Source: Stomoxys calcitrans (taxonomy: Eukaryota; Arthropoda; Insecta; Diptera; Muscidae). Taken from it: a stretch of 64,000 bases of DNA. The DNA lies in NCBI RefSeq assembly GCF_963082655.1, contig NC_081552.1, positions 98,445,592 through 98,509,591 on the forward strand, written 5' to 3'. Shown in pieces: positions 1-64,000 of the stretch. Made by a program: the position numbers and the translations under genes. The stretch's first letter is position 1; the number at the start of each line of letters is the position of its first letter. The notes under the pieces are model-generated. The model made no database searches, was not told where the DNA came from, and saw only the letters and a program-made list of their open reading frames with translations.

Positions 1-109
1 ACCTTCGCTTGACATAGATTTGCTATACGTATTTAAGTAGTTCGCTGGTTTTCCTACTCTTTGTCATAGTATCCACAATACGTTCCATGGAAATGACATT
101 AAGCTTATA
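1..109. other. Unassigned flank left of MITE copy 1
   Basis: AT-rich sequence with no ORF, RNA gene or repeat that I recognise. Its last two bases (TA, 108-109) are the left target-site duplication of the MITE that follows. Confidence 0.4.
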
Positions 110-716
110 AAGGGTGATTTTTTTGAGGTTAGGATTTTCATGCATTAGTATTTGACAGATCACGTGGGATTTCAGACATGGTGTCAAAGAGAAAGATGCT
201 CAGTATGCTTTGACATTTCATCATGAATAGACTTACTAACGAGCAACGCTTGCAAATCATTGAATTTTATTACCAAAATCAATGTTCGGTTCGAAATGTG
301 TTCAAATTTTGACAAATTTTGTTCAGCGATGAGGCTCATTTCTGGTTGAATGGCTACGTAAATAAGCAAAATTGCCGCATTTGGAGTGAAGAGCAACCAG
401 AAGCCGTTCAAGAACTGCCCATGCATCCCGAAAAATGCACTGTTTGGTGTGGTTTCTACGCTGGTGGAATCATTGGACCGTATTTTTTCAAAGATGCTGT
501 TGGACGCAACGTTACGGTGAATGAACACATTTCGAACCGAACACTGATTTTGGTAATAAAATTCAATGATTTGCAAGCGTTGTTCGTTAGTAAGTCTATT
601 CATGATGAAATGTCAAAGCATACTGAGCATCTTTCTCTTTGACACCATGTCTGAAATCCCACGTGATCTGTCAAATACTAATGCATGAAAATCCTAACCT
701 CAAAAAAATCACCCTT
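110..716 (+). mobile_element. MITE copy 1, internally deleted mariner/Tc1-type element
   Basis: A 607-bp element bounded by TA duplications (108-109 and 717-718). Its terminal inverted repeats are about 195 bp each (110-304 and 522-716). The left repeat carries the start of a transposase frame beginning MNRLTNEQRLQIIEFYYQN, and the right repeat carries the same sequence inverted. The core (about 319-521, plus strand) keeps a transposase piece with FSDEAHFWLNGYVNKQNCRIW, which resembles the block around the first catalytic Asp of IS630/Tc1/mariner enzymes. The middle and the end of the transposase are missing, so the element is non-autonomous. It would depend on a full-length relative. Confidence 0.85.
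319..521 (+). pseudogene. Transposase fragment inside MITE copy 1
   Basis: About 67 codons of a mariner/Tc1-superfamily transposase, including the FSDEAHFWLNG motif and a following WCGFYAGGIIGPYFF stretch typical of the DDE core. The reading frame continues into the right inverted repeat, which is not native coding order. The remaining catalytic acidic residues are absent, so no active enzyme is made from this copy. Confidence 0.75.
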
Positions 717-718
717 TA

Positions 719-1888
719 GGTATGTAGGCCTTTGGTGTCGCACAGTCACCCACAGTCTGCGTACTTCTGTATTAACATCGGAAATATTCCATCAGTTCGG
801 GACGACTTAAATGGTTGGAAGTTCCTAAATGCTTCATTAACCATAAATTATATACTCATAAACATATGATCAATCTCATTATTCTAAGATTCCGCTGACT
901 TCGTGAGTCCCATCATATGCCGTTGTAAATGCGTTTTCATTAAAAACCCCATTATGTCTTCCGTTGTCTCTGCTCTCAATCCCATGTCGTCTAACTATCG
1001 TTTCAGTTTATGCATGATTTTGAGAGAAACTTTTTCAACTTGGAGTTGTTATTAACACTATCAACATAAAGCCGTGTGTAATAAACATCACAATAACTCA
1101 CGTCTCAGCACTGCATTGACAACTCTGACAAGTCTGGGGTAATGAGATAACATACATTTTTATGACAAAAACGCAGGTACTGATGATCTTGTTCATCTTA
1201 CCGGATGAACTGCTGTTATCGTAACTGGTCCAACTTTACCTCCCTGGCTGAAGTCTCCATTGGGGGAGGACTGACTAGGTCTTCCCAGAGTACTTAAACA
1301 TTTTCAGCGGTTTAGCCCTTCGGGAGACTTGATTCTCTTTTCAGGTAAATTGGAAGTGGTTGGAATCTACTGTGCATTTGTCTGGGTTATCCGTCCCTCG
1401 TTTATTAGTCTGACGACTGGTTGTACGTTAGAGGCCTTAGCCTCAAAGGCACCCACACCCGAAGGAGGGTCGGACAACATGCTACGGTCTAATGCCGTCA
1501 CCACAGCCTTAGGGTCTTTGGAGTTCATTCTTTGCTTACTTCTGGCCTTTAGATCTGCCGCTTCACTGGAAACAAATGTTTTTGTTTGCCTATTATACAT
1601 TTGCAAATATCTGATATTGCCAGCAAAACAATTCCTTTGTATTATACCTTTTGTCAATATCATTTAAATGTTTATTTTCTTTGAACACCTCCAAAATTTT
1701 TTTTCTTTTTGAAATTTCACCTCTATGACAGTCCATTAAATTGTTTATGGCGCAATGAACACCAGAAAGTAATAAACGGTTCTTCATACAATTACTTAGA
1801 ATTTAATTAATATCGTTGTTGACACGCTCGTGTACTTAACAAAAGGCTATTCAAATCGAGAGGACGATGTGAAAGAATTTAATGGAAA
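719..1888. other. Single-copy-looking sequence between MITE 1 and family A
   Basis: About 1.2 kb with no match to the repeat families of this window. The only sizeable frame is a 98-codon minus-strand ORF (1367-1663) rich in Lys, Arg and Ala, listed separately. No splice-bounded exon, tRNA or rRNA is visible. Confidence 0.4.
1367..1663 (-). pseudogene. Unrecognised coding fragment, possibly retroelement ORF1 remnant
   Basis: A 98-codon minus-strand frame containing TKTFVSSEAADLKARSKQ and a downstream stretch with KDPKAVVTALDRSML. The basic, low-complexity character and the location among transposable elements make a degraded retrotransposon ORF1 possible. I see no zinc knuckle or other diagnostic motif. 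The plus strand is also open over much the same interval (1329-1667), so neither frame is secure. Function unknown. Confidence 0.2.
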
Positions 1889-3366
1889 ACAAGTAAAAGC
1901 GTGCTAAGTTCGGCCGGGCCGAATCTTATATACCCTCCACCATGGATCGCATTTGTCGAGTTCTTTTCCCGGCATCTCTTCTTAGGCAAAAAAGGATATA
2001 AGAAAAGAGTTGCTCTGCTATTAAAACGATATCAACATATGGTCCGGTTCGGACCACAATTAAATTATATGTTGGAGACCTGTGTAAAATTTCAGCCAAT
2101 TCGTATAAGAATTGCGCACATCGCGGCTCACGAAGTAAAATAGACAGAACGATTTATATGGGATCTGTATCGGGCTATAGACCGATTCAGACCATAATAA
2201 ACACGTTTGTTGATGGTCATGAGAGGATCCGTCGTACAAAATTTCAGGCATATCGGATAATAATTGCGACTTCTAGGGGTCAAGAAGTCAAGATTCCAGA
2301 TCGGTTTATATGGCAGCTATATCAGGTTATGAACCGATTTGAACCTTATTTGACATAGTTGTTAAAAGTAAAAATAAAATACGTCATGCAAAATTTCAGC
2401 CAAATCGGATAGGAATTTGCGCCCTCTAGAAGCTCAAGAAGTCAAATCCCCAGATCTGTTTTTATGACGGCTATATCAGGTTATGGACCGATTTCAACCA
2501 TACTTGGCACAGTTGTTGGATATCATAACGAAATACTTGGTGCCAAAAATTGATTCCAATCGGATTAGAATTGCGCACTCTAGAGGCTCAAGAAGTCAAG
2601 ACCCAAGATCGGTTTATATGGCAGCTATATCAGGTTATAGACCGATTTAAACCATACTTGGCACAGTTGTTGGGTATCATAACAAAACACGTCGTGCGAA
2701 ATTCCATTCCAATCGGATAAGAATTGCGCCCTCTAGAGGCTCAAGAAGTCAAGACCCAAGATCGGTTTATATGGCAGCTATATCAGGTTATGAACCGATT
2801 TGAACCATACTTGGCACAGTTGTTGGATATAATAACAAAACACGTCGTGCAAAATTTCATTTCAATCGGATAAGAATTGCGCACTCTACAGGCTCAAGAA
2901 GTCAAGACCCAAGATCGGTTTATATGGCAGCTATATCAGGTTATGGACCGATTTGAACCATACTTGGCACAGTTGTTGGATATCATAACCAAACACGTCG
3001 TGCAAAATTTCATTCCAATCGGATAAGAATTGCGCACTCTAGAGGCTCAAGAAGTCTAGACCCAAGATCGGTTTATATGGCAGCTATATGAAAATATGGA
3101 CCGATATGGCCCATTTACAATACCAACTGACCTACACTAATTAGAAGTATTTGTGCAAAATTTCAAGAGGCTAGCTTTACTCCTTCGGAAGTTAGCGTGC
3201 TTTCGACAGACAGACGGACGGACGGATAGACATGGCTAGATCGACATAAAATGTCGCGACGATCAAGAATATATATACTTTATGGGGTCTCAGACGAATA
3301 TTTCGAGTAGTTACAAACAGAATGACGATATTAGTATACCCCCTATCTTATGGTGGAGGGTATAAA
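1889..3366 (+). mobile_element. Family A element A1 (DINE-1/HINE-like), complete
   Basis: The best complete copy of family A. It starts with CAAGTAAAAGCGTGCTAAG and a palindrome TTCGGCCGGGCCGAA (1909-1923). A 15-bp subterminal inverted repeat pairs TATACCCTCCACCAT (1929-1943) with its exact complement at 3350-3364. The centre is a 153-bp tandem repeat. The 3' part has GACAGACGGACGG microsatellite, ATGGCTAGATCGACATAAAA, GATCAAGAATATATATAC and a C-run before the inverted repeat. This order matches Drosophila DINE-1/mini-me elements, now placed with Helentron-derived non-autonomous Helitrons. It encodes nothing. Confidence 0.8.
2454..3090 (+). repeat. Central 153-bp tandem repeat array of A1
   Basis: The motif GATCGGTTTATATGGCAGCT recurs at 2607, 2760, 2913 and 3066, exactly 153 bp apart each time. 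Each unit also carries a TTGGCACAGTTGTTGGATAT block and a GCGCACTCTAGAGGCTCAAG block. Units differ by scattered substitutions. Because 153 is divisible by three, open frames run through several units here and in other copies. Those ORFs have no protein-coding character beyond the repeat. Confidence 0.9.
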
Positions 3367-4436
3367 AAAGGATATAAGAAAAGATTTGCTCTGCTGTTAT
3401 AGCGATATCAAGGTATGGTCCGATTTGGACCACAATTAAATTATATGTTGGAGACCTGTGTAAAATGTCAGCCAATTCGAATAAGAATTGCGCCCTTTAG
3501 GGGCTCAAGAAGTACAATAGAGTGATCGATTTATATGGGAGCTGTATCGGCCTATAGACCGATTCAGACCATAATAAACACGTATGTTAATGGTCATGAA
3601 AGAATCCGTCGTACAAAATTTCAGGCAAATCGGATAATAATTGCGACCTCTAGAGGCTCAAGAAGTCAAGATCCCAGATCGGTTTATATGGCAGCTATAT
3701 CTGGTTATGAACCGACTTGTACCTTATTTGACATAGTTGTTGAAAGTAACAATAAAAAACGTCTTGCGAAATTTCAGCCAAATCGGATAGAAATTGAGCC
3801 CTCTAGAAGCTCAAGAATTCAAGTCCCCAGAACTGTTTATATAACAGCTATATCAGGTTATGAACCGATTTAAACCAAATTCGGCACAGTTGTTGGATAT
3901 AATAACAAAACACGTCGTGCAAAATTTCATTCCCATCGAATAAGAATTGCACACTCTAGAGGTTCAAGAAGTCAATACCCAAGATCGGTTTATATGGCAT
4001 CTATATCAGGTTATAAACCGATTTGAACCATACTTGGCACAGTTGTTGGATATCATAGCAAAACACGTCGTGCAAAATTTCATCCCAATCGGATAAGAAT
4101 AGCGCACTCTAGAGGCTCAAGGAGTCAAGACCCAAGATCGGTTTATATGGCAGCTATATCAAAACATAGACCGATATGGCCCATTTACAATACCAACCGA
4201 CCTACACTAATAAGAAGTATTTGTGCAAAATTTCAAGCGGCTAGCTTTACTCCTTCGGACGTTAGCGTGCTTTCGACAGACAGACAGACGGACGGACGGA
4301 CATGGCTAGATCGACATAAAATTTCACGACGATGAAGAATATATATACTTTATGGGGTCTCAGACGAATATTTCGAGTAGTTACAATCAGAATGACGAAA
4401 TTAGTATACCCCCCATCTTATGGTGGAGGGTATAAA
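3367..4436 (+). mobile_element. Family A element A2, 5' truncated, tandem with A1
   Basis: Begins inside the element at the A-run before GGATATAAGAAAAG, directly fused to the 3' end of A1 (GGGTATAAAAAAGGATATAAG). It contains central repeats, the GACG microsatellite and a normal 3' inverted-repeat half. No flanking DNA separates it from A1 or A3. Confidence 0.8.
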
Positions 4437-5470
4437 AAAAGGATATAAGAAAAGATTTGCTCTGCTGTTATAGCGATATCAAGGTATAGTCCGATTTGGA
4501 CCACAATTAAATTATATGTTGGAGACCTATGTAAAATGTCAGCCAATGCGAATAAGAATTGCGCCCTTTCGGGGCTCAAGAAGTACAATAGAGTGATCGA
4601 TTTATATGGGAGCTGTATCGGGCTATAGACCGATTCAGACCATAATAAACACATATGTTGATGGTCATGAGAGAATCCGTCGTACAAAATTTCAGGCAAA
4701 TCGGATAATAATTGCGACCTCTAGATGCTCAAGAAGTCAAGATCCCAGATCGGTTTACATGGCAGCTATATCAGGTAATGAACCGTACTTGGCACAGTTG
4801 TTGGATATCATAACAAAATACTACTTGCAAAATTTCATTCCAATCGGATAAGGAATGCGCACTCTAGAGGCTCAAGAAGTCAAGACCCAAGATCTGTTTA
4901 TATGACAGCTATATCAGGTTATGGACCGATTTAATTTGGCACGCGTCGCGCAAAATTTCATACCAATCGGATAAGAATTGCGCACTATAGAGGCTCAAGA
5001 AGTCAAGACCCAAGATCGGTATGTATGGCAGCTATATCAGGTTATGGACCGATTTGAACCATACCCTGCAGAGTTGTTGGATATCATTGCAAAACACGTC
5101 GTGCAAAATTTCATCCCAATCGGATAAGAATTGCGCACTCTAGAGGCTCAAGAAGTCAAGACCCAAGATCGGTTTATATGGCAGCTATATCAAAACATGG
5201 ACCGATATGGCCCATTTACAATACCAACCGACCTAACTCAATAAGAAGTATTTGTGCAAAATTTGTGCAAGCGGCTAGCTTTACTCCTTCGGAAGTTAGC
5301 GTGCTTTCGACAGACAGACGGACGGACGGATGGACATGGCTAGATCGACATAAAATTTCTCGACGATCAAGAATATATATACTTTAAAGGGTCTCAGACG
5401 AATATTTCGAGTAGCTACAAACAGAATGACGAAATTAGTAGACCCCCCATCCTATGGTGGAGGGTATAAA
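4437..5470 (+). mobile_element. Family A element A3, 5' truncated, tandem with A2
   Basis: Joined to A2 through the same junction as A1/A2 (GGGTATAAAAAAAGGATATAAG), so the repeated unit is an internal-to-3'-end piece of about 1.05 kb. It ends with CCTATGGTGGAGGGTATAAA. Shared substitutions near the start (GTTATAGCGATATCAAGGTAT in both) indicate that A2 and A3 are duplicates of each other. Confidence 0.8.
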
Positions 5471-6375
5471 AATAAACCGATCTGAACAACATATACAACA
5501 TGGATGTCGAAAAATCTAACATGAATCAATGTGTCAAATTTCAGTTAAATCGGATTATAAGTGCGCCTTTTTTGGGGCCAAGACTTTAAATCGAGATGTC
5601 GGTTATATGGCAGCTTTATGCAAATCTTGATCGATCTAGACCAAATTGTAGAAATATGTGGAGGGGCATAACTTAACTCTCTGTCCCAAATTTCGGCAAC
5701 ATCGGACAATAAATGCGCCTTTTATGGGCCCAAAACATTAAATCGAAAGATCGGTCTATATAGCAGCATTGTCCAAATCTGAACCGATCTGAGTGAAATT
5801 AAAGAAGGATGTCGAAGGACTTAACACAACTCACTGTCCCAAATTGCGGCGAATTCGGACAATAAATGCGCCTTTTATGGGCTCAAAACTTAACAGAGAG
5901 ATCGGTCTATATGGCAGCTATATCCAAATAGGGACCGATCTGTGCCATAATGCAGAAGTATGTCAAGGGGCTTAACTTAACTCACTGTCCAAAATTTCGG
6001 CGACATCAGGCAATAAATGCGCCTTTTAAGACCCTAAATCGGAGGATCGGTCTATACGGTAGCTATATCCAAATCTGGACCGATGTAAGCCAAATTGACG
6101 AATGATGTTGAACGGCCTAACACAACTCACTGTCCCAAATTTCAGCAAAATCGGATAATAAATGTGGCTTTTATGGGCTTAAGACCATAAATCGGAGGAT
6201 CGGTCTATAAGGCAGCTATATTCAAATCTAGACCGATGTGAACCAAATTGAGGAAGGATATCAAAGAGCCTAACACAACTCACTGTCCCAAATATCACCA
6301 AAATCAGATAATAAATGTAGCTTTTATGGGCCAATACCTAAAATCGACGGATCGGTCTATATGGGGCTATATTAA
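5471..6375 (+). mobile_element. Family B internal fragment
   Basis: Central-repeat units of family B (CAACTCACTGTCCCAAATTTC, GGATCGGTCTATATGGCAGC). The fragment lacks both the 5' palindrome and the 3' inverted-repeat half. Its start (AATAAACCGATCTGAACAACATATACAACATGG) resembles the interior of the B copy at 40120, so it is a truncated relic. Confidence 0.7.
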
Positions 6376-7695
6376 GATCTCACATACCCTCCACTATGGA
6401 TCGCATTTGTCGAGTTCTTTTCCCGGCATCTCTTCTTAGGCAAAGAAGCATATAAGAAAAGATTTGCTCTGCTATTAGAGCGATATCAAAATATGGTCTG
6501 GCTTCGACTACAATTAAATTAAATTATATTTGTGTAAAATATCAGCCAATTCGAATAAGAATTGCGCCCTTTGGGGGCTCAAGAAATAAAATAGAGAGAT
6601 CGATTTATATAGGAGCTGTATCAGGCTATAGACCGATTCAGACCATAATAAACACGTATGTTGAGGATCCGTCGTACAAAATTTTAGACAAATCGGATAA
6701 TAATTGCGACCTCTAGAGGCTCAAGAAATCAAGATCCCAAATCGGTTTATATGGCAGCTATATCAGGTTATAGACCGATTTGAACCATACTTGGCACAGA
6801 TTTTGGATATTATAACGAAATACTTCGTGCAAAAATGCATTCAAATCGGAGAAGAATTGCGCCTTCTAGAGGCTCAAGAAGTCAAGACCCAAGAAGTAAA
6901 GGGTGATTTTTTTGAGGTTAGGATTTTCATGCATTAGTATTTGACAGATCACGTGGGATTTCAGACATGGTGTCAAAGAGAAAGATGCTCAGTATGCTTT
7001 GACATTTCATCATAAATAGACTTACTAACGAGCAACGCTTGCAAATCATTGAATTTTATTACCAAAATCAGTGTTCGGTTCGAAATGTGTTCATTCACCG
7101 TAACGTTGCGTCCAACAGCATCTTTGAAAAAATACGGTCCAATGATTCCACCAGCGTACAAACCACACCAAACAGTGCATTTTTCGGGATGCATGGGCAG
7201 TTCTTGAACGGCTTCTGGTTGCTCTTCACTCCAAATGCGGCAATTTTGCTTATTTACGTAGCCATTCAACCAGAAATGAGCCTCATCGCTGAACGATGAA
7301 TGAACACATTTCGAACCGAACACTGATTTTGGTAATAAAATTCAATGATTTGCAAGCGTTGATCGTTAGTAAGTCTATTCATGATGAAATGTCAAAGCAT
7401 ACTGAGCATCTTTCTCTTTGACACCATGTCTGAAATCACACGTGATCTGTCAAATACTAATGCATGAAAATCCTAACCTCAAAAAAATCACCCTTTATTT
7501 GTGCAAAATTTCAAGCGGCTAGCTTTACTCCTTCGAAAGTTAGCGTGCTTTCGACAGACAGACAGACGGACGGACGCACAGACGGACGGATATGGCTAGA
7601 TCGACATAAAATGTCCCGACGATCAAGAATATATATACTTTATGAGGTCTCAGACGAATATTTAGAGTAGTTACAAACAGAATGACAAAAATGGT
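6376..7695 (+). mobile_element. Family A element A4, interrupted by MITE copy 2
   Basis: Starts at ACATACCCTCCACTATGGATCGC, lacking the first about 40 bp. It runs to 6898, is interrupted by a MITE (6899-7495), and resumes with TTTGTGCAAAATTTCAAGCGGC through the microsatellite to GGTATAATAAAGG. The intact family reads AAGAAGTATTTGTGC at this point, so the MITE sits precisely at that TA. Confidence 0.75.
6899..7495 (-). mobile_element. MITE copy 2, internally deleted mariner/Tc1-type element
   Basis: A 597-bp element with TA duplications at 6897-6898 and 7496-7497 and terminal inverted repeats of about 195 bp (6899-7093, 7301-7495). The core is the same transposase piece as in copy 1, here on the minus strand (FSDEAHFWLNGYVNKQNCRIW). 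The inner junction differs slightly from copy 1 (the core is 207 rather than 217 bp). Insertion into a family A repeat dates it after that copy. Confidence 0.88.
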
Positions 7696-8662
7696 ATAAT
7701 AAAGGAAATTGTTTCCTTTTTTCATAGTTTAAATTATTTAAGAACCTGAGTTCTATGCGCGGTATCTCTTTTTAGACAAACATAGAATATTGAATAAGAA
7801 CTGTTATGCTATTGGAGCTATGTCAAGTTATAGTCCGATTCGGATCATAAATGAATGCTGAACGTTGTAGAATGTGTAATATTTCATTTCATTCGGATAA
7901 GAATTGCGCCTTGTAGGGACTCAAGAAACAAAATGGGGAGATAGGTTTATATGGGAGCTGTAGCAAGCTATTGTTCGATTCAGACCATATTAGACACGTA
8001 TGTTGAAGGTCATAAGAGAAGCCGTTGTACAAAATTTCAGCCAAATCGGATGGGGCTCAAGAAGTCAAGACCAAAGGTCGGTTTATTTGGCAGCTATATC
8101 AAAACACGGACCGATTTAAACCATACTCAGCGCAGTTGTTAGAAGTGCTACAAAAACACCACAAAAAATTTCAACAAAATTTCAATCAAATCGGATGAGA
8201 ATTGCGCCCTCTAGAGACTTAAGAAGCCAAGACGCAAGATGGGTATATGGCAGCTATATCAAAACATGGACCGATGTAAACCATACTTAGAGTAGTTGTT
8301 GAAAGTGATACCAAAACCCTACGAGCAAAATTTCAGCCAAATCGGATAAGAACTGCGCCCTCTAGAGACTCAAGAATCAAGACAAAAGTACTGTTTATAT
8401 GGAAGCTATATCAAAACATGGACCGATGTGGCCCATTTACAATATCAACTGACCTACACTAATAAAAAGTATTTGTGCAAAATTTCAAGCGTCTTGCTTT
8501 ACTCCTTCGAAAGTTAGCGTGCTTTCGACAGATAGACGGACGGACATTGCTAGTTCGACTTATGTCACGACGATCAAGAATATATATACTTTATGGGGTC
8601 CTAGACGCATATTTCGAGGTGTCACAAACAGAATGACGAAATTAGTATACCCCCATCCTATT
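7696..8662 (+). mobile_element. Family A variant A5
   Basis: After about 45 bp of unassigned AT-rich DNA comes a diverged subfamily of A (TGCGCGGTATCTCTTTTTAGACAAAC near the start, like the copy at 41117). Central units of about 150 bp, a short GACGG microsatellite and the GATCAAGAATATATATAC block follow. The 3' end abuts another copy in opposite orientation at about 8662. Confidence 0.65.
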
Positions 8663-9020
8663 GTGGATGGGGGGTATACTAATTTCGTGATTCTGTTTGT
8701 CACTCCACGAAATATTTGTCTGAGACCCCATAACGTATATATATTCTTGATCGTCGCGACATTTTATGTCGATCTAGCCATGTCCGTCCGTCTGTCCGTC
8801 CGTCCATCCGTCCGTCTGTCTGTCGAAAACACGCTAACTTCCGATGGAGTGAAGCTAGCCGCATGAAATTTTACACAAATACTTCTTATTAGTGTAGGTC
8901 GGTGGGTTTGTAAATGGGCCATATCGGTCCATGTTTTGATATAGCTGCCATATAAACCGATCTTGTGTCTTGACTTCTTGGGCCTCTAGAGTGCGCAGTT
9001 CTTATCCGATTGGGATGAAA
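8663..9020 (-). mobile_element. Family A fragment A6, inverted
   Basis: A 3'-terminal fragment in reverse orientation, from the inverted-repeat/C-run end through the GTCCGTCC microsatellite into the first central unit. It meets A5 end to end, making a near-palindrome centred around 8660 (AGTATACCCCCATCC against GGATGGGGGGTATACT). Confidence 0.75.
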
Positions 9021-9895
9021 TGCACCGATTTGAACCTTGCTTGGCACAGTTGTTGGATATCATAGCAAAATACTTCTTGCAAAATTTCATTCCAATCGGA
9101 TAAGAATTGCGCCCTCTAGAGGCTCAAGAAGCCAAGACCCAAGTCGGTTAATAAGGCAGGTATATCAGGTTATAAACCGATTTGAACCATACTTGGCACA
9201 GTTGTTGGGTATCATAACAAAACACGTCGTGCAAAATTTCATGCCAATCAGATGAGAATTGCGCGCTCTAGAGGCTTAAGAAGTCAAGACCCAAGATCGG
9301 TTTATATGGCAGCTATATCAGGTTATGAACCGATTTGAACCATATTTGGCACAGTTGTTGGATATCACAACAAAACACGTCGTGCAAAATTTCATTCTAA
9401 TCGTATAAGAACTGCGCACTCTAGAGGCTCAAGAAGTCAAAACCCAAGATCGGTTTATATGGCAGCTATATCAGGTTATGGACCGATTTGAACCATACTC
9501 GGCACAGTTGTTGGATATCACAACAAAACACGTCGTGCAAATTTTCATGCCAATCGGATAAGACTTGCGTACTTTAGAGGCTCAAGAAGTCAAGACCCAA
9601 GATCGGTTTATATGGCAGCTATATCAAAACATGGACCGATATGGCCCATTTACAATACCAACTGACCTACGCTAATATGAAGTATTTGTGCAAAATTTCA
9701 AGCGTCTTTCTTTACTCCTTCGAAAGTTAGCGTGCTTTCGACAGACGGACGGACGGACATGGTTAGATCGACATAAAATGTCGCGACGATCAAGAATATA
9801 TATATACTTTATGGGGTCTCAGACGAACATTGCCAGTAGTTACAAACAGAATGACGAAATTAGTATACCCCCATCTTATGGTGGAGGGTATAAAA
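9021..9895 (+). mobile_element. Family A fragment A7, 5' truncated
   Basis: Central 153-bp units (for example GATCGGTTTATATGGCAGC around 9296, 9449 and 9602), then the GACG microsatellite and a normal 3' end GGTGGAGGGTATAAAAA at 9881-9895. It is followed at once by Helitron C1. Confidence 0.75.
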
Positions 9896-12800
9896 ATCAA
9901 TTTGTGTCGATTTTCTCGAAACTTTCACAGATGGTGCATAATGACCCCGTGGTGACAATAGATTAATACAATTTTTGATATCTGAAGGGAAGGCGGACCC
10001 TCCCCCTTACCCTAATTTTCAGAAACGCCAAATCTCGGAGATGAGTGGTGTGATTAAAGCGACATTTTGTGTGCACTCATATAGTACCCTAAAAATAAAA
10101 CTTTGGTATCCAAATTTCGGATAGGGTACATAGGGGGGCAGCCCCACCCTAAAACCTACCAAACATATATTTAGACCAATCACGACAATATGGGACTCAA
10201 ATGAAAGGTATTTAGGATAACAAAATGTATCTGCTATGGAATACATATATAGAATACGAATCTGATATCCAAATATGGGACCAAGTGTTTGGGGGATCGT
10301 CTCTAACCAAAAACTTCCCCCAAAGGAGACAAATTCACGACCATAGCAATAAGGGGCTCAAATGAAAGGTCTTTGGGAGTAAAGGACGAAATTTGATATC
10401 AGTATTCGGGAAAATTGTCTATTGGGCCACCCGACCCCCACAACATCACCCAAATAGTATATATTTTCTGACTTTTACAATATGAGGTTCAAATAAAAGG
10501 GCTTTTAAAGTGGAACACGAATCCGATATGTATTTTCAAGGCCAACTCACTGAGTGGCCGCCCATCCCCCAAAACACCCCTCAAGCCGGTAATGTTTGCC
10601 GACTATGGAAATATGGGGCTCAAATTAAAGGTATTTGCGAGTAGACCACATATCTGATATCAACATAAGGGGCCAACTATCTAGGGGACGTCCCACCACC
10701 ATAACAACTCCCAATTTGGGTCTGAAAGAGAGGGGAACTAAATATTCATAGTTTTTAGGGCCAATACCCCAAACCGGACATATTTGCTGACTTTTGCAAT
10801 AAAGAGTTCAATTGAGATTAGAAGACGAATTTGATATCCAATTTGGAGGCCAATCGCAATATTGGGTTCAAATAAATGATATATAGTTATATGAGAATAG
10901 AACATGTTGCTGATATATTTTCTGGGTTTAGTGTTTGGGGGACCACCCCAATTCCCAAAACATCCTTAAATCGGGCATTTTTACCGACCATGTCAATGTG
11001 GAGCTTAAATGAAAGGTATTGGGGGGTAGATCAAGAATTGATACCCACTTTCGGGACCAATTTTCTGGGGTCTACCCATTTCTAGAATACGAATTTGATA
11101 TCCAAATGTAGGACCATGTATTTAGGGCATCATCCCTTTCTCAAAACACCCCCAAAGGGTAAAAATTTTTCGACCATACCAATATGTGGCTCAAATGAAA
11201 GGTATTTGAGATTAAACAAGTAAAAGCGTGCTAAGTTCGGCCGGGCCGAATCTTATATACCCTCCACCATGGATCGCATTTGTCGAGTTCTTTTCCCGCC
11301 ATCTCTTCTTAGGCAAAAAGGGATATAAGAAAAGAGTTGCTGTGCTATTAAAACGATATCAAGATATGGTCCGGTTCGGACCACAATTAAATTATATGTT
11401 GGAGACCTGTGTAAAATTTCAGCCAATTCGTATAAGAATTGCGCCCATTGGGGCTCACGAAGCAAAATAGAGAGAACGATTTATATGGGATCTGTATCGG
11501 GTTATAGACCGATTCAGACCATAATAAACACGTTTGTTGATGGCCATGGGAGGATCCGTCGTACAAAATTTCAGGCATATCGGATAATAATTGGAACCTC
11601 TAGGGGTCAAGATCCCAGATCGGTATATATGGCAGCTATATCAGGTTATGAACCGATTTGAACCTTATTTGACACAGTTGTTGAAAGTAAAAATAAAAAA
11701 CGTCATGCAAAATTTCAGCCAAATCGGATAGGAATTGCGCCCTCTAGAAGCTCAAGAAGTCAAATCCACAGATCTGTTTATATGATAGCTATATCAGGTT
11801 ATGAACCAATTTTAACCATATTTGGCACAGTTGTTGGATATCATAACGATAACGGTTATAGATCGATTTGAACCATACTTGGCACAGTTATTGGATATCA
11901 TAAAAAAACACGTAGTGCCAAAATTCATTCAAATCGGATAAGAATTGCGCCCTCTAGAGGCTCAAGAATTCAAGACCCAAGATCGATTTATATGGCAACT
12001 ATATCAGGTTATGGACCGATTTCAACCATACTTGGTACTGTTGTTGGATATCACAGCAAAACACGTCGTGCAAAATTTCATTCTGATCGGATAAGAATTG
12101 CGCACGCTAGAGGCTCAAGAAGTCAAGACCCAAGATCGGTTTATATGGCAGCTATATCAGGTTATGGACCGATTTGAACTATACTTGGCGCAGTTGTTGG
12201 ATATCATAACAAAACACGTCGTGCAAAATTTCATTCCAATCGGATAAGAATTGCGCACTCTAGAGGCTCAAGAAGTCAAGACCCAAGATCGGTTTATATG
12301 GCAGCTATATCAAAACATGGACCGATATGGCCCATTTACAATACCAACCGACCTACACTAATAAGAAGTATTTGTGCAAAATTTCAAGCGGCTAGCTTTA
12401 CTCCTTCGGAAGTTAGCGTGCTTTCGACAGACAGACGGACGGACGGACAGACGGACGGACATGGCTAGATCGACATATAATATCGCGACGATCAAGAATA
12501 TATATACTTTATGGGGTCTCAGACGAATATTTCGAGTAGTTACAAACAGAATGACGAAATTAGTATACCCCCCATCTTATGGTGGAGGGTATAAAAACAA
12601 ATTTGTTTGGGGGACGCCTCATCCTGTAAACTCCTCTTAAGCCAATTGCAATATGGGTTTTAAATAAATGGTATTTGAGAGAAGAGCACGATGCTGATAT
12701 TTTTCAGGCAAGGTATCTGGGGGACCACCTCTCCCCCGAAAACACCCCTAAATCAGACATCATGAGAATATCGGGCTGAAATGAAGTATTTTAAGAATTG

Positions 12801-13011
12801 AGTACACCTTACATCCAAACTTAAATTCGTAGACCAATAAAGATCATATGGGATTCAGATAAAGACACTTATATTGTTAAACTGTTAGTCAAGTTTGCAT
12901 GGTATTTCACTTAAAGATCTTTTAAATCTTTTAAAAAATAAATATTCCAAGGAAAATTTTGTGCCATATAAAGTAAAAGAAGGCGCAGTGGAGCGGGCCC
13001 GGGTCAGCTAG
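9896..13011 (+). mobile_element. Helitron-like element C1, interrupted by A8
   Basis: Family C: a 5' end with TCAATTTGTG, a GGCGGACCCTCCCCCTTACC block, then imperfect units of about 120 bp built on CAATATGGGGCTCAAATGAAAGG and GAATCTGATATCC. The 3' end is GGAGCGGGCCCGGGTCAG followed by CTAG (13008-13011) and T. A terminal CTAG preceded by a GC-rich hairpin and followed by T is the standard Helitron 3' signature. The 5' region lacks the GTTTGTTTG and AACGGCTGAACCG part seen in C3. Family A copy A8 splits it at 11216/12598. No Rep-helicase frame is present, so it is non-autonomous. Confidence 0.7.
11217..12597 (+). mobile_element. Family A element A8, complete, nested in C1
   Basis: Has the full 5' end with palindrome (CAAGTAAAAGCGTGCTAAGTTCGGCC), central 153-bp repeats, a GACGGACGGACAGACGG microsatellite and the 3' GGTGGAGGGTATAAAAA. 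Family C sequence lies on both sides, so it inserted after C1. Confidence 0.85.
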
Positions 13012-14483
13012 TACAAAATACAATTCGTGTTTGTTTGTTTGTCGGTTTGTTTGTTTGTTCCGTATAGACTTAAAAACGGCTAAACCGATTACCTTGAAAT
13101 GTTCACAGATTGTGTAGGTTGGTCTTGAAACAAACATAGGGTATACAATTTTTTGGGAGGGGGCGGACCCTCCCCCTTACGTCAAAACTATTACCCAAAA
13201 ATAAAAGTAGACCAATCGGGCCAATATGGGATTCAAATTAATGGTATTCAAGAGAAGAGTACGTATTTCGTAATAAAAGTTGGGTCGAAGTACCTGGGGG
13301 TCCGACTCAAATGAAAGGTATTCGGGAGAAGATTACGAATATGGTCAGGAAATAGGAATAGGCTTTATAATTTATTGATAACGGAAGAGGGCGGACCCTC
13401 CACCGTTGCACTAAAAACACCACCCAAAATCACATGTGGACCGATAAAAACAATATGGGTACCAATGAAAAGTATGCAGGAGTAGATAACGACAAATAAC
13501 AATTTCATGTCGAAGTATAGGGAGTCTTCCCACCCCCACAAAAACGGCCAAAGTGGGCACATTGGCCAATCACGGATATATGAGACTCGGTTTCTTTGTT
13601 CCGCATAGACTAAAAAGCGGCAAACCCGATTTTCTCGAAATTTTCGCATATTGTGTAGGTTGGTCTGAAAGGAAACATAGGCTATATAATTTTTCGATAT
13701 CGAAAGGGGGACGGACCCTCCTCCTAATACCAAAAACACAACCCAAAATCAAAAGTGGACCGATCGGAACAATATAGGTATCAAATGAAAGGTTTTGGAG
13801 AGTAGAATTCTAATATGGTATTAAAATTTAAAACTAAGTACCCATCGGGCCGCTCCAACCCCAAAACTTCCCCAAACAGAAACATTGGATGCTAATTTCA
13901 ATATGGGGCTCAAATTCGGGAGTAGATTTCGAATGTGGTATACAAAATCAGATAGAAATATCAGACACGCCAACCCCCAAAAACGCCATTAGACCATTAT
14001 GACAATATTACACTTGGCTGAACCGATTTTTTTTTAAATTTTCATAGATTGTGTACATTTGCCTGGAAACATGGGCTATATAATTTTTAATTATCGGGTG
14101 GAGGCGTACCCTCCCCCTTACCCGAAAAACGGCACCCATAACCGAAAGTGGTCCGATGGTCACAATAAGGGTATCATATGAAAGGTATTGGAGACCAAAA
14201 AAGCGCAACGAATTTGATATCCAATTTTGGAGCCAAGTACCCCCTAAGCTGAACTTCGTTTCCGTTGGGAATAAAGAATGAATTTGATATCTATTGCAGT
14301 GCAGTGCCGGTGGCCACCCCAGCTCCAAAACGTCCTCCAAATGGTTCATATTTACCGGTAATGGCCAAGGAGCATGAATTTGATATCCATATTTAAGTCG
14401 AAATATCTGAGGTGCCATCCCTCCCCTAATGAGAACATCACCCTAAGGAAGAACATTACCACCAGGAATCAAGAAGGGGCAAA
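13012..14483 (+). mobile_element. Helitron-like tandem partial copies C2
   Basis: Starts immediately after the CTAG end of C1 with ACAATTCGTGTTTGTTTG. A Helitron 5'-end segment (ACCGAT...TTGAAATTTTC, TTGTGTAGGTTGGTC, GGCGGACCCTCC) occurs three times, near 13085, 13630 and 14015, each followed by family C-like sequence. This indicates three tandem partial units of a diverged C subfamily. No clear CTAG end is visible on the right, and no ORF is credible. Confidence 0.55.
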
Positions 14484-14704
14484 TTCTCACAAATCAATGA
14501 AAGCTTTCCGATTCAAGTTTAAACTCAATGATGAGGGACCTTTTTTTATAGCCGAGTCCCAAAAGGGCGTCCCGCAGTGCGACACCTCTTGGGGAAGATT
14601 TTTTTAATGACCATGCATAGCATTGTGCTTCGCAAATGTCGCCAATATTAAGAGGAGATAAACAATGCTTTGTCCGATGTTCCCGCCAGGATTCGAACGC
14701 GTTC
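14484..14704 (-). mobile_element. Probable tRNA-derived SINE fragment
   Basis: The right end, read on the minus strand, is GTTCGAATCCTGGCGGGA, a good RNA polymerase III B-box. It is followed by a body with CGAAGCACAATG and a Leu/Ser-tRNA-unrelated tail. The box A half and tRNA head are cut off where the LINE begins at about 14705. This is a fragment, not a tRNA gene. Confidence 0.45.
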
Positions 14705-17160
14705 TCACTCTCACCTCTCAACTCTCACCACATTTCGTGGGGTAGCACCAACACTAATAAGCGGGGCCAAGCCCTGGCAGAGTTCTTGAATACTAACGAT
14801 CTAATAACGTTTAATATTGGTAACACCGCTACCTTTGTAAATAGGATTAGGGAGGAGGTATTAGATGTGACGATATGTTCCGAAAATCTGATCGATGAGG
14901 GTCAGGATTGGATGGTCTCCATGGAACACTCTTTCTCTGACCATCGCTACATTTGGTTTAGAATAGCACGGCCAGCGCCGAGTCCGATAAGCTTCCGGAA
15001 TAAGTTGAAGACCAACTGGACAAAATTCTGAAGGCTACTCAGAAGAAGACTTGGGCAAGATAATTTAAATTGTCCAAGCATAGAAGAGATTGAGGAGAAT
15101 GTCAATAGGATTACGACTGCACTGGTGGGATCCTTCGAAAATAGTTGTCCCTTTCGGGAAAGGAAATCAGCCCAAGAAAAACCCTGGATGACCGGGGAGA
15201 TTCGCAATATTGGGAAAAAGGTTCGCAGACTTTCTAACAGAGCACGTCGTAAAAAAGCGGAAGTTTATTGGGATGTGTATTACACACGGCTCCTGGAAGC
15301 TTTTCTGCGAACAGATCAATAGCATTAATGACGCCGCCAAGATAAAAAAGTTTCTCTGAAAAAACCATGTCCAAACTGAAACTTTAGTAGACGACATGGG
15401 AGTGAGAGCAGAGGCAACGGAGGACATGTTGATTTTGAAGGAATCCTTGAGGAGCTTCAAACAATTTAATTCACCCGGACCTGATGGTATATCTCCGGCG
15501 TTACTACAGAAAGAGGCCGACTATCGGGCGCCTCGTCTGGCCCAAATTTTCACAGCGTGCCTAGGACTTGCATATACTCCGAAAGCCTGTCAGGAGGCAA
15601 GGGTGGTATTTATACCTAAGCCCGTCAAGGGAAGTTATGCGACACCAAAGGCCTACAGACTTATAATCCTTACGTACTTTATTCTCACAACTTTGGATTG
15701 TATTGTGGACACCATGATAAAAGGTAGAACATCCAGCGAACTGCTTAAATACAAACATCATGCCTGTGTCAAGTGAAGGTCGGTGGAGACTGCCCTGCAC
15801 GAGGTTGTGCATAAAATAGAAGAATCCTTTGATGCCAAAACGTACACACTGGCGGTATGCATTGACATCGAGGGGGATTTCAACAACGTGCGGACCGACG
15901 TACTGATCCAATCCTTAGATTGGATTTGTGTGTCGGGTGGACCCGGTTCTTAGAGACTGGATAAACCATATGCTAAGGAACATGTGGATAAATTATGTGT
16001 CCCATGGCATATATATAAGGAAGAAAGTGGCACAAGGTACGCCACAGGAAGCATTTTATAGCCACTCCTATGGGTGACCACCATAAATGACCTATTACGG
16101 ATGGTAACTGAGGAGGGATTTGAACCCGTCTGCTACGCTGTTAGAATACTTCTAAGGGGTAAGGATCCGAACGAGATACGCAGAAGGGCCGAAAGGGTCT
16201 TGAACATGGCAAATGACTGGGCTAGACCAAGACCCAGAGGTCATCTGACAAGGTCAAATGCTTAGGTGTGATCTTGGACAGGAAACTGAATTGGATGTGT
16301 CACATTCAGGAGCATACTGAGAAGGCTCACAGATGTTGGGCACTATGTAGACGGGCCGTAGGCTTAAAATGGGGCCTGAATCCGAGGATAGTGCACTGGC
16401 TCTACGGGAGCGTGATTAGACCATAGACTTACTTACGCCTCAGTGGTTTGGTGGACTGTTATGGGAAAAAGTGCTGCATATGGACCATACAACAGGTTCA
16501 GAGAACATGTCGTCTTGGCATAGGCGGAGCGATAAGAACCACGTCCACTGGTGACTATTCTAGATATCCGACCCATTGACATACAGATTAAGTGTGAGGC
16601 AGCCACTGCGGCTTTGAGGTTTAAGGCGTTGGGAGAATAGATTGAGGATGGGAGGAGCTCATACCATCGCGGTATAATTGAGGCGACGATAGGAAACCTG
16701 GAAGGAAGGGAAGAGGTCTCCGATCGGATACCTGAGATGAACCATGAAGTCGACTGCGAGGGGCTGCTGCCATCGGCACAGTCTTGGATTGACGGAACCC
16801 TAGTATTGTCATCTGGAAGATCATGTTACACGGATGAGTCAAAGCTAGAGGACAGAGTGGGCCTGGGGGTTTACATTGAGAACCCAGGGACAGAGATCTG
16901 TTTTAGTCTGCCTGACCATAATACGGTCCTGCAGGCGGAGATACGGGCGATCACGGAATGCGTGAATTGCTGTGGTGCTAACGCGAGGTAGTCGAGTGTG
17001 ACCATCTTTACCAACATTAAAATTGCCATAAGGGCAATAACAACCAGGACGGTAAGGTCACGAACAGTCTTGCAGTGTAAGAAAGAGATTAACGCCTTCT
17101 CTGAGGATGGAAAAATCCGCATCGTTTGGGTGCCGGGCCATAACTTAAACCTATCCTAAC
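14705..17160 (+). pseudogene. Dead non-LTR retrotransposon (R1/LOA-like): endonuclease, RT, RNase H
   Basis: Pieces of one large ORF2 in shifting frames. 14705-14960 has the endonuclease C-terminus (WGSTNTNKRGQALAEFL, and SDHRYIWFRI). About 15400-15780 has the RT start (SPGPDGISPALLQKEAD, then RVVFIPKP). About 15830-16150 has RT core pieces. 16737-17130 has RNase H (CYTDESKLEDRVGLGVYIE and a final RIVWVPGH). Frameshifts and stops separate the pieces. The catalytic YADD is gone: at 16130-16150 the sequence reads CYA followed directly by VRILLRGKD, consistent with a 6-bp loss. The 3' end is AACCTATCCTAACCTAAATT. The clade name is a judgement from motif style. Confidence 0.75.
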
Positions 17161-17407
17161 CTAAATTAAATCCCATAATAAGGTATAATATAATAAATAT
17201 GGAATATTATAAAGACAATATCTTAAAGTGTTTTAAAAACATGACTTTTGTTTAAAAGTTTTTATACCCTCCACCATAAGATTTAAATTATCCAAAGTAA
17301 GTACTTATTAAAAGGTAAATACCAAGCAAGGGTTCTTGTTGGTTTCAATATAATGAACCCCTGGCGCAACGCATACAGGAATTGCTACGTGCACAGAATT
17401 CGTAATT
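17161..17407. other. AT-rich gap and 128-bp segment also found at 37 kb
   Basis: 17161-17260 is AT-rich and unassigned. 17261-17281 is a stray family A 3' terminus (TTTTTATACCCTCCACCATAAG). 17282-17409 is, in reverse complement, nearly identical to 37659-37788 (see findings). No gene is visible. Confidence 0.55.
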
Positions 17408-18275
17408 TTATTTATACCCTCCACCATAGGATGGGGGGTATACTAATTTCGTCATTCTGTTTGTAATTACTCGAAATATTCCTCTGAGACCCCATAAAGT
17501 ATATGTATTCATGATCGTCGCGATATATTATGTCGATCTAGCCATGTCTGTCCGTCGGTCCGTCTATCGAAAGCACACTAACTTCCGAAGGAGTAAAGCT
17601 AGCCGCTTGAAATTTTTCACAAATACTTTGTATTAGTGTAGGTCGGTTGGTATTGTAAATGGGCCATATCGGTCTATGTTTTGATATAGCTGCCATATAA
17701 ACCGATCTTGGGTCTTGATTTCTTGAGCCTCTAGAGGGCGCATTTCCTATCTGATTTGAATGAATTTTTGCACGTAGTTTTTATAATGATATCCAACAAC
17801 TGTGCCATGTATGGTTAAAATCGGTCCACAACCTGTTATAGCTGTCATATAAACCGATTTTGGGTCTTGACTTTTTGAGCTCCTAGAGGGCGCATTTCCT
17901 ATCCGATTTTAATGAATTTTTGCACGTAGTTTTTATAATGATATCCAACAACTGTGCCAAGTATGGTTCAAATCGGTACATAACCTGATATAGCTGTCAT
18001 ATAAACAGATCTGATGACTTGACTTCTTGAGCTTCTAGAGGACGAAATTCCTATCCGATTTGGCTGAAATTTTGCATGACGTATTTTATTTTTACTTTCA
18101 ACAACTGTATTCAGTAAGCTTCAAATCGGATCATAACCCGATATATCTGCCATATAAACCGATCTGGGATCTTGACTTCTTGAGCCTCTAGAGGTCGCAA
18201 TTATTGTCCGATTTGCCTGAAATTTTGTGCGACGGATCCTCTCATGACCATCAACATACGTGTTTATTATGGTCT
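17408..18275 (-). mobile_element. Family A element A9, 5' truncated
   Basis: Reverse orientation, from the 3' inverted-repeat half (TATACCCTCCACCATAGG) through the microsatellite and several central units. It stops abruptly at 18275 (ATGGTCTG), where another copy starts in its 3' unit (GTATTGTAAATGG). A tandem fusion without flanking DNA. Confidence 0.75.
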
Positions 18276-19036
18276 GGTATTGTAAATGGATCATATCGGT
18301 CCATGTTTTGATATAGCTGCATTATAAACCGATCTTCTTGGGCCTCTAGAGTGCGCAATTCTTATCCGATTGGAATGAAATTTTGCACGACGTGTTTAGT
18401 TATGATATCTAACATATGTGCTAAGTGTGGTTTAAATCGGTCCATCACCTGATATACCTCTCATATAAACCGTTCATGTGTCTTGATTTCTTGAGCCTCT
18501 AGAGAGCGTAATTCTTATCCGGTTGGAATGAAATTTTGCACGACGTTTTTTATTATGATACTTAACTGTGTGTTAACTGTGCCAAGTATGGTTGAAATCG
18601 GTTCATAACCTGATATAGCTGTCATATAAACCGATCTGGGATCTTGACTTCTTGAGCCTCTAGAGGTCGCAATTATTATCCGATTTGCCTGGAATTTTGT
18701 ACGACGGATCCTCTCATGGCCATCAACATACGTGTTTATTATGGTCTGAGTCGATACAGCTCCCATATAAATCGAGCTCTCCATTTTACTTCTTGAGCCA
18801 CCAAAGGGAGCAATTCTTATTTGAATTGGCTGACATTTTACACAGGTCTCCAACATATAATTTAATTGTGGTCCAAAGCGGACCCTATTTTGATGTTGCT
18901 CAAATAGCAGAGGAAATCTTTTCTTATATCCTTTTCTGCCTAAGAAGAGATGCCGGGAAAAGAACTCGACAAATGCGATCCATGGTGGAGGGTATAAAAG
19001 ATTCGGACGGGCCGAACTTAGCACGCTTTTACTTGT
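18276..19036 (-). mobile_element. Family A element A10, 3' truncated
   Basis: Reverse orientation. It begins in the 3'-most central unit, passes through central repeats and ends with the full 5' terminus (CCATGGTGGAGGGTATAAAAG, CGGGCCGAACTTAGCACGCTTTTACTTG at 18980-19036). The palindrome has a substitution (CGGACGGGCCG), so it is less symmetric than in A1. The 234-codon frame across this copy and A11 (18515-19219) is a by-product of the 3n repeat length. Confidence 0.75.
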
Positions 19037-19156
19037 TTGATATCTGAAGGGGGGCCGACCCTCCCCCTTACCCTTATTTTCAGAAAAGCAAGAACTCGGA
19101 GATGGTTGGTGCGATTTAAGCGAAATTTTGTGTGCACTCATATAGTACCCTAAAAA
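19037..19156 (+). mobile_element. Helitron family C fragment
   Basis: Contains TTTGATATCTGAAGGGGGGC, CGACCCTCCCCCTTACCC and CATATAGTACCCTAAAAA, matching positions about 80-300 of other C copies. It is wedged between two A copies. Confidence 0.65.
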
Positions 19157-20057
19157 GAAGTAAAAGCGTGCTGAGTTCGGCCGGGCCGAATCATATATAA
19201 TCTCCACCATGGATCGCAATTGTTGAGTTATTTTCCCGGCTCCTCTTCTTAGGCAAAAAGAGGATAAAAGATTAAATTATATATTGGAGACTTGTGTAAA
19301 ATTTCAGCCAATTCGAATAAGAATTGCGCCCTTTGTGGGCTCAAGAAGTAAAATAGAGAGATCGATTTATATGGGATATAGACCGATTTAGGCAATCCCA
19401 TAGCAGCCGGTTGTACGTACCGGATTGGCCCGATGGAGTACTTCATCGGCAAGGGCTGCCGCCTCAGTGTGCAATACACTGCTACAACAACAACAACAAC
19501 ATAGACCGATTCAGACCATAATTAATACGTATTTTGATTGTCATGAGAGGATCCGTCTTACAAAATTTCAGGCAAATCCGATAATAATTGCGACCTATAG
19601 AGGCTCAAGAAGTCAAGACCCAAGATCGGTTTATATGACAACTATATCAGGTTATGAACCGATTTGAACCATACTTGACACAGTTATTAGATATCATAAC
19701 AAAACACGTCGTACAAAATTTCAGGCAAATCGGATAATAATTGCGACCTCTAGAGGCTCAAGAAGTCATGACCCAAGATCGGTTTATATTGCAGCTATAT
19801 CAAAACATGAACCGATATGGCCCATTTACAATACCAACCGACCTACACTAATAAGAAGTATTTGTGTAAATTTTCAAGCGGCTAGCTTTACTCCTTCGGA
19901 AGTTGGCGTGCTTTCGACAGACAGACGGACGGACGGACGGAGAGGACGGACATGGCTAGATCGACATAAAATGTTGCGACGATCAAGACGAATATTTCGA
20001 GTAGTTACAAACAGAATGACGAAATTAGTATACCATCCTATGGTGGAGGGTATAAAA
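19157..20057 (+). mobile_element. Family A element A11, with a small retroposon insertion
   Basis: Normal 5' end (AAGTAAAAGCGTGCTGAGTTCGGCC), shortened interior, two or three central units, GACGG microsatellite and 3' end CCTATGGTGGAGGGTATAAAA. It is split at 19388/19501 by a 112-bp insertion and followed immediately by Helitron C3. Confidence 0.8.
19389..19500 (+). mobile_element. Short (CAA)n-tailed retroposon insertion
   Basis: 112 bp ending in TGCTACAACAACAACAACAAC and flanked by an 11-bp duplication ATAGACCGATT (19378-19388 and 19501-19511). The body includes CGGTTGTACGTACCGG and CAAGGGCTGCCGCCTCAG. A simple-repeat tail plus target duplication fits a SINE or a dead-on-arrival LINE 3' end. 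No coding capacity. Confidence 0.75.
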
Positions 20058-22403
20058 GTCAATTTGTGTTTGTTTGTAGATTTGTTTGTTTGTTTGTATG
20101 CTTGTGTTCCTTATAGACTCAGTAACGGCTGAACCGATTTTCATGTAATTTTAGATGGTGCATAATGATCCCGTGGTGAAAATAGGGCACTACATCTTTT
20201 AATATTTGAAGGGGGGCGGACCCTCCCCCTTACCATAATTTTCAGAAACACCAGATCTCGTAGATGGGTGGTGCGATTTAAGTGAAATTTTTTGTGCTCT
20301 CATATAGTACCCTAAAAATAAAAATTTGGTATCCAAATTTTGGATTGGGAACCTAGGGGGGACTGCCCCACCCTAAAACACACCAAACATATATTTAGAC
20401 CAATCACGACAATATGGGACTCAAATGATAGGTATTTAGGATAAGAAAATGTATCTGATATCCAATTATCGGACCAAATGTTAGGGGACCACCCCAAGCC
20501 CCAAAACACCCCTAAATCGGACATATTTACCGACCATGGCAATATGGGAATCAAATGAAAGGTATTTTAGTGTAGAATACGAATCTGATATCCAAAAGTG
20601 GGACCACGTTTCTAGGGGTCCACCCCTTCCCCAAAACACCCCCCCAAACGGGACTTATTTACTGACCATGGGAATATGGGGCTTGAATAAAAGGTATTTG
20701 AGTGTAGAATTCGAATCTGATGTCCAAATATGAGACCAAGTGTTTGGAGGGCCGCCTCTCCCCAAAAACCTCCCCCAAAGGGAACACATTTACGACCATA
20801 TCCATATGGGGCTCAAATGAAAGGTCTTTGTGAGTAAAGAACGAATCTGATATCAATATTTGGGAAAAGTGTCTATGGGGTCAACCCACCCCCACAACAC
20901 CACCCAAATAGAAAGTATTTGCTGACTTTTGCAATATGAGGCTCAAATAAGAAGGTTTTTAGAGTGGAACAAGAATCGGATATATATTTTCAAGGCCAAC
21001 TCACTGAGTGACCGCCCATCACCGAAAACACCCCCAAAGCCGGTCACGTTTGCCGACTATCGAAATATGGGGCTCAAATTAAAGGTATTTGAAAGTAGAC
21101 CACGTAACTGATATCAACATTAGGGACCAACTGTCCAGGGGACGTCCCACCACCATAACAACCCCCAATAGGACGTATTTGCTCACCAAGACAATTTGGG
21201 TCTTAAGGAGAGTGGAACTAAATATTTATAGTTTTTACGGCCAATGCCGCAAACCAGACATTTTTGCCGACTTTTGCAATAAGGAGTTTAAATGAGATTA
21301 GAAAACGAATTTTATATCCAATTTTAAGGCCAATGACAATATGGGGTTCAAATAAATGGTATATAGGTATATGAGAATGGAGCACGTTGCTGATATATTT
21401 TCCGGGCTTAGTGTTTGGCCGACCACCCTAATCCGCAAAACACCCCTAAATCGGCCATATATACCGACCATGTTAAAGAGAAGCTTAAATGAAAGCTATT
21501 CGGGGGTAGAGCAAGAATTGATACCCATTTTCGGGACCAATTTTCTGGGGGTCAACCCAGTTCCCAAAATATGGGGTTCAAATAAATGATATATAGATAT
21601 ATGAGAATAGGGCACGTTGCCATATATTTTCTGGGCTAAGTGTTTGGGGGACCACCCCAATCCCCAAAACACCCCTAAATCGGCCATACTTACCGACCAT
21701 TTCAATGTGGAGATTAAATGAAAAGTATTAAGGGGTAGAGCAAGAATTGATACCCACTTTCGGGATCAATTTTTTGGGGGTTAATTTTTAGGGACCATCG
21801 CAAAATGGGGCTCAAATAAAGGTATTTGGGAGTAGAATACGAATTTTATATCAAAATTTAGGACCATGGGGTTAGGGAATCACCCCTTCCCCAAAACATC
21901 CCGCAAAGGGTAAAAAATTTTCGACAATACCAATATGTGGTATTTAAGATTAGAAAACGAATTTCATAACCTATTTTGGGCCATGTGTTTGGGGGACGCC
22001 TCATCGTGTAAACTCCCCTAAACCAATGGCAATATGGGGTTTAAATAAATGGTTTTGAAAGAAGAGCACGATGCTGATATTTTTTCACGGCCAAGTGCCT
22101 CGGGGACAACCTCACTCCCGAAAACACCCCTAAATAACATATGATGAGAGTAGCGGGCTGAAATAAAGTATTTTAAGAATGGAGTACACCTTACATCCAA
22201 ACTTAAATTCGTAGACCAATAAATATCTATGGGATTCGGACAAAGGCACTTATATTGTTAAATTGTTAGTCAAGCGTTATACTATTTTCGTAGCATGGTA
22301 TTTCACTAAAAGCTCTTTAATCGTCGAAAATAAATATTCCAAGGAAACTTTTGTTCCATATAAAGTAAAAGAAGGCGCAGCGGAGCGGGCGCGTGTCATC
22401 TAG
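20058..22403 (+). mobile_element. Helitron-like element C3, near complete
   Basis: 2.3 kb. The 5' part has TCAATTTGTGTTTGTTTGTAG, CTTATAGACTCAGTAACGGC and GGGCGGACCCTCCCCCTTACC. The interior has imperfect units of about 120 bp with GACCATGGCAATATGGG and CAAATGAAAGGTATT. The 3' end is GCGGAGCGGGCGCGTGTCAT followed by CTAG (22400-22403). No protein domain is found, so a non-autonomous Helitron is the best reading. Confidence 0.7.
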
Positions 22404-22744
22404 TAGTATATATTTTCTGACTATTGCAATATGAGGTTCAAATAAGAGAGCTTTTAAGGTGGAACACGAATCCGATATATATTTTCAAGGCTGCCCATCC
22501 CACAAAACACCCCCCAAGCCGGTCATTTTTGCCGACTATGGAAATATGGGGCTCAAATTAAAGGTATGTGGAAGTATACCACGTATCTGACATCAACATT
22601 AAGAGCTAACTGTCTAACGGACGTCCCACCACCATAAGAACCCCCAAATAGGACGTATTTGCTCACCAAGACAATTTGGTCTTAAAGAGAGTGGAACAAT
22701 ATAGGATTTAATTTAAGGTATAAGATTGTGGACTGCGAATCTCA
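22404..22744 (+). mobile_element. Helitron family C internal fragment
   Basis: Family C internal units (GCAATATGAGGTTCAAATAAGAG, TTGCCGACTATGGAAATATGG) directly after the C3 terminus, with neither end. Probably what is left of a second, tandem C copy. Confidence 0.6.
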
Positions 22745-23349
22745 TATGTTTTTATACTTTTGTATACTATTCTAGTCATTCCGTTTGTTACACCTCGAAA
22801 TAATTATCTAAGACCCTATAAAGTAGGCAGTAGCCAACTCCGTCCGTCTTTCGAAATCACGATAGCGATAGAATGCCGTCTATAACCTGATATAGCTCCC
22901 ATATAAACCGATCTCCCGATTTCACTTTTTGAGCCCTTACAAGCCGCAAGTTTTGCCCGATTTGACTGACATTTTCCATGTAGTGTTGTGTTTGGACTTT
23001 CAAAAACTCTGTATAGTACGGTCCAAATATGTTAATAACCTGATATAGCCCCCTTATAAATCGATCTCCCGATTTGGCTTCTTGAGCCCTTACAAGTCTC
23101 AATTTTTCTCCCATTTGGCTAAAATTTTGCTCGTACTCGGTCTTAACCTGATATAGCTCCCATATAAACCGATCTCCCAATTTGACTTCTCAAGCCACAA
23201 TTTTTGTCCGACTTGGTTGAAATTGAGCATATGGTGTTTCAACAACTCTACGGTCCGAATTAGTCTGTAACCTGATATAGCTCTCATACAAACCGATCTC
23301 CCGGTTTGACTTCTTAAGTCCTTACGAGCCGCAATTTTTGTCCGATTTC
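22745..23349 (-). mobile_element. Family A/B-related diverged element (D), inverted
   Basis: Reverse orientation. The 3' end has TATACTATTCTAGTCATTCCG, a reduced GTCCGTC microsatellite, then central units with ACCTGATATAGCTCCCATATAAACC at 22885 and 23038 (153 bp apart) and at 23146. Its sequence is about as far from A as from B. The 107- and 62-codon minus frames here are repeat-derived. Confidence 0.6.
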
Positions 23350-23984
23350 AGCCAAATCGGATGAGAATTGCGCTCTCTAGAGGTTCAAGATCCCAGATCG
23401 GTTTATATGGCAGCTATATCAGGTCCTATACCGATTTACGCCATACTAAGCAAAGTTAGTGGAAGTCAAAACAAAACACCTCATGTAAAATTTCAGCCAA
23501 ATCGTATGAGAATTGCGCCCTCTAGAGGCTCAAGAAGTCAAGAACCAAGATCGGTTCATATGGCAGCTATATCAGGTTATGGACCGATTTAAACCATATT
23601 TAGCGTAGTTGTTGGAAGTGCTACCAAAACACTACGTGCAAAATTTCAATAAAATCGGACGAGAATTGCGCCCTCTAGAGGCTCAAGAAATCAAAACCCA
23701 AGATCGGTTTATATGGCAGCTATATCAAAACATGGACCGATGTAAACCATATTAAGCGTAGTTGTTGGAAGTGACACCAAAACACTATGTGCAAAATTTG
23801 AATAAAATCGGATAAGAATAGCGTGCTTTCGACAGGCAGACGGACGGACATGTCTAGATCGACATAAAATGTCACGACGATCAAGAATATATATACTTTA
23901 TGGGGTCTCAGACGAATATTTCGAGTAGTCACAAACAGAATGACGAAATTAGTATACCTCCATCCTATGGTGGAGGGTATAAAA
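23350..23984 (+). mobile_element. Family A fragment A20, 5' truncated
   Basis: Central units in forward orientation, then a shortened 3' region with GACAGGCAGACGGACGG and the end CCTATGGTGGAGGGTATAAAAA. It lies divergently against the inverted D element at 23349. Confidence 0.7.
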
Positions 23985-24293
23985 ACACTGGCACAGTGGT
24001 TTGTAAATATGTTGTAAATAAATTAACTTGGTTCTTTCCCGCAAAAAGATATATTTTTGGCTCATAAAGACAACTTTTATTTTATTCCCGCTTGAGATTG
24101 TGTATTTTAAGAAATACAACAGAAAGATAATTTATCATTTAAAAAAAGTAAATCTGGTGATTTGGAGAATATGTGGTGACAGAAATATGTCTCTGGTTGA
24201 TTGAAAGAAGACAGACGTTGTTGTATCAAGGCACATTGCAGCTGGCTCATTGGCATACTTACCGTTCGTTGTATTGGACAGTCATACGATATT
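23985..24293. other. Unassigned DNA left of the Jockey insertion
   Basis: No repeat family and no credible ORF. Its right edge, TGATGACACATT (24294-24305), is the target duplication of the LINE. The sequence resumes at 26956. Confidence 0.5.
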
Positions 24294-24305
24294 TGATGAC
24301 ACATT

Positions 24306-26943
24306 TTTTTTTTTTTTTTTTAATTCATTTTTATTAATGCTTTCTATCTTAGTATAGATATTTACATTATTATCGACATTATTTTGTATATTATAATTAC
24401 TAATGGTGCCAACCCAGTGGTTGGCCCACGTATAAAATTTATTTATGCATCATTAAAGTGGAGTTAAAAATTTACAGTAGGTCTTGCGGTGCTTTTCTTT
24501 TGAGCCGCTTAAATGTTTCAGTGTTCCTCATCAGGTTTGTTGCTAGTGGGTTTGGATGTTGTTGAATTCTCAATTTATAATTTTGGAGTTGTGACAATAC
24601 TTCTTCCTGGACAGTTTTTATATTTAATTCCTCGTGTAGTCGCTTATTAGTTATGTAGTATGGTGCACCTGCAATTTTGCGTAATGTTTTTGATTGTAGT
24701 TGCTGTAGTAGTTTGATTGTTGTATGTGAAGCGGTTCCCCATAGCTGGATACCGTATGTCCAGATTGGTTTTATAATGCATTTGTATATAAGTATCTTAT
24801 TTTCTAAGGATAACTTGGAAATTGGTCCAATCAGAAAATTCATTTTTTGTAGTTGTATATCACAAGCTTTTCTTTTTATTTTTATGTGCGTTTTCCAAGT
24901 TAGTTTCTTGTCCAAGTATAGTCCCAGATATTTCGCCTCATTCGCCTGCGGGAGTTGGACTTCATTCATTTGAACTGGAGGGCAGTTTCCGTGGTTAAGT
25001 GTGAATGTTACGTGTATAGACTTAGTTTCATTTGGTTTTATACGCCAGTGTTTCAGCCACTCGCACAAAGTATTTAGGTAGGTTTGAAGCATATTGCTTG
25101 CTATTTGTGGATTTTTATTAACAGCTAGCACAGCGGTGTCATCAGCGAATGTACCCACCACTGCGTTCTCTGTCTGTGGTAGATCAGATGTGAACAAGAT
25201 ATATAAGATTGGGCCCATCACACTCCCCTGTGGTACCCCAGCTCTGACAGATTTTAAATCACTCATTTCATCGGCCTCTTGGACGAAGAACATTCTTTTT
25301 TGAATATATGATTTAATTAATAGATAGTAATTTATTGGAAGAAGTTTCCTTGCCTTGTAGAGAAGACCCTCATGCCATACCTTGTCAAAGGCTTGCGAGA
25401 TGTCTAAAAATGCGGAAGTACAGTACTGCTTTGATTCAAATGCAGAATTTATGGTTTCCACTAATCTGTGGATTTGTTCAGTAGTCCCGTGATTCTTTCT
25501 AAATCCGAATTGATGATTTGGTATCAAGTTATTTTCCTCAATTATTGGCATTAGTCTCTTAAGAAATAGAGATTCGAATACCTTTGAAATTATTGGCAGT
25601 AGGCTTATTGGTCGATATGATTTGACTTGATCGGATGGTTTTCCAGTTTTCTGGATCATTGTGACTTGGGCAACTTTCCATTGGGGCGGAATGAAGCAGC
25701 GCTTTAAACAGGCATTGAATATGAACGTAATGAAGTCAGTACCTTCTTTAGGGAGTTCTTTGAGTATTTTAGGGGTTATTAAGTCATAGCCAGGAGCCTT
25801 ACCAGGTTTTAGAATCTTTATTGCATGTGAGACTTCGGCTTTTGAAATTTTCTTTATTGGCAGGTCAAGCTGATGAGGTTCATTTAAGAAAGTTTCCAAG
25901 CATTTGGGCGGTTCTTCCGAGCTATTTGGGGTGAAAACATCGTATAAATGATTGGCAAATGTGTAGGCTTTTTCTAAGTTGCTTTTTGTCCACGAGTTAC
26001 CAGACTTTCGAATTGGGTAATTGATTTTTGGCTCATTTTTGAGTTTTTTCGTGATTTTCCATAGAGAATAGTCTGTTGACTTTGTTGGCCCAAGATTTTG
26101 GATTTCTTGTTCAATATGGTTATTATCTACGCATTTTAATAACTTTTGCAAATCTGCAGTTGCTTTATTAAGTTTTCGTTTGTTCTCTGGTGATTTTGTT
26201 TTTTGCCAACGTTTTTTCGCCTTGCGCTTTTCTTTAACTTTTCTCTGTATAAAGGCAGGGTATTTGTATGATTCTATGAAACTTTTCTTGGGTGTAGAGT
26301 TCCATGAAGCGCTCTGTATAGTTTGCACTAGGTGGTCTACGGCGTAAGAAATGTCTTGATCTGATTTTAAAGGTAAATTTTGATGTAATGTTTTGCTGAC
26401 TAGGTAACGAAAATAATGCCAGTTAGTCTTATTATTGTGAAGTTTACATTTTTGATCTTGGGGTATATGCTGTGCGTGCAATGATAGAAAGACTGGTGTG
26501 TGATCAGAAGACAGATCGTGGCTTGAAAAACATTTTTCGGAGCCAGCTGAAATCCCTTTGGAAACGCAGAAATCTATAAGATCTGGGGTTTTATTCAGAT
26601 CTGACGGCCAATATGTTGGAGAATGTGGTGAAATAACCCGAAGATTAAGTTCTTTTATAGCCCAGTATAACTGTCGGCCTTTCGGCGTATTAAGACGTGA
26701 TCCCCATATTGTGTGCTTGGCATTGTAGTCTCCACAAGCTATGAATTTGCTTCCTAATGTCTTAAAGAAATTAATATAATTTTCTTTTTTGATGGTATGT
26801 TTTGGTGGACTATAGATTGATGACACTGTTAAAGGTCCTTGCATGCTTTCTACTATGATGTTTGTTGCCTGAATTATATCGGAGCTGTAGTGGGTTCCTT
26901 GGTGATGCTTAATGGATTGCTTTATCAAGATTCCTGAACCACC
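24306..26943 (-). mobile_element. Young Jockey-clade LINE, 5' truncated
   Basis: A minus-strand non-LTR retrotransposon with a poly(A) tail (T-run 24304-24321 on the plus strand) and a perfect 12-bp target duplication TGATGACACATT (24294-24305 and 26944-26955). The 5' end is truncated inside the endonuclease domain. The remaining frame is intact to its stop, and a 3' UTR of about 165 bp separates the stop from the tail. Confidence 0.92.
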
Positions 26944-26982
26944 TGATGACACATTGGGTGAATTCTCATTTATCATTGACAA
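24472..26982 (-). CDS. Jockey-like ORF2: partial endonuclease plus reverse transcriptase
   Basis: An 836-codon uninterrupted frame. Residues 1-13 derive from flanking DNA and the target duplication, because the element itself starts at 26943. From residue 14 come the C-terminal parts of an APE-type endonuclease (FIACGDYNAKHTIWGSR; SSDHTPVFLSL). After a basic linker comes a reverse transcriptase with YRPISLLPIISKVFE, GFRKNHGTTEQ, AGVPQGSVMGPILY and the catalytic FADD (residues 612-615). The C-terminal domain is of Jockey type. The N-terminal endonuclease half with its catalytic Asn/Glu is missing, so target nicking by this copy is unlikely even though the RT looks intact. In full elements ORF1 lies upstream; none is present here. 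No promoter is seen. Confidence 0.88.
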   Translation of the reverse strand: MSMINENSPNVSSGGSGILIKQSIKHHQGTHYSSDIIQATNIIVESMQGPLTVSSIYSPPKHTIKKENYINFFKTLGSKFIACGDYNAKHTIWGSRLNTPKGRQLYWAIKELNLRVISPHSPTYWPSDLNKTPDLIDFCVSKGISAGSEKCFSSHDLSSDHTPVFLSLHAQHIPQDQKCKLHNNKTNWHYFRYLVSKTLHQNLPLKSDQDISYAVDHLVQTIQSASWNSTPKKSFIESYKYPAFIQRKVKEKRKAKKRWQKTKSPENKRKLNKATADLQKLLKCVDNNHIEQEIQNLGPTKSTDYSLWKITKKLKNEPKINYPIRKSGNSWTKSNLEKAYTFANHLYDVFTPNSSEEPPKCLETFLNEPHQLDLPIKKISKAEVSHAIKILKPGKAPGYDLITPKILKELPKEGTDFITFIFNACLKRCFIPPQWKVAQVTMIQKTGKPSDQVKSYRPISLLPIISKVFESLFLKRLMPIIEENNLIPNHQFGFRKNHGTTEQIHRLVETINSAFESKQYCTSAFLDISQAFDKVWHEGLLYKARKLLPINYYLLIKSYIQKRMFFVQEADEMSDLKSVRAGVPQGSVMGPILYILFTSDLPQTENAVVGTFADDTAVLAVNKNPQIASNMLQTYLNTLCEWLKHWRIKPNETKSIHVTFTLNHGNCPPVQMNEVQLPQANEAKYLGLYLDKKLTWKTHIKIKRKACDIQLQKMNFLIGPISKLSLENKILIYKCIIKPIWTYGIQLWGTASHTTIKLLQQLQSKTLRKIAGAPYYITNKRLHEELNIKTVQEEVLSQLQNYKLRIQQHPNPLATNLMRNTETFKRLKRKAPQDLL

Positions 26983-27349
26983 TCGAAAAGTAGATTGTAT
27001 CGCAGCAGCTATAAGGAAATTTGATAAAACAACAATATTGGGAAACTGTCTGCCATATTTGGTACGAATATATTTGAATTTTAAACTTCATTGTTAAGAT
27101 AGTAAATAAGACAGAAGTACTTCCTCGAAATAGAATGGTGATGTTGCAGTCATTGCGTACAAAATTATATTTAGTTATCGCTTAGTAGAAATAAATAGAA
27201 CATTTTGAAACTGAATTAACATTTTCTCGAAAAGTGTTGTGATTTGTCTGCCGAGTGCCAGTTTAACATTGGATGTAACTTTCTCTTGAACCTCGACCTC
27301 GAATAGTTTGATTTGGTTTGAAGTGAATTCCTCCTTGTGGAAATGTCCA
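26956..27349. other. Unassigned DNA between LINE and BEL relic
   Basis: Continuation of the LINE target, AT-rich. The last about 100 bp (from about 27240) may be leader or LTR of the BEL relic that follows, but I cannot identify LTR ends or a primer-binding site. Confidence 0.35.
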
Positions 27350-30300
27350 TTTTAGAAGATTTTCTTACTCAATGTGAAGAGGTACTTGGGTTTGGGCAAG
27401 AGCTCAGCGACACTGATGCCACTGACTATAATGAGTCAGCGATCGAAGCTGCAAGGTCAGAGATACAAAGTTTATGGGCTGATTAGAAGGAAGCCTACAA
27501 GAAATGTGTGGCGGATCCAGAGTGCAACAAACAGAACAAGGAGGTTCTTAAAGCGAAGAAAAAGGTTGTGTATGAATGTTACATAAGGTCGATTAGTATC
27601 TTGGGCGACTGGAGAGAAAAAGTTAAAGTGGGTGTGAGCTCGCTCAATCAGAAATCATCTTCCTCGATCGCCGTCCCACCGTGCGACACGGAGATATTTT
27701 ATGTGTACTATATCTCTTGGCCTAGCTTTCGTGATTTATTCACGGCCATATACGTCAACAAGTAAAAAGGCGTTAAGTTCGGCCGGGCCGAACTTTGGAT
27801 ACCCACCACCTCGGGTATACATGTAAACCACCTTTCATCAAAATTCGGTGAAAATTGCATACCTTATACTCATATACCTCACACCGATCTGAACTATATA
27901 CGACACGGATGTCGAAAAGCATAACATAAGTCACTGTGTCAAATTTCAGTGAAATCGGACTATAAATGCCCCTTTTATGGGGTCAAGACTTTAAATCGAG
28001 ATATCGGTCTACATGGCAGCTATATCAAAATCTGGACCGATTTGGGCCAAGTTGCATAAACATGTCAAAAGCCTAACACTAAGCACTGTCCCAAATTTCG
28101 GCGAAATCGGACAATAAATGCCTCTTTTATGGGCCCTAAACCTTACATCCAGAGATCGGTCTATATGGTAGCTATATTCAAATCTGGACCGATCTGGGCA
28201 AAATTGAAGAAGGACGTCGAAGAGCTTAACCAAACTCACAGTCTCCAATTTCAGCGACATCGGACAATAAATGTGGCTTTTATGGCCCCAAAACCTTAAA
28301 CCAAGATATCGGTCTATATGGCAGCTATATCCAAATCTGGACCGATCTGTGCGATATTGCAGAAGTATGTCAAAGGGCTTAACTTATCTCACTGTTCCAA
28401 ATTTCGCCGACATCGGGCAATAAATGAGCATTTTATGGGCCCAAACCATAAATCAGGAAATCGGTCTATATGGCAGCTATATCCAAATCTGAACCGATCT
28501 GGGCCAATTTTACGAAGGATGTCGGCGGGCCTTACACAACTCACTGTCCTAAATTTCATCAAAATCGGATAATAAATGTGGCTTTTGTGGGCCTAAGACC
28601 CTAAACCGGAGGATCGGTCTATATGGCAGCTATATCCAAATCTGAACCGATCTGAACCAAATTGAAGAAACATGTCAAAGGGCCTAAGACAACTCACTGT
28701 CCCAAATTTCAGCGAAATCGGATAATAAATGTGGCTTTTATGGGCCTTAGACCCTAAATCGGCGGATCGGTCTATATGGGGGCTATATCAAGATATAGTC
28801 CGATATAACCCATCTTCAAACTTAACCTGCTTATGGACAAAAAAAGAATTTGTGCAAAATTTCAGCTCAATATATCTATTTTTAAAGACTGTAGCGTGAT
28901 TTCAACAGACAGACGGACAGACAGACGGACGGACATGTCTAGATCGTCTTAGATTTTTACGCTGATCAAGAATATATATACTTTATGGGGTCGGAAATGG
29001 ATATTTCGATGTGTTGCAAACGAATGACAAAATGAATATACCGCCATCCTTCGGTGGTGGGTATAATAATAAGAAATTGAGCGCTGTCGAGAAACTATAC
29101 CATCTGTTTCAGAAAACAGCTTGCGAGGTTAGAGAGATAAATAGGAATATCCCATTGACTGCTGATGTTTTTGCTGTTGCTTGGGAAAACCTTAAGAGTC
29201 AATATGAAAATAAGAGAATATTGATTAATTCGCAATTGAGGAACCTATTTAACTTGGCCCCTTGCTCACAAGAGTCTGCTAGTGGTCTCAAAAACCTTCA
29301 GAGGGATGTCACAAATTGTATTACGGTCCTAGAATTGTATAAAATTAACGTAAAGTCGTGGGACCCGATATTTGTGTATCAATGCTCCACAAAGATGCCG
29401 AAACTTACACTGGCTCTGTGGGAGCAGTCATTAACGAATACAACAGAACTGCCTCGTTAGGACGACTTAAACAAATTCCTCACAGACAGATTACAAGCAC
29501 TAGAGAGTATATCAGATATTACCAGCGTTAATCTTTCACAAAATTCTTAGAACCCCCAGAAGAAGTATAACCATTTTGATAAGTCAAGGCAATACAAAGT
29601 ACACCACACCAAGGTCAATGAAGCAAAATGTGATTTATGTAAAGGCTCGCATTCATTGAAATCTTCCCCGAAGTTTCTAAGTACGGTATTTAGAAACAGA
29701 TTGAATGTTGTGAAAAGAGAGAAACGTTGCCTCAATTATTTATCTCTAGGTCATCGAGCGGCAGAGTGTAAAGCTCAATCTTGTTCTAAGTGCAACTGTA
29801 CCTCAAGTTCATTCTTTTGCACAGGGAAGGATCGGGTCAAAGTAATGAAACAAATACTTCCTCGAATACGGCCCAGGTGTCTTCCGCAAACATACAAAAC
29901 ATTGACCCACAATCTTCAATACTACAGCTACTAGAAGTACGATGTTGGCGACAGCGTGGGTAAACATAGTGAAGGATGAACTGTCATATAAGACACGAGC
30001 GTTAGTAGATCCTTCGTTCATATCCTTGCGCATTAAAAAAATTGTTGAAGTTACCTACAAATTCCATATCAGCGGACATTGCAGGGTTAGGTGGTGGCCA
30101 TCTAACAAGATGCTCAAATGTAGCATATTTTACAATTGGTTCGAGAAAGGATAAATCTTTCTCGTTGGAGTTAGAAGCATTGGTAGTCCCTGAGGTAACA
30201 GGGGATATTCCTACCCATTCTTTAGATAATATTTACACTGGTCGGCTTCCAGATTTAGAACTTGCGGATCCGGAATTTTATCGTACTGGTCCAGTGCACA

Positions 30301-30655
30301 TGTTACTTGGTGGAAACGTATACCCCACCATTTTGCGTAGTGGTGTTCGGAAGGATGTTTGTGGTTCTCCCCTTGCCCAGGAAACAGTGTTTGGTTGGAT
30401 TTGATCGGCCCGGCGAAGAGTTCGAATGCTGTGAAAACAGTTGGTGTTTTTCATTGTGGAAAGATCTCTGTGCAAGATCAACTTGCAAAGTTTTGGGAAA
30501 TTGAAGAAGTGCCTAAAATGCCAATACTATCTCTAGATGATGAAAAGTGTGCAGAAATATACCAAGCAACAACGGTTCGACTCTCAGATGGTCGATACCA
30601 AATAGACTTGCCATTTAGGTCCGATATTCCATGTGCAACCTCAGACAATGTATAT
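27343..30655 (+). pseudogene. Broken BEL/Pao gag-protease, split by family B copy B1
   Basis: A diverged relative of the intact BEL element at 51 kb. 27343-27758 is the Gag N-terminus (MSILEDFLTQCEEVLG, later VPPCDTEIFYVYYISWPSFRD), with an in-frame TAG at 27484. B1 then interrupts. 29066-29460 is the Gag core (ENKRILINSQLRNLF, NVKSWDPIFVYQCS). About 29620-29800 has zinc knuckles with losses (CDLCKGSHSLKSSPKF). About 29945-30400 is the protease region, where the catalytic segment is shortened to RALVDPSFIS, ending QETVFGW then I and a stop. About 30490-30655 matches the linker before RT ([24 protein letters not shown]). It is cut off by family A at 30656, so no RT remains. Confidence 0.85.
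27759..29065 (+). mobile_element. Family B element B1, complete, inside BEL gag
   Basis: Starts CAAGTAAAAAGGCGTTAAGTTC with the palindrome GTTCGGCCGGGCCGAAC. A 12-bp inverted repeat pairs ATACCCACCACC (27799-27810) with GGTGGTGGGTAT (29053-29064). Central 153-bp-type units carry CACTGTCCCAAATTTCGGCG and GGTCTATATGGCAGCTATATCC. The 3' side has ACAGACGGACGGACATGTCTAG and GATCAAGAATATATATAC. It is flanked by Gag codons on both sides, which fixes its ends well. Confidence 0.85.
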
Positions 30656-31828
30656 CTTACATACCCTCCACCATGGATCGCATTTGTCGAGTTCTTTTCC
30701 CGGCATCTCTTCTTAGGTAAAAAAAAGGATATAAGAAAAGATTTGCTCTGCTATTAGAACGATATCAAGATATGATCCGGTTTGGACCGCAAATAAATTA
30801 TATGTTGGAGACCATAATAAACAAGTATGTTGTTGGTAATGAGAGAATCCGTCGTACAAAATTTCAGGCAAATCTGATAATAACTGCGACTTCTAGAGAC
30901 TCAAAAAGTCAAGATCCCAGATCGGTTTATGTGACAGCTATATCAGGTTATGAACCGATTTGAACCTTATTTGACATAGTTGTTGAAAGTAACAATAAAA
31001 AACGTCTTGCAAAATTTCATTCCAATCGGATAAGAATTGCGCACTCTCAAGAAGTCAAGACCCCAGATCGGTTTATATGGCAGCTATATCAGGTTATGGA
31101 CAGATTCGAATAATAACTTGCACAGTTGTTGGATATCATAACAAAACACGTCGTGCAAAATTTCATTCCAATCGGATGAGAATTGCGCAGTCTAGAGGCT
31201 CAAGAAGTCAAGACCCAAGATCGGTTTATATGGCAGCTATATCAGGTTATGAACCGATTTGAACTATACTTGGCACAGTAGTTGGATATCGTAACAAAAC
31301 ACGTGGTGCAAAATTTCATTCAAATCGGATAAGAATTGCGCACTCTAGAGGCTCAAGAAGTCAAGACCCAAGATCGGTTTATATGGCAGCTATATCAGGT
31401 TATCGACCGATTTAAACCATACTCAGCACAGTTGTTGGATATCATAACAAAACACGTCGTGCAAAATTTCATCCCAATCGGATAAGAATTGCGCACTCTA
31501 GAGGCTCAAGAAGTCAAGACTCAAGATCGGTTTATATCGCAGCTATATCAAAACATGGACCGATATGGTGCATTTACAATACCAACCGACCTACACTAAT
31601 AAGAAGTGTTTGTGCAAAATTTCAAGCGGCTAGCCTTACTCCTTCGGAAGTTAGCGTGCTTTCGACAGACAGATGGAGGGACGGACGGACGGACATGGCT
31701 AGATCGACATAAAATTTCACGACGATCAAGAATATATATACTTTATGGGGTCTCAGACGAATATTTCGAGTAGTTACAAACAGAATGACGAAATTAGTAT
31801 ACCCCCCATCCTATGGTGGAGGGTATAA
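30656..31828 (+). mobile_element. Family A element A12, slightly 5' truncated
   Basis: Lacks the first about 40 bp with the palindrome (it begins ATCTTACATACCCTCCACCATGG). It then has internal sequence, several 153-bp units, the GACGGACG microsatellite and the 3' GGTGGAGGGTATAAAAA. Helitron C5 starts without a gap. Confidence 0.8.
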
Positions 31829-34094
31829 AAATCAATTTGTGTTTGTTTGTAGGTTTGTTTAAATGTTTATGTGTTCCTTATAGACTCAGAAACGGCTCAA
31901 CCGATTTTCTTGAAATTTTCACTGATGGTGCATAATGATCCCGTAGTGAAAACAGGGCACTACGTTTTTAGATATCTGAAGGGGGGCCCTTACCATAATT
32001 TTAAGAAACAACAGATCTCGGAGATCTCTCATATAGTACCCTAAAAATAAAAATTTGGTATCCAAATTTCGGATGGGGTACCTAGGGGACCGCCCCACCC
32101 TAAAACCTACCAAACATATATTTAGACCAATCACGACAATATGGGACTCAAATGAAAAGTATTTAGGATAAGAAAACGTATCTGATATCCAATTGTCGGA
32201 CCAAGTGCTAGGGGCACCATCCCAAGCCCCAAAAAACCCCTAAATCGGACATATTTACCGACCATGGCAATATGGGACTCAAATGAAAGGTATTTGCCAG
32301 TAGAAAACGAATCTGATATCCAAGTGTGGGACCACGTTTCTGGGGTCCACCCCTTCCCCAAACAGGATTTATTTACTGACCATGGGAATATGGGGCTTAA
32401 ATAAAAGTTATTTGAGTGTAGAATTAGATTCTGATATCCAAATATGAGACCAAGTGTTTGGGGGCCCGCCTCTCCCCAAAAACCTCTCCCAAAGTGGACA
32501 CATTTACGACCATAGCCACATGGGGCTCAAATGAAAGGTCTTTTGCAGTAAAGCAGAAATCTGATATCAATTTTCGGGAAAAGTGTCTATGGAGCCACCC
32601 CACCCCCACAACACCACACAACCCCCAAAACACCCCTAAATCGGACATATTTATCGATCATGGCAATATGGGACTCAAATGAAAGGTATTTGCGAGTAGA
32701 ATACGAATCTGATATCCAAATGTGGGACCACGTTTCTGGGGGTCCACCCCTTGCCCAAAACACCCCCCCAAACAGGACTTATTTACTGACCATGGGAATA
32801 TGGGGCTTAAATAAAAGGTATTTGAGTTGAGAATTAGAATCTGATACCCAAATATGGGACCAAGTATTTGAGGGGCCGGCTCTCACCAAAAACATCCCCC
32901 AAAGGGGACAAATTTACGACCATAGCCATATGGAGCTCAAATGAAAAGTCTTTGGGAGTAAAGCACGAATCTGATATCAATATTAGGGAAAAGTGTCTAT
33001 GGGGGCACCCCACCCCCACAACAATACCCAAATAGTAAGTATTTGCAGCCTTTTGCAATATGAGACTCAAATAAGAGGGTTTTTAGAGTGGAACACGAAT
33101 CCGATATATATTTCCAAGGCCAACTCACTGAGTTTCCGCCCATCCCCCAAAACACCCCCCAAGCCGGTCACGTTTGCTGACTATGGAAATATGGGACTCA
33201 AATTAAAGGTATTTGGGAGTAGACCACGCATCTGATATAAACCTCAGGGACTATCTGTCTAAGGGACATCCCTCCTCTATAACAACCCCTAAATAGGATG
33301 TATTTGCTCACCAAGACAATTTGTGTCTTTAGGAGAGTGGAACTAAATATTTATAGTTTTTAGGGCCAATACCCCACAACGGACATATTTGTTGACTTTT
33401 GCAATAAGGAGTATAAATGAGATTAGAAACGAGTTTGATATCGAATTTTGAGACCAATGGCAATATGGAGTTCAAATAAATGATATATAGATACATGAGA
33501 ATAGAACACGTTGCCCAACCTAATCACATAACATCTCTAAATCGGTCATATTTACCGACGATGTCAATGTGGAGCTTAAATGAAAGGTATTGGGGGGTAG
33601 AGCAAGAACTGATACGCATTTTCGGCACCAATTTTCTGGGATCTACTCCTATCCCAAAATACCAACAGCAATTTTTTACTGACTATCGCAATATATATGG
33701 GGCTCAGATAAAGGTATTTGGGAGTAGAATACGAATTTGATTTAGGACCATGTATTTAGGGCATCACCCCTTCCTTCAGGTCCAAGTGTCTGGGGGACAA
33801 CCTCACCCCCGAAAACACCCCTAAAACGGATATCATGAAAATATCGGGCTAAAATGAAGTATTTTAAGAATGGAGTACACTTTACATCAAAACTTAAATT
33901 CGTAGACCAATAAATATCTATGGGATTCGGACAAAGGCACTTATATTGTTAAATTGTTAGTCAAGCGATATACTAATTTCGTAACATGGTATTTCACTAA
34001 AAGCTCTTTAATTGTGGAAAATAAATATTCCGAGGAAAATTTTGTTCCATATAAAATAAAAGAAGGCGCAGCGAAGCGTGCCCGGGTCAGCTAG
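31829..34094 (+). mobile_element. Helitron-like element C5, near complete
   Basis: The 5' end TCAATTTGTGTTTGTTTGTAGG, CTTATAGACTCAGAAACGGC, family C units, and the 3' end GCGAAGCGTGCCCGGGTCAG followed by CTAG (34091-34094). The next Helitron starts at the following base. No coding sequence. Confidence 0.72.
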
Positions 34095-36246
<2,152 letters not shown>

Positions 36247-36432
36247 CAATAACTTAAAAACAGAAATTTTTCCATGCCGGACGTATTTACCGACCATAGC
36301 ATTATAAGGCTCAAATGAGAGGTATTTGGGAGACGAGCATCAATATGATATCCACATTGGGGTGAAACATCTGAAAGGCCGTACCAACACCCCCAAAAAT
36401 TGTCTAAGTTTGATACATTAATAATAAATAAA
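36247..36432 (+). mobile_element. Helitron family C fragment
   Basis: A single family C unit (CCGACCATAGCATTATAAGGC, CAAATGAGAGGTATTTGGG) between the C6 terminus and A13. Confidence 0.5.
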
Positions 36433-37660
36433 ACAAGTAAAAGCGTGCTAAGTTCGGCCGGGCCGAATCTTATACACCCTCCACCATGGAGCGCATTTGT
36501 CAGTTCTTTTCCCGGCATCTCTTCTTAGGCAAAAAATGATGTAAGAAAAGATTTGCTCTGCTATTAGAGCGATATAAAGATATGATCCGGTTTAGACCAC
36601 AATTAAATTATATGTTGGGGCCTCAAAAAGTAAAATATATGGGAGCTGTATCGGGCTATAGACCGATTCTGACCCTAATAAACACGTATGTTGATGGTCA
36701 TGAGAGGATCCGTCTTACAAAATTTCAGGCAAATCGGATAAGAATTGCGCTCTCTAGAGGCCCAAGAAGTCAAGACCCAAGATCGGTTTTTATGGCAGCT
36801 ACATCAGGTTATGGACCGATGTGAACCATACTTGGCACAGTTATTGGATATCATAGCAAAACACGTCGTGCAAAATTTCATCCCAATCGGATAAGAATTG
36901 CGCACTCTAGAGGCTCAAGAAGTCAAGACCCAAGCCCGGTTTATATGGCAGCTATATCAGGTTATAGACCGATGTGAACCATACTTTGCACAGTTATTGG
37001 ATATCATAACAAAACATGTCGTGCAAAATTTCATTCAAATCGGATAAGAATTGCGCACTCTAGAGGCTCAAGAAGTCAAGACCCCAGATCGGTTTATATG
37101 GCAGCTATATCAGGTTATAGACCGATTTAAACCATACTTGGCACAGTTATTGAATATCAAAGCAAAACAAGTCGTGCAAAATTTCACCCCAATCGGATAA
37201 GAATTGCACACTCTAGAGGCTCAAGAAGTCAAGACCCAAGATCGGTTTATATGGCAGCTATATCAGGTTATGGACCGATGTGAACCATACTTGGCAGAGC
37301 TATTGGATATCATAGCAAAACACGTCGTGCAAAATTTCATCCTAATCGGATAAGAATTGCGCACTCTAGAGGCTCAAGAAGTCAAGACCCAAGATCGGTT
37401 TATATGGCAGCTATATCAAAACATGGACCGATATCGCCCATTTACAATACCAACCGACCTACACTAATAAGAAGTATTTGCGTACTATTCGACAGACAGA
37501 CGGACGGACGGACAGACGGACGGACATGGCTAGATCGATATAAAATGCCGCGATGATCAAGAATATATATACTTTATGGGGTCTCAGACGAATATTTCGA
37601 GTATTTACAAACAGAATGACGAAATTAGTATACCCCCCATCTTATGGTGGAGGATATAAA
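36433..37660 (+). mobile_element. Family A element A13, complete ends
   Basis: The 5' CAAGTAAAAGCGTGCTAAGTTC and palindrome, a shortened 5' interior, at least four 153-bp units between 36720 and 37420, a GACGGACGGACAGACGG microsatellite, and the 3' ATGGTGGAGGATATAAAAA. Confidence 0.82.
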
Positions 37661-38712
37661 AAATTACGAATTCTGTGCACATAGCAATTCCTGTATGCGT
37701 TGCGCCAGGGGTTCATTATATTGAAACCAACAAGAACCCTTGCTTGGTATTTACCTTTTAATAAGTACTTACTTTGGTTAATTTAAATGCCAAATTTTAT
37801 AAAGTGCTTTTTAAATACATTTTCGTGTATCAATACTTTGTTATAGAATTAAAAGTAGCACTTCAAGGATTTAATGCCAAACCTAAGTTACATTTATTTA
37901 CTTTGTTTAATGAATGACCATTATTAAATGGTAAAAATGTCAATTTTCCAAACATTTTTCACCTATGGCACAAAGGGCTGTCCATACTTAACCATTGAAA
38001 TGGCTATTAGAACATAATTCTTCCATTTAAAGTGAAACCTGAAACCTATCCTTTGTACAGCAAAAAGCATGTGCATGCTGTCCATTCATATAGAAATCTT
38101 TGTCTTCGCACAAAGCATTTCAAATTTATTTGTATTTTTGCGCTTCTTCCATTAAGTACATACTTCAGGTTGCATTGAAACAAAATCCTTCCCATTGAAT
38201 TCAAACTAAACATGTAGCCCTGAATGTATTTTATTTTACTCTTAACTAAGTACTTCGTCCTTTTCTTTAGATGTTCATGCTCAATGAATTGCAGCACAGT
38301 TCCATTCTCCGATTACATACATTTTATTCAATTGCATAGACGAATTTTGTATGCATGTATACTCGTATGAAATTGTGTGATTGTTTGTGCTGATAAAGAA
38401 ATATAGTGCATATTTAAATATGAATGCCCCTCAATTGCACATTTACATCAGGGAAAAGAATTTTTCAGGAATAGAGATAGCATTTAGACTCGCATAATAT
38501 AAAAAAGACACCAGTTGAAAAAAACTCGGAGAGCGATTTTAAGTTGAATAGACGTAATATATGAATGTGAGTTTTAGTGTTAAGAAGATCAGTGTATATT
38601 TTTTCTAGCATTTGGTTCGAGAGTAATGACAAATTTTAATTACAAGGAGTTTATTGCACAATATTATAACTTATTTGTAACACAGCAGTATTCACAATAA
38701 GAGTATATCTAA
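37661..38712. other. About 1 kb of non-repeat DNA
   Basis: The first about 128 bp are an inverted near-copy of 17282-17409. The rest is AT-rich, with no domain-bearing ORF; an 83-codon minus frame at 38046-38297 looks random. No RNA gene is visible. Confidence 0.5.
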
Positions 38713-41116
38713 CAAGTAAAAAGGCGTTAAGTTCGGCCGGGCCGAACTTTGGATACCCACCACCTCGGGTATATATGTAAACCACCTTTCATCTAAATCC
38801 GGTGAAAATTGCATACCTTATGTCCCATAGCAGTTTTATCGAAATATGTTCCGATTTGGACCAAATACTATTGTAATAAGTCATTGTCATATTGGTCTTT
38901 TTATACCCACCACCGAAGGATGGGGGTATATTCAATTTGTCATTCCGTTTGCAACACATCGAAATATCCATTTCCGACCCTATAAAGTATATATATTCTT
39001 GATTAGCGTAAAAATCTAATACGATCTAGACATGTCCGTCCGTCTGTCTGTTGAAATCACGCTACAGTCTTGAAAAATAGAGATATTGAGCTGAAATTTT
39101 GCACAAATACTTTTTTTGTCCATAAGCAGGTTAAGTTCGAAGATGGGCTATATCGGACTATATCTTGATATAGCCCCCATATAGACCGATCCGCCGATTT
39201 AGGGTCTTAGGCCCATAAAAGCCACATTTTTTATCCGATTTTGATGAAATTTGGGACAGTAAGTTGCGTTGGGCCCTTCGACATCCTTCGTCAATTTGGC
39301 CCAGATCGGTCCAGATTTGGATATAGCTGCCATATAGACCGATCCTCCGATTTATGGTCTTAGGCCCATAAAGGCCACATTTATTATCCGATTTTGCTGA
39401 AATTTGGGACAGTGAGTTGCGTTGAGCCCTTCGACATCCTTCGTCAATTTGGCCCAGATCAATCCAAATTTGAATATAGCTGCCATATAGACCTATCCTC
39501 CGATTATCCGATTTTGCTGAAATTTGGGACAGTGAGTTGCGTTGAGCCCTTCGACATCCTTCGTCAATTTGGCCCAGATCGGTCCACATTTGGATATAGC
39601 TACCATATAGACCTATCCTCCGATTTATGGTCTTAGGCCCATAAAAGCCACATTTATTATCCGTTTTGCTGAAATTTGGGACTGTGAATTGCCTTAGGCC
39701 CTTCGACATCTTTTTTCTGTTTGGCCCTAATTGGTTCAGATTTGGATATAGCTGCCATATAGACCGATCTCTCGATTTAAGGTTTTGGGCCCATAAAAAG
39801 CGCATTTATTGTCCGATGTCGCCGAAATATGGGACAATGGGTTGTGTTGGGCATTTCGATATTTGTCGTCAATTTGGCTCAGATAGGTCCAGATTTGGAT
39901 TTAGCTGCCATATAGACCGATCTCTCGGTTGAACAATGACTTGTACTTATAAGCATTTGGTCTAACTCGGATAATATCTACAGAGCTGCTATGGGGCATA
40001 AGGTATGAATTTTTCACTGGATTTTGACGAAATGTGGTTCACATATATACCCAAGGTGGTGGGTATCCAAAGTTGGGCCGGCCGAACTTAATGCTTTTTA
40101 CTTGTTAGTAGCTATATGTAAAAATAAACCGATCTGAATCATATACAACATGTATTTCGAAATCCTAACATGAGTCAATGTGTCAAATTTCAGTTAAATC
40201 GGATTATAAAAGCGCCTTTTTTGGGGCCAAGTCTTTAAATCGAGATATCGGTTTACATAGCAGCTTTATTCAAATCTTGATCGATCTAGACCAAATTGCA
40301 GAAATATGTGGAGGGGCTTAACTTAACTCTCTGTCCCAAATTTCGGCAACATCGGAAAATAAATGCCTTTTATGGGCCCAAAACATTAAATCGAAAGATC
40401 GGTCTATATGGCAGCATTGTCCAAATCTGGACCGATCTGAAATAAAAGAGGGATGTTGAAGGGCCCAACACAACTCACTGTCCCAAATTTCAGCACAATC
40501 GGATAATAAATGTGGCTTTTATGGGCTTAAGACCGTAAATCGGAGGATCGATCTATATGGTAGCTATGTCCAAATCTGGACCGATTTGAGCCAAATTGAC
40601 GAAGGATATCGAAAGACCTAAGACAACTCACTGTCCCAAATTACAGCGAAATCGGATAATAAATGTGGCTTTTATGGTCCTAAAACCCTAAATCGAAGGA
40701 TCGGTCATATGGCAGCTATATCCAAATCTGTACCGATATGGGACAAATTGACGAAGGGCCTAACACAACTCATTGTTCCAAATTTCAGTAAAATCGGATA
40801 ATAAATGTGGCTTTTATGTTCATAAGACTCTAAATCGGCGGATCGGTCTATATGGGGGCTATATCAAGATATAGCCCATCTTCGAACTTAACCTGCTAAT
40901 GGACAAAAAAAGAATCAGTGTAAAGTTTCAGCTCAATATATCTATTTTTGAGGACTGTAGCGTGATTTCAACAGAAGGACGGACATGTCTAGATCGTCTT
41001 AGATTTTTAAGCTGATTAAGAATATGTATACTTTATGGGGTAGGAAATGGATATTTCGATGTGTTGCAAACGGAATGACAAAGTGAACATACCCTCATCC
41101 TTCGGTGGTAGGTATA
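38713..41116 (+). mobile_element. Family B element B2, interrupted by B3
   Basis: The 5' terminus with palindrome at 38713-38899, then the inverted B3 copy, then the rest from AGCTATATGTAAAAATAAACC at 40106 through central units and microsatellite to TTCGGTGGTAGGTATAA at 41116. One base of the 3' inverted-repeat half is changed. Confidence 0.8.
38900..40105 (-). mobile_element. Family B element B3, nested inside B2
   Basis: A complete inverted copy. The 3' terminus TATACCCACCACCGAAGG is at 38902, followed by GTCCGTCCGTCTGTCTG, several central units and the 5' terminus GGTGGTGGGTATCC...GGCCGGCCGAACTTAATGC ending TACTTG at about 40104. The 215-codon minus frame at 39158-39805 is produced by the 3n repeat length. 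Confidence 0.82.
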
Positions 41117-42588
41117 ACAAGTAAAAGCGAACTAAGTTCGGCCGGACCGAATCTTATATACCCTCCACTATGGATTGCATTTGTCGAGCTCTTGCCACGG
41201 TATCTCTTTTTAGGCAAACAAAGGATAAAATAAAATAATTGCTATGTTATTGTAACAATATTAACTTATGGTTCATTTCGGACCATAATTGAACTGAATA
41301 TTTGAGACCATAGTAGAAGTGTAAAAAAAGAAGTGTGTAAAATTTCGGCCAAATCTAGAAAGAATTGCGCACTTTATGGGCTGAAGAAATAAAATAGGGA
41401 GATCGGTTTATAGTGGAGCTGCATTAGGCTATAAACCGATTGATGCCATTTTCGACACATATATTAAAGGTCATGAGAGAAGCCGTTGTACAAAATTTCA
41501 GCCAAATCGGATAATAATTGCGCTGTCTAGTTGCTCAAGAAGTCAAGACCCCAGATCTGTTTATATGACAGCTATATCAGGTTATGGACCGATTTGAACT
41601 ATTCTTAGTAGAGTTGGTGAGAGTCATAACAAAACAGATCAATCAAAATTTCAGCCAAATCGGACAATAATTGCCGCCTCTAGAGGCTCAAGAAGTCAAG
41701 ACCCCAGATCGGTTCATATGGCTGCTATATCAGGTTATGGACCGATCTGAACCATTTTTAATACAATTGTTGGAAGTCGTGACGAATCACAATATACAAT
41801 ATTTCAGCCAAATCGGATAGGAATTGCTCCCTGTAGAGACTCAAGATTTCAAGACCCCAGTTCGGTTTATATGGTAGCTATTTCAGGTTATGAACCGATT
41901 TGAACTATTCTTAGCACAGTTGTTGAAAGTCATAACAAAACACCTCATGCAAAATGTCAGCCAAATCGGATAATAATTACGCCCTTTAGTGGCTCAAGAA
42001 GTCAAGACCCCAGATCGGTTTATACGACAGCTATATCAGGTGATGGACCGATTTGAACTACTCTTAATAGAGTTGGTGAGAGTCATAACAAAACACCTCA
42101 TTCAAAATTTCAGCCAAATCGGACAATAATTGCCGCCTCTAGAGGCTGATTTGATCGGTTTATATGGCAGCTATATCAGGTTATTAACCAATTTGAACCA
42201 TTCTTAATACAGTAGTTTGAAGTCATAACAAAACACGTCATGCAAAATTTCAGACAAATCGGATAAGAATTGTGCCCTCTAGCGGCTCAAGAAGTAAAGA
42301 TCCCAGATCGGTTTATGTGGCAGCTATATCAAAACATAAACCGATATAGCCCATTTACAATCCCATCCGACCTACACTAATAGGAAGTATTATCGCAAAA
42401 TTTCAAGCGGCTGGCTTTACTCCTTCGAAAGTTAGCGTGTTTCGTCATGCAGACGGATGGACGGACAGACGGACGGACATGGCTAGTTCGACTTAAAATG
42501 TCATGATGTCGTTTAGACGAATATTTCGAGGAGTTACAAATAGAATGACGAGATTAGTATTGCCTCATTTAATGGTGGAGGGCATAAA
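41117..42588 (+). mobile_element. Family A variant A14
   Basis: Directly follows B2. 5' end CAAGTAAAAGCGAACTAAGTTC with an imperfect palindrome (CGGCCGGACCG). The body belongs to the same diverged subfamily as A5 (CACGGTATCTCTTTTTAGGC). Central units with GTCATAACAAAACACCTCATG; 3' end TAATGGTGGAGGGCATAAAAA. Confidence 0.75.
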
Positions 42589-43262
42589 AACAAATAAGAA
42601 TGGGCATAACTGTCATGAGTCACATGAGTAAGAAATTAATGAACAGATTTTTCGCAACCTGTTCCGGGCATCAGGCATCAGAAAAAACGCAGGAAGAGCT
42701 AGCACAGCAAGACAGTTTCAGCGTGTATTGCAGATATTTGGGATCTGCTCAAACTTTACAAATAGGATTTCACTCCTCTCAGTGAAGTGGCGGAAGCCAC
42801 GGGTGAGGTGGAAGATAATCTACATGTCGTCTCTCCAGCCCTCTGTCTCCTGTCTCTCAGTTTTACCATTGCTGAAGGCTACTTTCAATTGGTCATAATT
42901 GTTGTTCAAATCATGCGCAAAGAAGTACTCCATGTTTGGTGATTTAGTCGCCTCATGGAGCACATCGTCCATGACAACGCGATTCAGCACATGGCAATTG
43001 ATGAGCTTGGGTGTGGGATGATCTTTCTTATCGAACATTTGCTGCAGTCGAACTACAAAGCCTGTCTTTTTGTCGGTATTCACGCTTGTTGATTCGGCAA
43101 CAATCATCACAATTGATACCCACAGGTTGAATTCGACTAACACATTCTGGAGTCCTTCTGCGATTCTGCATTCAAGGAGTTTACCGTCAAAGAGCATGTT
43201 TCACTCCCCCGTGCTTACTAAGAAATCATACACCCGATTAGCTTCCTTTTAGATAACTTTGT
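42589..43262 (-). pseudogene. Unidentified transposase-like remnant
   Basis: A 125-codon minus-strand frame (42820-43197) with VVRLQQMFDKKDHPTPKLINC, followed by HVLNRVVMDD and SPNMEYFFAHDLNNNYDQLK. Homology-like continuation on both sides is broken by stops. The style (a Cys/His pair and an acidic VMDD) recalls hAT-type or related host-like transposase cores, but I cannot place it with confidence. It has no start context or partner sequence that would suggest a working gene. Confidence 0.3.
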
Positions 43263-43690
43263 GGGTTGACATAAAGTTGGGATTTTGATGCCTGGTGTGG
43301 TTGCTAAGCGTAAGAATACTCAGAGAATGGATCACCATTTCCATTAACACGTAACGGAAAAATCAATGAAAGCATTTGTGAGTTATTATGGACAATAATG
43401 CTCCAAAACATGCTTCCAGGGGTGTTAAACCCTGGGTTTTCTAAAAAAAAACATATATTTATTGGACTGGTCCTCTCGGATCACCGTATTGAAACGCATT
43501 TGACAAATCCTCGAAAGCTTTGGCAATGGAACAAGTTGAAATTCGGATTAGTTATTCCGAAATGTACAAGGAACTTTGGCTAAATATATCCCAGGTGCGC
43601 TAAAAAAGTTAGTTGGAAGACATCCCTCAATTTGAAGAGCAGTACTTACATTAAGGGGTCATCCAACTAGTTATTAGAGCTATCTAAGCC
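43263..43690 (+). pseudogene. Tc1-like transposase C-terminal relic
   Basis: At 43388 the plus strand reads MDNNAPKHASRGVKPW, the block holding the second catalytic Asp of Tc1/mariner transposases. After frameshifts come LDWSSRITVLKRI, an eroded form of the block with the third acidic residue, and then KYIPGALKKLVGRHPS, resembling the C-terminal region. The N-terminal half and both terminal repeats were not found. Non-functional. Confidence 0.6.
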
Positions 43691-43966
43691 ATAAGAACCT
43701 TAAGTACAACCCGAAGAACCAAATTAGGTTACACAAATCTTACCTCTTTTTACTTAATACATGAAAAACAAAAGTGTCCCGAATTAGTTGTCCAAGCTAA
43801 AATTTTCATGACCATTGTTTATGCTAATGAAAAATTATATTGATTTTTCATTTAATTTCAACTAAACGTACATTTCTCAAAGTTAAAAATGGTGTCCCTA
43901 ATTATGTGACCAACACTGTATTTTCGATGCAAAATGAGACACCTTCACTTATCTTCTTATATATAA
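43691..43966. other. Unassigned AT-rich gap
   Basis: AT-rich, with no repeat or ORF beyond noise. It may contain the remaining end of the Tc1-like relic. Confidence 0.4.
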
Positions 43967-44997
43967 CAAGTAAAAGCGTGCTAAGTTCGGCCGGGCCGAA
44001 TCTTATATACCCTCCACCTTAGATCGCATTTGACGAGTTCTTTTCCCGGTATCTCTTCTTAGGCAAAACAGGATATAAGAAAAGATTTGCTCTACTATTA
44101 GAGCGATATCATAATATGGTCCGGTTCGGACCACAATTAAATTATAAGTTGGAGACCTGTGTAAAATGTCAGCCAATTCGAATAAGAATTGCGCCCTTTG
44201 TGGGCTCAAGAAGTAAAATAGAGAGATCGATTTATATGGGAGCTGTATCGGCCTATAGACCTATTCAGACCATAAAAAACACGTATGTTAATGGTCATGA
44301 GAGAATCCGTCGTACAAAATTTCAGGCAAATCGGATAATAATTGCGACCTCTAGAGGCTCAAGAAGTCAAGATCCCAGATCGGTTTATATGGCAGCTATA
44401 TCAGGTTATGAACCGACTTGTACTTTATTTGACATAGTTGTTGAAAGTAACAATAAAAAACGTCTTGCGAAATTTCAGCCAAATCGGATAGAAATTGAGC
44501 CCTCAAGAAGCTCAAGAAGTCAAGTCCCCAGATCTGTTTATATGACAGCTATAAAAGGTTATAAACCGATTTGAACCATATTTGGCACAGTTGTTGGATA
44601 TCATAACAAAATACTACGTGCCAAAATTCATTCAAATTGGATAAGAATTGCGCCCTCTAGAGGCTCAAGAAGTCAAGACCCAAGATCGGTTTATATGGCA
44701 GCTATATCAAAACATGGACCGATATGGCCCATTTACAATACCAACCGACCTACACTAATAAGAAGTATTTGTGCAAAATTTCAAGCGGCTAGCTTTACTG
44801 CTTCGGAAGTTAGCGTGCTTTCGGCAGACACACGGACGGACGCACGGACGGACAGACGGACGGACATGGCTAGATCGACATAAAATTTCACGACGATCAA
44901 GAATATATATACTTTATGGGGTCTCAGACGAATATTTCGAGTAGTTACAATCAGAATGACGAAATTAGTATACCCCCCAACTTATGGTGGAGGGTGT
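43967..44997 (+). mobile_element. Family A element A15, complete ends
   Basis: 5' CAAGTAAAAGCGTGCTAAGTTC with palindrome, central units, a GACGGACGCACGGACGG microsatellite, and 3' CTTATGGTGGAGGGTGTAAAAA. The next copy is fused at the A-run. The 152-codon frame across it is repeat-derived. Confidence 0.82.
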
Positions 44998-46145
44998 AAA
45001 AACGTCTTGCGAAATTGCAGCCAAATCGGATAAGAATTGCGCCCTTTAGAAGCTCAAGAAGTCAAGTCCCCAGATCTGTTTGTATGACAGCTATATCAGA
45101 TTTTGATCCGATTTGAACCATATTTGGCACAGTTGTTGGATATCATAACAAAATACTACGTGCCAAAATTCATTCAAATTGGAAAAGAATTGTGTCCTCT
45201 AGAGGCTCAAGAAGTCAAGACCCAAGATCGGTTTACATGACAGCTATATAAGGTTATGGACCGATTTGAACCATACTTGACACAGTTGTTGGATATCATA
45301 ACAAAACACGTCGTTCAAAATTTCATTCCAATCGGATAAGAATTGCGTACTCTAGAGGCTCAAGAAGTCAAGACCCAAGATCGGTTTATATGGCAGCTAT
45401 ATCAGCTTATGGACCGATTTGAACCACACTTGGCACAATTGTTGGATATAATAACGAAACACGTCGTGCAAAATTTCATTCCGATCAAATATGAATTGCG
45501 CACTCTAGAGGCTAAAGAAGTCAAGACCCCAGATCGGTTTATATGGCAGCTATATCAGGTTATGGACCGATTTTAACCATACTTGGCACAATGGTTGGAT
45601 ATAATAACGAAACACGTCGTGCAAAATTTCATTTCAATCGAATAAGAATTGCGCACTCTAGAGGCTCAAGAAGTCAAGACCCAAGATCGGTTTATATGGC
45701 AGCTATATCAGGTTATGGACCGATTTGAACCATAATTGGCACAGTTGTTGGATATCATAACAAAACACGTCGTGCAAAATTTCATTCCAATCGAATAAGA
45801 ATTGCGCACTCTAGAGGCTCAAGAATTCAAGACCCAAGTTCGGTTTATATGGCAGCTATATCAAAACATGGACCGATATGGGCCACTTACAATACCAAGT
45901 GTAGGTCGCTACACTAATAAGAAGTATTTGGGCAAAATTTCAAGCGGCTAGCTTTACTCCTTCGGAAGTTAGCGTGCTTTCGACAGACAGACGGACGGAC
46001 GGACGGACGGACATGGCTAGATCGACATAACATTTCACGACGATCAAGAATATATATACTTTATATGGTCTCAGACGAATATTTCGAGTAGTTACAATCA
46101 GAATGACGAAATTAGTATACCCCCCATCTTATGATGGAGGGTAAA
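44998..46145 (+). mobile_element. Family A element A16, 5' truncated, tandem with A15
   Basis: Begins at AACGTCTTGCGAAATT, the point after an internal A-run (AATAAAAAACGTCTTGCG in A15). It carries at least five central units and ends CTTATGATGGAGGGTAAAAAA, with one change in the inverted-repeat half. Confidence 0.8.
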
Positions 46146-46205
46146 AAAGTAAAACAGTTAACCGACGGAGACACTAATATGATAGCTAGAACACTAAGTT
46201 TAGCT
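46146..46205. other. Short unassigned gap
   Basis: About 60 bp with no assignable feature between A16 and the inverted Helitron fragment. Confidence 0.4.
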
Positions 46206-46986
46206 AAACACAAAGACTTTTCATTTGGGGCCCATATTGCTATGGTCCTAAATTTGGCCCCTTAGGGTGATGTTTTTGGTGAGAGAAGGCCGCCCAAATG
46301 TTTGGTCCTATATTTGAATATCAGATTCGTATTCTACATTCAAATTCCTTATATTTAAGCCCCATATTCCCATGGTCAGTAAATAAGTCCGGCTTGGGGG
46401 GTGTTTTGGGAAAGGGGTGGACCCCCAGAAACGTGGTCCCACATTTGGATACCAGATTCGTATTCTACTCGCAAATGCCTTTCATTTGAGTCCCATATTG
46501 CCATGGTTGGTAAATATGTCCGAGTTAGGGGTGTTTTGGGGCTTGGGGTGGTCCCCCTAGCACTTGGTCCGACAATTGGATATCAGATACATTTTCTTAT
46601 CCTAAATACCTTTCATTTGAGTCCCATATTGTCATGATTGGTCTAAATATATGTTTGGTAGGTTTTAGTGTGGGGCAGCCCCCCTATGTACCCCATCCGA
46701 AATTTAGATACCAAATTTTTATTTTTAGGGTACTATATGAGTGCACACAAAATTTCGCTTAAATCGCACTACCCATCTCCGAGATCTGGCGTTTCTGAAA
46801 ATAAGGGTAAGGGGGAGGGTCCGTCCCCCCCTTCAGATATCAAAAAGTGTACTACCCTATTTTCACCACGGGGTCATTTTGCACCATCTGTGAAAATTTC
46901 AAGAAAATCGGTTCAGCCGTTTCTCTGTCTATAAGGAACACACAAACATACATACAAACAAACCTACAAACAAACACATATCGGTT
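46206..46986 (-). mobile_element. Helitron fragment C8, 5' part, inverted
   Basis: The 5' half of family C in reverse: internal units, then GGGTAAGGGGGAGGGTCCG, CGGTTCAGCCGTTTCTCTGTC and CAAACAAACACATATCGG at the right edge. It abuts the 3' end of A17, as other C copies abut A copies. Confidence 0.7.
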
Positions 46987-47403
46987 TTTATACCCTCCAC
47001 CATAAGATGGGGGGTATACTAATTTCGTCATTCTGTTTGTAACTACTCGAAATATTCATCTGAGACCCCATAAAGTATATATATTCTTGATCGTCTTGAC
47101 ATTTTATGTCGATCTAGCCATGTCCGTCCGTCTGTCCGTCCGTCCGTCTGTCTGTCGAAAGCACGCTAACTTCCGAAGGAGTAAAGCTAGCCGCTTGAAA
47201 TTTTGCACAAATACTTCTTATTAGTGTAGGTCGGTTGGTATTGTAAATGGGCCATATCGGTCCATGTTTTGATATAGCTGCCATATAAACCGATCTTGGG
47301 TCTTGACTTCTTGAGCCTCTAGAGTGCGCAATTCTTATCCGATTGGAATGAAATTTTGCACGACGTGTTTTGTTATGATATACAAAAACTGTGCCAAGTA
47401 TGG

Positions 47404-47871
47404 TGTTGAAGCAACTTCAACAACATTTTTGCAGTCATTTTTATATAAGTCATAAACATCTTTAGAATAAGGCAAATGAATTATATTGAATTTAACCATT
47501 TGAATTTTCTTTAACGTTAATTAATATAAGATTGGCAACGCTTTCATCCTAATATGTATCGCAACGAATTGATTACTAACTAGTACGTACTAAACCCCCT
47601 TTTTGTCTCTTTCTAACATTATCTATACGGCTGAAATACTTTACTAAATCAAAAGGGCGTCTTTCGCGCTTGCTTAGCCTCAACTAACTTCACTTGTGCA
47701 GCATCATCGTTAGGAGGCGGTAAGCAAAGAAATCGCTAATAAACTGTTCCACATTAGCAAACTGAAACCTTGCCTTTTTTCTTCTTCTTCTGTACTTTCA
47801 ATGGTAAATTGTTACGGTTCTGGAAGCATCCAATACAGTCCACTCATCACATTTACTACCAGAATTGTACA
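47404..47871 (+). repeat. BEL 5' LTR
   Basis: 468 bp, TGTTGAAGCAACTTCAACAAC to AGAATTGTACA. The first 18 bases are a near-palindrome (TTGAAG/CTTCAA). TATATAA at 47442-47448 is a possible TATA box. AATAAA at 47738-47743 is a likely polyadenylation signal when used in the 3' copy. Confidence 0.95.
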
Positions 47872-47889
47872 TGGTCCTTCGAGCCGGAT
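47872..47889 (+). promoter_or_regulatory. Primer-binding site, tRNA-Tyr
   Basis: TGGTCCTTCGAGCCGGAT starts directly after the LTR. It is complementary over 18 nt to the 3' end (acceptor and T-arm, including CCA) of animal tRNA-Tyr as I know that sequence. Confidence 0.8.
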
Positions 47890-47972
47890 AGAACAAGTGA
47901 ATCTATAAAGCTGGGATCACGTCCACCGCTCTAGTTTAAAAACAAATTATTCTATAACTTCCATAGAAGACA

Positions 47973-47989
47973 ATGAGAAAAAGGTACGT
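47973..47989 (+). promoter_or_regulatory. First leader AUG and candidate 5' splice site
   Basis: ATGAGAAAAAG then GTACGT. The ATG (47973-47975) is the first after the primer-binding site. Eleven coding bases later, AAG|GTACGT fits the splice-donor consensus (intron from 47984). The phase (two bases of a codon left over) matters for the accessory frame. Another donor-like site, GCG|GTGAGT, lies at 49366. Splicing itself is not demonstrated. Confidence 0.45.
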
Positions 47990-48180
47990 AGGATTTATTA
48001 ATGTGTGAACGGATAGGGATTTGGCGATTAAATTTGAATGTTACATGACATGAAAGTCCAAAAATAAAAAACTGTCTTTTGTACTGTTGAAACCCAAAAA
48101 AGGCGCACATAGTCCACATGAATAATTCTCAATGCTCTTGTCAAAAGAGTTTCTTGATGATACCTTCGGAAACTAATTTT

Positions 48181-48297
48181 GCTTCACGAGCAAAAAATAT
48201 ATGGAAATCGAATCTTGCTTCACAAGCAGACTATATAAAGATTTAATATTGCTTCACGAGCAAAAATATATGAACGATCGAATCTTGCTTCACGAGC
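48181..48297 (+). repeat. Four short repeats GCTTCACGAGC in the BEL leader
   Basis: GCTTCACGAGC at 48181, 48251 and 48287, and GCTTCACAAGC at 48217, spaced 36, 34 and 36 bp. The larger unit is a duplication of about 70 bp (TTGCTTCACGAGCAAAAA ... ATCGAATCTTGCTTCAC). Each core can fold with TGCT/AGCA arms around TCACG. Possible protein- or RNA-binding element; function unknown. Confidence 0.75.
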
Positions 48298-51053
48298 TTA
48301 AGATAATCTTCAGAGCATTTAATTTTATGAGACTATAGGAATAAATAGACATAAAGTGTGTATTTGCATTGCTGTTTTCTAACCCAGAACTTAAGAGTAC
48401 GACTGTTATCTAAGTTGCTGTCATTCCAATCTGTCTTTGCAACAACAAGAAATTGCAGATTAGAGAGTAATACTCTAATAGCACTGGTGTAATTTGCACA
48501 CTTTTGTTATACATAAGTGTTCGCAAAGAGACACAATTTTGTTTTTTTTTTACTTATACTGATATACTCGTAATTCTCGAATATATAAATTTTGTTGCAC
48601 TTCACGCCCACGCCGCTGCTGGCATACATAATTCTCTACGTACAGAGGAAGAGGTAGAAACGAAATCTCATCACGGACGCTCTTCCCTTTGCCATTGGAT
48701 TTGTCATTTCACACTGGCTTAACTAACAGGCTCCCAATCCTATGCGACTACGGTTGAGACCTCTAACTTTCCATTACTGACTCTCTTAGATTGAGACTTC
48801 TTCCACTCCACTGCAAATACATAAAGCCAAACTCATCTCTTATACGTACAGAGCCGTGCTGATCTGCAGACGAATACATTCAGGCTGCTAGAAGACCAAT
48901 GAGAGGCGATTCCTCATTTAGTTTTTGAAGCGAGGCTGCATGGATGGTGTATGAATATGAAGAAATAATCTTTAGAAAAGAGAAAAACAAAAACTTTTTC
49001 GTAATAGAAATGTGGAAGATTCTAATTAGAAAACTATTGAGGTGAACGGAAATAAAGTTGAAAGTGTATAGAAAGTTTAAAACTTAGTTGTGGCAAAATC
49101 TAATTAGACAAGTTTGTTCTTACTGAAATTAAAGCGTGTGTAAAAAGCAAGGAAGTTTCCGGTTTAAAGAAAAGAAAAAAGAAAAATTGTGCCTTAACAT
49201 CGATTAGCATCCATTGAATAATTGAATTCCATGTGCTAGAAACGAAAGGGAAAAAGCCCCAAATACATCATAGAATTTGTTGGAAATTGGAGACACATGG
49301 AGTATTAGCGGCTAAGTCAGACAAGAAACCGGTATGATTTGCAAAAGGGGGAGAGAAGGTTAGCGGTGAGTGCATTCATGTTACAAAGTATACATACGAG
49401 GGCCGTTTGTGAAGTCACTACTGAAATTTCATTCTTCATAGAAAAGCTGTTTTTATGAATGTTGCTACTTTTCCTTGAACCTTACCTTTTATCATGACAA
49501 TTTTCTATTTTCATTGAAACAATGGTTTCACGTAAGTTTCATTGACAAAATTTTATAAATTCCTATGAGAAAATCAATTTAAATAGTTGTTGGCTTTCAG
49601 TCCCTGAAAAACACGCGATATTGCCAAAAAACGCTACATTTTCTAAATAAAAATCTGGATATAACGAAGAATTCACGAAATTATCTGGAAGTCAAAAGGA
49701 GATTGTATATTTAAAATTGAAAGTGTCCAACAGGTGTCATGTATGACAAGTGGCCAATCACAGCCGGGAATTGAATTAAAACGAATTTGTCAATAATACA
49801 CCGGTTGGAAGATGAAACATGTATTGTTATGTGTAGACAGATGGCTACGATGCTCCTACAAATTTCATACATGAGGAGGAAAGAAATTAAACACGAATTA
49901 AATTTTAGAGATATATGCACATCAGGTTATGAAGTTATCTTGATGAAGTTTGACATCAATACTTGAATATAATATTTGATGCTTATATTGACTCACCTAT
50001 ACTTTGGGATGAGAATATATGTAGGTCATATATCGAATAATAAAGGACAATCCACGTCAATGCACATACATATATATTATCCCAGGAAACGATTACTCTG
50101 TTACCCACTTACCCAATTTCTCGCCATGAAACCATAAAATGGTTATTTTCTAAATAAACAGCTTATTAGAGAGTACCGCAACATTGGAACCCTTATTTGT
50201 ATTGAACCCATTATGCTACCTTAATTTTTTTCCTATTTACCTCCAGTCGATTATTTTCAATCTAAGCGCATGAATTTATTTACCATATTGCTTACCTGAA
50301 TGAATTGTATGGGACTGAACCCATCTCTCACCTGTATTTTTACATTACACCTTATATGTCCTGGCTTGGGATATAGGTGACACTTGACATACTATATTTC
50401 ATATGAATTACCAATTGACACCTTAGGAGCCATAGAACTTTGGTTTATTTATCTATTTCGGAGATAAGAGACTTAGTACGGTGAACCGGAAATATTAGCA
50501 CTGAACTTTGGGATTAATCGCTCCGCCGCTGAGGAGGAGAGCACGTTGAATCGGGGTAGAAGAAGTCCATAGCACGCACGCGTTACTATTCAGAGTTCCT
50601 TTCTGGAAGAAGAGCTCAGGAGGAAGTCCCAAGACGTTTGGTGGAATTTTTTTTCTCAGAATCATTTTATCACGAATGGCTTAGTGACTGGGAGAAAGAG
50701 AGTGACCATATTTCGAAGGAGACCAGTATACACAAGTTCCGTGCTGGGGTTTTAATTGGTTCACTGCGTTTTAGGATCATCCGTTAAGACCTGTAACCGG
50801 ATATACTTGACCAAGTTGAATTTTGTACTATATTCACGTTGGTACGGAATTCCTATGATCGCGATTGGTAATTGATGTTTTGTTATTGGACCTGAGTTGT
50901 CTTCGGCGGTTTTCGAAGAGCAATCTGTGTTGAGTTCGAGTAGAGGTCTATATATTACCCTTTTATTTCACTGATAAAGGTACCATTTGAGGTTATTTGA
51001 ATAGGCCATTATTTGTTATACTCTCAAATTTTGTAGTTTGTTTGGTATTTCGT

Positions 51054-51069
51054 CGCTTCTCACATTCAG
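51054..51069 (+). promoter_or_regulatory. Candidate 3' splice site before gag
   Basis: CGCTTCTCACATTCAG followed by CTGAAG and the gag ATG at 51076. The tract is pyrimidine-rich and ends CAG. The last bases (ACATTCAGCT) nearly repeat the site in front of the accessory frame (ACATTTCAGCT). Confidence 0.4.
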
Positions 51070-51075
51070 CTGAAG

Positions 51076-54000
51076 ATGAGTTCCCAGAGGTTTATCTTTT
51101 TTTCGGACCAAGTGGTCACTTTTTGCGCCAATTTTTCTGGAATTCCCATTGAGGATCATACTGCATCTAGTTTGCAGGTCGAACTAGATGACTTGGAGCG
51201 ACGTTGGCGTCAACTGACACAGGTTTATGAAACGGAGATGACGTCTGAAAAACCTGAGTACACTCAAGAGGTGCGCAATGCGATTCACTCGAAGTTCTCT
51301 GAATCTTGTAGGGCATACAAGGCCTGTAAGGCGGCTATTCTTGATTTAGTTCAAATTGAGAGGCAGAAGCTGGAGAAGTCTAAGGCGAAGGAGGTAACAG
51401 AGACTAGGGCTACGGAAGATGGGGGTTTCGTTGTAAAAGTCCCGCCATGCGACACTGAATTTTTTAGTGGTGGCTACGATAAGTGGCCGAGTTTCAGGGA
51501 CATGTTTACGGCAATTTATGCCAAACACCCCAAATTGTCTCCTGCGCAGAAGCTATTCCACCTTCGGTCAAAGACGCGTGGGGAGGCAAATCAGATCGTG
51601 AAACAGTTTGCGCTCACTGATGAAAATTTCAAGTTGGCTTGGGAGGCTCTGCGATCGCGTTATGAAAATAGACGCATTCTGATAAATTACCAACTTAGGA
51701 GAATTTTCGAAACTGAACACGTATCCTCAGAGAAAGGGAAGGCTTTGAGGAACTTACAATTCACAGTTAACAACTGTCTGTCTGTTCTAAGGTCCTACGG
51801 TTTATCTGTTTTATCATGGGACCCTTTTCTTGTTTTCTGGGTGTCGTCCAGGCTGCCGGACGAAACACTTACTGCTTGGGAGAATTCAATAGATGACCAC
51901 AAATCAATGCCAAGTTGGAGTCAACTGGATGATTTTATCGCGAAAAGGTTAGACATGTTAGAGTCAATTTCCGATATGAAGAGACCGACGAATTCTTCTC
52001 AATCTGCTCACAAATCTCAGAATTTTCACACGAAGTCGGATTCGAATTATCGCCCATGCAAAATTTGTCGACAGAACCATTCTTTGAGGGGCTGTCCACA
52101 ATTTAAGGCTTGGCCACTGGGTAAGAAGAAAAAGTTTGTTTCTACCAACAAGATTTGTGAGAACTGTCTCTCCTACGGACATCAGGCTCAGAATTGCCAA
52201 AGCGAAAAGTTGTGCCAGACTTGTCAGCAATCACATCATACTATGCTACACCCGGATCCCACTGGCCCCGCCGGAAATAGGAATTCAGGTGCAAGACATA
52301 CAAGTGGAACAACCGGAAACAGCTCACAAAACAACCAACATGAATCATCCTCATTTCACGTCGATGCACAATATGAGGATGAGCCATCTACTTCCTATGC
52401 CGCCTATGATGATGTATCGAATGTCCAATCTAATTTTGCAAACTCCGGACAAGAAACGGTTTTACCTACCGCCTTAGTGAACATCGAGCACTTGGGAACA
52501 TTGTTTGCCATTCGGGTATTTGTTGATCAAGGCTCTCAGGAGTCCTTTATTTCAAGTCGAATTGTTAGACAACTTTCAATCCCCACTAAAAAGTCGTTAA
52601 CTCGAATATCTGGGTTAGGAGGAACCGTTCTGGAAAACTCATCTAAACTGTGTGATGTTACTCTGCAGTCCCGAAAGTCTGACTTCAAATTACGCACCTC
52701 GGCCATTGTTATTTCCAATCTGAAGCATTTAATGCCAGGTGCTCCCACCCAAATTTCTGATTGGTCGGCGTTAAATCGCCTGGAATTGGCAGATCCAAAC
52801 TTCTTTAAGCCTGGCCCCATAGATATGTTGCTTGGAAGCGATATTTTACCGTATATCATTAAATCTGGTGTTCAAAAGAATGTTTCTGGAAGTCTTTTGG
52901 CACAGGAAACGGAATTTGGGTGGCTGATAAGTGGACCACCAAGACCACGCTCTGTTACAACATTTGCTTCCTGGGTGGTATCCACTGATACTCTAAATGA
53001 CGACATTCGAAAGTTCTGGGAAATAGAGGAAGTTCCAATTGCAAAACCTCTTTCTGAAAGTGATGCCCGGTGCGAAGAATTTTTCCGAAAGACAACTGAT
53101 CGTCTGCCTGATGGGAGATACAGGGTCCGCCTGCCATTCCGACAGGATTTACCGCCTGATAGAGTACTCGGATCTTCGCGACGTATTGCTATGGGACAAT
53201 TCTTTCGTATGGAGAAAACTCTTGGACATTCTCCTGAACTTGCCAAAGAATACAAAAGGGTATTATCTGAATATTTAAAGCTTGATCACATGGAAATCGC
53301 GCCATCAATGGAAATATGTGAGAACAATCGCTACTCTTCTTTTTATCTACCGCACCATGCTGTGGTTAGATCTGAAAGCGTCTCCACCAAATTAAGAGTG
53401 GTATTTAACGCATCCAAAAAAACTTCTACAGGAGTTTCATTGAACGACATGCTACATACAGGCCCCACTCTTCAAAACGATCTAATGAACGTTATATTGC
53501 GCTGGCGATTTTTTAAGTATGTGTTTAATGGCGACATTGAAAAGATGTACCGCCAAATTCTGATTCACGAAGAGGACAGACCCTATCAAAAGATACTGTT
53601 TCGTAACTCGACTAGTGAAGGGGTTGATGATTTCTGGTTAAAAACTGTCACATTCGGTGTGAACTGTGCACCATATCTGGCTATACGCACACTGTTGCAA
53701 TTGAGTGAAGATGGAAAGAATACCCACCCAACGGCTGCATCCATTCTACGAACCCAAATCTATGTGGACGACATTCTTTCGGGTGGACACACAATAACGG
53801 AAGCCCGATCACACGTCTTGGAACTTATTGACTTGTTAAATTCTGCGGGTTTCCCTCTAAAAAAAATGACGGCTAATCACTCTAAAATTCTTCAACACTT
53901 GCCCCCGGAAGACCTTCTTACAGAAGATTTTTTGAAAATCGAAGAAACAAGCGATACCAAAACATTAGGCATTCGATGGAATGCTATGTCTGATCAATTT

Positions 54001-56304
54001 TATTACAAAGTCACCAACATTTCCATTCCGTCTACTCCGATTACTAAACGGAAAATATTGTCTATAGTTGCTAAACTATTCGATCCAGCTGGTTGGTTAA
54101 CCCCGATAATTGTATTGGCCAAAATTCTCATGCAACAGCTTTGGATTGACGGCACGAACTGGGATGAGGAAGTCAAACCACACTCCTTGGAAAAGTGGAA
54201 TATGTTTCTTTCAAATTTCAATGAAATTGAGAATATTAAAATTCCTCGGTGGATCCATTACGCCCCAGAGGCAAGGATTCAAATTCATGGCTTCTGTGAC
54301 GCTTCTGAGAAAGCATACTGCGCCTGTTTGTACATTGTATCAACTATTTCGGATAGCGCTACAACATCGTTTCTGTTAGTTTCCAAAAGCAAAGTGGCAC
54401 CGTTGAAAACTGTCAGTCTTCCCAGGCTGGAATTATGTGGAGCTACACTGCTATCAAAATTGTTGAAATCAGTTCGTCAACATTTAAGCTTCACTGTTTC
54501 AGAAATATATCTGTGGTCAGATTCTACCATTACATTATCCTGGCTACAAAAACCTCCATTTTACTGGAAAACCTTTGTTGCCAATAAAGTTTCCGAGATA
54601 CTAGAAAACGTTGGAAATGTCAACTGGAGATACGTTCCAACCAAGGATAACCCTTCCGACATTGGTACTCGTGGATGTACTGCGTCAGAACTAGACGCAA
54701 ATCATTTATGGTGGCATGGACCACAGTGGCTCGTCAAACCATCTGAGTTTTGGCCTAAGCAAATGACCTACAAAGAGGCTTTTATCGAGAAAAAGGTTAT
54801 TACCTGCCAAACACAAGTGATTGACGATATACTGGAACGGTTCTCATCTCTCGATCGGGCTCTACGGGTAATCTGTTTCATGCTGCGATTTGCAAGGAGA
54901 TGTCAAAAAAGGAACTTCCCGGAAACAGAAAATGTATTCATTTCTCCGCAGGAGATTATTTCTACAAAATTTCGATTAGTAAGACTTGCACAGATTTCAT
55001 ACTTTTCTGCCGAATACCAGGCCCTTGAGTCCCACCAACCTATTAATTGCAAAAGTAGGTTATTGACTTTAAATCCATTTCTCGACGAACATGGTCTGCT
55101 GCGAGTAAATGGCCGCTTGGCAAACTCGGACTTAAGCTTTAACGAAAGATTTCCCATCATAGTGCCACAGAATTCCAGGTTTTGCAAGCTGTTTATTGAT
55201 TATACACATAAGATTCTTTTACATGCGGAGCATCAAACCATGTTGCGTGCTATTCGACAGGAGTTCTACATCATTCGCCTAAAGAGCGCTGTACGTCATT
55301 GTGTCAGGAGTTGCAAAATCTGTACCGTTTATAAACATCGAGTGAGAAACCAAATTATGGCTGCATTACCGGCTGAAAGATGCACATTCTCTTTGCCTTT
55401 TACGCACACTGGACTTGATTTTGCAGGTCCGTTTGAATTGAAAACTTCCAAATTGCGAAATGCGAAATTGCAAAAGGGATACGCTGCTATATTTGTCTGC
55501 CTATCGACCAGGGCTATTCACCTGGAGGCCTGTTCAGACCTTTCCACTGAGGCCTTTCTTTCCACCTTTAATCGTTTCGTAGGACGACGGGGGTTTCCTA
55601 AAAAAGTCTTCTCAGACAATGGTACCAATTTCATTGGAGCAAGTAGATCTCTCTTAAGGGAATACAAGGAGTTCCTCAGAAAGGCCGAGAAATCGGTTGC
55701 AGAGAAGTACGGAATGTACGGGTTTTCCTGGCATTTCATTCCACCCCATGCTCCACATATGGGTGGCCTGTGGGAGGCAGCTGTAAAGAGCATGAAGGCT
55801 CATTTACGGAAAGTTGCCTCCAATCTCAAATTTACTTATGAGGAATTTTCCACACTGTTGGTCAGGATAGAAAGTGTGCTTAATTCCAGACCATTGTCAC
55901 CAATAAGCGAGGACCCGACTGATCTTATTCCTTTAACCCCTGGCCATTTCATAAGAGGAGCAGCGCTTATGGCGATCCCTGAAGAGTATTCAGACAATCT
56001 CTCTTTGATGAATCGCTGGCAAAGACTGAAATCTTTGCAAATAATGTTTTCTAAACGGTGGAAAAACGAATATGTTTGTGAACTACAAAGAAGATATAAA
56101 TGGAAATCATCTCAACAAAATTTAGAAAAGGATGACTTCGTTGTGGTCAAGGAAGACAATTTACCCCCTACTGAATGGTGCTTAGGTAGAGTTATCAAAG
56201 TATTTACTGGGCAAGATTCAAAGGTTCGTGTGGCGGAAATACGCACACAGAGGGGTACAATTGTTCGACCCTTGGTTAAACTGTGTATCCTTCCAAAAGC
56301 TTAG
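51076..56304 (+). CDS. BEL/Pao Gag-Pol polyprotein (1742 aa), intact
   Basis: A single frame encodes all proteins for particle assembly, reverse transcription and integration. Gag: a helical N-terminus, then a DUF1759-type region from about residue 121 ([21 protein letters not shown]) to about 290, then zinc knuckles from about 328 ([13 protein letters not shown]) and 361 ([14 protein letters not shown]). Protease of the Pao/A17 type: [11 protein letters not shown] with the catalytic Asp at 484. Reverse transcriptase: YVDD at 896-899. RNase [11 protein letters not shown] (Asp 1075) and LWSDSTI (Asp 1149). Integrase: zinc-binding HAEH near 1383 and CKIC near 1410, then catalytic Asp 1448, Asp 1514 and Glu 1599. 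The C-terminal DUF5641-like tail has [20 protein letters not shown]. All key residues are present, so it is probably functional. The start is the first ATG after an acceptor-like site. Confidence 0.96.
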
Positions 56305-56343
56305 TTGTCAAATTTCTCCAAATCCGTTCACACATTAAATATA

Positions 56344-56361
56344 CCAAATCCTACATTTCAG
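56344..56361 (+). promoter_or_regulatory. Candidate 3' splice site before accessory frame
   Basis: CCAAATCCTACATTTCAG, 40-57 bp after the gag-pol stop. Cutting after the AG puts the following frame in phase with the ATG-bearing leader exon ending at 47983. The frame upstream is closed by a TAA at 56336-56338. Confidence 0.45.
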
Positions 56362-56437
56362 CTCAACATCTAGCACACCAAAGTGTCGTATCTGCGAGGA
56401 AAGACATTTCCTAAAACATTGTCCCAAATTTCAACGT

Positions 56438-57199
56438 ATGCCTGTCTCGGAACGACGGAAGGTCATAAGAGAAAAAGGCTTTTGTTTCAATTGCCTATGC
56501 ACTGCACATACACGAAGCTGGTGCCCATCCAGGCAAAAGTGCATGGTAAGCCAACAAAATCACCACACTATGGTTCATACCGACGACAAATCCTCTGGAA
56601 CCAAACAACAAAATCGGAATGCCCATTTTAAGACGAAAGGAAACGGAAGAAGCGATTCAGCTCTTCGGGAAACACCTGTAGCCTCTAGCCGTCAGAAACA
56701 CTTAAATGAGCGTTTGAGCCGACGTCCAACAATGCACGTTTTCCTTCCTACTGCTCTTGCTCGGATCGTGACATCTACTGGTCCAAAAAAAGCGCGATTG
56801 CTGCTTAGCTCTGGAGAAGCTCAGACCGTGGTTTTGAAAGAATTGGTCGAACGCCTTAATGTTCGCACTACTAAGCGAGATGGCAAAGAGTATTGCTGCT
56901 TAAATCTGGAATCGTATCATGACCCTTTAATAAAAATTCAGATTCATGGTTTAGTAAAATCTCAATTTCACACCGTGCTACCAAAAGCCACTAATGAGCC
57001 AAAACTTAAAGCGTTGTATGACCATCTAACCGACCTGGCAGACCCACATTTTTTTCACCCATCGAATATTGAAATCATTGTGGCGAATGATCAACTATCC
57101 AAAGTTTTACGAGCTGGCCTAATCCAATCGTCTTCCAATATGCCACTAGTACAGAGTACCATCTTTGGCTGGGTCATCTCAGGTGCTTGTCACTACTGA
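56438..57199 (+). CDS. Accessory ORF: CCHC zinc knuckles plus pseudoprotease
   Basis: A 253-codon frame downstream of pol, ending 27 bp before the 3' LTR. The open frame reaches back to 56339 without ATG and includes a further knuckle (CRICEERHFLKHC) that would be included if spliced at 56362. From the ATG: a perfect CX2CX4HX4C knuckle (residues 16-29), then a decayed one (KCMVSQQNHHTMVH, second Cys replaced by Ser), a basic linker, and a retropepsin-like domain aligned with that of Gag-Pol (PTALARI; LADPHFFHP; FGWVISG). The catalytic Asp position is Ser 124 (LLLSSGEAQ), so cleavage activity is unlikely. It differs too much from Gag-Pol in sequence to be a fresh duplication. No signal peptide or membrane segment, so not an envelope. 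Role unknown; a Gag-binding modulator is one possibility. Confidence 0.75.
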   Translation: MPVSERRKVIREKGFCFNCLCTAHTRSWCPSRQKCMVSQQNHHTMVHTDDKSSGTKQQNRNAHFKTKGNGRSDSALRETPVASSRQKHLNERLSRRPTMHVFLPTALARIVTSTGPKKARLLLSSGEAQTVVLKELVERLNVRTTKRDGKEYCCLNLESYHDPLIKIQIHGLVKSQFHTVLPKATNEPKLKALYDHLTDLADPHFFHPSNIEIIVANDQLSKVLRAGLIQSSSNMPLVQSTIFGWVISGACHY

Positions 57200-57212
57200 T
57201 TTTGCAGTGTTG

Positions 57213-57226
57213 CAAGGCGGCCGGCA
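57213..57226 (+). promoter_or_regulatory. Probable polypurine-like plus-strand primer
   Basis: CAAGGCGGCCGGCA immediately before the TG of the 3' LTR. BEL-type elements often have a short GC-rich purine stretch here rather than a long polypurine tract. Assigned from position. Confidence 0.5.
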
Positions 57227-57694
57227 TGTTGAAGCAACTTCAACAACATTTTTGCAGTCATTTTTATATAAGTCATAAACATCTTTAGAATAAGGCAAAT
57301 GAATTATATTGAATTTAACCATTTGAATTTTCTTTAACGTTAATTAATATAAGATTGGCAACGCTTTCATCCTAATATGTATCGCAACGAATTGATTACT
57401 AACTAGTACGTACTAAACCCCCTTTTTGTCTCTTTCTAACATTATCTATACGGCTGAAATACTTTACTAAATCAAAAGGGCGTCTTTCGCGCTTGCTTAG
57501 CCTCAACTAACTTCACTTGTGCAGCATCATCGTTAGGAGGCGGTAAGCAAAGAAATCGCTAATAAACTGTTCCACATTAGCAAACTGAAACCTTGCCTTT
57601 TTTCTTCTTCTTCTGTACTTTCAATGGTAAATTGTTACGGTTCTGGAAGCATCCAATACAGTCCACTCATCACATTTACTACCAGAATTGTACA
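57227..57694 (+). repeat. BEL 3' LTR
   Basis: 468 bp, same start, end and length as the 5' LTR; no mismatch was seen on reading through. AATAAA at 57561-57566 is the likely polyadenylation signal. TATGG follows at 57695. Confidence 0.95.
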
Positions 57695-58767
57695 TATGGT
57701 TCAAATCGGTTCATAACCTGATATAGCTGCCATATAAACCGATCTTGGGTCTTGACTTCTTGAGCCTCTAGCGTGCGCAATTCTTATCCGATTGGAATGA
57801 AATTTTGCACGACGTGTTTTGTTACGATACCAAACAACTGTGCCAAGTATGGTTCAAATCGGTTCATAACCTGATATAGCTGCCATATAAACCGATCTTG
57901 GGTCTTGACTTCTTGAGCCTCTAGAGTGCGCAATTCTTATCCGATTGAAATGAAATTTTGAAGGACGTGTTTTCTTACGATATCCAACAACTGTGCCGAG
58001 TATGGTTGAAATCGGTCCATCTTTTGATATAGCTGCCATATAAACCGATCTTGGGTCTTGACTTCTTGAGCCTCTAGAGGGCGCAATTCTTATCCGAATG
58101 GAATGGAATTTCGCACGACGTGTTTCGTTATGATACCCAATAACTGTGTTAAGTATGGTTTAAATCGGTATATAACCTGATATAGCTGCCATATAAACCG
58201 ATCTTGGGTCTTGACTTCTTGAGCCTCTAGAGGGCACAATTCTTATCCAATGTGAATGAATTTTTGCACGAAGTATCCCGTTATGATATCCAACAACTGT
58301 GCCAAGTATTATTGAAATCGGTCCATAACCTGATATAGCTGCCATATAAACCGATCTGGGATCTTGACTTCTTGAGCCTCTAGAGATCGCAATTATTATC
58401 CGATTTGCCTGAAATTTTGTACGACGTATTCTTTCATGACCATCAACAAACGTGTTTATTATGGTCTGAATCGGTCTATAGCCCGATACAGATCCTATAT
58501 AAATCGTTCTCTCTTTTTTAATTCGTGAGCCCCAATGGGCGCAATTCTTATACGAATTGGCTGAAATTTTACACAGGTCTCCAACATATAATTTAATTGT
58601 GGTCCGAACCGGACCATATCTTGATATCGTTTTAATAGCAGAGCAACTCTTTTCTTATATCCTTTTTTGCCTAAGAAGAGATGCCGGGAAAAGAACTCGA
58701 CAAATGCAATCCATGGTGGAGGGTATATAAGATTCGGCCCGGCCGAACTTAGCACGCTTTTACTTGT

Positions 58768-60397
58768 TATTTATACCCTCCACCATAAGATGGGGGGTAT
58801 ACTAATTTCGTCATTCTGATTGTAACTACTCGAAATATTCGTCTGAGACCCCATAAAGTATATATATTCTTGATCGTCGTGAAATTTTATGTCGATCTAG
58901 CCATGTCCGTCCGTCTGTCCGTCCGACCGTCTGTCTGTCTGTCGAAAGCACGCTAACTTCCGAAGGAGTAAAGCTAGCCGCTTGACATTTTGCACAAATA
59001 CTTCTTATTAGTGTAGGTCGGGTGGTATTGCAAATGGGCCATATCGGTCCATGTTTTGATATAGCTGCCATATAAACCGATCTTGGGTCTTGAATTCTTG
59101 AGCCTCTAGAGTGCGCAATTCTTATCCGATTGGGATGAAATTTTGCACGACGTGTTTTATTATGATATCCAACAACTGTGCCAAGTATGGTTCAAATCGG
59201 TTCATAATCTGATATAGTTGCCATATAAACCGATCTGGTGTCTTGACTTCTTGAGCCTCTAGAGTGCGCAATTCTTATCCGATTGGGATGAAATTTTGCA
59301 CGACGTGTTTTGTTATGATGTCCAACAACTGTGCCAAGTATGGTTTAAATCGGTTCATAACCTGATATAGTTGCCATATAAACCGATCTTGGGTCTTGAC
59401 TTCTTGAGCCTCTAGAGGGCGCAATTCTTATCCGATTTCAATGAATTTTTGCACGTCGTGTTTTGTTATGATATCCAACAACTGTGCCAAGTATGGTTCA
59501 AATCGGTTCATAACCTGATATAGTTGCCATATAAACCAATCTGGTGTCTTGACTTCTTGAGCCTCTAGAGTGCGCAATCCTTATCCGATTGGGATGAAAT
59601 TTTGCACGACGTGTTTCATTACGATATCCAACAACTGTGCCAAGTATGGTTCAAATCGGTCCATAACCTGATATAGCTGTCATATAAACCGATCTTGGGT
59701 CTTGACTTCTTGAGCCTCTAGAGGGCGCAATTCTAATCCAATTTGAATGAATTTAGTTATGATATCCAACAACTGTGCCAAATATTGTTCAAATCGGTTC
59801 ATAACCTGATATAGCTGTCATATAAACAGATCTGGGGACTTGACTTCTTGACCTTCTAGAGGGCTCAATTTCTATCCGATTTGGCTGAAATTTCGCAAGA
59901 TGTTTTTTATTGTTACTTTCAACAACTATGTCAAATAAAGTACAAGTCGGTTCATAACCTGATATAGCTGCCATATAAACCGATCTGGGATCTTGACTTC
60001 TTGAGCCTCTAGAGGTCGCAATTATTATCCGATTTGCCTGAAATTTTGTACGACGGATTCTCTCATGACCATTAATATACGTGTTTATTATGGTCTAAAT
60101 GGGTCTATAGGCCGATACAGCTCCCATATAAAACGATCTCTCTTTTTTTCTTCTTGAGCCCACAAAGGGCGCAATTCTTATTCGAATTGGCTGACATTTT
60201 ACACAGGTCTCCAACATATAATTTAATTGTGGTCCAAACCTGACCATATCTTGATATCGCTCTAATAGTAGAGCAAATCTTTTCTTATATCCTTTTTTTG
60301 CCCAAGAAGAGATGCCGGAAAAAGAACTCGACAAATGTGATACATGGTGGAGGGTATATAAGACTCGGCCCGGCCGAACTTAGCACGCTTTTACTTG
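58768..60397 (-). mobile_element. Family A element A18, complete, inverted
   Basis: 3' end TATACCCTCCACCATAAG, GTCCGTCCGTCTGTC microsatellite, about six central units between 59050 and 59960, and the 5' interior and terminus GGCCCGGCCGAACTTAGCACG ending TACTTG at 60397. It lies in tandem with A17 (separated by TTAT) and A19. Confidence 0.85.
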
Positions 60398-60891
60398 TTT
60401 ATTGTTACTTTCAACAACTATGTCAAATAAAGTACAAGTCGGTTCATAACCTGATATAGCTGCCGTATAAACCGATCTGGGATCTTGACTTCTTGAGCCT
60501 CTAGAGGTCCCAATTATTATCCGATTTGCCTGAAATTTTGTACGACGGATTCTCTCATGACCATTAACATACGTGTTTATTATGGTCTAAATGGGTCTAT
60601 AGGCCGATACAGCTCCCATATAAATCGATCTCTCTATTTTACTTCTTGAGCCCACAAAGGGCGCAATTCTTATTCGAATTGGCTGACATTTTACACAGGT
60701 TTTCAACATATAATTTAATTGTGGTCCAAACCGGACCATATCTTGATATCGCTCTAATAGCAGAGCAAATCTTTTCTTATATCCTTTTTTTGCCCAAGAA
60801 GAGATGCCGGAAAAAGAACTTGACAAATGTGATACATGGTGGAGGGTATATAAGACTCGGCCCGGCCGAACTTAGCACGCTTTTACTTGTT
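60398..60891 (-). mobile_element. Family A fragment A19, 5' part only
   Basis: A direct, nearly identical duplicate of the 5' part of A18: about 59909-60397 against 60401-60891, offset 492 bp. It starts at the internal T-run TTTATTGTTACTTTCAAC and ends at the 5' terminus, followed by TATATATAAG. The paired minus-strand frames (60095-60334 and 60587-60826) are the same repeat sequence twice. Confidence 0.85.
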
Positions 60892-61370
60892 ATATATAAG
60901 ATGTAATCGTGAACAAAAAATGTATTTTACTGTGAAAAACGAACTTAACGTCTACCATAAGTGAGAAAATGAGTTAAGATAATATTGGTCACCAGAAAGC
61001 AAGTATTATATTACAGCAGGTATTATAATACACTTACACTAATTGATGTCATTTGACATCGTTTACGTTCGACTGCTATCGTGATTTCAACAGACGGATG
61101 ACGGATATGGCTAGATCGACTCATAAGGTCGAGACGATCAAAAATTTATTTTTATGGGGTCTTAGTCGAATATTTCGATGTGTTACAAACGAAATGACTA
61201 GAATTAGAATACCCCATCATATGGTGGTGGGAATAAACATTTTAATATGAAGGAAAATATCTTTCACCAAACTGAATGTTTCCTTGAACTATTGGAAAAT
61301 TTATCATTTTGAAACTAAGTCGGCTAATCCTTGGCTGGAATCTCTAAAAATTTTGTCAGTGTAGGACAAA
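60892..61370. other. Mixed gap with a diverged DINE-like 3' end
   Basis: 60892-61070 is unassigned and AT-rich. 61070-61241 is the 3' end of a diverged A/B relative (ATTTCAACAGACGGATGACGG, ATGGCTAGATCGACTC, TTCGATGTGTTACAAACG, ATGGTGGTGGGAATAAAC). 61242-61370 is unassigned. Confidence 0.5.
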
Positions 61371-62656
61371 CAAGTAAAAAGGCGTTAAGTTCGGCCGTGC
61401 AGAACTTTGGATACCCACCATCTCGGGTATATATGTAAACCACCTTTCGTCAAAATCTGGTGCAAAACTCATACCTTATGTCCCAGAGCAGAAATATGTG
61501 GAGGGGCTTAACTTAACTCTTTGTCCACAATTTCGCCTACATCGGACAATAAATTCGCTTTTTATGGCCCCAAAACCTAAAACCAAGAGATCGGTCTATA
61601 TGGCAGCTATATCCAAATCTGAACCGATCTGTGCGATAATGCAGAAGTACGTCAAGGGGCTTAACTTAACTCAGTGTTCCAAATTTCGGCGACATCGGAC
61701 AATAAATGCGTGTTTTATGGGCCTAAGACCCCAAATCGGAAGATCAGTCTATATGGCAGCTATATCCAAATCTGGACCGATCTAAGCCATACTGACGGAG
61801 GATGTCGAAGGGTATAAGACAACTCACTGTCCCAAATTTCAGCAAAATTGGATAATAAATGTGGCTTTTATAGGCCTAAGACCCTAAATTGGAGGTTCGG
61901 TCTATTTGGCAGCTATATCCAAATCTGGACCGATCTCAGTCATACTGATGGAGGATGTCGAAGGGTCTAAGACAACTCACTGTCCCAAATAATAGCAAAA
62001 TCGGACAATAAATGTGGTTTTTATGGGCCTAAGAGTCTAAATTTAAGGATCGGTCTATATGGCAGCTATATCCAAATCTGAACTGATCTAAGCCATATTG
62101 ACGGAGGATGTTGAAGGGCCTAAGACAACTCTTTGTCCCAAATTTCAGCAAAATTGGACAATTAATGTGGCTTTTATGGGCCTAAGACCCTAAATCGGAG
62201 GATCGGTCTATATGGCAGCTATATCCAAATATGGGCCGATCTGGGCCAAATTGACGAAGGATGTCGAAGGCCCTAACACAACTCCCTGTCCGAAATTTCA
62301 GCAAAATCGGATAATAAATGTGGATTTTATTGGCCTAAGACCCTAAATCGGCGGATCGGTCTATATGGGGGCTACATGAAGATATAGTCCGATATAGCCC
62401 ATCTTCAAACTTAACCTGCTTATGGACAAAAAAAGAATCTGTGCAAAGTTGCAGCTCAATATCTCTATTTTTGAAGACTGTAGCGTGATTTCGATTTCAG
62501 ACAGACGAACAGACGGACGGATATGTCTAGATCGTCTTAGATTTTTACGCTGATCAAGAATATATATACTTTATAGGGTCGGAAATGGATATTTCGATGT
62601 GTTGCAAACGGAATGACAAAATGAATATACCCCCATCCTTCGGTGGTGGGTATAAA
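61371..62656 (+). mobile_element. Family B element B4, complete
   Basis: 5' CAAGTAAAAAGGCGTTAAGTTC with a palindrome damaged to CGGCCGTGCAG. Central units: AACTCACTGTCCC or its variants occur at 61821, 61974, 62127 and 62280, exactly 153 bp apart. Then AGACGAACAGACGGACGG, GATCAAGAATATATATAC and CTTCGGTGGTGGGTATAAAAA. Confidence 0.88.
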
Positions 62657-63532
62657 AACCATATGGCAATCCCAAAATCTTATAAAAATGAAAACATTGA
62701 CTTACCAATGTGTAGACGAAAATTTGAATTCGACATACTCAAACCGAAAATTATTCGATTTCGAGCGATTGTCGTTTGTTCGTCTGGACTATTGTTGGAC
62801 GTTCACAAACAGGCTATAAAAGTTATAAAAACGCTAAAATAATCTAAAAGTAAATAAATCAATACACTGTGTGTAAAGAATTTCATAAACGTTTACATAC
62901 AATTTCATAATATTAATCATTAATAACTAACTCTTTAAAAGTCTAAACAAAATAAATAATAATTTAAAATTTGCTGAAACACAAGATCAAGATCAATTCG
63001 GCAAACTGCCAAAGATTTATAAAAATATAATTCAACATTATGTTGCTATCACAAGCACACACACAACATCCACATTATGCGAGGTTTCCTTATTGCAAAG
63101 CGGAAATGTAAGGCGTGATAGACTTCGTTAGATTTTCAATAAAATTCGTATTATAAGACTTCTTTTGAAGGGCTGGTTTTGGCCCGTAAGCAAAAAATGC
63201 TGCTTTGTTTAGGTCCCACAAAAAGGAAAATTAGAAATGTCAACACACTATTTGTGGTTTGCCAAGACAATTTTAGTGCCATCGGCCCTGTCATGTTGTT
63301 GTCACCGCTGCAGTTCGAGTTTTGTCTGCTGTTCCTTTTATTATTGTTTAACAAGCACTTCCGGTCTGTGTTTTTGTGTCTGCCAAAGTGATGGACTAAC
63401 TAACACATTCGGGCAACAACACTCAAATTCCTCGCACTGTCACACTCTCTCAACCGGATATTGTTGTCAATTTAGGGGTGGGGGTGATGGCGGGCGATTT
63501 GTAGGATACTTAACATAAATGTGTAAGACTTA
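62657..63532. other. About 0.9 kb of non-repeat DNA
   Basis: AT-rich with a G/C-richer right half (63170-63500). Overlapping short frames exist on both strands (for example 63179-63391 plus, 63151-63354 minus), but none shows a domain or conserved motif that I recognise. Could be host intergenic or intronic sequence. Confidence 0.45.
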
Positions 63533-64000
63533 TTTTTACACCCACCACCCTAGGATAGGGGGTATATTCATTTAGCATTCCGTTTGCAACACATTGAATA
63601 TCCATTTCCGACCCTACAAAGTATATATATTTCGGATCGTCGTAAAATTCGAAAAGACAATTTGATGATGTCCATGTGTCTGTCCGTCTGTCCGTCCGTC
63701 TGTTGTAATCACTCTACAGCCTTCAAAAATTGGGATATTAAACTGAAATTTGGCACAGATACATCTTTTTGATGTACGCTGGTTAAGTTCTTGAACGGGT
63801 CAAATCGAACCATAGTTGGATATAGCTGCTATATAGACCGATCTGACGATAAAGGGTCTAATGCCCATAAATGCTTTATTTTTATCCGATTTCGCATTTT
63901 AACAGTGAGTAAGGATCTGAAGTCCAAAAAAGCTTTATTCTTTAACCGATTTCCCTGAAATTCGAAACAGTAAGTAGTTTTAGGCCTCCCGACATCTGAC
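63533..64000 (-). mobile_element. Family B variant B5, inverted, runs off the window
   Basis: 3' end TACACCCACCACCCTAGGAT, GTCTGTCCGTCTGTCCGTCC microsatellite, then central sequence GGATATAGCTGCTATATAGACC. More diverged than B1-B4; the remainder lies beyond the window. Confidence 0.7.

Follow-up and report, generated by a model that had tools for sequence, protein, structure and literature searches.

The window, the whole 64,000-nucleotide stretch of Stomoxys calcitrans DNA analyzed here, contains one young BEL/Pao element spanning positions 47404 to 57694. Its assignment to BEL/Pao follows from its LTRs, a 5-bp target-site duplication and a single Gag-Pol frame containing DUF1759, zinc knuckles, a protease with a DQG motif and a flap, reverse transcriptase (RT), Peptidase_A17, H2C2 and DUF5641, with the protease and RT (RVT_1) Pfam models falling below their curated cut-offs in the Gag-Pol pieces scanned. 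The two LTRs share 469 nt, the last of which was assigned to the primer-binding site (PBS) or to the target-site duplication; the remaining 468 nt are identical and flanked by TATGG, bearing out an earlier note on this DNA that had described the LTRs as apparently identical and the Gag-Pol as complete. The element sits inside a 153-nt satellite array (44000-62700), whose units are oppositely oriented on its two sides.

Table 1. Features of the BEL/Pao element and of its second gene, ORF2, in window coordinates
Feature	Position	Strand	Remarks
Target-site duplication TATGG, left copy	47399..47403	+	read at LTR ends; right copy 57695-57699
5' LTR	47404..47871	+	468 nt, 100% match to 3' LTR
Primer-binding site (PBS) TGGTCCTTCGAGCCGGAT	47872..47889	+	presumed tRNA match
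ORF2 exon 1, AUG micro-exon ATG AGA AAA AG	47973..47983	+	11 nt; donor at 47984
Inferred intron of ORF2 mRNA	47984..56361	+	8378 nt, Gag-Pol inside; from homology of donor and acceptor
5' arm of intron-end duplex	47987..48028	+	intron +4 to +45 (+45 is the end of the tested stretch)
Gag-Pol	51076..56304	+	1742 aa; searched in pieces
3' arm of intron-end duplex	56303..56355	+	intron -59 to -7
ORF2 exon 2	56362..57199	+	stop 57197-57199
Three zinc knuckles of ORF2	56384..56578	+	third with Cys71 to Ser, this copy only
Retropepsin-like domain of ORF2, flap deleted	56735..57196	+	catalytic position Ser, 56807-56809
3' LTR	57227..57694	+	

Downstream of Gag-Pol lies a second open frame, ORF2, which begins 34 nt past the Gag-Pol stop and ends 27 nt ahead of the 3' LTR. 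The earlier note had counted 287 codons from 56339 to 57199, and 286 open codons plus the stop were found; while the frame is indeed open over that whole length, the inferred coding sequence is the micro-exon joined to exon 2 (Table 1). A database protein 99-100% identical to the frame carries the name Stomoxys calcitrans. The active-site motif reads LLLSSGEAQ, with Ser at the position of the catalytic Asp, and the third knuckle reads KCMVS. The knuckle Cys is truly lost here, as had been seen, but the Cys-to-Ser change at residue 71 is private to the window copy: Cys is present in 10/10 other family copies examined, which rules out recurrent loss.

A six-frame search of the Stomoxys genome returned at least 149 matches (a lower bound, as are the counts below it, with 136 of 2086 candidates scored). 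At least 11 belong to the window family and all 11 are open without stops, one carrying an N-terminal deletion and another a 3-nt insertion, so the frame is conserved among copies. The LTRs of the 10 other copies are identical in eight, differ at one position in one, and include a truncated 5' LTR in the last. One copy was taken from each of 20 further match groups (f02-f21), and ORF2 frames of 287-325 aa were found at all 20 loci, which amount to about 15 families because f03/f04, f05/f08/f09, f06/f07 and f10/f11 are close relatives. Gag-Pol is missing altogether from f04 and, in the piece seen, its frame is cut short or broken in f03, f06, f07 and f21. Most ORF2-bearing loci that were measured are young, their LTRs being nearly identical.

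Beyond this genome, three protein searches returned 40, 62 and 187 proteins (120 of the last listed, with 7989 candidates scored), a few of which are Gag-Pol fragments rather than ORF2 (e.g., P0057, P0058). Standalone ORF2 relatives were found in Stomoxys, Haematobia, Musca, Calliphora, Lucilia, Cochliomyia and many Drosophila, and ORF2 is a conserved and probably working accessory gene of BEL/Pao elements. Two matches stand apart: P0142, from the moth Eumeta japonica, is 52% identical to a fly ORF2 of group B (see below), reflecting contamination or horizontal transfer, and P0051, a Haematobia gene model, joins ORF2 to a trypsin domain (PF00089), either as a model artefact or as a fusion.

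How ORF2 is expressed is closely supported, from DNA and annotation, for the muscid families that we call group A: its mRNA is spliced, with Gag-Pol taken out as an intron. This is best documented by f04 (locus L011, G000:C3:85215161-85218157), an insertion of 2 kb whose two LTRs are 99.8% alike and which is flanked by ATGCC duplications. Its micro-exon runs directly into ORF2 at the exact junction, f04 being the spliced ORF2 message after reverse transcription and integration. An AUG micro-exon is present in the leader of all 12 group-A families (16 loci), about 66-132 nt past the 5' LTR in the 14 loci measured, ending in a donor such as AAAAG/GTATGT, and every one leaves phase 2, the phase of the ORF2 acceptor. 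The micro-exon pattern was set by hand for f13, f14 and f15, that of f15 being drawn from the annotated N-terminus. In 5/12 families (f05, f10, f14, f15, f16) the predicted spliced N-terminus equals that of an annotated protein exactly, while in 7/12 none of the listed proteins carries it, and some annotated relatives (P0007, P0015), which come from public gene models, start otherwise. The intron ends in the window were set by homology to the families with matching annotated proteins and to the integrated cDNA. The annotated protein of the window family starts MGKSS, whereas the window copy would give MRKSS owing to a base change that is absent from 9/10 other copies, namely the nine whose micro-exon was located.

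Tandem in-phase ORF2 acceptors 12 nt apart occur in f01, f03, f05 and f08-f12, annotated P0011 using one and P0013 the other. The group-B loci f18-f21 have an ATG of their own, preceded by acceptor-like sequence in f18 and f20, and no donor was found in the four by pattern. Gag-Pol might itself be spliced onto this AUG exon, as a CAG lies six bases ahead of the Gag-Pol ATG in the window; no acceptor was found at the equivalent place in other families, some of which have a CAG further upstream. The window leader (47872-51075) is 3.2 kb long, and leaders of 2.3-4.0 kb precede Gag-Pol in the four group-A loci measured. In those families whose leader could be aligned with that of the window, the match covers about 40-110 nt around the donor, and in one of them it also includes 58 nt at the PBS; beyond these stretches, the alignments revealed no conserved leader sequence.

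The ORF2 protein aligns with the nucleocapsid-protease part of Gag-Pol, and the alignable part begins at the knuckles. We aligned 173 ORF2 proteins (172 database rows and the window frame), 21 ORF2 rows from the Stomoxys genome itself and 20 Gag-Pol rows, the latter including f01 twice as well as P0057 and P0058; seven matches that were Gag pieces or fragments and two Gag-Pol pieces of the window were left out. The knuckles are of the nucleocapsid type, with Cys/His ligands in 151-173 of 153-173 rows per column. For the active-site triplet and the flap, 172 ORF2 rows were counted, near-duplicates included, as P0056 has no motif column. The triplets are DSG (54), DPC (38), NSG (25), DSA (15), NSA (12), SSG (11) and others (17), such that Asp is present in 120/172 rows and D-S/T-G in 59/172; within the Stomoxys genome, 17/21 rows have Asn or Ser and 2/21 have D-S/T-G. 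A catalytic D-S/T-G is thus missing from the window gene (SSG) and present in many relatives. The loss of Asp, noticed earlier as Ser in this copy, is no peculiarity of it, Asn or Ser occupying the site in 17/17 group-A loci and Asn, Ser or His in the aligned muscid relatives; judged from these sequences, loss of the Asp is specific to muscid group A.

A more general loss, beyond that described in the earlier note, concerns the flap. Thirteen columns, which we take to be the flap from their position after the Asp and a G-rich ISGLGG motif, are empty in 172/172 database-set and 21/21 own-genome ORF2 rows and full in 20/20 Gag-Pol rows, all of which also keep D-Q/S-G. Because these columns are empty in every ORF2 row and the Asp is often kept, the defect shared by ORF2 proteins is the missing flap, and in the 120/172 rows with Asp it is the missing flap alone that argues against catalysis. 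In an AlphaFold2 model of the window ORF2, the protease-like part is confident (block means mostly above 90) and the linker poor; the predicted fold is retropepsin-like, matching Ddi1 and the M-PMV protease D26N, and, at lower Z, the foamy virus and HIV-1 proteases. By sequence, the window ORF2 has no Pfam match at E 0.1, and eight ORF2 representatives have none above the cut-off, with one sub-threshold RVP_2. The predicted model of the Gag-Pol nucleocapsid-protease segment reached a pLDDT of 36.5 from 3 sequences and was not used for comparison; the segment's sequence, when compared with those of solved structures, gave only weak nucleocapsid matches (best E 0.13).

Codon comparisons indicate that ORF2 is under purifying selection. 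Counted from the first knuckle onward, dN/dS between f05 and f06 is 0.15 (bootstrap 0.09-0.23), a value that rests on one lineage pair because synonymous change is saturated elsewhere; f05-f07 and f08-f06, which span the same split, agree with it. By part, the same pair gives 0.08 (0.04-0.14) in the protease-like domain and about 1 in the linker, and in the knuckles dN is 0.12 with dS saturated. Seven other pairs are saturated at synonymous sites, with a non-synonymous proportion of 0.17-0.27, and very close copies give noisy ratios of up to 1.18, partly because the frame upstream of the acceptor is included. ORF2 has also been inherited along with RT: the pairwise distances of the two are correlated both across 17 loci (r 0.97) and across the 10 families of group A (r 0.87), a fit reached by 0 of 5000 permutations in either case ( f03, f04, f06 and f07 were dropped as their RT was short or missing). 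The two trees share f05+f10, f13+f15 with f14, and f18-f21, and disagree on f12/f17 and f01/f02/f16. The likeness to the Gag-Pol nucleocapsid-protease part might be expected of a non-functional relic or of a trapped piece of a second BEL element, but purifying selection, co-inheritance, intact frames and splice signals kept across families make this extremely improbable. A chance ORF or trapped fragment is ruled out by the intact frames, the relatives, the selection and the RT co-inheritance. What stands of the earlier interpretation is a self-encoded Gag/protease-like protein with a dead protease, found in transposing elements and selectively maintained.

The same note had suggested that the ORF was captured from a different BEL lineage. 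An unrooted tree of 37 sequences shows three clusters, namely group A, group B together with Drosophila, and the Gag-Pols; no ORF2 falls among the Gag-Pols, the split having an SH-aLRT of 94.3 and a UFBoot of 95 with two Gag-Pol sequences sampled from outside these families. Recent capture is therefore unsupported: the ORF2s lie outside the Gag-Pols, they share the flap deletion and their distances track those of RT. One old origin followed by vertical descent is the simplest reading and fits the sequences better, though it depends on where the root lies and on the shared deletion. From that deletion, the common architecture and the tree, we infer that ORF2 probably arose once, when the nucleocapsid-protease segment of Gag-Pol would have been duplicated and then lost its flap.

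The 2 kb downstream of Gag-Pol were also examined in six BEL families that are more distant and had come from a search with Gag-Pol. In five of them the frame is shorter, at 173-206 aa from stop to stop, and has three knuckles plus a basic tail; a protease-like part was not found in these five. In one, L094, the profile match runs beyond the stop, a possible protease remnant. The copy examined of the sixth, g3 (locus L091), has no ORF2 in those 2 kb; the g3 family has many long open Gag-Pol frames. A short C-terminal stretch, helical in appearance on visual inspection, is common to L089, L090, L092, L093 and L094. Because five distant families keep the knuckles without the protease-like part, the knuckles are the constant core of ORF2. 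This bears on whether the flapless, often Asp-less domain might form a pair with the Gag-Pol protease and so slow or damp its activation in particles, an effect that would matter since Gag and Pol form one polyprotein here. The dN/dS of the protease-like part, the presence of M-PMV D26N dimers among the matched folds and the change of Asp to Asn or Ser throughout the group-A loci would all suit such a modulator; with the protease part dispensable in the five families with knuckles and basic tail only, and Asp kept in group B, we consider it doubtful.

A further feature of group A lies in the RNA of the intron itself. In 12/12 families, the intron begins with 45 nt that are complementary to its last ~75 nt, so that the intron ends can form a long-range duplex which, as the following comparisons closely support, covaries between families. 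The duplex energy averages -40.0 kcal/mol for cognate ends against -23.6 kcal/mol for non-cognate ones, with 0 of 100000 permutations as stable, and z ranges from -5.2 to -8.2 against simple shuffles. When each donor is tried against all acceptors, its own acceptor pairs best in 11/12 families; the reverse comparison, by acceptor, favours the cognate donor in 7/12, the donor of the window family pairing somewhat better with four other acceptors than those acceptors' own donors do. Across the nine alignable families, 210/232 cells pair and 10/26 pairs show two-sided change, while the RNAalifold covariation term is small. In a scan of whole leaders, the donor-side window was best in all four group-A loci tried (f01, f05, f13, f14); among the group-B leaders, f20 and f19 gave suggestive candidates, whereas f18 and f21 gave weak pairing and no candidate. 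In the window, the 3' arm takes up nearly all of the space from the Gag-Pol stop to the ORF2 acceptor.

Ty1 has a cyclisation signal for reverse transcription, CYC5/CYC3, and the duplex could be its counterpart, lying beside the splice sites by chance. The arms are placed as such a signal would be, the 3' one lying towards the 3' end and the 5' one at a distance of about 100 nt from the PBS; nevertheless, chance placement is unlikely to account for a predicted duplex that, in 12 families, leaves 1-4 nt to the donor on one side and 2-18 nt to the acceptor on the other.

Taken together, we read ORF2 as an old, vertically inherited and spliced accessory gene of a BEL/Pao clade in higher flies, encoding a nucleocapsid-like factor that would act in trans on the RNA of its own element, a reading to which we give a probability of about one half. 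In group A, the AUG exon just past the PBS is joined to ORF2 as Gag-Pol is spliced out, and the product, made apart from Gag-Pol, would be an RNA-binding factor acting in trans on the export, packaging or chaperoning of unspliced element RNA; where it is kept, the dead retropepsin domain may serve as a non-catalytic dimerisation or docking module. The duplex may in turn set the ratio of spliced to unspliced RNA, and ORF2 acting on the duplex itself would be a guess. Joined together, these steps would make a self-regulating splice switch, in which the duplex clamps the ends of the 8-kb intron and ORF2, as a chaperone, balances genome and Gag-Pol RNA against its own message; we offer this only tentatively, as a possibility on the less likely side.

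The reading that we rank second is that ORF2 limits its own element in the manner of Ty1 p22/p18, by replacing the Gag nucleocapsid in particles or on RNA, its dose rising with copy number. Ty1 p22 is a self-encoded Gag fragment made from a subgenomic transcript (PMC4599808; PMC8458377), and ORF2 is comparably a Gag-Pol-derived paralogue from a separate message. We place this second, and regard it as unlikely, because ORF2 lacks the capsid part used by p18, DUF1759 being confined to Gag-Pol, and because its knuckles are most constant; moreover, the ORF2 loci are mostly young, with near-identical LTRs, and long retention across many lineages would be less expected of a purely self-limiting gene. 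Viral RNA-binding accessory proteins often counter host defences, and ORF2 might likewise antagonize small-RNA silencing, nuclear retention or another such defence directed at element RNA. A linker evolving at about the neutral rate beside nearly fixed knuckles could be read this way, yet the folded domains of ORF2 evolve slowly, as many arms-race proteins do not, and we find this very unlikely.

ORF2 combines traits of several known systems. It resembles the nucleocapsid-protease part of BEL/Pao Gag-Pol (the DUF1758 region) in its three knuckles and their order, retropepsin-like domain and the end motif FGW-ISG, and differs in being a separate spliced gene without capsid, RT, integrase or flap and often without the catalytic Asp. 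Like Ty1 p22/p18, it is self-encoded, Gag-derived and expressed from a subgenomic RNA; however, p22 is identical to the C-terminal half of Gag and p18 to that of the capsid (PMC8458377), whereas ORF2 is a diverged nucleocapsid-protease paralogue, spliced and located 3' of pol. No Gag capsid C-terminal domain was found in ORF2 at a Pfam E of 0.1 or in the alignment, which starts at the knuckles. With the Env of insect errantiviruses (gypsy, ZAM), ORF2 shares its place 3' of pol and, on DNA and annotation evidence, its expression from a spliced subgenomic 3' RNA; no envelope homology was detected, ORF2 aligning with nucleocapsid-protease and no envelope family appearing among the Pfam matches. 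Rev/Rec-type factors are retroviral RNA-export factors, and ORF2 may be likened to them by analogy, since it is of an RNA-binding type and its message is fully spliced; we know of no homology between the two. BEL/Pao elements are usually described with one Gag-Pol frame and, rarely, env.

A spliced 3' gene is known in LTR elements from errantiviral Env (PMC12992720). Bdelloid rotifer LTR retrotransposons likewise carry extra 3' ORFs (ORF3s) read from spliced messages, but these encode captured esterases, exonucleases or envelope-like proteins, unlike ORF2 (PMC5408684). The available part of a BEL/Pao survey gives one or two frames, with env rare in LTR elements generally, and mentions no such gene (PMC3118150). 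A literature search of open-licence papers, covering these in part and not extending to Repbase, found no earlier report of a second nucleocapsid-protease gene.

With relatives across higher flies, Drosophila species among them, ORF2 would add to the BEL/Pao replication cycle a regulatory layer of which no description was found in the open-licence literature searched. Loss of the catalytic part under strong constraint would make it a natural case in which a protease of viral type has become a non-enzymatic module, and the intron-end duplex would be a case of long-range RNA pairing that bridges splice sites over kilobases, with covariation seen. Should the splice switch prove true, BEL/Pao would possess a regulatory circuit like those of complex retroviruses, built from a duplicate of its own nucleocapsid-protease.
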